Positions 1 through 64,000 of a stretch of 64,000 bases of DNA are shown in pieces. How positions within the stretch are numbered: the stretch's first letter is position 1; each line of letters starts with the position of its first letter. This DNA comes from Capsaspora owczarzaki ATCC 30864 (Eukaryota > Opisthokonta > Filasterea). Below the pieces are notes generated by a model. The model was not told where the DNA came from. It ran no database searches and saw nothing but the letters and a program-made list of their open reading frames with translations. Location of the stretch: positions 62,001 through 126,000 of the forward strand of contig NW_011887293.1 in NCBI RefSeq assembly GCF_000151315.2, read 5' to 3'. The position numbers and the translations under genes were made by a program.

Positions 1-452
1 CTGCGTTCAGCTTTGAGCTCGTCGTCCTTTGCTCTGAGGTCGTTTTGAAGGCGCATTGCCAGAACTTGCCATGGATCTAAGATGAAGCAGAAAACACCAA
101 TCACATCAGAGTTGGACAAACAAAACAAACAACAGCAAGGATCGCATCAGGTTGGCTCAAAGGGAGGGGAAAAATTGGCGCGAAACATCGCCGAGACTTT
201 TGTCCGACGTGGCTTACGATTGCAATAAGATGGAGTACAAGCAACAAGGACACCAATGGACGGTCAACTCGGTACCTCACCATTTCGAGTAGGTGCAGCA
301 GGCGCAGGAGCCGGACTTGCCGTCGGAGCAGCAGGTGCAGGAGCAGCAGGTGCAGGAGCAGCATAAGCAGGAGCAGCAACATCTGCCTCCGAGGCCGCAG
401 CTCCTTGATTCTGCGATATGTTAGCCAAACGGTGGCGCGCTATTGCGCTCAT
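1..452 (-). CDS. 5' part of a coiled-coil protein gene (runs off left edge)
   Basis: Two exons are visible: 452-281 with the ATG, and 76 to the edge. They are joined by an intron at 280-77 (GTGAGG donor, CTTAG acceptor). The N terminus (MSAIARHRLANISQ) is followed by a low-complexity Ala/Pro stretch (residues about 20-57). Across the junction the frame stays open into a charged heptad-like segment (DPWQVLAMRLQNDL, then KDDELKAER) that looks like the start of a coiled coil. I do not recognise the family. The rest of the gene lies left of the window, so nothing can be said of its role. The splice join rests on consensus sites and an unbroken frame only. Confidence 0.6.
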
Positions 453-817
453 CGTCCGGAAATTATGAATGACTGAGCCGAATCAAGGCGATTGCATACG
501 CTTTGCTTTCGAAGCCCCTGGTCTTCCGCCGTCGGCTGCTTCACTCTGGAAGCTGGATCGATGGTAGCCTTCGACCGAGCGCATCTATTGGAGGGAGTGA
601 GGAAGCGGGCCTGTTTTGGCGCCAACTCGAGCCAAGAGTGCCCTCACGACGCTTTTGCCGCTTGTTGCTACCTACCGTTTGCAGACCCCAGAGTGCATGT
701 GCGTGTTAAATCTACCCCAAGAAGTGGTAACCCTGCCCCGTCCCGCTCCCCCGTTTCAAGCGCTAGAATTGTTCCACTCGACGACGAATCTTTAGTAAAC
801 AACAATCATCCAACATT
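453..817. other. Spacer without recognisable gene
   Basis: This holds the upstream region of the left-edge gene and the region downstream of the glycosidase fragment. Both strands have short open frames, but none has domain-like composition or plausible splice partners. I see nothing else here. Confidence 0.5.
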
Positions 818-1197
818 TCAATCACGAACAACCCCCGTGCGGTAGAGCCAATCGACAATCAGAGTGGACATGCCGAGACCCACAGCGCCGTCAGGATCGC
901 CAGTGATCGGGTTGTACTGCTCCCAAATGCCGCTCTTCTCGACAAGGGCGAGCCACCTCTGGACAAGAGTGTCGGCTACGGCCGTGTAATTGCGCGAGCT
1001 GAGCGCCTCAATCACAAACCAGTTGGTAAAGCCCCATGTCGGGCCGCGCCACATCAGATCGTCGCTCCCCAAAAGGCCGGGTTGAACGAAGGCGAGTCCA
1101 TCGACGTGGTTGGAACAGGGAAGGTCGAGCAGTACTTGGACGTGTTTGTCAGATCGCCCGCGAGAATGTCGTCGGTAGCATCTCTTTGTCTTGTGTT
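818..1197 (-). pseudogene. C-terminal fragment of a GH63/GH37-like glycosidase
   Basis: Reading leftwards from a possible acceptor (CCACAG at about 1198), the frame gives a stretch with FPVPTTSMDSPSFNPAFW. About 15 bases on, a second frame gives MWRGPTWGFTNWFVIEAL, then IWEQYNPITGDPDGAVGLG and a stop at 818-820. Both halves match the C-terminal half of one (alpha/alpha)6-barrel glycosidase domain: trehalase and mannosylglycerate or glucosyl hydrolases carry the WRGP.W..NW and W..YNP.TG motifs. They lie in different frames. The switch falls in a run of four G at about 1070, where one more G would restore the frame. No upstream exons are present, because HAAO begins at once on the other strand. 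I read it as a truncated, frame-broken copy; a base error in the G run is the alternative for the frame switch but does not explain the missing N-terminal part. Confidence 0.6.
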
Positions 1198-1454
1198 CTG
1201 TGGATCGAAACACCTTCAATCGAGCTGTTATTGTTTGTGTTTCAGCTCATGGTGCACATCACTGGCAGTGTATATTTTTTTAGTTGTCCTTTCACACTCT
1301 TCATTCAATACACTGCTGCGAATTTCCTCTTCAAAATCAAGACCATTCTCATTCAAAATAGCAAACATCTCAAGATCGTCATTAAAAATAGCCGACATCT
1401 CAGATCGTCTGAGATTCGTCTCAGTCTTCACTTTCCTTCAGCCTTCAATCAGTC
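1198..1454. promoter_or_regulatory. Presumed upstream region of HAAO
   Basis: Pyrimidine-rich sequence with TTCA-type repeats lies upstream of the likely HAAO start, similar in texture to the sequence before other starts in this window (for example 37140-37242). There is no recognisable TATA box or defined element. Confidence 0.3.
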
Positions 1455-3437
1455 ATGTCTGCATCCATTCTCACCCAGTCAGTTCCGTTTCCACTCAAAC
1501 CTCCAACCGTTTTTTTGTTTTTTCTGTTTCTGTGGCGTTGACTCATCTTCCATATGCTGCTCCATCACGCTTGTGGTCAGGTCTCACCCGGCGCCAGTGC
1601 ACCTCGTCCGCTGGGTTGCGTCCATCCGTGATCAGCTCAAGCCGCCAGTCGGAAACAAGCTCCTCAACGGCGATGGCTGCGAGGTCGGGTTTTCGCTGAA
1701 ACGCGCTTTTGTTCAATGCCATGCTTGTCACAGCAAGCAACGAGTGACGCCGACTCGAACGAGACGAACCAGACGAACGAGACGAGTGAAACGGAAACTC
1801 AAGCAGAATTGCAGTGCAGAACGAGTGACGCGTTCAGCTTGAACCACGTTCGCAGTTTCCGCAGCGTCAACAAAACCCAGTCGAATGGAATTTGGTGTCG
1901 ATGGTCACAAAGCGACAGAGTCGTGGATTGAAAGGAGGCGGGGGGGGGGATTACGGGCGAAATCGCACTCATGCAGCGTATGTCTTGACTATCGCACTCA
2001 CCCTACTTCATGTCGCTGTTTTTCATTGGGATTGTACAGTTCAAAGTCATGGTCGTCGCAGGACCAAACACTCGAACGGATTACCACCTCGAGGACGGCG
2101 AAGTACGTTTTTTTGGTTGAATTTGATCCATTTTGTTGAACTCCGCCGGTTCTTGCATCAAACTCAACCGTCCCATCCACTCTTGTTCACCAGGAGTGGT
2201 TTTACATGGTCGAAGGAGACATGTGCCTGCGAGTCGTCGATGGTGGCGTATTCCGTGATGTTGTGATCCGCGAGGGCGAGTCGTTCATGCTCCCTGGCAA
2301 TATTCCACACTCGCCTCAACGACTTGCCAACACGATCGGATTGGTGATTGAGCGAGAGCGCGATCAGACGGAAATCGACCACCTTCGCTGGTACTGTCCG
2401 CAATGCCGCGAGATTGTGCACGAAGGCACCTTCCACTGCGTGGACCTCGGTTTGTGATTCCTCGTTGTTGTTGGGTGTTGGTTTTTGTGAGAGCACTCTG
2501 GGGTTTTTTTTTTTACCTTTGAAAAAACCGCTCATTCCACACTGTTGGATGTCGCTTGATGTTGCACCTTCGGCCGTGTCCACAGGTTCACAGCTCAAGC
2601 CTGTGATCGAGGGATATTACGCATCAACCGAATCGCGGACGTGCAGCAAATGCGGAACTCTCGATCTGCACCCCTCACAGCGCACTCCTCCAGCAGCAGA
2701 TCCCGCTGGCGCGGCCAAGAAGCCAGGTATTGACATTTTGAATGTGTATTTTTGCGTGCTCGTTGATGAACTCCGACTCTAATTTTCATCCGTCGACGAT
2801 CCCCCTTTTTCCATGGGCCAGGTCACAACAGCATCAACCCCGACACACATCCCAATCCATTCAATCTGCGCCAAGCAATCGAGGCCAAGGGAATTGCTCC
2901 AGGCTCCTCCGCTTTCTTGTATGGCCCCGAGAGCCAGGTAACAAACAGGCTAACAGCGAAGAGTATTCTGCCGTTAGCCTCACATTGCATGTCGTCACTT
3001 TGTTGGCAGTTTCATCTGAAAGCCTCGCGAGGCCCGAGCACTTCAGTCGAGTTCAAGGCAGCCGCCAATGAGGTAGGCGGAATGGAGGCACTTTTCATAC
3101 CGTCGCAATAGCCGCTCTCTCTCTCCCTCTCTCTCTTTTTTTCTTTTTGGTGCTCACGAATCTGCGATCTGCGATTGGCCCGTCAGACTTGGTTTTACCA
3201 GTTGTCTGGCTCTTGCACAGTCAACGTGCAAGTAGCAGACAAGACCGAGAGTGTCCAAGTCGACGAAGGACAGTGCTACCTTCTGCCGCGAGGAATTTCG
3301 CACGCCGTGCAACGCTCTGCTGACTCGTTGGGCAAGTTCCGCACGACCACTTTTTGGCTTGCATGGACTATTGAACTTGCCCGTGTGCTTACTGTGGTTG
3401 GTTGCTTTTTCTAGGTCTGGTTCTTTCGCGCCCGTGA
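1455..3437 (+). CDS. HAAO: 3-hydroxyanthranilate 3,4-dioxygenase
   Basis: HAAO opens 3-hydroxyanthranilate in the kynurenine route to quinolinate and NAD. Exons: 1455-1477 (tentative), 1581-1683, 2040-2102, 2194-2449, 2586-2726, 2822-2937, 3010-3072, 3187-3331 and 3415-3437, together about 310 residues. Family landmarks in order are KPPVGNKLL, VMVVAGPNTRTDYHLEDGE, FRDVVIREGESFMLP and HSPQRLANT. The cupin His/Glu/His iron ligands are expected at YH, the following E, and HSPQ. The middle carries two CxxC pairs (CPQC and CSKC), the rubredoxin-like second iron site of bacterial and fungal enzymes that animal HAAO lacks. The last intron (3332-3414) starts with GC (G|GCAAGT) and the final exon gives the family-like end LVLSRP. 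The first exon and its weak GTCAGT donor are the uncertain part. The gene is convergent with the next, 97 bp apart. Confidence 0.9.
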
Positions 3438-3534
3438 CTCAACACCTCGGCTCTTGCTGCCTGTTATGCATGAAAGATGTTTTCGTTTGGACAACACACT
3501 GCATTGCGAGCAACAGAAATACAGCACACCTTGC

Positions 3535-5053
3535 TCACGACAAGTCGATGTCCATATCACCCTCGATGGCCCAATTGTCCTTGGCGGGAGCGCTGGAGCT
3601 CACCGTCACGACGGGATTGGCAGCCACCGGCGCTGGCTGTTGGAGACGGGGTTTCTTGCGGGTAATGTGCGGGACTTTGTTGACCTGCGGCGTCGAATCC
3701 GACAACGTGGCACTTGTCGCAGCCGCTGACGAAGTAGCGCTTCCGACCACGGCCTTGGGGCGGCGGCCATGAGCCAACTCTGCTCGAGTGGCTGCATGTG
3801 CGTCACGCTCGGCCGTCAACAATGCCAGTGCTTGTTGCCATTTCTTTAAGACAAAAAAAAACCCAAACAAACAAAGCATTCGATGAGAATGGATGCTGAT
3901 CAGCATGTTCGAACTTCCTCTTTCGCTCGTATCGCAGTGCACAAACCTTGCGGAACATCTCCTGGCTTTGAACCGTGCCGCTTTCCTGCAGCTGAAGCAA
4001 CTGCGTGGACATGGTCTTGTTCTTTTCGTGCAGGGTGCGGATGGTGCCCTCCGCGTTCCGCTTGAACAGCTGGAACGCAAGCGACTGCGTTGACTCTGCC
4101 CATGTCACAATGTACATGCAGAAAGCAGGCAATCCGATATCAATGCAAGTCAACGTTGCGTATCTCAGCACGCAGGCTGCCTCGCATTTCAAAAAACACC
4201 CATACCCTGCTCCTTGATGGATTCGGCAAAAGCCGCCTTTGAAGCAGTTTCGGCGCTTTGGCACTGTGCGACTTTGGCCTCGAGCTCCGTGACGCGCGCC
4301 ATGAGTTCCTGTGGTTGTGTAGCAGTGAGTATACCGCATTGCACAGGCAAGCAGCTGAAACACAATCCCCAACAGTCCCGAATTTCCAAAACCCACTTCG
4401 CGCTCACGGCGGAACTGCATGACCAGCGCTTCGGTATCTCGCCTGGCAGCCTCGAGCTCAACTGTCAACAGACACGCAACGCAGTTCAGCTCGTTTTGTT
4501 AGTGCGAGCGTGGCAATGACATCCACCGAAACAATTTTCATCGAGCCGCACGCAGCAAGCAAAGTCCTTACAAGTGCTGTTGCAGCTCAATCTCAGCCGC
4601 TCCGCCACGTCTTCATACGCATCTCTCAGCTTCTGATAATCTGCAAGCGCAAGAGCCGCGGTTGGTCCACTCAGTGAGATTGTTGCAAGCAAGATGAACG
4701 CCAATTCGAAATGAACTTGGCGGGCTTTTTTGTGTTTCGGGTTTTTGTTCCTCGCTCACCAATGCTGCTCCTCGCGAGTTCCTGATCGAGCTCGACGATG
4801 CGAGCCTTGAGCGACTCGACTTCATTGCTTTGAGACGCAGCACTGGCGAGCGAGTCCATGTGCTCCTAACAACCAGCGAAACAACAGGTGAAACAACAAA
4901 AAACAACAAAAAATGGCGCGAAACAATCCGTTGCTTCTCTTCCTTCTGTACCCTCACCTGCTTGAGCACCATGAGCTTGGAAACAAGCACATCCAGCGTG
5001 GATGCAGCACTCTGCTCGACTGGTGCAGTAGTTGGCGCTGGGCTGTCGGACAT
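3535..5053 (-). CDS. Coiled-coil protein, family not recognised
   Basis: Seven exons on the minus strand: 5053-4958, 4865-4760, 4640-4572, 4461-4397, 4308-4206, 4095-3947 and 3843-3535. All splice phases agree and give 298 residues. The protein starts MSDSPAPTTAPVEQS and is then almost continuously charged and heptad-like to about residue 195 (for example SLKARIVELDQELARSS, LEAARRDTEALVMQFRRE, NKTMSTQLLQLQESG). It ends in a disordered tail with a basic patch (ITRKKPRLQQP, a possible nuclear signal) and an acidic end (GDMDIDLS). No catalytic motif is visible. A structural or scaffold role is likely, and I assign no name. It lies tail-to-tail with HAAO. Confidence 0.75.
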
Positions 5054-5742
5054 TCGTTGACAACAGCAAACACTGCGCAACACAACAGAAAGACTGAAGC
5101 ACAAGTTCACATCTGCACATATGCATGGAAATGGAATCGAATGAATCATGGCAAGTGGTTGATTATTGCACAAAAATACAAACACACAAGCAGACAACAA
5201 CAACAACCAAAAAAAAAAGGGGGGGGGGCAATGAAAACCAAAAGTATGTTTTGGAGGGACGTTCTTAACGAGTTGGAAAAAAAAAATGGGAGAAAAGGAA
5301 AAGTGGGCATCAATCGATGGGATGCAGACCCGAGTTGCGAAGGAATGGCGCAAACCCGGTAAGCAGGGAGGAAGCGGGAAGCTTTTTGTCGAAAAAAAAA
5401 AAAAAAAAAAAGGAAGGAAGAGAGAAAAAGAACAAATCAAACCAATGGAGAACGGGTTAAAAGAAATCATGCCCGATGGGCAAGAAAAAAAAATGTGTTG
5501 CTTTCGTTGGGGACAAAAGCTTCCCGCAGAGGAACGTGAAAGGGAGACGCGCTCACTCTGCATGCCATAACAAGAGAAGGCCGTCAAGAACGACCGCAAT
5601 TTTTTGTGAGAAGAGAGAAAGGCAGAAGAAGAAAAGAAAAAGACGAGAGTGCTGGTGGACAGGGTGAGAAAAAAAAACAGAAGAAAGGAAACCACGACAA
5701 GAACAGACAAACAAGCAGGTGGAAAGGCACAGACTGGCTCAA
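5054..5742. other. Purine-rich intergenic spacer
   Basis: This lies between the coiled-coil gene start and the helicase stop, both on the minus strand. It is dominated by A and G runs, including a long A tract at about 5393-5411 and a G run at about 5220-5229. It should hold the helicase 3' end and the promoter of the coiled-coil gene. The plus-strand open frames here are lysine-rich low complexity with no coding character. Confidence 0.5.
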
Positions 5743-8579
<2,837 letters not shown>

Positions 8580-10225
8580 TCATTCACCCAACCATCACAG
8601 TGAAATGTAGCTCGGACAGTTCAGGCGCGAGTGAAAGAGAGGAAGGAAGCACGGAAATAATCAATGGCTTTTTTTTTTTTTTTTTTTTTTTTGTTGGCTG
8701 GAAAGGCCGCGTGGCGCAATGGAAAATGCATAGAAAACAGCGGATGCCTTCTTACCGGGAGCCGATGACGAGGTCGCATCCAGGTGCTGTGATCATTGAA
8801 GCGGCGATTCCAGAGAGAGTGGGATGAATAAGCAAGCATGTCAGGCGGGGGTGGGTGGTGAGCAAGCAGGACGACAATACAGCATGCAATGGAGACGAGC
8901 GAACGATCGCCACAGCCATCCCAACACGCACAAACATGCAAAGGCCAAGAAGATCAAAGCAAGACAAAACGGATGATTTGAGGGGAAAGTGGGAAGAGCG
9001 AGCGAGAGAGAGAAAGAGAGAGACAGCAAGAAGAGACAAAGAAAGCAAGAGCGATGCATCGACCGCGTGGAAGAATGAAAAAAAAAAAAAAAGAAAAGAA
9101 AAAAGACGAGCGGCTCCCCTTTGTTTGCTCTGCTTCAACTCACACGGCTCGGTTGAGCGTCAAAGAGCAGAGTAGCACCACCGCCCAATCTCGATTTCAA
9201 TGGATGACGGGGGGGGGGCGATCCGAGCAGGAAAGCGACAAAAACAAAAAAAAAAAGAAAAAAAAAAGGAAAAAAAAAAAAGAACCTCATGGCTTCGATT
9301 TCACTCCACTCTGCATTGATCCTCGAAACAGCAAGCAAAGAAGCGATCGACCAGAGTTGAAGGGGAAAGGAAGGGTTAGGGAAGGGAAGGGAAGGGAAGG
9401 GGGTGCTGGAGCAACGGGGTCACCTGTGAGCCTAGATTGCTGGGGTTTGCGTTGCCATTTTGCATATTGCGATGAAACTAAAAGACCGAGGAAAAGGTAA
9501 CAAAAAAGAAAGGAAAAAGTAAGAAAACGAAGGGAAGATCAAAAAAAAAAAAAGGCGGGAAAATCAAACTGAGACGAGTCCAAAAGTAAACGGAAATAGA
9601 GTTGAATTCAAAAAAAAAAAAAAAAATGATCATCGTTAAGGAAGTAGGGGACACAGACCGGGAGTGGGGAGAGGGAGGGAGAGAGATAGATAGAGGAAAC
9701 GAAACGAAACGAAACGAAACGAAACGAAGCGAAACGAATGGTTTCAAACGAGGTTGTGGTTGCGTTGTGGCGGCCTCCATCACACATGTACGATCGGAAA
9801 GAACCGTCACAACCACCTCCAGCACAGCCAATACATCAATCGCCGCATGGGATTTGATCAGCGAGCCACGAGAAAGAAGCTGAACAAACGCTTCCATGAA
9901 ACTCAATGTAAAAAGCCAATACAGTTTGCACCCAAAGTCACTTGAGATCGGATGTGCCTCCGATACATAGCACAGCACTGGCGCACCCAAAAGAAACTGA
10001 GCATCAAAACTAAGACACCTCAAACCGCCTCCCCCTCCAAAGCAAACTCTCTACAGCCAAGACATTCAAGACATTCACTGTGCTTGCCAAACCCCAACCG
10101 TATGTCCTCACTCAACCCCCCCCCCGAGCGCACGTCCCTATCTCGCAATGGAAATGGTCGATCGAATGTCATGCGAATGCTAATGCTATGCTCGGATCAG
10201 CAGCAGCAGCAGCTGAGGTGTGTAC
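8580..10225. other. Spacer with simple repeats; possible extra exons
   Basis: This holds the 5' region of the helicase and the 3' end of the next minus-strand gene. I see a long T tract (about 8670-8691), purine tracts (9070-9290), (GGGAA)-type repeats (about 9370-9400) and a (GAAAC)n repeat (about 9697-9737). A minus-strand frame at about 9750-10010 (around MEAFVQLLSRGSLIKSH) is open and non-repetitive. It could be a further exon of the gene ending at 10226, through an acceptor near 10011, but it runs on into the (GAAAC)n repeat. I leave it unassigned. Confidence 0.4.
9697..9737. repeat. (GAAAC)n pentanucleotide repeat
   Basis: About seven near-perfect copies of GAAAC, one of them varied to GAAGC, lie in the spacer between the helicase gene and the possible mitochondrial protein gene. 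Confidence 0.85.
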
Positions 10226-10765
10226 CTTGAGGTCTGCCGACCGGGTTTGGTGCGCAAACACATCTGCCGTCCACGCATTCGCCGGCGCCGCTGCAGCTGG
10301 ACGCGAGGCACCCGCCATGATACGATCAAAGTCCTTGTCCAGATCAACCACCTCAACGCGCAGTGGTCGTCGTCGAGCAGCCGGAGCGTCGGCCGAAGCA
10401 CTCGCGTCCGTCGCGGTTCCTGACGCCGCGTCCGGTCCGCTGCCGCTGCCACTGGCGCTGTTCGCATGCAGTGGGGTTGTGGTGATGGTTGCGGCAGACG
10501 AGGCGGGTGGGCTCAGGGTGGCTGCGCTTGTCGCGATGGAGCGAACCCCCATGTGTTTGAGCACTGGCGAGGTTGCCGCAACTGCCATTCGCCCATTGCC
10601 CCGCGTCGCCTCTGCAGCACCACCCGCAGCGGCACCAGCAGTACAAGCGGTGGCAATGGGAGCAGCAGCAGCAGCAGCAGCAGCAGAGTGAGTCTGGCGT
10701 GGCGATGTTGCCGTGTTGACGATGCGGCGTGCGACTGAGACACTTCCACGTGCGACGCACTGCAT
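10226..10765 (-). CDS. Putative mitochondrial-targeted protein, partial model
   Basis: The exon runs from the ATG at 10765 to a good donor (AAG|GTACAC) at 10226, 180 codons. The N terminus (MQCVARGSVSVARRIVNTA) is Arg/Ser/Ala-rich without acids, as in mitochondrial presequences. A second such patch, VRSIATSAATL, follows an alanine tract. The middle is low-complexity Ala/Ser/Gly. Only the last part (PLRVEVVDLDKDFDRIM, then NAWTADVFAHQTRSADLK) looks like folded sequence, and I do not recognise it. If the donor is not used, the frame stops at 10169, for 198-199 residues. Downstream exons were not found with confidence. The gene is divergent from MED4. Confidence 0.45.
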
Positions 10766-11202
10766 GGCGATGAGGATGATGATGATGATGACCGGAGAAG
10801 AGAAACAAAAATAATAACAAGACAAAGAGTGGGAGGATGAGCTGGGAATGGAATCGACCAAAAGGAAGGAACAAGTAGAGGGGAACAAAGGGGGAACAAA
10901 AGGGGCGGTCGTCTGAGCGGGCGAGCGAGACATGATCAAACACCCATCACAACAAACACCTCCTCCCTCTCACAGATCTGAGAAACTAGCATTCGAGCTG
11001 TATTTGAATTTGCTGTACAAGTTTCTGATGAAACAATGCTTTCCATGATCAAACATCCATTCAATCGTCCATCATTCTCATTCAATCATCGCCTACTCGT
11101 CGTCATTGAGTAAGCTGCTCCCATACTCCCAGTTTCAGTTCCAGTTCTCCCAGTTTCAGTATCTGAGCTGTCCAGTCTTCTCTGAGTTTTGGAGGCAGTG
11201 AG
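10766..11202. promoter_or_regulatory. Divergent promoter region, MED4 and putative mitochondrial gene
   Basis: A 437-bp spacer between two outward-facing starts. It contains short direct repeats of TTCAATC and of CAGTTTCAGTTCC-like sequence (about 11060-11160), and a (GAT)n run near 10770. No defined factor site is claimed. Confidence 0.4.
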
Positions 11203-12552
11203 ATGAGCCAGCCAATACCGCACCGCGCAGACACGCCGTCGTCATCCACCACCATGCAGGCTCAATCCCAGGCGCAGTCATCGCAAGCACACGCACAAGT
11301 ACAAGCACAGGCACAGGCACAGCAGCCCGCTGCAGCGACAATGGAAGCGCACCAGCTGCTGGACCAGCTCGGGCGGCTGACTGCGCTGCTCATCGCGTCC
11401 ATCCACGGCACGCTCGAGCCAACTGCAATGCATGCTGCTGCTGCGTCGGTCGCATCGAGTGCAGCTGCGGCCGCGGCGGCGTCGGCGGGACTGTCGATCT
11501 CGGCCTCAGCCACAGAGGCGACCGAGCAAGCTCAGCGACTGGTAGAAATGGCCGATCCAGTCGCAAGGTCAACCGCCATTGCAGAGGCGTTGATGGCGAC
11601 AGAAGCAAGACTCCAGCAAGCAGTGACCAAGCGTAAGTTTGGTCCAGTGGAGGGATTGACGCTATTCCATCAAACAAAATGACTTGTGTTGCTTGGCAAT
11701 CGCTCATCGTTGCACTTTGACTCACTCGACATCAACGACGCTTGGCATTGACCAACACTAGTGCAAGTCCATCAAAGTGGGATGGCTCGGTTGAACGAGC
11801 TCAAGCGAGTGCTGGGCGAGCAGGACGAGCTCATTGCTTCATTCGCAGCCGAGCTCAAGCGCGCAGACCAACGCCTTGGTCTGATTGTCGATCGCTCAAA
11901 GACAAAGCTCGACGTCATGAAGCAAGCAGAGCGTGGTAAGTCGAACAGTCCGACAATCACCCGCCAAAACATTCTGGCTGACTCTTACTGTTATTTGTTT
12001 GTTTGTTTGTTCGTCCTGTGATTTATCTTTTTGCTCGCAGGCGACGTCGATCCGAGAGACGTCATCCGATATGCACATTACATTAGTACGGTGGCGACAG
12101 CACCGCCCGACTGGAAAGAGGGCATGCCGCTCGGCATCTACTCTGGCCCATACCCGCTTGAAACACAGATGCGCGACTCGCTCCTGTACCTCGATGCAGC
12201 TGGCCAGCTCGACGATTTGGCCCTCGGAGGGCTGGATGCTGCGCGAGAGGCCCTGGGTCTCGGAGACGGTGCTGACGGTGCGCAGGCGATGGACACTGGA
12301 GCGAACGCCGCGAATACCGCCGCAGGATTTATGGATGAACAACAACAGGAGGAGATTGAGCATCTGGAGCAGCAGCGCCAGCTGCGACTCAAGCAGATGC
12401 AACAGCAGCAACAACTACAGCAACAACAGCAACAACACCAGCAGCAAAATTCGGCCGGTGCCGGTCGTCGAAAACTCGTGCTCGACATTGGCTCGTCCTC
12501 GGAATCTTCTGATAACGAGGGGTCCTCCTCGTCCTCTTCCGACGAGGATTAA
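11203..12552 (+). CDS. MED4: Mediator complex subunit 4
   Basis: MED4 sits in the Mediator middle module, which links transcription activators to RNA polymerase II. Exons 11203-11632, 11762-11935 and 12041-12552 join in phase to 371 residues. The N-terminal 90 residues are Gln/Ala-rich. A coiled-coil region follows (ARLNELKRVLGEQDELI, KRADQRLGLIVDRSKTKL). Then comes the family signature PRDVIRYAHYIS, PPDW and GPYPLETQMRDSLL. The C-terminal Gln tract and acidic Ser tail (SSSESSDNEGSSSSSS) match the acidic serine end of animal MED4. It is longer than human MED4 (about 270) through low-complexity insertions. It converges on the Ca2+-ATPase gene 157 bp away. Confidence 0.9.
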
Positions 12553-12709
12553 GCGGTTGTCTAGATGCTTTTGGGATTTGTTTTTCTTGTATGTCCGACT
12601 CCAAAAATCCAACAACTCGAGTTTTTTTTTAATTCTCATCACCCACGATCGACCTTTGCATTTTATTGTAAACGCTGGCGATGTTGTGTGTTCACCACAG
12701 TAACAATCT

Positions 12710-13247
12710 CTACTTTTCATCCTTGAGAGCGAACTGGTGGTGGCTGCGACGACGGCGGATGAAGGTGAGAATCGAGTTGGTCGTTCGCACCTGGCGAGCC
12801 ACATCGACCAGCTTGGGCGACGGCGATCGGGAGTGGTTTGTAGCAGCAGCGAGCTTGGCCCAGTTCGCAGCGGGCTTCGGGGCGTGGACGGTGGCAGCAG
12901 GGGCGGTCGGGGTAGTGGTCGCGGCGGCGACGGGAGCTGCGGGCTTGGCACCGGGCACGGGAACATAGTGGAGCAAGAGCGCCACGGGCATGCTCAAAGC
13001 ACCGACGCCAATGCAAACCAGCCACTCGCGCAGCGAAAGAGAGGTGGTGCCGACGAACGAGCCACCAAACTCGACAAACAAGAACTGCATCACCACAGTG
13101 AAAACGATGACCGACATGAAGAGGCGGTTGCTGAACAAGCCGGCGAAAATGTTGAGTTCTGTTCGTGCACAGGCGCGTCGAGTGTGAGCAGCGAGCAAAC
13201 AAGGCATTGTCATTCTCTCGTCATTTTGTTTTTGTTTGTTTTGTTTG

Positions 13248-13278
<31 letters not shown>

Positions 13279-16200
13279 TTTTTTTTTTTTTTGTTTTTTT
13301 GTTTTTTCGCCTCCTCATACCTCCGTAAATCTTGCGAGCGTTAATCTCGTTGAAAACTTGGCAGAAGACGAAAATGTTAAAGAAGAAGGTCAGGTGCTTG
13401 ACCGAGTGCAGCTCGACGCCAAAGATCTTGTCGCCAAAGTACAGAATGCTCAGGTTGACCACCATCTGGAACAAGGCCTGGCCAAGAATGTTGCGCCACA
13501 TGAGCGGAGTAATCAGAGACTCGTTCTTGGCGTACCTGGAGTATGAAGGAGAAGGAACAAGGCGAAAAAAAAAACAAAACAATGTAAGGAATATTCACCA
13601 ACCAAAGACCAAAACAACAACCACGACGCCTCACGGTTTGCGCTTGAGCATGTCGGGGGTGGGAGAGTCGGTGGCGAGGGCGAGGGCTGCCATCGTGTCC
13701 ATGATCAGGTTGACCCAGAGGAGCTGAACGGGCTTGAGGGGCGATTCACCGTGCTCGCTGGTGATGGAGCCAATGAAGGCAAGCGCAACCGCGGCAACGT
13801 TGACAGTCATTTGGAATTGCAAAAAGCGGCGAATCGAGTCGTAGACGTTGCGGCCCCAGCTCACAGCCTTGACAATCGAGGCAAAGTTGTCGTCCATCAG
13901 CACAATGTCGGACGCCTCCTTGGCGACCTCGGTACCAGCAATACCCATCGAGAAACCGACGTTTGCGAGCTTCAGAGCCGGGCCATCGTTCGTGCCATCG
14001 CCAGTGACGGCGACGACTTGTCCCTGTTATTGTCCAAAAAGTAAAGAGTGGGAAGTCAGATACCACCAACAAAACAACAAACAACAAACAACCACATAAA
14101 CACCCAAAGACAACATGCCATACAGCCTTCTTCAAGGTGTCCACGAGAACTTGCTTGTCCATGGGCGAGGAGCGGGCAAGAACTTGCAGAGAGGTGGCGA
14201 CGCGAGTCAGTTCAGAGCCAGTGAGCTTGCGGAACTCGGGGCCCTCCATGCAGAGACCGCCCTCGGTGAGGATGCCGCACTTCTTGGCAATGCTGCGAGC
14301 GGTGATAATGTTGTCGCCGGTGACCATGCGAACAGTGATACCCGCCTGCTGGCAGTCCTTCACAGCCTTCGGCACAGCCTCGCGCACGGGGTCCTCAATA
14401 CCAACAATACCAATCAGAACAAGCTTGACCTGGGGTCCTTCATCGTCGCCATCGACGGGCACAAACGAGTCCAAATCCGCATACGCGAGGCCAATGGTGC
14501 GCAGTGCTTCCTGCGCCAGCTCGTCAATCTTTGCCGAAACGCCGTGCGCGGCAGTCAGCGGAACAGCCGTGCCGGACGCGTTCAGAATGCGGTCGCAGCG
14601 GCCAACGATAATTTCAGACGCGCCCTTCACGTAGATGCGGTGCTTTTTCGAGTCGACAGCCACGACAGTCGACATGGATTTGAGGCGAGACGAGAAGGGG
14701 TAGACGCGGGCGACGTTGGAGCTCTTGCGCACGCCGACAAAATCGCTGCCAAGCTTGGACGAGAACTGGAGCAGAGCGCATTCGGTTTTGGAGCCAATGA
14801 ACGCCTTGGTGCCGTCCTCGCGGGTCGTTTCATAGGCGTTGCTGTTCACAGCAATGCCCTGGAAGAGCAGGTCGCGCACAGGAGCGGCCATCTGAGAGCC
14901 GACAGCCGGGGTGACAGACTCGAATGCGTTTCCGGCAATCGCGCCCTTGACGACCGTCATGCGGTTTTCCGTGAGCGTGCCCGTCTTGTCCGAGCAAATG
15001 TTGGTGGCGCCGCCCATCGTCTCGCAGGCATCAATGTGGCGCACCAAGTTGTTGTCCTCCAGCATCTTCATGGTCGAGTAAGCAAGGGCCATCGTGACAG
15101 CGAGCGGCAGACCCTCGGGAACGGCAACAACGAGCATGGTGATGGCAGTGATGGTGTACTTGACGATCGCACTGAAAAAGTGCTCGTCAAACAACTCCTC
15201 GCCGTTGAGGTGAGAAATGAACAGGTGCTTTCCGATGAGCGACGAGAACGTGACCGCAGCCATCACAATGCCAAAGTACGCAATGCTTTCGGCAAGAGCC
15301 TCCAGCTTGATTTGCAGCGGGGTGCCCTCGTTCTCGACACGAAGCGCCATCAGCAGCTTTCCGTTGAACGAGTGGACGCCCGTGGCCGTCACGAGCATGG
15401 CGCCCGAGCCTTCCAAAACCATTGTGCCAGACAGGAAGAAGGGGTCTTCCTTGTGGCCCGTGCCCTTCTTGACGGCGTCCGATTCACCTGGTGGTTCGAA
15501 GAGTGCGGATTGCGAGAGAGCAACAGAGCAAGAGAGCAAGAGAGCGGATGGAAGGCAAGAGTGAGAACCAAAAGTTGACAACAAACAAACAAACAACAAC
15601 AACAACAACAAAAAAAAAAAAACCATTGACAAGTCGCTCCTTCCAAAAATCCACACTCACCAGTCGCACCAGACTCGTCGCACTTGATGCTTGCGCCGCT
15701 GATAAACACACCGTCGGCAGACAGAATGTCACCAGTGGAGATTTCAACGCGATCGCCCACCAAGACCTCGGCGACAGGGATTTGCATCTGGACGCCGTGG
15801 CGCACAACGTTGACGTCCTTGGCATCCTTCTTGTCGTTGAGCTTGCGGAACTGCAGCTCCTTTTGGAAGTCGTTGACAGCCGAGACCGTCACGACGACGA
15901 GGACGGCGATGAGAATGGCGGTGCCTTCAATCCAGCCGCTCTCCGGGTTTTCGCGAATGCCCAGAACGAGCGAGACGAACGCGGCGGCCGAGAGCAGGAT
16001 GAGCGTCTTGTCTTGGAGGGCCTCCCAGATGAGCTCGAACAGGGACTGCGACGGCGGCTTCGGGATGATGTTGTCTCCATACGTGCAGAAACCAAATACG
16101 GAATACAGACAAAAAAGCAGCAACGAAGATCATGGCCAAGAGGCGATCGTCAAGGAGGACAACTCGGAGCGAAAAAAAAAATGACGAGACAGAAGCATTG

Positions 16201-17108
16201 CAGACATGGTCATTGCACATAGCAGTAATAATAACAGCGCGTCATAGATCGATCCGTACTTAACTCAATGGAAAATAAAAAAATAAAAAAATAAAAAAAT
16301 AAAAAAATAAAAAAATAAAAAAATAAAAATAAAAAATAAAAAATAAAAAATAAAAAATAAAAAATAAAAAATAACAAAAAGGGTGTCATTTTTTGAACTC
16401 GTCAGTATGATGACACGTTGCTCTGGCACAGTGTGTGCATCGACAAGCAAGTAGCGTCGTGCTCATTGATCAGAATGCCGCCCCCGCTGCAACGAAACGC
16501 AGCTGCGCAATTTGGCAAAACGAAATCCATAACGAACAAAAAAAAAAAAAAAAAAAAAAGCAAGAGTTGAAATGCAAAACCAGTAACTTTTTGGTCCGTC
16601 GCACCACAGTCGCTTGTCTGCAAGTGCGAATGACGCTCCATCCACAATCGAACGAAAACAGCGCATCACTCGTAGTGAATTGGACAAGCCGCGTGCGCAG
16701 GCTCAGCCAAGAGCAGTGACGACAAACAACAGAACACAGAAGACCCAAAAAAGCGAATCGAGTTTGAGTTGGTGGTTCGACTGTGACGCACTCACTCACC
16801 AGAGGACGAGGGGGTAGGGGAAAGGACCAAACTGCATCAAAAGCAACAACGCAACAACAAATGCAACAAAAGAAACAAAGAGAGCAACAAAAAGGGGCCA
16901 GCCGATATTGAGCTTTGCGGAGCGCGAGCGCGGTGGGAGCAAGATCCGCCTGGGACAGACCGTCCGTCAGCGACGAGCCGAGCGCCTTGGCAAGACCAGC
17001 AGCGCCGCCGAGCTTGGCGAGCAGCTCGGGGTTCTTCGGATCGATCAGCTTGTGCATGTCGTCCACTGTCAGCGTCCACGACGACGATGAAGACGATGAC
17101 GATGCCAT
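12710..17108 (-). CDS. P-type Ca2+-transporting ATPase, plasma-membrane (ATP2B) type
   Basis: Pumps Ca2+ out of the cytosol, forming an aspartyl phosphate. Exons: 17108-16909, 16082-15661, 15487-14124, 14023-13635, 13535-13321 and 13158-12710, giving 1012 residues. Motifs in order: [17 protein letters not shown] in the N-terminal region, [14 protein letters not shown] (M4 Ca2+ site), [13 protein letters not shown] with the phosphorylated Asp, [45 protein letters not shown] (M6), and [16 protein letters not shown] as in PMCA. The tail is Ala/Pro-rich and ends in an Arg cluster ([14 protein letters not shown]), a candidate calmodulin-binding or autoinhibitory segment; that role is inferred. No GT donor gives the expected [14 protein letters not shown] junction for intron 1. 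An AT-AC intron (16908-16083) gives it exactly. The fifth intron carries (GT)n and T tracts. Confidence 0.92.
16271..16372. repeat. (TAAAAAAA)n/(TAAAAAA)n tandem repeat
   Basis: About 100 bp of regularly spaced T in A runs, first with period 8, then period 7. It lies inside the long first intron of the Ca2+-ATPase gene, so the transcribed strand is T-rich. Confidence 0.9.
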
Positions 17109-17507
17109 GGTTGTGTTTGAATAAAAAAGAAAAAAAAAAGCAAAAAAAAAAAGAAAGAAAGGAAAAAAAAAAAAAAAAAAAAAAAGGAATGACGAATGTG
17201 TGGATTTAGACATTTGATCGAATGAATGAGTAGATGCGCATTGCTCATTAGATCAAAGTGGTCGGCAGAGAATTATAACATGGGTGTTTTTGTTAAAGGG
17301 TGGTCGGTTCGAAGCGAAACTGAACTTCTGAGTGGAATCGCTCTCACTCACTCACTCACTCTCTGGGGTTTCTGAGACAACTTTGTACGACTTTCGCATT
17401 GAATTGCTCTATTCATGCTTGATCGACTCTCTGAATTGTGATCGGACTTTGCCTTCAGTCTACCCAGCTGAGAAATTTGCGCGGGAAATCTCAACACTTT
17501 TGGCTTC
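17109..17507. promoter_or_regulatory. Divergent promoter region, Ca2+-ATPase and TFIIIC subunit
   Basis: A 399-bp spacer between two outward-facing start codons. A-rich tracts occupy 17128-17186 and a (CTCA)n patch lies at about 17340-17360. No defined element can be named. Confidence 0.45.
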
Positions 17508-19496
17508 ATGCATCGCTACGTGGCTGAGGCTGCCACGCACATCCTCCTGCAGGGGCGCTCGGGATGCAGTCTGCAGTCTGTCTGCGAGCACCTTGACGAG
17601 CGATTCGCACTCGCGACGACGGTGATGACCACTCAAGCGGCGGCGACAGCGGCGACGGCGACAGCGACTGAGGGAGTCCAGACCAGGACCCCGCTCGACT
17701 CGCCGACGACCGTCCCGCCGCCGTCGATGCATCCTGCCGTCGAGATTGATGGCAGCAGCAACGCAAGCGGGGTCGGGGTGACCGCGGGACTGGAGACGCA
17801 ATCCGAGGCGCAATCCGAGGCGCAATCCGAGGCTCCATCCTCTGAAGCAGAGGAGGGCATGTTTGGCGGACTGGCCCAGCGCGAGATGCGCGCCTTCCTG
17901 CTGAGCTCGCTGCTTGGCACAGGACGGTTTGAAGTGCACTCCAAGCATGCGTCGACGGTCGAGCGGCGAAGTGCCCGAGTCTCGCAAGCCAACGCTGCAT
18001 CCGCACACGAATCATCGTCTACAACCACCGACACCGTTCCCGCAACCGACAAAGCACGAGACTCACCCATGTCACGCAGAGAGCGAGGCAAGGCTTCTTC
18101 TGCGAAACCGAAAGCGGAAACAGCCACCAAGCTTGCCAAGCGATTTCTGAAAGACGCGACACGACTCGAATTCAACGACACAACCGCTCTCCTGTCCGAG
18201 CTTGCTGCTCTTGATGCGGGCTATCTAAGCTGCGAGTGGAGTCGCAATCTGCTCCTTTGTGGACACGAACAGGCACGCATGGCGCAGCTGCTCGGCTTTG
18301 ACGACCCTTCCCGTCGCATCAATTTGATTCAACTCGAACTGCTCGAGGAGATTGGGCGTGGGCGCGAGATTGGCATTCTCCAAACGGAGCTGGGCGCTCA
18401 AGCCGGCATTGCAGCCAAGGACATTTCCTACCACGTCAAGCGTCTGCACGAGGCGGGCTTGGTTGTCAAGCGCGACATGAGCGCGACCGCGCACGAAACG
18501 CGCACCGCGAGCCGCCTCTTCCTGCCGCGGTATGCTCGCACGACCGACTTGCAGCGGTCTGACACAAGCAAAGCCGCACCCATTGTCGTGGAGCAACAGC
18601 TGCTTCAACAGCTCCATCAGCACCAACCCGTCCTTCTGAGCACCGAACGTGAACCTCCAGCCGAGTCCGCTTCCATTCCAGTTCCAATGCAGACAGACTC
18701 CTCGGAAGTCGAAATTATTCCGAATCGCAGCAACCCGAACGATCTTTCGGTGCTCCTCCAGCAGCAGCAGCAGCAGCAGCAAGAGCAGCCGCCACTCGGC
18801 GCCGGTGTGGCCTCCTCGCCCTGGCTTCGAGCCAACGGCAAACTCGCGCCGCACATTGGTGCAGTGTACTGGCTTCTCATGCAGCAGCCCAACCGAACGG
18901 CCCCGACGTGGTACATTCGCCGCCTTTTGGACATTGACCCGCGCTTCTCCAACAACAAGCGCTGGAAAATGCTCCGCACTCGCTTGCGCGAAGCCGGGTA
19001 CACTCAGGACGTGGACTTGGCCAAGCATGAAGAGGCCACCAAGTACATCGGCATTCGTCTTGTCAAGGAACCGCCGCGCGAGTTGCTGTGGCCAACGGAA
19101 GGCGACAACCCCACGCTGGACGCGCTCCCTTCGGACGGACAGCACGATCTAGCTGAGGTGCTTCTGGCGCGGCATTTACGGAGCACCGGTGGCATTGCAT
19201 TGTCGAGAGTTAGTGCTGGCGCTGGTGGCCAATCCGCCTCCAACCCGGATTTTGAACGTTTAGTCGACCAGCATCTGGAACAAGCCCTCGCGCTTGGCGA
19301 CGACGATGGAGCTGTCAGTGGCGACGATGCTGCCGGCATGCCTCACGCTCGTCGCACCACTGGAGGCAAGAGACTCGGCGAAGACAGCGAAGAGGACGAC
19401 ATTGCCAGTAGTGATGATGAGGGGGAGGGTGATTCGGAGAAAAAGGCGAGAACGACGGGTGGCAAGTCCCAGCCAGCCGCCTCTGCCTCTGCCTCT

Positions 19497-19528
<32 letters not shown>

Positions 19529-22500
19529 CACTGGTCCTCCCCGGAATGCCTCAAGCTCTGGTGCCCGCTCTCGCTCTATCGGCCTTGTCGAAACCTCCAT
19601 TGAATGGCAAGTGTACGAGATGATTGAAAGCCGCGGGCCAGAAGGCATGTTTGCCAAGGATATTCGACGCGCCATTCTTCTCGATCACAAGATGCTCGAA
19701 AAGCTGCTCCAGCACCTGTGTGCCAAGTCCTGCCTCCAGCGTGAATACCTGCACGCTGGCAAGCTCTTCCAGTACCGCTACTTTGCAACCAACTCGACAC
19801 GCCCTGCTGCATTTTCAGCCGACGCTGCTGGCCCGCGAGCCGCATCTGCAAGGTCTGCTGCTGCGCCAGTCCTGGAAATGTCCATCAACGCACGCTCGGC
19901 TGCCGCTGCAAACACCCCAAGCGCAATCGGCGTCACGGGCCGGTACCATCGTCGCAGCCAAACCAGCCAGGCAGTCGTCCGCGTGCAATTGCTGCGTGAT
20001 TATCTCGCCAAATTCAAAGTTCTCGAGGCCAGACGTGCACTGTCCGCGCTTTTAAACGAGTACGCCTCCATTTTCGGCGTGGACTGTGCCTTTGAGAGCG
20101 GAAATATTGATTCCAAAACGATCAGCCGCCTGCTGCAGCGCGTCGCGGCCCCAGACGAAGACGGCGCGGTTCGCTTCAAGGTCATCGTATGGACAAGGTC
20201 TCGGAAGGTCAACCATACCGCGAGATTGCCGCTGCTCGTGGACGCGAGTGCCGCCGACGACGACGAGCGCGTCGAGGCGTACCGCAAATCCATCGATGCT
20301 GGCCAGATGCCCTACTTTATCGATCGAGAAATAGGCGAGAGGCTGCGTCGAACGCGGGCTTCGCAGAACCTGGACGAAGTGTTCCAAGGGCAATCCGTCC
20401 TGAGCAGGTACATTTCTGCCGGGCCCAGCGGGAACCCTGCAGCCCGTGAGCATCGACCGCTCCTGTACTTGCCGATGCTCCCAACCTTTGTCCATGAAGA
20501 GACAACCAGTAAATATGCAGTCGTGGTGAACACGGATCGCGTGGCGCGCGCCGCCCAGTTGTTGCCGTTGTTGGAAGCCGCGCGTCGTTTGCATCTGCTT
20601 CTTTGGGAGGCATGTCCCAAAGGCGTGCGCGTGCGAGCTGGGTTGCTGCCGTCCCAACAGCATGGGGATGCGGATGCCAAGTCCAGAACGCTGCCCGTCC
20701 TGTCGGCGGTCGTCTTCTCCGAGGACGAACTTAGCTCTACTCACAACAACAACAGCAACAACGACAACAACAACAGTGAGCACCGGCCTCTTCCATCCGC
20801 AGACACGTGGGTGTCGTCGCTCCAAACGGTGCTTACTCTCGGCCAGTTCATTGAACTGGCAGCAGCTCCGCCAATGTCCCTTGCTGCGGACAAACTCGTC
20901 GCCGATCACAGGGACGTGGTCATCAGCAAGCTGCCCCGCACCCTTCGACGGGATTTGATCACTGACTACCTTGGCTGGACACACATTGCGCGACTGCTCT
21001 CCATTCTGGAGCGTCTGGCGCTCGTCCGTACACGCACTCCCAGCGAGCTCGATATGGAGAAATTCTGCCGAGACGCGCAGACTCGTGACGTTCACGGCAC
21101 ACCCGTGTTTGATTACGATGCCTATGTTCTCGCCAAGAGCAACGTCTCGCTTCCTCCGACAGTCTCCTTGGAAACGATGCATTGTGAAGCGTGGCTTGAA
21201 CCTCAACTTTTGCTGCGCAATGTCGCGGGCAAGGCGCCGAGTGCGACCGACACAACCTTGACCATTCCGCTCGAGTCTCGAACGCAGGTGTTGCAATTCT
21301 GGGCTGAGCTCTTGTTCATGTGCATGCACTCGATTCAACGCATCCGGAAAGACCCGTCCATCGCCAGCAACCAAACCGCCCTGGGCCACCTGATTCCCAT
21401 GCCGGATGTGCACGAGTGGCACTTGCCACCATTTGACCTCCCCGAGAACATTGCGCCACTGTCTCTGCGAGTGTGGGCGCGAGACCAGCCTGTGGATTTG
21501 CTGGACGAGCGCAGCTGGGGCCCCTTCCCTCCCATTCCGCTCAACCGCGCCTTCAAGATGACGCTCATGGGGTGCAAAACGCTGGACGACGCCCTTCGCC
21601 AGACAAAGCGGTTTTCTCTGCCAGAGTTCCTGGTGGCCTACACCTACGTGTTGGACACTCATGTCAGTGCAAACGCGCGCAAGACGGATTCTGCGTCGCG
21701 GCACGTTCGCGCAGCGCCCGCTCTCAGGCGACCCAATCTCGTGCAGGTCGCTCAAGTTATTGAGGAGGTTCGAGGCTGGACGGACGTGGAATCGATTTCT
21801 GGTCGGTTTTGTTGATGATGATGATGTTGTTGTTGTTGTGGTCTCCAACCGACAACGCTCATTGATTGAATGTTGGTTGCCTTTTTGAGAGCAGATGAAC
21901 CGTTGTCTGCTGGTGTCCAGCACGCGCTGTCGGCCATTCGAGTACGTTCACTTTGAGCAGATTGCTCCTCCTTTTTCTTGCTTTTACTTACTCACGGCTG
22001 TTGTCTCACAGAGCGTTCTTTTCAACGAGCAACCGGGCACTGAAGTTGACTCTGAGAATTCATGCCTCAAGAACATTCCGGGTGCCATTATGCGAGCGGC
22101 GCTTCGGTACGGACAAGAGGCAGGGTTCCTGACGCGGCCGAACAAGGGTGTTCGCGCGGCGCAGCAAGGTCCGGTCCTGGTTTTCAAGCCCCATCGTTAT
22201 GGTTTGAGCAGAAAGTGAGTATCTCCTCCGACCGTGAGTGAGTGACGGCTGTGTTGTTTGATGGCTCAAAACCGACCCTTTCAAACCAACCCTCGTTGCT
22301 GCCAGATGCGACTTTTTGTGGACAAACAGCCTTCCAGTCACAGCTGCGCAGGAAATTACCGACTTTGATGATCTGCTTGCGCACGACGATGCAGTCCTCC
22401 AACCTGCGCATTGCACTGGAGGAGCCGTGGCCCGCTTTATGACTTTGGTTGGCAACGGCCAGGTGAAGGCTGAGGTGGACCTTGGCTCCAAGAAGGTGAC

Positions 22501-23355
22501 AAAGTCGCGGCTCGAGGTTTCCTACATCCGCGCAAGCTCGAAGGTCGAGGAAGCTTTGCAGGATGCGTCCCAAGGCAATAACAGCACTGCCCCTGCCGTA
22601 TCTACTCCAGCTTCGCCTCGCCGAAAGCGCTCGCGCTCGAATGACAGTGCGGCAGCGGGCGACGAGAATCCGCCGACCTCTGGCGATGCAAAGCGTGTGG
22701 ACACATCCACAGACCAATGGATTGGTGTGCCAAACCGCCCGTGGTTTTACCCGCCGCACAAGGGACCCGCAGGCACGAGCTGCAGTACGACCAATCCGTT
22801 GATTCTAGGCGAGATCAAGAACGTGGTTTTAGACGCCCTGGTGCAATTAGATGGCGTTCTGGATGTAAGCGGGCTTGCTGCCTTGTTTCCGGTTTTGGTT
22901 TGTTGCATTGTGTGTACTGCGGTCACTGATTGCGCTCCTTGCATCACCTTGACAGCGTGTGCTTGCGCGACGTCTCTCGCATATTCTGGAAGAGGACGCG
23001 TTCAACGACATCATCATGTCCCTCACAAAGGAAGGACTTGTAGAAGAGCGTCTCACCTTCGCATCAACGTCTGCGTTGAATGGATTTGAGCAGCCGTGGG
23101 ATGTCATTCACGAAAAGCAAGGACTGTCCGAGCAAGAAGGTGCGCTTTTGTTTTGGTTTTTTGGTCTTTGGTTGGTTGATTTTCGTTCCATTTGCCTTTT
23201 TGAGCTGACCAATCCTCCATCACAACTCAGCATCGAGTCGACGGCGGCTGAGATATCTGTACGCGACTGCGACTTCGTTTACAGCGCCAGTTCGACTTTT
23301 CAGAGTGCGGGAGCACGGGCAGGCGATTGGAATTGAATTTGTCAATAGTCAGTAA
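17508..23355 (+). CDS. Transcription factor IIIC largest subunit (B-block binding, GTF3C1/TFC3-like)
   Basis: TFIIIC recognises the B box of tRNA genes and recruits TFIIIB and Pol III. Exons 17508-21801, 21895-21941, 22012-22214, 22306-22864, 22956-23139 and 23231-23355 give 1803 residues; the first exon alone holds 1431 codons. The strongest match is the B-block winged helix at about residues 270-325 (IQLELLEEIGRGREIGILQ, KDISYHVKRLHEAGLVVKRD). A second winged-helix-like segment lies at about 690-760 (EWQVYEMIESRGPEGMFAKD). Between them are a Gln tract, acidic stretches (SEEDDIASSDDEGEGDSEKK) and an (Ala-Ser)n run. The C-terminal exons contain DFLWTNSLPVTAAQEITDFD and a conserved-looking helical end. 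It is close in size to the fungal and animal proteins. It converges on the carrier gene with 149 bp between stops. Confidence 0.85.
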
Positions 23356-23504
23356 TTGGTACTGTTGTTAGCTGCTGGGTTGGAGTTTTGCTTCGAGGTT
23401 GTGTAGCGTTCTCGTTTGTAAAATAATCATAAACATAAAACTACTCTCTTTTGTTCGTTTGTTAAAAAGGGGTTCAGAGCTTCCTAACGGTCCTCGAATT
23501 CAAA

Positions 23505-25961
23505 CTAGGCAATTTTCATGACCTTCTTCATGGCCTCGTAGACGACAAAATTCACAGCCATGGCGGGCATAACCTGGCAAAGCAGCAGCAACGTGAGAAC
23601 ATTGCGAATTTATGAGCTGCAGTTTGCGTGACGCGCTGTGTCTACCTTTAAATAACACGGGGCAAGGCCAGAATAGAGTGACTTCCAGCCTTCGCGGCGA
23701 GCGATCTGCAGCGTAAACTGGATTAGATTCTGGTAGCCCTCCATTGACAGGTGACAACGCCGTCGCATCACATCGAGGGGATAGGTGACAGTGAGAGCGC
23801 CTGCGCCTGCCAGTGCACCACACGTGAGGCTAACGTGCACTGGCAATGACGGCTTGGACAGCGAGTCTGAAGCTTGGTAGAATGTCAACATGCGCTTTTT
23901 CAGCGCATCGTACAGAGTGAAATTGATGCCTACGTATGGCGCGATGCCCTGTGGTGCAGAATGGCAAGGAGCACATCAAAGTGAACAACGCTCTCCACCT
24001 TTTCTGAAGCCAGCCCAAACCCGCTGTTGAAGAAAAATCAACGACTTACGGCGACTGTTGGAAACCAGCCACGATAGAGCGCAGACACGCCACCTTTCTG
24101 AAAGACAGAGCGCATTCCATCCCAAATCCCTCTAAAAGACAGAGACAGCAGTCAGGAGAAAAGTCAACACCGCAGTCAGGGAACAAACACCAACACCGGC
24201 TCCTTTCTTACTTGTATTCTTGCTGGTGCACTGAAAGACGAGTGCGGATCAAGTCCAAAGGGTAGGTGCACATGGTTGCTGTGACTCCAGCGAGGGCTCC
24301 TGCCAGCGCACTCACCAGGTCAGATTCGCCAAAAAAAGAAAGAAAAAGAAACACTTCACTGCTCCACGACAAAAGAGATCTCACCTGCTGTCAAACGATA
24401 CATGACGGAAATATCGGACTGCCCGGGAGCTAGAAACCACTGCTCGACCCGCCCGATGAGTCAGAAGAATTGGAGACATGAGATGTCAGATGGCAGATTC
24501 ACCCAAAGACGCGCGCGCACACTCACCTTTGTGTACGCCTCATAGGATGAAAACTGGATGGCTGAATAGGGTGCAATGCGAACAACATTGGCGCCATTCC
24601 CTCGCCAGAATGCCTTGACGCCGCCGTCGCGATACACTTGAGTAAAGACGTCGGCAAGACCAGTGTAGCGCTGAGGATGGACCTGGTAGAGAATTTTAGC
24701 CAGCTCCAGCGGGGACGTCACGGTTCGTGAAACGGCGCCGGCAATGCCGCCCGCCGCCAGATACTTCCAAGCGGTGCTGGATTGTGTTTTTGCAACTTCA
24801 GCTGTTGTTTTTGAATCCATCGGCAAAAGGGCAATCAGCAACAGAACAAACACTAATAAAAAAAGAAAACTCTGCAAGATTGCGTCGACAGCAAGGCCAA
24901 ACCTGGTTTAGTAACGTGGCGAGTGTCGGCCTCGAGCAGCCAAACATCGGCGACAAGAGACTCGAGGTCCAGTTGCTGCCAATCGGCGTCGGAAATGGAG
25001 TCCAGGTAGGCCAGGAAGTCGCCAAGGTCGATCTGCAAGCTCTGATTTTCTTGCTTGCTCACAACACGCATCATGGAGGCGAGTTGTTCCTGTGGGAGGG
25101 AGATTGCAAGCAGAGGGGCAGTTTTCAGTCAAACAAAATAACTCATTCCTCCACACAAAGGACTTACCTCCGACGCCTTCAAGCCGAGATCCTGAAGAGT
25201 GGACCGCAGCTCGCTCAGCTCGACGGTGCTGCGCCAACATCAAAACAAGCAAGACGAGGGATACATTCGGAGCATTCGTGAGCGAGCCCAAAACCAGATT
25301 CTCTCTCGCGCGCTCTCTCTCTCTCAGGCCATCAACAACCGGCTCGATGCAGCACATTTCGCTGGCCATACCCGTCTTTGTTCAAATCAAGCTGGTCAAA
25401 CATGGCTCTTGCTTTATCCGACCTCGGGGAAGGTACGCCAGCGCCTGTTGCGGAAGATTGGCTCGACTGGGCGCTGCTGCTTGGCGCGTCTGCCCGCCGC
25501 TCGTCGCGTGCTGGACTGGCATTGCTCGCCGGTGCACTGGTCGAGTGTTCCCCGAGTGGGATCTGCCTTTGCATCGCCGTCTCGGCGGTCGCTGGCTTGC
25601 TGTCCGCACGTCCACCTCGTCGCGATTGGTCGTCCAGGCTGTCGCGCTCGCTCGCGTTCCGGTCCACGCTGCCTGGCCTGACGCCGGATTGCACTCCTGC
25701 CACAGCCATGGGTGTCGGCGCATCGCGTCGTGGGGCGCTCGGCCACTCGAGTGCTCGCTCTGCCTTGGATGATGACGCTCTGTCAGATTGCTCGTCACTC
25801 TGCTCGGCTTGAGCGCCACTCGGCTCGCTCGCAGCGTCCCGCAATTCATCATTCGACGATGATGGCAATGTTCCAGACATGCCTGCGTCGGACGTGGTGC
25901 GTTGGCGGGGAATGCGACCTCGCTGCTGGTCGGATTGCGACTGCAATGGCTCTGCAGTCAT
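23505..25961 (-). CDS. Ca2+-regulated mitochondrial carrier (SLC25A23/24/25, SCaMC-like)
   Basis: SCaMC carriers exchange ATP-Mg for phosphate across the inner mitochondrial membrane under Ca2+ control. Nine exons: 25961-25372, 25228-25168, 25089-24903, 24801-24527, 24439-24385, 24299-24212, 24131-24050, 23948-23646 and 23573-23505. All phases agree and give 569 residues. The carrier domain has the three signature repeats SPLELAKILYQV, YPLDLIRTRL and YPLDVMRRRC. Before it, one canonical EF-hand loop (DLNKDGTVELSE) is rebuilt across the first splice junction, followed by ADVWLLEADTRH. SCaMCs usually have four EF-hands in about 150 residues; here I see one. In their place is a disordered Ser/Ala/Arg-rich region of about 180 residues. 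The ATG at 25961 is the first in frame after the upstream non-coding sequence. Confidence 0.88.
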
Positions 25962-26183
25962 TCCGGGCTCGTTCTCTCTCAAACCTTTTTTGCGAACGAC
26001 TGGACAATCAGACAAAACCCCAAAAGCGAAATCTGAGCAGCCACGTCTTCAATGCAATAGCAAAGACGACAGAGAATGGACCAAAAATAGTGTCAGGCAA
26101 TGAAACATTCGTGTCCAAGGAATTGTTGCATTGGCTACAACATGATGTACACACAATAAAACACACGAGCATCCTCTTCCCGG

Positions 26184-29100
26184 CTACACGGATGAGCCTT
26201 CAAGGACGACGCGTGTTCGTGGAGAGGGAGAAGCGGCAACAGGCGTCGCCATAGTCACCGCAAGCGAAGCGGAGGTGGGCGATTCGGTCACGGCAGCTGC
26301 AGCTGAAGCGGGAACAGGGGCCTGCTCATACGTCAACGCCAAGAGCGACTGGACGCAGTCCAGCCACTTGATTCCCTCGCGAGGCTGCAGGATTTCTTGA
26401 GGCGAGCAGATAGCCTCGGACGGGACACCGAGTGCACGGCAGCCCGCCAAGAACGACTCCACATTCAGACGGCAGCGAATCAGTGACAAGGGAGAACTTG
26501 CGGATTCGCGTTCATGAATCTGTTTTCCATTCCGAAAAAAAGTTTTGGGTAAAAGCTGTCAGACCAAAGCACTCTAAGAGAAAATAATGGCATGAAAAAA
26601 CGGATTCCTACATGAGAAATGGTGCCTGGCTTGAATGCATTGATGGTGCGGCAGAGATGAATGCCGTCGGACAAAGCTTCCGGAAGCTCGTCCGGGGAGC
26701 CAACGAGGTTCAGAGTAACGCCGAGTCTGGTCTCAATTGCCTGTGGAACAAGAACCAATCACAAATGCAATGAGACATTGAATGCAACAAAGACAGGAAA
26801 ACGAAGTAGATGAATTCAAAGTCAAGGGTCGACTCACCGTTTGCACGTCGTAAAACTCCTTCATGAGCAAGAAGAGCTTGTGAGAGCCTCGACGAAGAGT
26901 AAAGACGCCACCACGCAGCTCCTTGGCATCTGCAAAGCAAAAGCGACGATCAGCCCAATTTCACGGCAAAGCAGTCCACACAACACCAAAACTTACGCTT
27001 CTTCACACGACTGCCAGGCGCTTGGATACTCATGCCGTTGCCGAGAGCAATACGCTGAACTTCTGCCAGGATCAGTTCAAGACGCTCATCGTCCGAGACC
27101 GATCCCATGGCCGAGTTAGACAGTGTTTCCAGAGAGGACGTGGCGACCGAGAAGAGACCAGACATGGAGGTTGACATGCGAAGCGACCTGCGTGGCTCGG
27201 CATGAACATCTCGCATGCTGGAACCCGAGCCAGACTGGGCAAACCGTTCGCGGCGCGCGTTGGCGGCCGCAGCTGCTGCAGTGAATGCCTCGGGGGCCTT
27301 GCGCATGGCGGTCGGCGATGACGATGCTGGCGGCGTCGAGGCGGCAGCAAAATCGACAGAGGGCTGTCGAGGAGGCATCCGGGTCGCAGATCGCGGCTGT
27401 GACAACACTTCTGCAGAGCCGCGGCGCTCTGACGTCGGAGTGGTTGTGGACGAGTGGGTTGTGGCTGAGGTCGGTGGTGTGACTTCGTTCAGTCGCTCTG
27501 TTGAGCGCGAGAACGACGCAGATAATGGGCGCGAAGATGGGGCTGAGGCGGCAGGTGTGGATTCGGTCGATTCCGCTTCTGCCGAATGGTCCTTTTCGCG
27601 CATCGATCGTCGTCGCTTGGCGCGCTCTTCGTTGATTTCGCGGCGCAACACCTCGTCCTCGGCGGCGCGGCGCGCAGCCTCTTCGGATGTTTGCTTCTGT
27701 CGAGCCTCGAGCGAGCGGATGCGCGATTGTTCTCGAGTGTCTGGCGTGTCAAGAGTACCGTCGATAGAAGTGCGTCGTGGGCCCTCGCTGCCCAAGGCGG
27801 CATTCAACAAATCCTGAGAACGTCGGCGAACCAACGATTGTGACCGAGAAGGCTGTTCGGTAGGCGGCGCAGATGCCGCAGACGCTGCTGCAAGAGCAGT
27901 TGCTGGACTTACGTGGTGTGCGGTCACTGGTTCTGCGGCGGCGGCAGCAGCAGCAGCCTGCTCAGCTTCACGCCGTGCTTCGGCAGTGGCCGCCTCGAGC
28001 TCCTCAAGTCGGGCAGCAGCAGTATCCATGTCGTCGTCATCGTCGTCAATGTCCATGCGTCGTCGACGAGCCAGCGCGGCTTTGGCCTGTGCCGCCTCGC
28101 GTTTTTCGTTGAACAGCCGAGCCTCGGCCTCGGCCTGCTTCTTGCGAGCAGCTGCATCGTCTTGTGTCTTGCGCTTGGCAGCAAGAACGTCTTGCTCCTG
28201 TTGGCGCCGAAGGGCTGCGGCTTTGGCGTCTGCAGCAGCCTTTGCGTCTGCCGCTGCTTTTGCATCTGCCGCTGCTTTTGCGTCTGCCGCTGCGTTTGCA
28301 TCTGCCGCTGCCTTTGCATCTGCCGCTGCTTTTGCTTCGGCCGCTGCTTTTGCATCTGCCGCTGCTTTGGCGTCTGCAGCAGCCTTTGCTTCAGCGGCAT
28401 CGTTGGCATCTGCCGCTGCTTTTGCTTCGGCCGCTGCTTTTGCCTCTGCAGCAGCCCTTGCCTCTGCCGCTGCTTTTGCCTCTGCAACCTTTGCCTCTGC
28501 AGCAGCCTTGGCTCGAGCCGCTGCCTTGGCTTCCGCCGCTGCTTGTTCTTTGGCTGCTTTGGCGTCGGCAGCAGCCTTCTCCTCTGCTGCTCGGGCCAGG
28601 TCTTGCGCAGTCTGCTTGGCTTCCTCTTCGTCGAGAAGCTGACGAAGCTGGTCGACCTCTGCCTCAGCGTCCGGACTATCGCTGCCACCGTTGGAGTAAT
28701 TGGGATTGAGAAGGACTTCCTGCAGGAATTTGAAGATGTGCACACGACCGCGCGAACAGACGTGCGGTGGCGGGACGGACAGGGGATTGTTTTCGTATCC
28801 GAATTTCAAAATGGAAACGTTATTGGCAAACGAGGTCGGGATGGCCGTGACAGCGTTGTGGGAAAAGTCCAGGGACGTCAGGGCCAACTCTCCCAGGTCT
28901 GCCGACAGAAAAGAGCATCGCAAAGAAAACAAAATGTGAGAAAAGTGGTGCACGCTTTTGTCAGGCGTCGACATGGTTTTATATATACCTGCAGGAAGTT
29001 CGCTAATTTGGTTTCGGGCCACGTCCAGTCCAGTCAAATGCCGCAGGCGCGAAATGGCGTGTGGGAGGAGTTTGATTTCGTTATTACTGGCATTCTGTTC

Positions 29101-29385
29101 GAGACGGCGGGGGGGGGAGGTGGCGTAACGGGGTCAGATTCTGATAAACGACAACTGCGATCAAAACCGACAACAAGAACTTACCAGCTGGCGAAGTGAT
29201 GTCAACCGACCAAACCCGTCGGGCAGTTGTGTCATGCGATTGTTGCTCAGGTCGAGTGTTTCGAGTGGCAGCTCGCAGATTTCCTCTGGGAGCGACACGA
29301 GCAGGTTGCGACTGGACGAGGACGAGCGGTCAATACAACAAAACATGACACAACAGCGACCAAACGAACACACACAACCCCCCCC

Positions 29386-29428
<43 letters not shown>

Positions 29429-31377
29429 CCTCAGATTGAGCTGCCGAAGGGACGACATGTTCTTGATTTCAGGTGGGACGCTGTTGAGAATGTTCTTGTA
29501 CAGATCGTAAATTTCGACTGCGGCCAGCATGCACGACTCGCGAGGCATTGCCGTGAACTTGTTATTCGCGAGGTCTGCGCAGAGTGGAATCGATGAGAAC
29601 AACAAAAGCAACAACAACAACAACAATGATCACAAACATCAAAACCACATGTTGGAATGAAACAAATCCAAAACCAAAACACAAAAACAAAACAAAACCG
29701 AAAAAAACCTCAAAACCACAAGAAAGTATGAAACATTTTGGCATTTTGACAGGTTTCGGTTTGGCATTGTGTTGTTGCGCATCAGACGACAAGAGAGGGG
29801 GACGGACTCAAGCTCAAGCATGCTGTGCATTCAATGCTAACAACCAACACGCTCTGCACCAATCGAGTAAAGTGATGATCGTGACTGAGTTTGTTTGTTT
29901 GTTTGTTGCGGGTTTTGGTTTGGTTCATTTTGTTGTGCTTTCGTGAGCCACACGCACGTTTGTCGCACTCGGTTTGCTGCTGCTGTTGATACTGCCACTC
30001 TACAGAGATTTGCCATGTCGGCGATCGTTTATCTTGAATGGTCTGTGCAAAGGTGTGGATGTTTTCTGTCTCACATCATCCACACTTGATCGTCACAGTA
30101 GGACCACATTCTGACCACCAGCTTCCGACCGCCGCCCGTCCCCCCCCCACCAGCCACAATCTTGCTTGCACGGCGACCAAGCAGCGAGCAGGTCGCACAC
30201 ACACACACACAGATGTCAACCACTCAAGTCATCTCCATCTCTGCCAAAAAAATAGGGTCGAATTCATGCGTTTCGCGCCTGGCAGGAGTGAAGCTGCGCT
30301 TTGGCAACATGCATCACTGCAAACCTTTTTGCTGCACGCACCACGACTCGCACCCCTCCCCCCTACCCTACCCTACCCTCATGCAGCGCAATGAGAAAAT
30401 CAATGGGGATCTCAGTGAGGGATTGGCCAAAGACCGATGTTTTTTTATTTTTTATTTATTTTTTATTTTTTTTGTGTTTATCCAATCCTTTGTACCCCAT
30501 CTCATCTTCCTTTTTCACTCTGTCGCTTCTCAGAGTCGACCAGAATGGGCTCCGAGGCGACACTCTGCTTCGTACTCCACTGTCTCATACCGGCGTCTCC
30601 CCGCTACCCCCCGACTCCGGACTGGACCTCAGTCACCGAATCGATGGGCTTTTAGAAAGTGTCAGCAAAAAAACAAGAAAGCGAAACAAAAAAAAAAAAA
30701 AAAAGGAGCACGTCATGATCGAATGACAAGCAGGCCACTCCTCGTCGTCGAACTGCACCATGCACTACAACAACAATAAGCAACAGCCAATCCGTTTGAA
30801 AGCGGGGAGGAGGAAGAAGAGCTGGGCGCAATCATTCGTCACCAAGCCAGAGAGAAAAAAAAAAAAAAAAAAAAAAAAAGACCGCGCACTTTCACCTCGG
30901 CAGCAAGCAAGCCGTGAGCTCAGCACGACGCAATGCAGGGGCAATCACGGCTCCACACATGCACTGCGGAGAGAGAGAGTCAACAAGCGGTGCATGCGCT
31001 TCGAGTGGCCCACAGAGACACACACGCACAGCGACGAGAGCCGCAGAAACCCAAACCACATAAAATAAATAAAAAAAATCGCCAAAAAAAAAAAAAAAAA
31101 AAAAAAACTCAATCCACAAATCCGCAGCTGTGGCTGTCCAAGATTGCTGTTGGGTCGGGGACAAGGAGAGAAGCGGGCTGAATGGAAACGGAGTGATTGC
31201 GATTCACTAGAGCTAAATCAGAAAAAAGGCGGGTGAGGCCGTACCGAGCTGTGTCACTTCGTCGAGCGCAAAGGCTTGGGTGTTGTTTGGCCACTTTGTG
31301 AGCCGCTTGCCGTTGAGCTTGAGCACGCCGGTCTCCTCTGCCTCCTCAAACGCACTCGACACAGATGACCCGGACAT
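26184..31377 (-). CDS. LRCH-like protein: leucine-rich repeats plus calponin homology domain
   Basis: LRCH proteins are cytoskeletal or cortical adaptors. Exons: 31377-31245, 29574-29430, 29311-29185, 29094-28989, 28898-26997, 26929-26838, 26740-26612 and 26519-26184, giving 989 residues. Leucine-rich repeats cover about residues 15-210. They become regular only after splicing: TQLDLANNKFTAMP, LRQLNLSRNLLVSLPEEI, ETLDLSNNRMTQLP, NASNNEIKLLP, GLDVARNQISELP and SLDFSHNAVTAIP. A long Ala/Lys/Asp helical repeat (AAADAKAAAEAK type) spans about 240-345, followed by a Ser-rich linker. The CH domain is at about 790-950 (ELPEALSDGIHLCRTINAFKPG, RCRLNVESFLAGCRALGVP). It ends in an Ala/Ser/Pro tail. The first intron (31244-29575, 1670 nt) is by far the longest in the window. 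Confidence 0.9.
28190..28620 (-). repeat. Coding repeat of Ala-Ala-Ala-x-Ala-Lys units in LRCH
   Basis: Imperfect 18-nt units (reading AAADAK or AAAEAK on the minus strand) repeat about twenty times in the large LRCH exon. The translation is a long, charged, alanine-rich helix with no prolines. Synonymous differences between units (GCA/GCG, GAT/GAA) show that most are not brand new. Confidence 0.8.
29381..29426. repeat. (CAT)n microsatellite in an LRCH intron
   Basis: An uninterrupted CAT/ATG trinucleotide tract of about 45 bp lies between the second and third LRCH exons, preceded by a run of nine C. Confidence 0.9.
29575..31244 (-). other. Long first intron of LRCH
   Basis: The intron runs from a GTACGG donor at 31244 to a GCGCAG acceptor at 29575, and its removal joins TQL to DLANNKF across a split Asp codon. 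Inside are long A tracts (about 30680-30700, 30855-30880, 31083-31105), a (CA)n patch at about 30196 and a C-run cluster at 30353-30380. Plus-strand open frames inside show no domain-like sequence, so I see no nested gene. Its length could reflect an internal promoter or enhancer, but nothing proves that. Confidence 0.6.
30353..30380 (-). repeat. (TAGGG)n tract, four-plus G triplets on the minus strand
   Basis: The plus strand reads CCCTACCCTACCCTACCCTC after another C run. The minus strand, which is the sense strand of LRCH intron 1, therefore has at least four GGG runs spaced by TA, a classic G-quadruplex pattern resembling telomere repeats. Confidence 0.8.
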
Positions 31378-31742
31378 TTCTTCAAGCCAAGGGAGAAAGG
31401 GGAGGGTTAGGGCGGCGAGAATGGGGAGTGAGAGAAAATAAAAGAAAATAAAAGAATAAAAAAAAAAAAAGACTGGGAGAATCGTCATGCAAAAAAGGCA
31501 ATCTCAGAAAAGCCAATTGTTGTTGTTGAGGTGAATTAGAAAAAAAAGTGCGCACTTTCATCCACTTGGTTGTGGAATCGAAGGGAGTGCGCTTCATGAC
31601 CGGCAAGAGAAAACATCGCAAAACCCTGACATCAATCAAACGTTTCCCCCGGCATAAACCATGTTTGGAGCACTGCGCTTTGTTGAAAGGGTGCGTAGGG
31701 TTGGCAACGGCATCAATGTGCATCCACCAATGCAACAAAACA
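31378..31742. other. Spacer between LRCH start and UBXN7-like stop
   Basis: A 365-bp spacer between two minus-strand genes in tandem, with an A tract near 31460. It holds the LRCH promoter and the UBXN7-like 3' end. I see no further feature. Confidence 0.5.
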
Positions 31743-34726
31743 TCAGAGCGCTGACACGTTGAGCGATGCACCGAGCAGCTTGGCCTCTTCAAGTGTCTGA
31801 TTTCGCACCAGACTGAGCTTGTCGCGATGAAACATGATCTGTTTGCGAGAAAAGTCCAACAGCCAACACAGATAATTCTACAGTGAGCAAAACGATTCGA
31901 TGCTGGAATCCAAGCCAACACGCCAGGACAAAGATCGAGTCGCTTGACAAACCTCGAAAGCGTCAGGCGTGAGCGACGGCAGCTTGGACGCCGCAAACGA
32001 AAACAAGTGATTCACGGTATCCGACTTGTAAAAGCGTTGAATAACTCTGCTTCCATCTGTCAAGTCCCAAGTGCCCAAGAGTGAGCAAAGTAAGCGAAAC
32101 CATCGGAAATCCAACAAGAGCGCAGGATGACATGCCAATGGCAAGTCCCCTTACCTGGCATGCGCAAACTAAGCCGCGTCACTGAATCGGCTGGAGCATC
32201 GGCTGGAGGCTCGACCACGGTGGGCAGTTGTGTTGCTGCTGAATTGCTTGCACTGGTGCTGCCCGCAGAACTCGCCGAGCTCTCACTGTGGGCAAACCCA
32301 AGCACATGACCTCCAGCTTTGGGCAGTCTGGGCTTTTTGGAACGATCGCGTGACGACGAGGCACCGGGCTGAACGGATCGCGTTCGCTTGCCACGAGGAA
32401 CGTCGTCGCTATCATCGCCGTCACTATCGCTCTCATCGCCGTCGTCGTCGTCTTCAATCTCGTCGATGTCGTCGTCATCATCATCATCGTCGTCGTCGTC
32501 GTCATCGTCGTCGATTTCACTCCCGGAACTCCGACTTCCAAGGCTTTCACCACTGTTCTCGTCTAAATCGCTGCCAAACTCAAATTCGCTGTCATTTTCG
32601 TCGCTGTCATCGTCGATTATGACGGCCTGTCGAGAAGCAGCAGCTTTGGTTCGCTGAGGACGGCCGCTCGTAGCTGGAGTCGCCAAACGTGGCCGTTTTC
32701 GGCGGCCAGTGTCGTCGTCCGATGAATTTGTCGCCGTGCGACGACCAGATGGGCGAGGGGCATCTTGCTCCAGTGACGCTTGAAGAGCACGTTGGAGCAT
32801 GGCTTCCTCCGACTCGTCCGTGATGGAAACCTTCTGGCTCTGGTTCTGAAAATTGCTCAAGTAGCGGATTGTCAGAATTTCAGCAGCAGCATCTTCCCAT
32901 TGCGCAGGCATAGCATCAACAAAGCCCTTACACTTTCAGACTGAACAGTTCTTTTGAATGTTGGGTACAGGTCAAGAAAACTCCAGACTGAAACAACAAA
33001 CAAGTCAGACGTCTGAGGTCGAAAGCCGATTTTACTCCGTCCCCCCTCCCTTCCACGCAGCATACCTGCTTTTAAGATGTCGTCGGGTCCGACGGGGCCC
33101 ACTTGAATATTTTGCATTACTTCGCCTAACAATGCATTCAAAGGAGAAAGTGTGAGAGTTTTTGGCAGGAAAAAAGCCATCTTGTCGCACCAAACACACC
33201 AACCAGACGCCTCTTGGAACAAACCTGTTCGTGGATCAACAATGGCGAGATAGGGGTACTCCTTGACACCATAGGTGGTGGCGTACGCGCTGCCGGAAGG
33301 GGATTGCAAGGGCATCTCCCAGAGCACAAACTTGGATTCGATCAGAAGGTACAAGACAGAGTCCTTGAAATCGAGGTTCAGTTGGGCTGATCGGAGATCG
33401 TGTTGCGGCTGCAGATTGACGAGCAGCCAGCGCTCTTTGCGAGTCCCTTCCGCTCGAGCTTCCTCAAAGGAGCCGGCAAACAGCAACTCTTTCGGCGGCA
33501 TGAACTGGTCGCGCACTCTTGGATTGTCCACCAATCCTGGATGTTGTGCGAGCACTATTTCAAAAAGAAACGGCGGTGGCGGTGAGTACGAAGGCGAAAC
33601 CCTCGAAGCGGGAACGCTTGGAGCCGACTGATCTTACATGCGTCCACGAGCTTTTGTTTGCTATGCATCGAACTGGCCGCATTGAATGCGTCTCTTCGAT
33701 GTTGAAACGACACTGCAGCAGAGTCAAACGGTTGAGGAAAGTGAGAACCAACAGTTGAGTTGGAGGTCTTTGCGTCGTCCACCGAGATTTTGAAAGGAAG
33801 TGATGAACGTACAGGTTGCAGGATCAGGTCCACTCACAAGCACAGCGTGCTGTGCTGCGATCGGCGCACGAACATACTCCTCGTCCTGTTGGCCATCGTC
33901 GCCGTCGCCGTCGCCGTCGCCATCGTCTGAGAACTGGTAGAGGTCGGACGATTGGTGCACCGATTGTGTTTGTCTGGCAGATTGGAGTCAAAACAATGAG
34001 TTGCAGCATTCACTCATCGACCGATCTGTGATCTGTGTGTGTGTGTGATCACTGGATTTGCGACCGTGGCCTTACTGTGACTGTGCGCGGCTTGAGCTTG
34101 AGCGCGCGGAACTGGAGCTTGGTGCTGCGGAACTCGAGCTGCTGCTGCTGCTACTGCTCGCCCTCCCAGGCGCCCTTGCAGACGATGCTGCTGCAGCTGA
34201 CGATGATGACGACCTTGGCAGACTACTGGACTGGCTCGGCTGCGCAGGCTCGTCTCTCAGCAGCGCGCGCGTACCCTCGTCCAGGAACATTGACACTGCC
34301 GCGTTGAGGTCGCCGCCTGTCATCTGGCACGCCATTCGCCCAAAGCAAAGACATTCAGAGCAGCTCCGAACGTTGAGTGGACGACATCCACAGTGAAACG
34401 CTTTGCGTAGAGAGTGAGCGGTGCATTGCCCCCGCGTTACCTGCAGCGCCATCTCGGCTTCCTCCAAAGTGGCGTTTGGCGCAATGGCCAGGAAGCTAGC
34501 AACGAGATCCTATATGATGCCAAGTGATGTTTTGAGTCATGGAACACAGGACGATCGGGGAATGAGGATGGACAAGCAAGTGCCTGCTGAAGCTGGGTGG
34601 CAGGTTTTTGCCCCCTCCGTTGTTACGATCAGCATGCGAGACCAATGCAGGACATGATTGTTTGTTTTGCAATAGAAATAGATGAGCACGTCCACTTTTG
34701 ATGAGTTCGTTGAGACTCACATCCAT
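31743..34726 (-). CDS. UBXN7-like UBA-UAS-UIM-UBX adaptor of p97/Cdc48
   Basis: UBXN7 (fungal Ubx5) links ubiquitylated substrates to the p97 ATPase. Eleven exons: 34726-34721, 34509-34441, 34323-34076, 33973-33838, 33767-33638, 33554-33225, 33125-33066, 32987-32932, 32845-32155, 32056-31953 and 31838-31743. All phases agree and give 641 residues. Domains in order: UBA-like (DLVASFLAIAPNATLEEAEM, MTGGDLNAAVSMFLDEG, about residues 2-50); a Ser-rich linker; EEYVRAPIAAQHAVL as in UBXN7; the thioredoxin-like UAS domain (PPKELLFAGSFEEAR, YPYLAIVDPRTGEVM, about 200-320); UIM (DESEEAMLQRALQASL); an acidic Asp run; and C-terminal UBX (RLSLRMPDGSRVIQRFYKSD). The first coding exon is only ATGGAT. The acceptor at 33768 (CAAAG) is weak but needed for phase. 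Confidence 0.92.
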
Positions 34727-34956
34727 CTTGAACAGCAAAACAACGACAAAAGATGACTGAGAAGGACAATGTTTCATTTTTCCATTTTGCTTGCTTTTTG
34801 CGTCGCTTTGAGCTTGTTCGACTGTAGCAGGTCTGCCACTGTCATACAAGCAAAAGCATTGCTCCTCTTCAGATTGTGTCTGCTTTGGTTGAATAGGGGG
34901 TTTCCCTGATAATCGTCAGTCCTACAAATTTGCCCCCTGCAATCCAGAACGCAATC
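34727..34956. promoter_or_regulatory. Compact divergent promoter, UBXN7-like and UAP56-binding-like genes
   Basis: Only 230 bp separate the two start codons on opposite strands, the shortest divergent spacer in the window. Any shared regulation is inferred from spacing alone. Confidence 0.5.
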
Positions 34957-35176
34957 ATGTCGACGCCAATGACTCTTGATGACAAGCTCAATCGCTCGCT
35001 CGGTAATCAAAACAAAGGAACATTCAACCACCCCCCAATGCATTACGCACTTGTGTTGAGGGTTTGGGAATGAGAGCCCTCTGAATGAAAAGTGAAGAAA
35101 GTGAAGTGAATCAAGTGAACGAAAGGGCGGGGGGCTGCAAAGAACAGAAAAATCTGTGATTTGTTTGAATTTTCCC

Positions 35177-35211
<35 letters not shown>

Positions 35212-36884
35212 TAGAGCTTTTTGCATTGCGTGCGTCTGCAGGGGGTCGCGTCCTTCCTGCTGCTGTTGCGTTCCGTTGCGCAACAACGTGTGCAACGTCC
35301 ATGCTCACCGTAGTCGAATGCGCGGGGGTGGAACACTTGGCAGGCGATCTGATCACCGACTCGCGCAAGGCCAAGCAGGCAGCCAACAAGAAGAAGGCGT
35401 CCGCGACCAAGGCTGCCGGCGGTGCCAAGAAGGTCGCTGCAGGGAACAAGGCCGGCGGTGCTGCCAAGAAGGGTGCTGCGAAGGGCGCCAAGAGCCCCGC
35501 CAAGCAGCCCCAAGCCAAGCAGCAGCAGCAGCAGCAACAGCAGGTGAGATTGTTGCTTTTGGCTGGGCCCAATGCAAATCCCATACATACAACTTTGGAC
35601 AAGGACAAATCGCATTGCGACAATGGAGGTCAAGCGGTCCGTCTCAATCACTGGAACTAACCTGTGTTGTCAGTGGGGATGGGAAATCATGGGGGGTCTC
35701 TTCATGGAACATCTCACAAAACAATCCAATCCAGCTCTCAATTCAGACTCACTCACTTGGATGAATGCCGGCTCCCTGCGAATTGCAATTCACCCTCGTT
35801 TGATTGGGTAGAACACCAAGAACACTGCCGTCAAGGCCAAGGCGCGCCAGACAATCCAGGCCAACCAAGCGAACGCCCGCGATCGCCAGCGAAACGCCAA
35901 TCGCCCTGGTCTCAACGACGACAAGCCGTCCACCCCTGTCAAGAGGTCGGGCAAGAAGGCTCAGTCGCCGGCCAAGAAGGCCCAGTCGCCCGCCAAGAAG
36001 GTTGTCGCTGGCGGCAAGCGTGGCACCACCATCACTCCGAAGAAGTGCGTTATCTCTGATTTGTTTTGTTGTTTTGTGTGTAAATGCTGACCGTTCGGTG
36101 CTTTTTGTCAATGCTGCTTTGTTGGGGGGGGGGCGTTCTGTAGGTCTCAGACTCCAGTGCGTGCGCAGCAGCCAATCACTGCAACCACTCCTGTGATGCT
36201 GATTCCCGTGCCCGTCGGTGGCATGGGCGCGATGGGCGGGTATGTTTTTGCAAGGCCGCGTTTCTTTTTCTTTTCTCTTTTTTTTTCTTTTTGGTGTATC
36301 GGCAAATGCCTTGACACAGTGCTGACAACAAGTGTCTGTCTGTGATTTTCAGCCTTGTCAGCCCGCAGCTAATTCAGGCGGCCCAACTGGCCAAGCCCGC
36401 TTTCAGCCTGCCGTCCAGGCCTGCTCAGGTATGCATACTGGGTGCCTGTAGCAAAACCACCGCTGTTTTTGGACGAGGGAGAGGCACTGTGCTGACAACT
36501 TGTATTCATTGCAGAAGGCCGCATCGCCCAAGCAGTCCCCCAAGCAGCAGCGACAGCCCCGACAGCAAGCAAACAAGCCGCAAAAGCTGCAAAAGCAGCA
36601 AAAGCAGCCACAGCAGTCGCCCAGGGCCAACCCTGCTTCGCCTCGTGCCATGGTATGCCCGGTGTTTTTTTTTTTTTTTTGTTTTTTTTTTTTTTGTTTG
36701 TTTGTTTTTGTAGACAAAGCTGTTTTTCGATTGATTGCTTCGTGTCCTCATCTCCATCTTCCCCCCCCCCTTTTTTTGCCCTCAAACTCATCAGCAACAG
36801 CAGCCAATCTTCATGATGCCGATGCCCTTCGCCATGGCTGCTCAACAGGCTGCCGCTGGTGGTCGCCGAAACATGCGCCGCTAA
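34957..36884 (+). CDS. Basic Q-rich protein with a UAP56-binding-motif-like N terminus
   Basis: Seven exons: 34957-35002, 35344-35543, 35812-36044, 36144-36239, 36353-36428, 36515-36652 and 36795-36884. All phases agree and give 292 residues. The N terminus, rebuilt across intron 1, reads MTLDDKLNRSLGDLITDSR. This resembles the UAP56/Sub2-binding box of ALYREF, UIF (FYTTD1) and Yra1 (LDDIIKLN or LDKSLDEII types). The rest is Lys/Ala/Gln-rich with repeated SPAKK or SPKQ motifs, a hydrophobic Pro/Met patch (PVMLIPVPVGGMGAMGG, FMMPMPFAMAAQQ) and a basic end (GGRRNMRR). No RRM is visible. An mRNA-export adaptor is my best reading. A histone H1-like or other basic nucleic-acid binder is the alternative. 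Confidence 0.7.
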
Positions 36885-37242
36885 GCAAAACAAGTCCGAG
36901 GTTGCGCCAGTGTTTGGAAGTCGGTGTGTGTTTTTGTTTCCGTGTCTTCTACAATGTGTGTCTGTTGCTTCAGTTGCTTTTTGTGTGCGTGTGCAGTCAA
37001 TGCCTTTGGAAATCCCGTGTTTGTTGTTGTTGGTTTGATCAAATTCAAGCAAAATCGCTACTTGCTCTCACAAGTTGTCCTCGCCTCTCGCTGTGACTCT
37101 ATCTCAGTCTCTTATGAGCACTTTTTGCCATTTCTCAGTCTCTTTATTTCCAATTCATCCCAAACTTCAATTCTTCAATTCTTCAATTCTTCAATTCTTC
37201 AAATCTCAGAGACCTCCTTCAGCACTGCAGCCAGCTTTGATC
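36885..37242. promoter_or_regulatory. Upstream region of the FYRN/FYRC gene, with TTCAATTC repeats
   Basis: A 358-bp spacer between two plus-strand genes. Just before the start codon (about 37165-37205) are four tandem copies of an octamer close to TTCAATTC. Similar but looser TTCA-type repeats precede HAAO. Confidence 0.5.
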
Positions 37243-39988
37243 ATGGCCTCGGCAATCGACGCCGCTGTCAATGCAGCACTCGCGTCCATCCAGCACAAGA
37301 ACATGCTCGAGCAGCGTGAGGCAGCTCTGCCGCGGCCCGTGCTCGACATGATCGTCGCGACGCTCGCCAGCGTTGGCGGCCCAGCAATGCACGCCAAGGA
37401 CATTGCGCGATCCATCACGGCCGAGATTGCGCACGAAGCTCAGCAGCAGGAGAGTCATCACGCGTTGAGTACCACTGCAGATCCAGCGACGACTGCGCGG
37501 CCATCGGACGGGGAAGCTCAAGCGCACGCTGAGCCTCTCACCATCGACGCGTCGCGCATCATGGACATTGTCGAAAGGTACGGACGAGATTGACATGCAA
37601 CCCGAGCTTCGAATTGGGAGGCCGAGGCGGGGGGGTGGGAAAGCAGTTGTGTGATTACTGGAAGATTGGGAACCCGGTTTCTGAGAAGCTGAGGTACTTC
37701 TCAACTTGGCGCGAAACCCATCATGGACGAGTAAATCCTTCTTTTGATTTTCTCTCTTACTTGTTGCTCTTGTTTGATTTTTTTTCTTCTGATCACAGCG
37801 AAATCAAGCTGCGTGGCAAGCAATCGCGCGTCCAAAAGGTTCGCGGACAGACAAACTGGATTACCATGTCGGAAGCCGAGTTTGAGCGGGCTGCGTTGGC
37901 AAACGAGCGTTCGATGGAATGGTCCCACCAAGTGGATCCAAACCTCGCAACGGTTGATGTGGACGTGCACAACAACAGCAACAACAACGCCGCGCAGCAA
38001 CACCCCGACCTCTCGAATCCCACCACGCGGAATCAGATCGTACGCCGGGCATTCGACACGTTCGTCAAGGAGAACAAGATGCGTCTCAAGTACAAGCACA
38101 TGAAGGGCGTGGTCAGCACAACGCTGCTGTCGAACAGCCAACTCGCAGAGCAGCTTCGTCGAGCTCGGAAAGACACGCAGCGGTTGCGACGCGAGTTGCA
38201 GTAAGGTTTTTTATTAGGGAATCCGTTGCTTGTTGGAACGAGAAACCGTTGATCATGATGGGAAGGTGAAGCGGAAGATCTCATACATTCACTCTACCCC
38301 TTCCAGATTTATTGTCAATCGCCTGGCAACATTTGAAGATACCCCGCAAGATCTCGATGCATCTGATGGCGAAGGGTCGGATGCAGAGCTCGCAATGATT
38401 GAGGATGACGTTCGGGCACAACGGGCATTGAAGGCTGCGCGAAGTGGCGCCAATGGCTACGATGCGCTTGACGGCGATGGCGGCCGAGGGCGAGCTCTCG
38501 AAACCTCTGACGACCCTGTCAGTGCCTCCAACCCTGGTGGCCGGCTCTTTCAAAACGGCTCGCCTGTGGCTGGCTCGCGTGCCCGCAGCGAAGCCGTCTC
38601 CCCATCCAGCCTGGCGCACGCGACAGATATCACAGACTCGCCTGCAAAGAGCCACCCAGTCGCGGCCAGCTCATCATCATCGTCATCGGCATCGCAGCAT
38701 CCAGACGCCGTTTCATCCCTGCTTGCCAGCTTGGTTGCGCAGCACCGGGCCAATTCGTCGCAAAAGACATCTGCCCAATCTGCACCAGATGGTGCCTCTC
38801 GTTCTTCCACCCCGGCCACCACTGCGGCAGCCGCACTCAACTCTGGTACTGCGGAGGCGCCGAAACCTGCATTCCCCGGATCGAGCCGCCATCGCAAGCG
38901 AACAGTCCCCATTGCTCGCGATGCCGACGGAAAACCCATCTTGCCAATTGTGGTGGGCGCCGTCACGCTCCACAGCCTTGGAGAAATCGTGTACGATCGC
39001 GACACATTTCACTCGGACAAGTACTTGTGGCCTCTCGGCTACCACTCCTCGAAATCCCACCTCAGCGTCAAGAACATTGACGACCGAACGACCTATCATT
39101 GCCGCATTCTCGATGGTGGTGTCGGGCCGAAGGTAGAGAGTGTTTGTGAGGAAGGTGTTTTTTTTTCTTTTTCTGCGATACGAGGTGTCGGTGGGCTCAT
39201 GTTGTTTTCTTGGTTTGTGTTTGCCTTTTTGTTTCTTGTGCCAGTTTGAAATTGTTGCAGAGGACGATCCAGACAACCCGATTCACGCAGCCTCGGCCAC
39301 GGCGTGCCACACTGCGCTCATGGACGCCATCTACAAGGCTAGAGGGCGCGGCGAATCGTCCGGAACGGGGTCGGGGCCCATCTTTTTCGGGTTTGTCCAT
39401 CCGACCGTTGTTCGTCTGCTGCAAGAGCTGCCCAATGCACGCAACTGCAAGCGTTACATCATGCAAGACCTTGACGAGAGCGATGCTCCCACCAACACAA
39501 GCAAAGCCCCATCTTCATCGTCGCGATCCAAAACGGCATCGCCGAGCGTTGGGTCGCGCTCGGTTTCTCCAGGTCCGCTCTCAACGAGTGCGACATCTGC
39601 TGCCACGACCGCAGCCGCGTCGTCAAGCCCCAGTGGCACCGCAGCGGCCAAGCCAAACCGGAGTCGATCGCGCAACAAGCCTCGCGTGGAGAGCAATCTC
39701 GAGTTTACGTTTACCATGCCCGATGGCACGGTCATTATGTCGGCTGCGGCGAAAGCTGCAGCTGCCGCCACTGCTGCTGCTGCTGCTGCTGCTGCTGCGG
39801 CGGCGGCTACTGCTACTGCTGCGACTGCTACTTCTCCTACTACCGATGCTGCTGCTGGCGCTGCCACGGAACAAGCACCAGTCAAAGAGGAGTTGGCAGA
39901 TTCAACCGAGCAAACTCAGGCAATGGATACCGGTGCAGATGACGCCAAAGCGGCCACCGAGTCCACCGAGTCCATGAAGACGGATTGA
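37243..39988 (+). CDS. FYRN/FYRC-domain nuclear protein, TBRG1-like
   Basis: FYR domains occur in chromatin proteins; TBRG1 has a coiled coil followed by FYRN and FYRC. Exons 37243-37577, 37799-38200, 38307-39132 and 39245-39988 give 768 residues. The N-terminal 110 residues include ALPRPVLDMIVATLASVGGP, possibly a small winged-helix-like region. At about residues 195-250 comes the basic helical segment NKMRLKYKHMKGVV plus LAEQLRRARKDTQRLRREL, comparable to the TBRG1 coiled coil. Ser/Ala-rich spacers follow. FYRN is at about 455-515 (VGAVTLHSLGEIVYDRDTFH, YLWPLGYHSSK) and FYRC at about 520-595 (FEIVAEDDPDNPIHAASATA, FFGFVHPTVVRLLQELPNA). The tail is Ser/Ala-rich with an acidic end. Confidence 0.82.
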
Positions 39989-40219
39989 TTGTCAAAATCC
40001 CCATGTGCTTGTGTTTGTAATATTGGGAGTTGAAATGTGCGCTTTCTGCTGATTTAGTTTTTCTGCTTCCTCTTCTTCTTTGCTTTTTCTGCTGTGTGTG
40101 TAATAACAACAATAATGAAACGAAATGCAACAAAACTCACAACATCAATCATCATGAAAATCGTCCATGACCAGCGCACGCGAGGCACGCATTGTATCAA
40201 AAGCCACCCAAAAAAAAAA

Positions 40220-41104
40220 CTATGCCTGGTCGCCATCCTCTTGCAAGAAGGGATTTTCAATCTGCTCCATGCCGTCGTTCGGGCAAATCAAGATAACAGT
40301 GGTGCCGCGGCATACGGTGAGTCCCAGTGCCCGGGTTTCGTCCAGGATTCGCTCGGGGTCGGCGGGGTCTGCACAGAAGCGGTGTGAGTGTTTTTTGAGT
40401 GTAACGCGACGATTTTCTCAAGCACTCGGAATCGCATCTTACCTCGCAGAAACTCTTGTGTCTCGTCAAGCACCAAGTTGAGCAGCGGGTCGTATCCCTT
40501 GAGCAGACCAATGACTACATGCAGCAATGCAAAGTAGTGAGTAAGCGAACGTTAGCGTTCGACTGTTGCATGTGCGTTCTCGCGCAATTCAAAGCCTTGT
40601 CGCTCGCTTTGCCTCCCCCCCCCGTTTCATTCCCACCCAAGCGCAACAGGCATCCCACTCCCCAAGTCCACTGCAGCTTGTTCTTGTCAAGCACTGGCCG
40701 TCTTGGATACTGTGTGGCTTCCACCACTGCTCTTTCCATTGGAGATCTCAGTTTGCCTCCTCTGCCTCTGTCTCTGCCTCTGCCTGTGCTCTTCCTCCCT
40801 TCCCTCCTGCCTGTCACTTATCCAGTGGCACACGGATCTCAGTGCATCAGACGCTTGCCTTCGCGTCCGCCGCGGAACTTGACGCGCACTGTCTTGTCGA
40901 GCAGCTTTGCCAAGTTGACAATCGACTCCTTTGGCTTCTTCTTATCCTGTCATAACAGTAATAACAGGTCAAGTCAACCCCAAAGCATCGATGAGCATCC
41001 ATGATCATCGTCATTGGAGAGGTGAGTTTTGGTTTGAAGCCCCGTTGCAGTGCAGCTCCATTGAGCGAGGGACTTTTCCAACTTACGTCTGACTTGGATG
41101 ACAT
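40220..41104 (-). CDS. LSM7: U6 snRNA-associated Sm-like protein LSm7
   Basis: LSm7 is one subunit of the LSm1-7 (mRNA decay) and LSm2-8 (U6 snRNA) rings. Exons 41104-41087, 40946-40859, 40514-40443 and 40368-40220 give 108 residues (human about 103). Sm1 motif: SIVNLAKLLDKTVRVKF, then FRGGREVIGLLKGYDPLLN and LVLDETQEFLR. Sm2: LGLTVCRGTTVILICP, ending NPFLQEDGDQA. The second intron (40858-40515) uses a GC donor (G|GCAAGC). This gives GGREVIGLLKGYD, which aligns without gaps with plant LSm7. A GT four bases on would insert two residues with a weaker donor. The spliceosomal ring subunit is itself spliced through a minor-class donor. Confidence 0.92.
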
Positions 41105-43092
41105 GTTCTGAGTTAGTTTGCAAAAGTGGACTAAATCAGAAACCAAAACAAAAACGACAAGCTGAGCAAGAATAGCTGCACTTGAATGAGATCAAAAGTA
41201 GGAAGGCAAGGCAAGGGAAGGAAGAGCAAGGAAAGGGGAACAAACACGATTTCTGAGCGACTGCGATCTGCATACACACTGCTGCACCTCCTCCTTCTTC
41301 CAAAGGCGTTCCGCTGACCTTTCCCAATGTACTCTTCATCAGTTCAGTTCAGCTGTCATTTGCAGCCACTCTTTGATTTTCGTTTTCGTTCAGGTGAGCA
41401 TTGAACTTTTTTTTTTTTTTTTTTTTTTTCCTATTGGCTTTTCATTGCGTTTTCCATTGTTTTCCTTTTTTTTTTTTTTTTTTTTCGTCGAACCAATACA
41501 TCACCGGTTTTCTTCTTCTTCTTCTTGCTCATTCAGGGCACCACATTCAGTGAAGATGAGAATGATGCCCTGAAACCCGCCCGTGCCACCTCCTTTGAAG
41601 GAATGTGACTCGCAACAGAGTGACCAAGTACAGAGCACCTCGTGGTTTGTCAGCCAGCCAAGCGAAAAAAAAGTTGCTCACAATTTTGCTCCTCCTTCCC
41701 CGCGCTTCCTCCGCCATTTCCAACTGCGACTCGAGTCCATCATGTGGCGTGGGGTGCTGATGGGCCTTTTTGTTTCTTTGCTTCGAGGTATACATTTAGC
41801 GGCACTCTGCCGCTCGAATGTCGAATTAGGGCGTGCGTTTTGGGTTGATTGGGTTGAGTCGGTGATCGCGCCGCAGCGTGCGAGCGACCAGTCAGAACGC
41901 GTCCGCGTCTTCTGATCGCCTGTTGTTGATTCAAGCTTTCTGTGGCGTTTTGGCAATTTTTTGCGCGGTTTTGTGTGTCAATGAGCTGTGCTTGCTTGAT
42001 TGGAGACGTGAGCGCATTTCGGAGTTTTGAGAAAACAAGCAGCAGCGTTTGTTGTTCTTCTCTCCTTGAGGGGTTTTTTTCCCTACTGACTTGAACAACC
42101 TCCAATCCTTTGAATGATTGGGCATCAAATGCGAAATGTGCTCCAGGTAGCAAGCGGGAAGCAACGTCGCCGAAATTCGTTGCGTTTTTGGTTATTGTGT
42201 GGTGTTTTTGCTTTTGAAATTTCGCACTCACTCCTCAAGTTGTCGAGGCTGAGGCTGACACCATTGCGTACGACTTTCATTCCTTCGTCTTTTGCATTTG
42301 CACAACCGACATTTTGCAAGCCCGTTGAGTCCCCCATTGTATGTGTGCCGGCCAAGCAAAAGCAAAACACCAAAAGCGAAGTTTGGCATTGCCATCCATC
42401 ACCACGCCTCGTCGCCCGCCCCACCCCAAGTCGCGTCTGTCGCTGGATGGATGGATGGATTGGAAGAGGGCGTATGGAGCTGACCGAAGGAGGACGATGG
42501 GAATTGGAACGTGAGGAGGGGAGTGGAGGGGTTTGGTCTGATGAGTCAGGGAAAAAGAAGAAGAAAAAAAGAAAAGCAACACTTGCTGCGATTCGCTAGC
42601 CAGCACGAGCCAAACAGCCAACCACGATCGCCTACCAAAAAGCAAGTGGTTGATTCTTGCCTCTCTCTCTCTCTCTCGTTCGCTTCATCTGCCCCATCTC
42701 GCCCCGAAGTCGACTTGACACTTGCATACATCCATGCACACACAATCCATGCACACAGCGCCGGTGAGCTCGCTCGCTTCGAGCACTGAATCCCCTTCGC
42801 TCAAAAATCCGCACAACGTGAGCGGACGCTTTCAGTTTTGCAGATTGATTCCTTTGTGTCGCAGCATTTTTATCGTGCTTGCCCACGCTCGCTGTTCATC
42901 TCTCTCTTTCCATCACTTCCAAACCCCGCATCATCCAGTGGACTGATTTCTCACAAGCTGACTCAGACGTGCTCCGAGTGTCGGCGTTCTTTTGTTGTCG
43001 CGGTTTGGAGTGGTTTTTTAAAAAGGTGGGGGATTGCTCGAATTTTTACTGTTAAGCCCGCACGATGCGATTTTGGTGATTCTCTCTCTCAC

Positions 43093-43149
<57 letters not shown>

Positions 43150-43661
43150 CTCGCTTTGCTGTGACACACGAGAGCACGACGAGTTTGTGAGCGCTACACC
43201 AGAGCCAGAGTTACAGAGCGAGAGAGCAAGAGAGAGAGAGTGAGAGAGTGAGTGAGAGTGAGTAGATCCGCGCGTTTTCCCCACTTGTCTCGTTCTACGC
43301 TACGCCACTTTCAGCCACCCACTCATCCCCATTGCCCTTCCCTTCCCTTTTCTTGCTCCTCATCCACTTCGTCCTTCATCTTGTTTGCTCCACTTTTGTT
43401 ATTGTTGCATTTTGTTGTTGTTGTTGTTGTTGTTGTTCGTTTGTTTGTTTGTTTGTGATTTTTCCGTTTTTTTAAAACAAAAAACCTCACTTTTTATTTT
43501 GTCCTTGTTTTCTTGCTTCTGTTTTTCATTCACACAAGCACAGCACAGCACAGGGCACAAGCAACAAACCAAGCAAACACAGAAACAAGAACACAACACA
43601 CAACAACACACTTCACATTCAAAAAAGCAAGGTCGCAGAACATCCCGAGAGCAAAATACAA
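41105..43661. promoter_or_regulatory. Longest intergenic region, upstream of the Zn2Cys6-PAS gene
   Basis: 2.56 kb between the LSM7 start and the Zn2Cys6 gene start, about five times the usual spacer. It contains T tracts (41409-41429, 41467-41485), a TTC run (about 41511-41526), a (CT)n tract (43081-43145), a mixed (GA)n tract (about 43217-43263) and a (TTG)n run before (TTTG)n (about 43411-43455). Open frames are short or repeat-derived. It may hold a long 5' leader with introns or a large control region for the transcription factor. No gene is supported. Confidence 0.5.
43081..43145. repeat. (CT)n dinucleotide tract
   Basis: About 65 bp of almost perfect CT repeat, broken once by CACTCACT, about 520 bp upstream of the Zn2Cys6 gene start. 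Confidence 0.95.
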
Positions 43662-44169
43662 ATGGACGAGGTGGAGCTCGGACCGCCGCACCCGGCCTTG
43701 TCGCTCGCCTTACACAGCAGAGCGTCCGCGTCGGCCGCGGGCAACCTGGAGGCACTGACGCGGGGGTCCAACATGGCCAACCTGCCACTCGTGCACAGCC
43801 CATCGTCAGCCTCGCCTGGTGCTGGTGCGGGTGCTGGTGCTGGCCCTGCAGGCGTGATGGGCTTTGGCGGAGGCGGTCGACCGGGGATGCTGGGAGCGGC
43901 AGCAAGTTCAACCGCCGGCTTATTACAGTACGCAGTCCCCCAGCCACCGGCATTCGGCGCCTACCCGTTCCCCACAGGCCCTGTCGTCGGCATGTCCAAC
44001 GTCGCAGCGCAGTACCACGCAGCGGCGCAGGTCGCAGCAGCAGCACAGGCAGCGGCAGCGGCAGCAGCAGCCATGCAGCCGCTTTCATCCGCATTCGTCC
44101 ACCACCCTTACGCGGCCTTCCCCCCACCAGCGGCCATGCAGCAGCAGGACGCCGCGGCCCAGCAGTTTT

Positions 44170-44200
<31 letters not shown>

Positions 44201-47200
44201 ACAGCAGCGTGGGCCTACAGCAGCAGCAGCAGCAGCAGCAGCCGCGACGGCAGCACCAACGACAGCACCAACCATGAACAATGGCGGCTCGGCGCGGATT
44301 GGCAAAGCGTGTGTTCCATGCAACCGCGCCAAGTCGTCCTGCGAGACTGCGCGGCCATGCACGCGATGCATCCGCCTCAAGCGTGAGGACCAGTGCATCG
44401 ACGTCGAGCACAAGCCACGCGGGCGCAAAGTGGGCGGCGGTAATCACAAGGACCAGAATCACCACCAGAACGCAGCAGCAGCAGCCAGTCAGGCGCACCA
44501 GGCCTACCACCATCCGCATCACCCGCATCAGCATCAGCATCAGCATCATAGTCATCATGGACACGACGACCTGGGCACGGCCGTTGGGCTGTATAACCCG
44601 GCGACCATGGAGCCAGTCTACCACGATCCAGCGTCACAAGCTCAGGCGTCGGAGGGACAGCTCGCAATGATGGCGGCCGCTGCTGCTGCAATGCACAGCG
44701 CCGACGTTGCCTCCGCATCGACGGCGGCGGCGGCGAATCTCATGATGAAGCACAATAATGCCGGGAGCAGCGGCTCAGACGGCGAAATCGCGTCGCTCGC
44801 CGGCTCAGTCGTGCCAATCATGGGAGCCGCCAATGCGCGAGCTGGTAAACGCGCGTCCACCTCCGCGAGCAGAGGAACGTTATCCTCGTCATCGTCGTCA
44901 ACAAATGTTGGAACGGCGGCTGCAGGAATTAGTGCCGCCGTCGCCATGAGCTTCCAAGTGATGAACGGGCGGGCTTCCTTCCAAGACGGTTCTGCTGCTG
45001 CTGGTGGTGGCGGTGGTGGTGGTGGTGGTGGTGGAGCGGACTCTACCGGATCCGCTGCTTCCAACTCGGATTCAGACGAAATGGCGGCGATGGACGTGTC
45101 GCACAACAATCATCACTCTGGTCAAGACACAACGGGCAAAATGTCCTTGCTCGAACCAAGTCCCTTCCCGCTATCCAGCCTGGCATCGCCTTCCTTTAAC
45201 GCATTCTCACCTTCCATGCTTGCCACGCCTGGCCCAGCAACGCCCGGCAATGCCACTCTCCAGCACGCGTCGCATTCGCACGCATCCATGGTGGACACAA
45301 TCAAACTCGATCCCGCTCGCACCACCGCCCCTGCAGCCACGTCGTCTTCGCGCCCTGCCGTTGTTGTTCCACCCAACAAGCGCGAGCTCATGTCCATCGA
45401 CACGCTCCTCGCCAGCGTCACCACATCGACCTTCTCGCCGCAGACTGTCCCACCGACACAGCTGGTTACATCGCCCAACAACCCCGTGCCAATCTCGCCG
45501 CGCCTGTTGCAACATCGCATTCCATCGCCACCGCCATCAGCGACGTCAACGGCGGCGTCACACCACTCGGCCGACTCGCCACACTCCCAGAGCCACCGAA
45601 ACTCCCTCGCTGAGACATCGCCAGCAGTTCCATTGCCAATAATTCGAGACTCCCCCATGCATTCGGCCAGTACGACCGCGCACGACATGGACACCTCGAC
45701 AGGCGCTACCCGCTCGTCCGCAGCCGCCATCCCCAGCAACAACGTCAATATCAACAAGCGCTCTCCTGCCAGCTCGACGCAAGGGCTTTCGCCGCCGCGT
45801 CCTGACGATCCGGGTGCCAGCACCACTGTCGCCATGGACACATCTGGCAGCAGCGGTAGAGCTGAGGGGGTGGACACCACGCCGGCGAATGAGTCGGACG
45901 CTTCGACAGCCGCTGCCGGCGGGGAAACGCCTCTGTCAACCCTCACATCAACGGACCTTGCCAACTTTGGGCGTCGGGCTTTGCCGCTTGTTGTCAACGG
46001 TGATGCGGCCGTCCCTCTCACGCCATCTGCTGCGGCGGCATCCGTGCTCGGAGCTGTCAATGCAGCACACAATGGCACGGCGCGGGTCACCTCGGCTTCC
46101 CTCGCCGCTCTGAACAGCAAGGCACCCGAGTTTGTAACCCCGCTCAACGTGCTACAGCACGTAGCTTTGCCAGACTCTCACACCTCAAGACCATCGCAAC
46201 TTCAACTTGCCCTTGCTTCGACGCAAGAAACGACAGCCATGCAGACGCATCGCTTCATGCCGCCACCCGAAACAACAGACATTGTAGAACTGGACACCAA
46301 CGGACGGACCACCACCATTGCAACCATGTTGACGAGCGCGCCAGCAGCGTCACTTGGCTCTCTCACATGCGCAATGTTCTGCTCTGGTACTCCGATGGAC
46401 ATCCTCTTCCTTGCAATTCTCATCGACTTGATTGCCAACCGGCTCGTCAAAATGTCGTCCAATGCGCTGGCACAGGCGTCGCATCGCACGCAAATTTTGA
46501 ATCAAATGTAAGACATGGGTTTTGGGGTTTTGTTTTGTTGACTTGGTTTGTTTTTTGTTTTTGATTGTGTCGCCAACTCTCGAATCCATGATTTTCGCAC
46601 CCTTCTTTCTCTTGCAGGCGGTTCCCGGTCTCGCTCATGTTCTTGGTGATGCCAAAGGATTACGCAAATTGCTTGCTCGAGAGCTTGTTGGGCGCCATCG
46701 GCAAGTCCATCACCCCGTTTGAATTGGTATGGACGCTGCAAAGCCCGCTCGAACGCAGCATTGCGGACGACTGGCCAGTTGCCGCCATCAAGATCGAGTT
46801 TCAACCCGTCACCGATGCCCAAGGTGTTGTGATTGAGTTGCGCGCGTCCGTCTACGTCAACCAAGAGATGGAGCGACTGTTCGGCTACACTCGTCAGGAG
46901 GTGCTTCAGATGTGTGTCAACAACGAAGGTACAGACAAGGCATTGGTTTTTTTTTTCTTCCTGTTTGTTTGTTTGTTTGTTTGTTTGTTTGTTTGTGTCA
47001 AAGCCTCCATCTCCCTCTCACTTTGTTGTGCTTCCTCCCTCCGCCCTTGCAGATTTCATTTGCCGCATCATCCATCGCGGCTCGTGGCACACTTCTCTGG
47101 CCAGCTCCATTGACGGCTGGTTTGGCATCAAGTCCGAGTTCCGACATGTCGTCATGTGCAACACCAAGTGGAACTCCACCTTGCGATGCATCGAGGCCGC

Positions 47201-47375
47201 GCGGTACAAGCACTCTGCCGAGGGCATCATTGAAGCTGTTACGCACACGTACACCCCACTGCCCGAACTGCGGCCTCCTGCCACCCCTTCCGCAAGCAGT
47301 GGTCTAGGAACGACGCCGGCGGCCTCAGCCGCTGCTGGCTCCGAGCCACCGGCTTCGTCTCAAGCGTCTGCGTAG
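43662..47375 (+). CDS. Zn2Cys6 binuclear cluster transcription factor with C-terminal PAS-like domain
   Basis: Exons 43662-46507, 46618-46928 and 47053-47375 give 1159 residues. At about residues 217-246 is a complete Zn2Cys6 cluster: six Cys spaced C-x2-C-x6-C-x5-C-x2-C-x8-C, with NRAKSS between the second and third Cys and a basic linker (KPRGRK). This is the DNA-binding fold typical of fungi. Around it lie Ala/Gln tracts, a His-rich run (HHPHHPHQHQHQHH) and long Ser/Thr/Pro-rich stretches. The C-terminal 200 residues are folded-looking (RFPVSLMFLVMPKDYA, VNQEMERLFGYTRQEV, HRGSWHTSLASS). The segment around EMERLFGYTRQEV is PAS-like. The Zn cluster plus C-terminal PAS layout recalls fungal gluconeogenesis regulators of the ERT1/AcuK group. 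Orthology is not established. Confidence 0.85.
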
Positions 47376-47619
47376 ATGACACTCGTGTTGGGAGTTGTGG
47401 GGCAAAAGGTCTTTTGTTTTTCCGTTTCCTGTACTGTAGCATACTTTTTGTTTTTATGTGTGACTCGTCCTGATTTGATCGCTCCGACTTTGTGATACTT
47501 CGTCCTTTTGTTTTTTCTGTTGTTTGTTGCGTTCGTTTTTTTCGTGTAAACTGGATTTCTTTCCAAAGCCGCTTACAACCATTTCCAAAGCCGCTTACAA
47601 CCAAAACTACAAAACTCAA

Positions 47620-48497
47620 TCACAGACGCGGCATAAAAGGGGCAGCAGGGAGATTTTTAGGGCGCTCGGGCATGGATGAGACCGAGGCGCAGCTCGGAGG
47701 GAAGGTGAACACGTCGGGATCAACCTGCACAACAGCACACAAGACAAACAAACAAACATACCCGAAAAAAAAAAACGAAAAAAAAAATGAGCTTCACACA
47801 TCCACAACGCCACAACAACAACAATTGAGACTCGACGTACAAATGGCCGGTAGTTGTTAAAGGCCATCATCACGGTGGTGAGTTGATCGTCGCTGTAGAA
47901 CATGTGCATCAGCGGATAGGCGGTGGTGGCATCGTTTGCGTCACGAACAATGTCGATGCGAATGTTGCCAGTGCTGTTGCTATTGGCAAAGTAGCGCTCG
48001 GCACTCCAAGCCAAGCCATAGCGCACGTCCTCCTGGTACATGAGGGTTTGTCCCGTGGTGTTGGAGCAGAAGGTCGGCGGCGCGTCGAGCTTGACGCTGG
48101 TCGTCGAGCAGATCGGCGACGAGAGGGGAGTGGTGCTCATCGCGACAGCAGCGAGCTGAGCCTGTCATGTTGACACAGCGACAACAGTTATCAAAAATCG
48201 AGTGAGGTTTGATGTTACCAAACGACAAAACAGTGTTGTCGGGTGCGCGACAAAACGATGAGAATAACGACAATGGACGTACGATTCCAGTGCGTGCGTT
48301 CCAGATGAGGTACTCGTCAAAGATGAAACCTGTCATGCACATCATATCAACCCATTGTCAGTCGCTACACAAGAGGTTTGACTTGCTTTGTCGTGGTCAT
48401 TGAAAAAAGATCCAAGAACGAGTTTGGAGCGAGTCTTCTGTGTGCGTGGCCTCGGCTCGACCACGAACTGAAGAGTTGGCTTGAGCATGCTGTGAAG

Positions 48498-48534
<37 letters not shown>

Positions 48535-48792
48535 CTCACCGAGCTGGCCAGTCCAGGACACGCGGAGCTGGACCTGGTCGCTGGAGCTGGTCGCGTAGGC
48601 AATGCCGCGGACGCCGCCGAGCTGCATGACGCTGCGGTCGAACATGTCCTGGTCGTCCCACGCGCCAGAGAACTGGATGGCCATGCTCGCAGGAACGCAC
48701 CAGTCCGGGTGGTCGGGGTCCTGTGCGCGGGCCGCAGACGGTGCGAGAACGAGCAGCGCCAATGCCAATGCAAGCTGAAGCCGAAGATGCAT
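47620..48792 (-). CDS. Ependymin-like secreted protein
   Basis: Exons 48792-48540, 48329-48283, 48161-47841 and 47724-47620 give 241 residues, normal for ependymin-related proteins. The chosen start (MHLRLQLALALALLVLAPSA) begins a clear signal peptide; an in-frame ATG at 48876 would bury it. The mature protein begins DPDHPDWCVP. It has FIFDEYLIWNARTGI across intron 1, an NTT sequon, YGLAWSAERYFANSNSTGNI and ends near DPDVFTFPPSC, which matches the DP.VF..P..C end of ependymins. These calcium-binding, lysosomal or extracellular glycoproteins have a lipid-binding-like fold. A (CAA)n repeat (about 48499-48532) sits in intron 1. Confidence 0.75.
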
Positions 48793-49008
48793 TTTGACTG
48801 CTTGAGAAGATTGAGAAGATGATGGACTGAGAAGCCGATACTGTACAGTACAAAGTTGTGCAGAAATGAAAACCATGTATTAAAACAATATCAAGAAAGA
48901 GAAAAAGGAGAGAAACATGAAAAAAAAAATGGAGGCTTAAGCAAAGAAAAAAAGACGAAAAACAACAAAGGGGGTGGGTTAAGACAATAAAAGCTGATTG
49001 GGAGGTTT

Positions 49009-50383
49009 TTACACCTTCTCGGGGATGACACCATCCTTGAAGATGATAAAGTAAGGGGTAACACCGTCCTCGCGGTAGTTGAGGAGGACAACAAGGCCGT
49101 CAACGTTCATCGAGGCGCCAGTGAAGAACTGGTAGTTGTCAAAGTTGCCAAGAATCTTCTTGACAATCTCGGGCATGCCCTTGGTGAAGACATCAACACG
49201 CTCGGGTTGGTTCTTCTCGAGGTGAGCCTTGATGGCCTTCATGTAGCCCTTAATGTAGGCAGTGTACGACTTCTTGTCAAAGCTGGTCTCAACAAGCTGG
49301 TGCGAGTAGACAACGTTGATGACGCTCTTGACGCCGTCAGCAGCGCCATCATCGGCATCCTCACCCTCAGCGGAGGCGTTGCCACCGATGAGCGAATCGT
49401 CAATGCCCTCCTTGACGGAGATGGTCTACCAAAAAAAAGACATCAGACAAAACGGAAGGAAAAAAAAAGTCAGTGAGAAGGTTCAAGTCGGTGTTTCAAG
49501 TGGTGAGAGTTGGCGGAGATGGGTCATCTGTGCGATTGTCTCGGGAACTGCTCCAATCGCAAGCCGAGAACAGCCCACGTCCAAGCTCCAGATCGAGCGA
49601 CCAATAGACCGACCACACGTGGGTTCTGATTTTGCTTGGACCGGCAACGCGGCGCTCTTCGTCGTGCCGCTCAGCTCAGTGCCTCATCAGAGAGCCGCCA
49701 ACTCCACTGTATTCAACGGTTCATGCACGGATCTTGCTGTGCCATGACAGTGGTCGAGCAGGCCGGTCGATGCTCCGTCACATTTTTCACTGCGATTTTT
49801 GCGTTCGCGCTTTTCCGTTCGTCTGTGCGGCGTTGAGAGGGGGGCGTCGTGCGAGGGGGGGGAGGGGACAAAGCCGCTTTACCTTGCCGTCAACCTCGTA
49901 GTAGAGGTCGTCAACGAGCTTGTGGGGGAAAGAGTCAGAGGCAACCTCGTCGCCTGCAAGTCACACAAAACCGAAATGAAACAAGAAAAACAAAAACAAA
50001 AGTCAGCAAAATGTTCAGAAACGACAAAATTTCCAAAGTGTCGACTTTGACTGCAGATTGAGCGACCATCCCAGACCCCAAGCCGCCCCTGTCCCGCTCA
50101 ATCCGACAGAGTGGATGGTTCTCCAACGGATTACGGCGGGAGCGGTCCGGTCGGCAGCGGCTGGGACGCTGCAGAGAGCGAAACAGGTCGCACGTGTGAC
50201 TTTGCGACCCACGCAACCTTTGTCCCGCTCGCTACTCTCAGGCCGTTTCCCTCTGCCCCCTCAATGCTCCTTGGCGTCGATCTCGACGTGTTGACATTTC
50301 GCGCATTTTTCACGCTGATCCAAGGTTTGAAATCGGGCTCCTGCGACAAACTCACCAGAGATGACGTCCTTGAAGATCAGCAT
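49009..50383 (-). CDS. TPT1: Translationally controlled tumour protein
   Basis: Abundant small protein with Ca2+-binding and growth-related roles. Exons 50383-50356, 49953-49883 and 49425-49009 give 171 residues (172 in human). It starts MLIFKDVISGDEVASDSFP. The TCTP1 signature region reads IDDSLIGGNASAEGEDADD, and the TCTP2 region is near FDNYQFFTGASMN, followed by LLNYREDGVTPYFIIFKDG. The codons of the last exon are almost uniformly C-ending at third positions, stronger than in neighbouring genes, as expected for a highly expressed gene. The first exon codes for nine residues only. Confidence 0.97.
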
Positions 50384-50753
50384 TGTGAAGTGTGGTTTGG
50401 TTTATGAAGAGTGGCCCTTCTAAGAGTTCTGAAAGCAGTAATGCAATGGGGAGGGGGAAAAGAACGTCAAACCGTTCAGTCCTGTGTTAATTTGATGGAC
50501 GAGCAACACTCGCGACGGGCTGTCCATCGAAAGCAACAAAAAGCAAGCAAAAGGCTGAAACGGCTGAAACAAGTTTGACATGTTTGACAGAGCGTTGTTG
50601 TTGTCAATCCTCGATTTCAAACCCTAGCCCTCCCGTCTTGTGCGATGAAGAAGCACCATGTTTGCATCCAGTGTCACCGATTGAACATGCCAAGCTTGGA
50701 CGAACTGAACTCCACTCGTCCTTTTTTTTTTCGTTGTTTGAAACAAAACCCAA
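50384..50753. promoter_or_regulatory. Divergent promoter region, TPT1 and PDCL3
   Basis: 370 bp between outward-facing starts. It contains mirrored short repeats around CTGAAACGGCTGAAAC (about 50555-50572) and a T run before the PDCL3 ATG. No pyrimidine-tract (TOP) start for TPT1 can be fixed without transcript ends. Confidence 0.4.
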
Positions 50754-52051
50754 ATGCAAGACCCCAACGCGGACACGGAATGGAACGACGCGCTGCGGCG
50801 CCACGGCATCCTGCCCGAGAAGGAAAAGTCCAAGGACGAGCAAGAGATGACTGAGGAGGACTTTATTGCCATGGTCGAGCAGTCGATCGCCGAGAAGGCC
50901 TCTGGCAAGAAGGACTTGAGCAAGGCAACCCTCGACGAGCTGGACGAGCTCGAAGACGACGAGGACGAGGCCGTCATCCTCGCCTACCGGTGCGGGCAGT
51001 CATCCCATTGGCGCTTCTTGACAAAAATCGTTGCCGTCGATGTCCCTACGTGGCCCTGTTGAGGACGGTGGATGCCAGGCGCGGGCAAAAACCCCAAAAG
51101 GCTGACAATGAGTTTTCGCGGAAAAAAAAAAAAAAAAAAAAAAAAAAAGCCAAACAAACATTGCTATTGTCTTTTAGTATTGGCGGTTTTTTTTTTTTTT
51201 TTGTTTTTTTACTACCGGTATCACATTGGGAGGGGAAAGGGAATGCAGAGACGACTTAAACATATGCTCGTGATAGAGTATATTCTGACTGACTTGATGT
51301 TGTATTTTTTGGATCATGTCCTTGCTGCAGAAACCAGCGCATCAACGAGCTCCGCGCTGCTGCATCACGGGCAAAGTTTGGCGATCTGCTCCACATTGGC
51401 TCGCACGAGTTTGTCGACCAGGTCAACAAGGCCGGCAAGGACGTCTGGGTCGTCTTGCACTTGTACAAGGACAGGTTTGTGCAACTGCTGGTTTTGGACG
51501 CGTCGAGGATGCTCTTGTTTTTCGTGCTCAGTCACTCACGATTCGCACTTTCTTTCTCACACCAAAATGCGTGCAGTGTCCAGCAATGCGTCTTGGTGAA
51601 CAACCATCTGCGCACCCTTGCCAAAAAGTTCCCCCAGACAAAGTTTGTCAAGAGCATCTCGACCGACTGCATCAAGAATTACCCGGACGCCAACCTGCCG
51701 ACCTTCCTCGTCTATCGCAACGGCGACATGGTCAAGCAAGTTGTTGGCATCACTCCTTTCGGTGGCAACACTACTACTCCGAACGGTAGGGTTTTTTGTT
51801 TCTTGCTTTTCATGACGCATTCGCCTCACTCTCACTCACTCTCTCACTCTCTCACTCTCTCACTCACTCTCTCCTCTCATCGGCGACTCCACACCCTCAT
51901 GCGTCAAACAGACCTCGAGTGGGCATTCAAGCAAATCGGTGCAGTTGAAAGCCAACTCGTTGAAAACCCCCGTGCCAAGCACGCCGTCAAGGATGTCCTC
52001 ACTTCCAAGATCCGCGGCGGTGGCGGCTATGGCTCTGACGACGACGAATAG
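50754..52051 (+). CDS. PDCL3: Phosducin-like protein 3
   Basis: PDCL3 is a co-chaperone of the CCT chaperonin for actin and tubulin folding. Exons 50754-50989, 51331-51474, 51577-51785 and 51912-52051 give 242 residues (human 239). The N terminus [20 protein letters not shown] is nearly identical to the animal protein. An acidic helix follows ([14 protein letters not shown]). The thioredoxin-like domain begins after [18 protein letters not shown] and includes [26 protein letters not shown] and [17 protein letters not shown]. The C terminus is acidic (SDDDE). Intron 1 holds two homopolymer tracts (A at about 51121-51148, T at about 51187-51201). Confidence 0.97.
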
Positions 52052-52468
52052 CCAAACAAACGCATGCAAAAGCGCTTGATGTTACTGTATTGCTCCATCA
52101 TTAAATGCCTTTCCAGGTTTTTTTTTTTCTTTGTTTTTGGTTGGTTTTGTTTTTGATTGTTTTTGGAGTTTGATGGATCCCAGTGATTGAAAGAGGACTG
52201 CTTTGGTTTCCAGTTTCATTGATTGGTATTTGCTGGAAGGGTCGCTTTCGGACGGTGCGCAGTGTGCACGACCAGACTCCTCAGAACTTGACATCCTCTC
52301 GTTCTGCGTGCGCTTTGCTTTGAAGCCGTTTTGCTTTTCTCTTCTTGTGTTTTTCTCTCGTCATCTTTGTATTCTTCCTTCTACTTTTGGTCGTCTCTTT
52401 TCTGAGTTTGTATGGTTTCCGTTTTTATTCTTGTTTTGATTTTGCTCCACTCCTAATTACGTGGCGCA
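52052..52468. other. Spacer between PDCL3 and the GH31 gene
   Basis: 417 bp of T-rich sequence between two plus-strand genes. The last 150 bp, rich in CTTTT and TTTCTC, are the likely GH31 promoter or leader. Nothing else is seen. Confidence 0.4.
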
Positions 52469-54275
52469 ATGCATCGCCAGCTGCGACTGTTGCACCGCAT
52501 TGTGCTTGCGTTGGCAGCAACGTGCGCTCTATCGGCGGCCATCCATACGCAGTCACGACCGGCGCTCGCTGCGGCGGTTTCAAGTGACCATCAGCGCGAC
52601 CTGTTCCTCGTCCCGCCGGTTGAACTCGCTGCCGCTCCGTACGCCGACTGGGCTCACTCGCATTGGTACGACCGCACGCGCGACGCTCATCCGGATTGCA
52701 TTTTGCGCTGCTACTTTATCATCGCCCTCCGTTGCATGGATGTGCATCGTGCAATGCTGGGGGGGGGGAAGGTGGTCAACATCGCGTCCATCAAAACAGC
52801 GGCAGCAACTCGCTTTTTGATCGCTCTTCAAATACATGTATCGTCAATCGCGATTCAATCCGTGAAATGCACCACTGACTGATATCTCTGCGTATGTGTG
52901 TATGGATGATGGTGACTGGTTGGACTGCACAGGGTTTGGCTCGCAAGCGGCCCGGCTGGCCAGAATGCATCGCTTGAATTGGTTCAAGAATACCTGGACC
53001 GCCAGATTCGCGTTGGTACGGAGTGGGTGACTTGGATCCCCCAATGAACTGACACTCCTCAATCCATATGGCGACCAGCTGAGAATAACCGATCAGCTCT
53101 TCACAATAACATGCTGTTGCAAACTGGCTGAAATTTCCTGTTGTGTTTGTTTGTTTTGTTTGTTTGCTTGTTTGTTTTGTTTGTCTGCTTGTTTTTTTGT
53201 TTGTTTGTTTTTTTGTCACGTCGCTGCTCTCGTTCAATAGGTGGCTATGACATTGACTCTGGATGGGCAACGAGCTACACGACGTTCGAGTGGGATACCA
53301 AAAAGTACCCAGATCCTCAGGCTTTGATCGATAGCATGCACGCGCAGGGCGTTCGGGTCATTCTGTGGGCCACATCCACGATCGCCGTCACTTCACCGCT
53401 GTACAACTACACGTCAGAACACGGCTATCTTCTCAAGCACCTGTTGACGGGAAAGGACGCCATCATTCACTACTGGCACGGCGATGCGGCGTATATCGAC
53501 TATACCAATCCGGATGCAGTCGCGTTCTATCATTCACTGATGGACAATCAACTCAAGCAGGTAGGGAAAGGAGCGTTGCTGTGGTGCCGTACTTGCTGAC
53601 GTGGAGAAGCGGCTAATTTTTCTTGTGGGGCATAGGGTTACGACGGCTGGAAGAACGATGGTGAGAAATCATCCTGTGTTTTGTTTTTTTGTTTGTTTGC
53701 TGGTTTTGTTTGTTTGTTGGTTTTGCTTGGTTGTCGGTTTGTTTCTATGACTGGCATTACCCATTTGCGTCTCTTCTCCTCTCATCAACCACCTCTCCCT
53801 CCTTTGATCACTTGTTTCGGACTAGGAACGGATCCCTTCTTGCTTGAGGTGGAGCTGGAAGGTGGCATTCTTGCGCACAAGGGCGTTATTACCGAGCGCG
53901 AGTACGCAAATTTGTACTACACGGACTTTTTCGAATACTCTCGCCAAGTCAACGGCAATGTGACGCTGTGCATGAACCGCCCGTATGACTCGTACGAGAA
54001 TTACGTGTACTGGAGATTTGCCCCGCGTGACGTTGTCTTTTCTGGCTGGGTGGGCGACGAGGACCCGACTTTTGAAGGGCTGCAAGATGCTCTCAAGAAC
54101 ATGATCTACTCTGCTGCCAACAACTACGTGTCGTTCGGCTCGGACATTGGTGGCTACCGGCTTGGGGACAATGCCCGTACCATTCAAGTGCTCCTACGCT
54201 GGGCTCAGCTTGGCGCTTTTGTTGGTACGGCTTTTGTGCGGGAAGAGAGGTGATGAACCGAAAGTGTTTTGGCTG

Positions 54276-54316
<41 letters not shown>

Positions 54317-55249
54317 GGTTGCTCGTGTTTCGATCATTACATCCTTTGGCACTTGCCCACAGGTCTGATGGAGAACGGTGGCGATGGCGAGCACCGCCCT
54401 TGGGGATTCAATCCGACGGATAACTCGACAACAGACATCTACCGGACGTTTGTGGACGCCCACTATGAGATTGCACCCTACCTGCTCTCGCTTGGCGCGC
54501 AGGCATACGCATCGGGCTCATCCATCATGCGCCCTTACACGGATCAGCTCATTGACATTGTCAACTTTGACTACTCGCTTGGGAGCGACCTCTTCGTGTC
54601 ACCCATTGTCGACAACACGACCAGCCATACTGTAAACTTCCCGCGGAATGCAGTCAATGCTTCCGACAATGCAATCGACTCGTGGGTCTACTGGTTTGAC
54701 CCGACGGCCGTCCATCAAGGCGGCACGACTGGCCGCGACCTGCCGTTCCCTTTGAGTCAGTACCCCGTGTACAAGCGTGTGGGCGCCGTCATTCCCATTC
54801 ATCTGTATGAAAGCGCGCTGGCCCCGTCGCGTGTGGCCTGGAGCAACACTGAATTGCCGATTTTGGCTGTCGAGGCTGTCTGGCCCCAAGGCTTGGCTGT
54901 CAACACTCCGGCGGCCGCAGTTGCTCTGGTACATCCGCACGCGGCTTCTGTGATTGATCGCGGTGTCCAGATTGCCCTCGAGCGTCCGACGTACCATTCG
55001 CTCCAGCTGCAGGTTTCTGCCTCACCCCGCCCGTTCATTGCGCGCATTACAGGCGTCGATTCCTCATCCGTCCCTCGTGTTGTACTGACGAGCTCTGGTC
55101 TTGTTGCCCGGCAAGTGAAGACGCTCGAGGATTTGCTTCCAGGAACCTTCCATCTCTGCCCGGCGCGCGGTGTCTTGCACGTTCGGCTGGCGAGCATTGA
55201 ACGCGGCGAAATCATTTCCGTCGACAACCTGACCCTCCGGCCGCTGTGA
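52469..55249 (+). CDS. Secreted glycoside hydrolase family 31 protein
   Basis: GH31 enzymes cleave alpha-glucosidic or alpha-xylosidic bonds with retention. Exons 52469-52665, 52933-53015, 53241-53560, 53636-53660, 53826-54224 and 54363-55249 give 636 residues. The start (MHRQLRLLHRIVLALAATCA) is a signal peptide. The barrel is seen in YDIDSGWATSYTTFEWD and MHAQGVRVILWATS. The nucleophile motif WKNDGTDPF puts the Asp at about residue 208; exon 4, which ends in its Asp codon, is only 25 nt. The acid/base motif GSDIGGY puts its Asp at about residue 315. The C-terminal beta domains end at VDNLTLRPL. The N-terminal domain is shorter than in classic acid alpha-glucosidases, so the true substrate is open. 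A (GA)n tract sits in the last intron (about 54281-54315). Confidence 0.9.
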
Positions 55250-55310
55250 ATACTGTTTGTTGGTGCTTTGCCAGAGACTGCTGGTCAATGTTTTTGGAAT
55301 TTATAAATAG

Positions 55311-55533
55311 CAACAGTGCGTCAACATCAACGAGTGCACCACCTTGAACGGTGGCTGCAACCAGACGTGTACAAATTCGGTTGGATCGTACGAATGAGTG
55401 CAATGGCATCCCGTTCCCATGCAGCAGTGATGCCTTCTGCACAAACACTCCTGGAAACTACTCGTGCGCCTGCAAGCCTGGCTTTTCGGGCAATGGTTTC
55501 GGGTGCCTCAAGAAATCGAAAAAAAAAAACTGA
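55311..55533 (+). pseudogene. Relic of calcium-binding EGF-like repeats
   Basis: Shortly after the GH31 stop, one frame reads NINECTTLNGGCNQTC and TNSVGSYE, then a stop. Just there, a second frame takes over with NECNGIPFPCSSDAFC, TNTPGNYSCACKPGF and GNGFGCL. Each half is a cbEGF repeat (D/N-x-N-E-C start, six Cys); the end of the first repeat is missing. I see no start codon, signal peptide or splice sites joining them. It looks like a partial copy of a longer EGF-repeat gene with an internal deletion, not a live gene. Confidence 0.6.
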
Positions 55534-55742
55534 GATCACCGCGTCAACTTCTTATCAATTGCATTGACAACATCCCACCAGTTTCGTATAAGAGCAATGC
55601 GAGAGCTTTTGCAATGTTGACAACAGAACCAACGCCTTTTTTGCTTCACAAGTTGTTCGTCCACACAGCAGCACAATTGAAACGGCTCTGGAAAACCCAC
55701 GGACGGCACAGGGGGGGTTTCCGCGAAAATCTGTCGTTAGTT

Positions 55743-58700
55743 TCATTCGAAATAAATCGTCTCGAACAGAACAGTTCCATTCTCGCTGGGTCGAACTTGA
55801 ACTTGCCAACCCCCGCGCATTTCCCGGAGGATGGGAGTAGTCTCTGGCCGGATCGTCGCACACTCGAGGTTCCCCTCGTAAAACTCGGTCGGGGATATCG
55901 CACATTCGTACCGAATGACACCTTGCTCATCTCGGAAAATCAAATCAAAATAGTCGTCCTCGGGGCGGCAGCCCTGATATCCCATCCCACGAGCCACGTG
56001 AATTGACTTCACACGAACCGAACCTCCACTAATCCTTTTAGGCAGTGTGACTTTCAGCACGGGGGAATCATCATAAAACCGTGATCGCTTGGTATGCTGC
56101 ACGCCTTGCCAGTAGTGCGCTTCGTCCATAATATGCGCGGCAATCTCAGCTGGAAGTGCCGGTAGAGATGCGGATTGATCCTCCAGCTGCAGTCCGCTGG
56201 TCAGCAGGAGGAAGACGGTCTGGAGGTCTTCAGCAGTTACTAATCGTGGAAGTTTGAAGAAAGCCAGAGGATTAATCTGGTCGTCGAAGCTGTGCAGCGA
56301 ACAATTACAATTAGTGGGCAGTCAGCACGGCCATCCATTGGTTCGAGGAACACTTGCGTGGGAAGAGGCTCTCATGTTCAAGTTCACAAAACAGCACCTA
56401 CGTAAGCTCCAGCCTGCAGTTGTCTTCGCGTGCATCTAGAAGCGCGGAACATCCGTAGGTCATGCAATTACGGTCTAGACTGTCGCAATGCATGAGTGGG
56501 GATGGACAACATAGCAAGTATACCTGACTGGCTCAGTTTTCGATACCAGCAAAGCGCACAGCGGCTTACAGGAGCTTAGTCATCGTCGTGTTCACTTCGA
56601 GTGCATCAGCAAGCGCGCAAGCTCCGTCATCGCCAATCTCATTTGTGTGCAAACTGTCCACTCGATTCACCAGTGAGCGCCCTTGCTGCACTCTGCTGAA
56701 ATCACCCACTCACATGCAAGACTCGACGTGAGGTGCCTTACCCTAGCACAGTCAGCGTCGTGTTCACTTTGAGTGCCTCGGCAATCGCCTCCGCTCCAAC
56801 ATTGCCAATCTGATTCTCACCCAGACTGTCCACATCCCCTCCATCGGTGAGCACTCTAAATGCTCTCTGCTGTATTCACCCACTCACATACACCAGTCAC
56901 AGTGGGAGACTTACTTGAGCCAAGTCAACGTCGTGTTAACTTTGAGTGCTGCAGCAATCGTGTTCGCTCCAGCGTCGCCAATGTGATTCTCACTCAGCCT
57001 GTCCACATCCCTTCCATCATCGGTGAGCACTCTGAATGCTATCTGCTGAATTGCTCACTAACAAGCATCAATGAAAGCGAGGTGCCTTACCTGAGGTCGA
57101 TCAGCCTTTTGTTCACTTTGAGTGCCTCGCCAATGGCCTGCGCTCCAGCATCGCCAATCTGATTGGCGTCCAGACTGTCCATCCCCGCAATCAGTCGGTG
57201 TTCAGAATACGCTCTGAAATCACAGCAACTTACAAGAGCTTCTTCAGTGTTGAGTTCACCTTGAGTGCCTGAGCAATCGCCTGCGCTCCAGCATCGCCGA
57301 TTTGATTGGCGTCCAGACTGTCCACATCCCCTCCATGGGTGAGCATTCTAAGCTATGTTGAAATCACCAACGCAAATGCATCAGTAAATTTGAGATGCCT
57401 TACTCGAGCATAGTCAGCGTCGAGTTCACCTTGAGTGCCTCACCAAACACCTTCGCTCCAGCATCGCCGATCTGATTGCCGTCCAGACTGTCCATCCCCT
57501 CCATCGGTGAGCACTCTAAATGCTCTCTGCTGGATCGCTCACTAACAAGCATCAATGAAAGCGAGGTGCCTTACCTGAGGTCGATCAGCCTTTTGTTCAC
57601 TTTGAGTGCCTCGCCAATGGCCTGCGCTCCAGCATCGCCAATCTGATTGGCGTCCAGACTGACCATCCTCGCAATCAGTCGGTGTTCAGAATACGCTCCG
57701 AAATCACAGCAACTTACAAGAGCTTCTTCAGTGTTGAGTTCACCTTGAGTGCCTGAGCAATCGCCTGCGCTCCAGCGTCGCCAATCTGATTGCCGTCCAG
57801 ACTGTCCACATCCCCTCCATCGGTGAGCACTCTAAATGCTCTCTGCTGTATTCACCCACTCACATACACCAGTCAAAGTGGGAGACTAACTTGAGCCAAG
57901 TCAGCGTCGTATTCACTTTGAGTGCCTCGGCAATGGCCTGCGCTCCAGCATCGCCGATTTGATTGGCGTCCAGACTGTCCACATCCCCTCCATGGGTGAG
58001 CATTCTAAGCTATGTTGAAATCACCAACGCAAATGCATCAGTAAATTTGAGATGCCTTACTCGAGCATAGTCAGCGTCGAGTTCACCTTGAGTGCCTCAC
58101 CAATGGCCTGAGCTCCAACTTCGCCGATCTGACTTTTGTTCAAGCTGTCCATTCCCTCCACCAGTGAGCGCCCTTGCTGCACTCTACTGAAATCACCCAC
58201 TCGCATGCAAGACTCAATGTGAGATGCCTTACCCTAGGCCAGTCAGCGTCGTGTGCCCTTTGAGTGCCTCAGCAAGCACCTTCGCTCCGGCATCGCCGAT
58301 CTGATTGCCGTCCAGACTGTCCACATCCCCTCCATCGGTGAGCACTCTAAATGCTCTCTGCTGTATTCACCCACTCACATACACCAGTCAAAGTGGGAGA
58401 CTTACTTGAGATAAGTCAGCGTTGTGTTCACCTTGAGCGCCTCAGCAATGGCTTGCGCTCCAAGATCCAATCTGATTTTCTTTCAACCTGTTCGTATCCC
58501 TTCCTTCAGTGAGTACCATGCCTACCCGCTGTTGACGCCACCCACTGACTCCAAATGCATCAGTACAAAGTGATGTGACATACTTGAGCCAAGTCAGCGT
58601 GTTCACCTTGAGTGCTTCAGCTATCGCTTGAGCTTCAACATCGTCAATCCGTTCCTCATTCAGACTGGTTCCGATTCGTCAGCATGCGCACACTCACATT

Positions 58701-58808
58701 GTTCCAATAACGTCGGGGTTTCTCTTACTCGAGCCCTTCAGTCGCATTCTTGACTTTGTCATACAGCTCGCGCTGGAGCTCGTTCATATCATCCATAACT
58801 GCCTGCAT
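55743..58808 (-). CDS. Leucine-rich-repeat (RNI-type) protein encoded by tandem 84-nt exons
   Basis: The first exon 58808-58729 reads MQAVMDDMNELQRELYDK. It is followed by LRR exons 58664-58584, 58487-58406, 58316-58233, 58144-58061, 57974-57891, 57801-57718, 57658-57575, 57487-57404, 57317-57234, 57174-57091, 56998-56915, 56825-56742 and 56653-56570. Then come a capping exon 56479-56402 and a last exon 56289-55743. Every junction has the same phase, and most units encode 28 residues of the type LDANQIGDAGAQAIAEALKV, the ribonuclease-inhibitor-like LRR of NLR proteins. The last exon contains LPALPAEIAAHIMDEAHYW, faintly F-box-like, and an unrecognised beta-rich end. The unit at 58487-58406 is 82 nt and shifts the frame. 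Leaving it out gives 569 residues, so it is either skipped or the gene is broken. The target is unknown. Confidence 0.75.
56400..58670 (-). repeat. Tandem array of LRR exon-intron units
   Basis: About fourteen related exons with introns of about 60-120 nt. Introns are as alike as exons in places. One pair of units (57091-57317) recurs with its introns at +484. A block near 57285-57443 recurs almost unchanged at +657. A third intron type (CTCCATCGGTGAGCACTCTA) recurs after the units near 56822, 57798 and 58313. This points to repeated unequal exchange. Confidence 0.85.
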
Positions 58809-59404
58809 TACAACGTTTGCTCTCAGTCAGTTTGCTCGCATCGCTTCTCGTTCACGCGCCCACCAATCCCGTTCTCCATCGTCATTCTCTTAGTCAAAGC
58901 ACAAGCACAGGGTCATCTCTCAATCACAGGGCGCAGAGCCCCAGGAGTGGGGAGAGGGGGTACCCGAAACGCACGCGAGATTCAACACATGAAGACTGAG
59001 ACTAAATATGAAATGAAAGCCCTCAACCGAGGACAACGACGAGTTCGGATGATGAGTATTGGGAAACGTTCAAGAAAGGAATCAAACAAACAAGAAACAA
59101 AAGCGAAAGTCTGAGAAATTTGCCCTTTTTCTCGAGTCTGAACGCGCCGCCGCCGCATCTCCCTCGACCACGAGGAATCCTCCTCGTAGAGCCATTCACA
59201 AAATGTATCCATCATGCCAGCTCCGGGATGAGGGGGCGATGGCTCAAGGTTTCGTCTGGAGTGACAAACCGAATGTCGACTGCCATCTACTCGTGAAAAA
59301 ACAGAGCTCAGAGCAGCTCAGTCGAGAATTGTTGGATTGGCGTGTTTGGGGGAGGCACTGCTTGGTCACTTCTCCACCCGCACCCCACTCAGGGCGAGCG
59401 AATC
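58809..59404. promoter_or_regulatory. Divergent promoter region, LRR gene and PRIMPOL
   Basis: 596 bp between outward-facing starts. No open frame with domain-like content and no clear element were found. The gap is somewhat longer than the other divergent spacers. Confidence 0.4.
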
Positions 59405-62245
59405 ATGTCGTTCTATCGTCCAAAGCCCACACTCACTTCCGCGTCCAGCAGCAATGCGGCTACGCAGCGTGAAACTGGTCCCGACATGAATTCTGATTCA
59501 ATTGTTGGACACGCAGCCGCCATTCCTGCCATCCACGCCGAGGCCACTTTGGACGCGCCCACTGCGTCCACAACCGAGCGCTTTGATGTACCGACCAAGC
59601 GGCTCGTTCAAGCCCGGCGCCGCGAGCTGTGAGTGTTGGTTGTTTCTTTTTCTTTCTTTTTTTTTTTTTTTGGCGGGAGATGCATCCTCGTGCGAACTCA
59701 CGCTCCCTGAACCTTCGTCCGCACTCGACTGCACAGCCTATGGAAGCAAAAGCTTGATCACTACAGAGCAGTCGCAGCTCGGCTTGCTCGGACGCACCTT
59801 CCAGCCGAGAATCCCTTCAGGTGAGTGATGACCACGATTCGGTGTGTTTCCCGCCAAAACCAACAGGGCTCTCCACCCCCACCTGCAGCATCATCCTGTG
59901 ACTTACGACATGGGAGCTAACGCAAGAGGGGTTTGTCCCAAAATTTAATCTGTGAATACTTGCATCTGTGCGAATATGGGAACGCCGCCACAGCGCATCG
60001 CTGTTTCATGTGTGGCGCATCTTCCCGAAACAGGACATGGCGTTTGCGTTTGCCGGCTCGTGCTTCCACAAGGTGCATGTATTTGCATTCGAGGCACCAA
60101 ACTTTACTGCGGGCCGGCGCAAGTTTCTGGTGACTTCCTATGCCGAATTTTGGCACGTTTACAGGTACCGGCATTTTGTGCAGCTGGGGGATTTTGTCAT
60201 TCAGGTCGCTGACTTTGCTGGCTGCGCAACACAGTCAGCTTCTGTCGGATCAACGGCACTACTATGAAGTCATTCCAGATGGTAAGAATATAAAACGCGT
60301 TGGCGGGGGGGGCCTTGCCAATCAATGAGCGCAATCCATCTCATGACAATCGTACCATTGTTCCGCATTGCAGGCTGCGTCTGCAAGGCGTACTTTGACG
60401 TCGAGTTTAATGCCTCCCTCAACCCGACTTTAGACGGGTGCAAGGCGATTGATGTACTCGTTCGAGTGAGTGCTGTCGCGTCCTAGAATGGCGTGCTCGA
60501 TTGCGCAGAGCTGACCTTCACGTATTCCTCCAATGCGTTCAGGCAATCCAATATGCGTTTCGGAAATGGTTTTCAATCACGGTTGCGCGAGATCAGATTT
60601 TGGATCTTGATTCTACGACGCAAGCAAAGTTTTCGAGACATTTAATTGTAAATTTGCCCGGTGCAGCCTTTCAGAGCAACGAGCATGTTGGTAAGTGTCC
60701 TCCTCTTTTCAAAAAAAAAAACAGAACAAGCTGATCGTTCATTCATGCACCCGACAATCAGGTCTTTTCGTTGAATGGCTGGCCGGTCAAGCAGAGTGCT
60801 GGCGGACGGATCCATCAACGATGCCCGCGGAGGTCGGCATCGGAGCCGATGAGGTTGAAGTGCTATTTGCCTGCACTGATAAAGGAACTCGCACGCTGAT
60901 GGTTGACCGAGGCAAGAGAGTGGCCGTTGAATGGTGGATGTGTGACAGCTACTCTTTTGTTTTGGCGTCCTGACTGGATTGATTTTTGTGACTGACTTTG
61001 TGCCCTCGTACCCAGGTGTGTATTCGCGGAATCGCAACTTTCGCATTTACCTCTCTTCCAAACAAGGGAAACGCGTGCGCCTCGTCGCTTCCGAGCAAAA
61101 CTCGCGCATTCCCAAAAGTTCAGAGACGGGATTGCCCATGGTCGTTCCCAGCACGCCTGCCAGTTTGACTGCAACTTTGCCTGAAAAGGTTTGGTCTGCA
61201 AGCGAGCGAGCCTTTCACCATGCCGTCTTTCTTGATTCCTTGATTTGTAACGTTCCCTTTTCACAAGGCGTGCGCATCCTCAGCTGGCCAGGGGCTTCAG
61301 CGGCTCCACGTCGAAAAGCGTTCACCGCTGCCACCAGCTCAAGTACGACATCTTGCTCGTGTGATTACTTTTTGTTTTCGCGTACATGCGCGCAGCTCAC
61401 GTTGCTCGATTGTGTTTGTTGAAGCCGTCGGCGGGGCTAACGTCAGAACGAGCCAGGGTGAGGCGAGTTCACCCTACCCTGCAGTCGACGCTTTCATTCT
61501 GAACGCTGCGTCAGCGATGGGGCCACCTGCTCGATTGCGCCGTTGGATTCACTTTTCGGAAAGTAAGTACCAGTGTTTCCGTGAGAATGCGGCAATGCTA
61601 AACTCGCATTGGTTGCTCATGACCTCGTGCCGCCTTTCTCTCCCTCCCCCCGTCGCCCCGCCCTCGCGCCGCACCTTTTGGTTTGTAGGCATGTGTCTCT
61701 TATATGACATTTCGGGAAATCGATGGTGTCATAACATTGATCGCGAGCACAAGTCGAATGGCGTTTACTACGTGGTGGACCTGTCCTCTCGCACATGGTC
61801 ACAGCGGTGCTACGACCCCGACTGCCGCGGTTTTCGCTCGGCTACTTCTGTGTTGCCCAACGATGTGCTTCAAGCCAGCGGTGCATCGGAGGGTCGTTCC
61901 CGTGATGGGATCGCTGGCGGCGAAATAGATGAGGATGATCCATACTTGCTTCTGACGGCCGAAGATGCTTCGTTCCTTGCTGCACTAGAGTCTCTGGAGT
62001 CTGATGCGTTGCCATCATCTGAGTCAGCTTTGGAGAGCATCTGCTGCGAGACCGAGCTTTGTGACTCTGCCGAAGATCTTGAGTTGGACAAGGTGATGAA
62101 TCAAGTGTTGGATATCGTCGAAATGGAAGCTAGGAATCGTGGTTCACCCGTCGAGCATGATGGCTGCAATCAGGGCATCAAGAGACGGCGCCGATCGCAG
62201 GATGGACTTGACGATGACAGCAAGCGCGAATGTCTGGAATGGTGA
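59405..62245 (+). CDS. PRIMPOL: Primase-polymerase PrimPol
   Basis: PrimPol reprimes stalled replication forks and bypasses lesions. Ten exons: 59405-59628, 59737-59820, 59994-60164, 60235-60281, 60374-60465, 60543-60690, 60762-60911, 61016-61342, 61425-61562 and 61689-62245, giving 645 residues (human 560). Family landmarks: LFHVWRIFPKQDMAFAFAG, HVFAFEA, VTSYAEFWHVYR, the catalytic DxE in AYFDVEF, KFSRHLIVNLPG (third metal and primer site), and GVYSRNRNFRIYLSS. The zinc knuckle reads RWCHNIDREHKSNG, then the Cys pair in RCYDPDC. The acidic C-terminal motif DDPYLLLTAEDASFLAALES parallels the RPA-binding motif of human PRIMPOL. Intron 7 (60912-61015) has a GC donor (G|GCAAGA); the frame excludes nearby GT sites. 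The N-terminal 70 residues are unlike other family members. Confidence 0.95.
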
Positions 62246-62646
62246 ACGGGGGGGGGGCTTCGACTTGGAGCAACATGGCGCTGCGGCGCTGCTGGGGAAG
62301 TACCTGCAGTGCTAGTAGGGTTTAGCTCTCCCGCGCGCAGGACCTGGCCACAAATTCACATCTCCTTCAGGGGTGAATTCCAAACGCAGTCAGGCTTGGG
62401 CGTACACGTACCTTACGAACCAAAGTCAACCCAGACCGACACGGATTGCGACTTTGCGCCTTGTCAGCTCAATGTTTATGTATATTGCTGGTGCTTTGTT
62501 TCATGTTGGAGTGTTTCAGTCGTTGTTTCACTTTTTGCATTTTCGATTTCCATTCAATTCTTCACTCTTCACTCTTCAAACAACCACCCGTGCACCGCCT
62601 TGAATACAATTGTCTCTCTGTGCCAAGATCTACTATTCATTCATAA
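62246..62646. other. Spacer between PRIMPOL and RAD51B
   Basis: 401 bp between two plus-strand genes, starting with a G run at about 62248. It contains the PRIMPOL 3' end and the RAD51B promoter. A repeated CACTCTTCA unit (about 62565-62578) lies upstream of the start. No other feature is supported. Confidence 0.4.
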
Positions 62647-64000
62647 ATGCCGCTCAGCTCGCGTCGCCTGCAGCGCATCACTGCCATCGACCCGGCGACG
62701 CAGCCAGTCCTTGAGCGTCATTCCTTGCGTACTTGCAAAGTGAGTCGTCCGCAACACCGCATCGCTCCACTCCACATCCATCGTGTCAACGCGGCATCAC
62801 TGTGCTTCTGAGGCTGTGCGTTGAGAACCCTTCGACGCAATGCTTTGCGAGCGGATTGCATGCACTCTCAGTCGTTCTTGGTTTTCCCGCCTTTTTTTTT
62901 TTTTTTTTTTACGAGCCGCCTTCGCTCTTGCTCGTGTCTGCTTGTTTGACGTCGCCTCGACACACTCACTCACTAGTGCGTCGTTGGTCTTGTTGTAGGA
63001 TGTGCTCTGCCGCACGCCGTTCGAGCTCTTCCAGTCGCTGGACCTGCCTCGAAGCGCGTTTGACGCAATGATTGCGGCTGTTTCGCACGCAACCGCGCCA
63101 GTGCCCCGACGCGTGAGTCGCTTTGCAAACAAGTCGTCAGTCAGAAAACGGTGTTGTTGGGGGGGGGGCGTTTTGCCGAGAGACGGACACATTGGGGCAT
63201 GAGCTGCGATGCGACTCACGTCCAAACTTGAAACCCTGAAGTGAAACATGCAAACGCGCACTTGGAAAACCATTGGTTCTATGCTCATCCTTGTCTAACG
63301 AGATGCACATTTGTGTTTGCATGTTTTGTGCTGGGCTGTTGTTGTTGGCAGGTGAGCGACATGCTCATTTCTCGCAAGACAGAATCAACGTTCCTGCCAA
63401 CGTCTCTTGCGCAGCTCGATGCAGCATTGCGAGGAGGGTTTGCGTTTTCTACCATCACAGAGGTAGAGCAAAGCGTTCGTTTTGGTGTCGAGTGCAATCC
63501 ACGGTTTGCTACTCACTTGTGTGCTAAATGCTCGGCTTTTTTTTTGCTTTTTTTTTTTTTTGCTTTAGCTTGTCGGTCCATCAGGTTGCGGCAAAACGCA
63601 ATTTTGCATGATGCTGGCAGTGCAAGCGTCGCTTCCACTCGAACATGGTGGCTTGGGAGGCGGTGTCGTCTACATTGACACAGAGTCCGCGTTCAGTGCC
63701 ACCAGGTTTGTAGGAGTTTGGGCTTGAAAGAAAGAGTTTGTCGTTTGGTTCCAACCATTGCTGTGGCTATTGTATCAGGCTTGTTGAGATGGCCGTCGCC
63801 AGATATCCGCATGTCTATGACAATGCTGAAGCAGTCGACAAGCTTGCGAATCGCATTTTGATCTGTTCGGAAGCAACCTGCGAGAGCTTGATGGCCAGGT
63901 ACTACCAATCAAGCTTTTTGATGGTGGCAGAGTTTTCGGTGCTGACACTGCGCAACCTGCTTGTTAATCCTTTTGAACTGGCTTTCGTTGGGCAGACTGG
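62647..64000 (+). CDS. RAD51B: RAD51 paralogue RAD51B, cut by the right edge
   Basis: RAD51B is part of the BCDX2 complex that helps RAD51 filaments in homologous recombination. Visible exons: 62647-62739, 62999-63112, 63352-63462, 63569-63705, 63779-63898 and the first 5 nt of the next at 63996. The N-terminal helical domain reads MPLSSRRLQRITAIDP to ELFQSLDLPRSAFDAM. Then comes FLPTSLAQLDAALRGGFAF, followed by Walker A GPSGCGKTQFC. The next segment, GGLGGGVVYIDTESAFSATR, LVEMAVARYP, matches RAD51B (human reads GGLEGAVVYIDTESAFSAERL) more closely than RAD51C, RAD51D or XRCC2. Walker B and the C-terminal half lie beyond the window. Confidence 0.93.

Follow-up and report, generated by a model that had tools for sequence, protein, structure and literature searches.

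An array of leucine-rich repeat (LRR) exons in the genome of Capsaspora owczarzaki ATCC 30864 raises the question of whether a unicellular relative of animals can diversify a recognition surface by adding, losing and exchanging whole exon-intron units, and whether such a system would be new. The array lies in the window, a stretch of 64,000 nt (G000:C2:62001-126000; the copy of the gene found here is labelled C2), where it occupies positions 56402-58664 as part of a larger minus-strand gene (55743-58808). Its features are listed below in the order of transcription.

Exon structure of the array gene and its surroundings

58729-58808, minus strand: exon 1, encoding the conserved N-terminal segment MQAVMDDMNELQRELYDKVKNATEGL.., with 58796 as an alternative start; phase-2 border at its end
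58584-58664, minus strand: LRR exon 1, 81 nt, one codon shorter with the frame intact
58406-58487, minus strand: LRR exon 2, 82 nt, breaking the frame if included; the C7 and C10 paralogues have 84 nt here
58233-58316, minus strand: LRR exon 3, 84 nt
58061-58144, minus strand: LRR exon 4, 84 nt
57891-57974, minus strand: LRR exon 5, 84 nt
57718-57801, minus strand: LRR exon 6, 84 nt
57575-57658, minus strand: LRR exon 7, 84 nt
57404-57487, minus strand: LRR exon 8, 84 nt
57234-57317, minus strand: LRR exon 9, 84 nt
57091-57174, minus strand: LRR exon 10, 84 nt, identical to LRR exon 7
56915-56998, minus strand: LRR exon 11, 84 nt
56742-56825, minus strand: LRR exon 12, 84 nt
56570-56653, minus strand: LRR exon 13, 84 nt
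56402-56479, minus strand: degenerate LRR cap exon, 78 nt
55743-56289, minus strand: last exon, encoding a private C-terminal domain of 181 residues plus the stop codon; 130 matches in the genome
57018-57801, minus strand: stretch containing both copies of the 484-nt repeat (57018-57317 against 57502-57801, 96% identity)

An earlier note on this DNA had described each repeat as a single exon with the same phase at both ends, and this design was confirmed on the minus strand: 11 of the 13 LRR exons measure exactly 84 nt (the other two being 82 and 81 nt), and a degenerate cap exon completes the array. All 13 are bordered by AG and GT and are separated by 12 introns of 59-96 nt. The in-frame joins place these introns in phase 2, with the codon split after its second base, so that the 84-nt unit is symmetric. 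A 70-nt core of the unit recurs 13 times in the array at a spacing of 143-176 nt, and the repeat offsets that the note had read from the introns are real, with 300-nt self-matches at offset 484 (96% identity) and at offset 657 (87%).

The claim that units can be added, lost or skipped without breaking the frame stands for the symmetric 84-nt units and fails for the exon at 58406-58487, which had been overlooked: at 82 nt, this exon shifts the frame if included, and keeps it only if skipped as a whole. Judged from its sequence, the window copy is either damaged, dependent on the skipping of one exon, or affected by an assembly slip, which makes it a poor type specimen.

Exons of this kind would also suit a mechanism in which diversity is generated by splicing, as in Dscam or ROCO genes, with symmetric exons being skipped in varying sets. 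The phase-2 borders at both ends of the 84-nt units and the harmlessness of the 82-nt exon when skipped agree with such a mechanism, as do the regulated exon skipping described for Capsaspora (in parts of PMC3870316) and the LRR-exon splice variants of Ectocarpus ROCO genes (in parts of PMC11378527). However, the genes with skipped exons were enriched for kinases in the Capsaspora splicing study (the same parts of PMC3870316), and the term "LRR" occurs 0 times in its main text. We consider splice-generated diversity rather unlikely; it would be compatible with the germline repertoire that we favour below.

The encoded repeats are of the ribonuclease inhibitor (RI) type: they are 28 residues long and RI-like, a six-repeat sample matched Pfam LRR_6 (PF13516) above the family cut-off in five stretches (E 4.1e-26), and ribonuclease inhibitors and RI-like proteins are among the best PDB matches. 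NLRP proteins were also found among the PDB sequence matches of the array. By eye, exon 1 of the window gene contains no signal peptide, so the protein is probably cytoplasmic.

The array gene adjoins a plus-strand gene of glycoside hydrolase family 31 (53636-55246; PF01055, 2.5e-08; PF21365, 2.9e-05). Between the two lies an EGF-like, cysteine-rich stretch recognized by eye (55310-55525, plus strand), which is interrupted by an internal stop and is possibly a gene remnant. On the other side, a gene transcribed divergently from the array gene has an exon at 60453-60731 (plus strand) with similarity to PrimPol, a DNA-directed primase/polymerase (PDB 5l2x, E 7e-07); three ORFs in that region had no match in Pfam.

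Family size and C-terminal modules

We searched one assembly of the genome, comprising 27.46 Mb on 29 contigs (27,456,641 bases); it contains T-box hits at 4 loci and integrin beta hits at 4, by our grouping, in keeping with Capsaspora. Sister arrays, whose existence the earlier note had proposed to look for, were found genome-wide, with 1030 matches to the LRR unit core pattern at no more than 2 mismatches, versus 0 for the reversed control. This count and the 13 core copies in the array led us to reject chance repeats. Because the pattern catches 136 of the 224 units that we extracted, the total would be roughly 1700 units, of which some may belong to other LRR genes. An exact length of 84 nt was found in 203/224 units, and in 42/43 units of the loci fetched later, the 43rd being a stray 77-nt match on the opposite strand of locus L039. 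The family thereby combines arrays of fixed-length, phase-2 LRR exons with a unit number that varies among close paralogues.

The private C-terminal domain accounts for 130 genome matches at E 0.1 or better; by hand count, 97 of these span at least 160 of the 181 residues, none with an internal stop. LRR units were present at all 17 distinct private-domain loci examined (12 plus five further). Among the 20 array loci fetched first, 12 carry the private domain (one shortened and one in two frames) and in 6 the array is followed by a kinase ORF, while in L009 and L010 neither module was seen within 2.5 kb. Four of the 6 kinase ORFs were scanned with Pfam, and all four matched PF07714 and PF00069, two of them also containing a C3HC4 RING; the other two ORFs match the kinase at 87 and 94%. 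In five later loci, selected since their arrays or core matches neighboured kinase matches, array and kinase lie on one strand (5/5). The kinase module has at least 82 matches at E 1e-40 or better among the 114 of 312 candidates that were scored, counted with or without an array in front. By sequence comparison with the PDB, its best solved relatives include the plant kinases SYMRK, BAK1 and FERONIA and animal IRAK1/4, and we assign this module to the RLK/IRAK type from Pfam and these solved relatives rather than from a kinase tree.

A segment of the RELYDKVKNAS type was found upstream of 22/23 arrays (E 6e-14 to 0.045, the weakest of these matches being unconvincing alone). The members examined share a common plan, in which a short N-terminal exon is followed by a variable number of LRR exons and then by one of two modules: the private domain or, in the second class, a coiled-coil-like stretch with an IRAK/Pelle-like kinase, in some cases with a RING. 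In one instance, elements of both modules occur close together: a private-domain match (C11:381068-381607) lies about 1.3 kb from a kinase match with 2 internal stops (C11:382900-383913) on one strand, in what may be fused, adjacent or decayed genes.

The private domain of the window copy matched no Pfam family at E 1, and 15 members gave weak, scattered matches. No convincing relative was found by sequence in the PDB (best E 0.54), nor any in viral and prokaryote contigs with a search seeded by a few short conserved stretches; a single-sequence fold prediction of the domain reached a mean pLDDT of 36. The window gene contains no kinase, and scanning the four kinase-class ORFs with Pfam revealed no Death domain. 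Two established families were considered and rejected: membership among the NLRs, since neither NACHT nor NB-ARC was found in the LRR, C-terminal-domain and kinase-ORF parts scanned and a short N-terminal exon precedes the array, and membership among the ROCO proteins, since ROC-COR is absent from the C-terminal domain of 15 members and from the four kinase-class ORFs.

Exchange of units within and between genes

Gain and loss of whole exon-intron units, as the earlier note had envisaged, is borne out by three close paralogues on C2, C7 and C10, in which homology reaches beyond the array and which contain 13, 10 and 12 units, respectively, the C7 copy being without three units found in the window copy. 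At the DNA level, the window and C7 copies are 92-93% identical along two overlapping diagonals offset by about 480-490 nt, in an alignment that begins about 340 nt ahead of the first LRR exon and extends into the C-terminal exon; the window and C10 copies are 88-91% identical on several diagonals. Units 6-7 of C7 match units 6-7 of C2, and again units 9-10 of C2 (94-100%). Unit 8 of C2 has no close exon in C7; its best match is unit 6 of C10 (96%), and its downstream intron shares 100% identity with the introns that follow unit 4 of C2, unit 4 of C7 and unit 6 of C10. Each of the three copies bears one defect, in a different place: the 82-nt exon in C2, a shortened C-terminal domain in C7 (where only the first 48 residues were matched) and a C-terminal domain split across two frames in C10.

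A similar mixing was observed across 25 loci. The nearest exon lay in the same array for 34/197 clean units, versus a chance expectation of 3.4%, and elsewhere for the other 163/197. The order of neighbouring units was kept for 28/150 units, and for 9/120 outside the C2/C7/C10 trio. For about one third of units, the nearest exon in another locus belonged to an array with the other C-terminal module (26/239 units, from L009, L010 and L022, being excluded from this class test). In addition, we detected 32 near-identical intron pairs (7 of the 32 in one locus) between exon segments that have diverged by 5-18% on average at third positions. Within the assembly, these comparisons show the gain and loss of units and their mixing within and between genes, including across the C-terminal module classes.

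In some instances the discrepancy between introns and exons is large: the introns behind 57891-57974 and 56915-56998, as well as introns in L015 and L024, are near-identical with both flanking exons about 20-27% different, and near-identical introns with divergent flanking exons occur between contigs too. Such patterns fit short exchanges within and between genes. Larger blocks can also be discerned. In L041 (C1:348600-353000), most of the sixteen LRR units alternate between spacings of about 148 and about 168 nt, resembling the outcome of several rounds of amplification of a two-unit block. L015 and L023 each contain two consecutive array segments, and the piece between them holds, by eye, a linker and N-terminal exon sequence, like a partial tandem duplication ahead of a kinase.

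The turnover of units bears on a reading in which the array is a scaffold for a fixed ligand, an old specialization without an arms race. In ribonuclease inhibitor, each repeat contacts a different part of one partner; the LRR type found here is the same, and all of the diversity that we measured lies between repeats or paralogues, in line with repeats that would each touch their own part of a single conserved partner. However, differences in unit number and order like those among close paralogues would hardly be tolerated by a fixed contact map, and the neighbour order kept in so few units outside the trio also speaks against it. We regard a fixed ligand as improbable.

Divergence at the predicted concave face and comparison with known systems

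Variation within the unit is concentrated at a few positions. The amino-acid entropy among 163 clean units is 3.5-3.7 bits at positions 2, 3 and 26 and lies below 1.5 at 19 of the 24 others; among 197 units, it is 3.53, 3.75 and 3.72 at these positions and 3.38 at position 28. Codon 28, which is about as variable by entropy, is interrupted by the intron, so that a variable residue is also set wherever two exons are joined. In the LxxLxLxxN layout, we take these variable positions to be the outward residues of the concave strand; E, D, G, S, W, R, Q, K, T, Y and N are abundant among the residues found there. The set of codons 2, 3 and 26 was first chosen by entropy from the same sequences and held in the loci fetched later: these codons vary more than the other 24 in 22/22 arrays with at least five clean units and in 5/5 later arrays with at least four (27/27), and the excess is present in both C-terminal module classes.

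For the codon tests we used 197 of the 224 units (84 nt, AG acceptor, no stop; 147 with both introns), and the main test compared disjoint pairs of units chosen by the similarity of their downstream introns alone, at four thresholds. In these pairs, nonsynonymous divergence at codons 2, 3 and 26 amounts to 0.39-0.50, versus 0.22-0.29 for synonymous and 0.09-0.12 for nonsynonymous divergence at the other codons. At the four thresholds, the ratio of exposed nonsynonymous to other synonymous divergence was 1.72-1.86, with all bootstrap limits falling within 1.42-2.11, versus a pN/pS of 0.38-0.43 at the other 24 codons. Pairs with ungapped introns of the same length gave ratios of 2.28-2.42, whether the C2/C7/C10 trio was included or left out, and placed codons 2, 3 and 26 at the top of the 27 in the ranking at one threshold. 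A first test, in which pairs were picked on exon similarity, showed a larger excess that is biased by this choice, and no ratio was taken from it. Aligned introns differ by 0.25 on average, versus 0.39 when shuffled, and are thus related but partly saturated; they are an imperfect clock, because recombination decouples them from the exons. The comparisons are between repeats and paralogues, not between alleles.

Among the closest paralogues, C2 and C7 differ by nonsynonymous changes at 4/30 exposed versus 4/240 other codons (Fisher p 0.006), counted over ten exon pairs in which two C7 exons are used twice and from which C2 exons 1 (81 nt), 2 (82 nt) and 8 (without a C7 partner) are excluded. 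The excess is slight between C2 and C10 (3/15 versus 14/120, some pairings being loose) and absent in the six loosely paired exons of C7 and C10 (2/18 versus 14/144). These recent pairs are too few to carry the case for selection. Over the family, codon comparisons show scaffold codons under purifying selection and codons 2, 3 and 26 of the predicted concave face under diversifying change. The earlier note had weighed a diversifying recognition surface against neutral or purifying patterns at exposed positions, and it is the former that the data favour, at 1.7-2.4 times the synonymous rate elsewhere.

This excess also weighs against a rival account, the ordinary amplification of an LRR scaffold under relaxed constraint, in which exposed residues drift and the family reflects mostly repeat turnover. 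Exposed LRR residues are generally the least constrained, all three of the closest paralogues carry a frame or truncation defect, and the C7/C10 exon pairs are without exposed-site excess, as this account would have it. Relaxation, however, lifts nonsynonymous change to the neutral rate and not above it, and the 97 long private-domain matches free of internal stops are not what it would lead one to expect. We hold relaxed constraint to be unlikely, if deserving of some weight; together with old specialization, it keeps some room.

Localized hypermutation or templated mutation at the variable codons could in principle take the place of selection, and variation that is limited to a few codons, always at the same place in the unit, is in keeping with it. 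Synonymous change at the variable codons is also raised (pS 0.33-0.39), but this is partly explained by multi-step codon changes. Against hypermutation, synonymous divergence at the neighbouring codons 1, 4 and 27 is 0.13, 0.14 and 0.08, versus 0.11 for the 24 codons together, although codon 25 stands at 0.21 and these figures come from a biased choice of pairs. Moreover, none of the nine positions in codons 2, 3 and 26 lacks any of the four bases, which argues against a mutational origin and led us to reject adenine-only mutagenesis. Hypermutation appears very improbable.

The window gene is one member of a large amplified family that probably serves as a germline repertoire of recognition proteins renewed by unit exchange. 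Such a repertoire most simply accounts for the combination of an unchanging scaffold with a hypervariable concave face, and of units that can be exchanged with C-terminal modules that are swapped. By sequence, each protein consists of a short N-terminal segment, a variable number of RI-type 28-residue LRRs and a C-terminal module, and the array and the module that follows would be spliced into one protein. The LRR arc would present a cytoplasmic recognition surface, renewed in the germline through unit exchange and selection, and in the kinase class binding would be relayed by phosphorylation or, where a RING is present, by ubiquitination. Proposals for the ligand (a microbe, a virus or kin) and for what the private domain does are guesswork. 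The more specific proposal, that over 100 cytoplasmic LRR proteins form a selected germline repertoire whose units are shared across outputs including an IRAK/Pelle-like kinase and RING, is put forward tentatively, at somewhat less than even chances.

The earlier note's suggestion of an undescribed system was not upheld, as there are published precedents in brown algal ROCO genes and in Tetrahymena; the design of one LRR per phase-2 exon is itself not new. Brown algal ROCO genes contain 72-bp phase-2 LRR exons with four positively selected concave sites and splice variants (in parts of PMC11378527). They resemble the Capsaspora family in placing each LRR on an exon of its own between phase-2 introns, in shuffling these exons, in the selection acting on the concave face and in a candidate role in recognition, and differ from it in exon length, in LRR type and in their ROC-COR GTPase module. 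In Tetrahymena, 90-bp phase-2 LRR exons number in the tens of thousands, paralogues exchange sequence, and some of the genes are fused to a kinase (in parts of PMC6564038). This unicellular case shares with ours the arrays of equal-length phase-2 LRR exons, ectopic recombination, a unit number that varies among in-paralogues and the occasional fusion to kinases, whereas its exons are 90 bp long, its genes number in the thousands and it is associated with retrotransposons; selection on the concave face is not claimed in these parts of PMC6564038.

Several human LRR families, the NLRs among them, have a strict exon modularity (in parts of PMC6642158). The LRR domains of vertebrate NLRs and ribonuclease inhibitor have in common with the array an RI-type LRR with exonic modularity; unlike in vertebrate NLRs, no NACHT was found in the window gene. 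To our knowledge, these vertebrate domains are not known as a shuffling repertoire. The second-class kinase module matches RLK/Pelle kinases (SYMRK, BAK1, BIK1, IRAK1/4) among solved structures, and departs from them in the absence of a Death domain from the four ORFs and in the C-terminal RING of some members, the window gene itself being kinase-less. In lamprey variable lymphocyte receptors, the variable residues lie on the LRR concave face, as is predicted here, and these receptors are assembled somatically and anchored at the cell surface; the sequence of the one assembly gives no sign of either.

In the titles and abstract openings of the literature naming Capsaspora together with LRR, NOD-like or IRAK, the family is undescribed. 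As far as these reach, what is new is the 84-nt, RI-type version of the design in a close animal relative, and the private domain with its sharing of LRR units with IRAK/Pelle-like kinase genes. Exon-per-LRR arrays with a diversifying concave face would thereby gain a further unrelated lineage, one that is closely related to animals and can be cultured in the laboratory. The association with an IRAK/Pelle-like kinase and RING makes the origin of animal-type signalling from LRR to kinase testable, as it does the question of whether unicellular holozoans possess any recognition repertoire. If true, the proposal would place an immune-like or kin-recognition system near the animal root, equipped with the type of kinase that stands behind the LRR receptors of both animals and plants.
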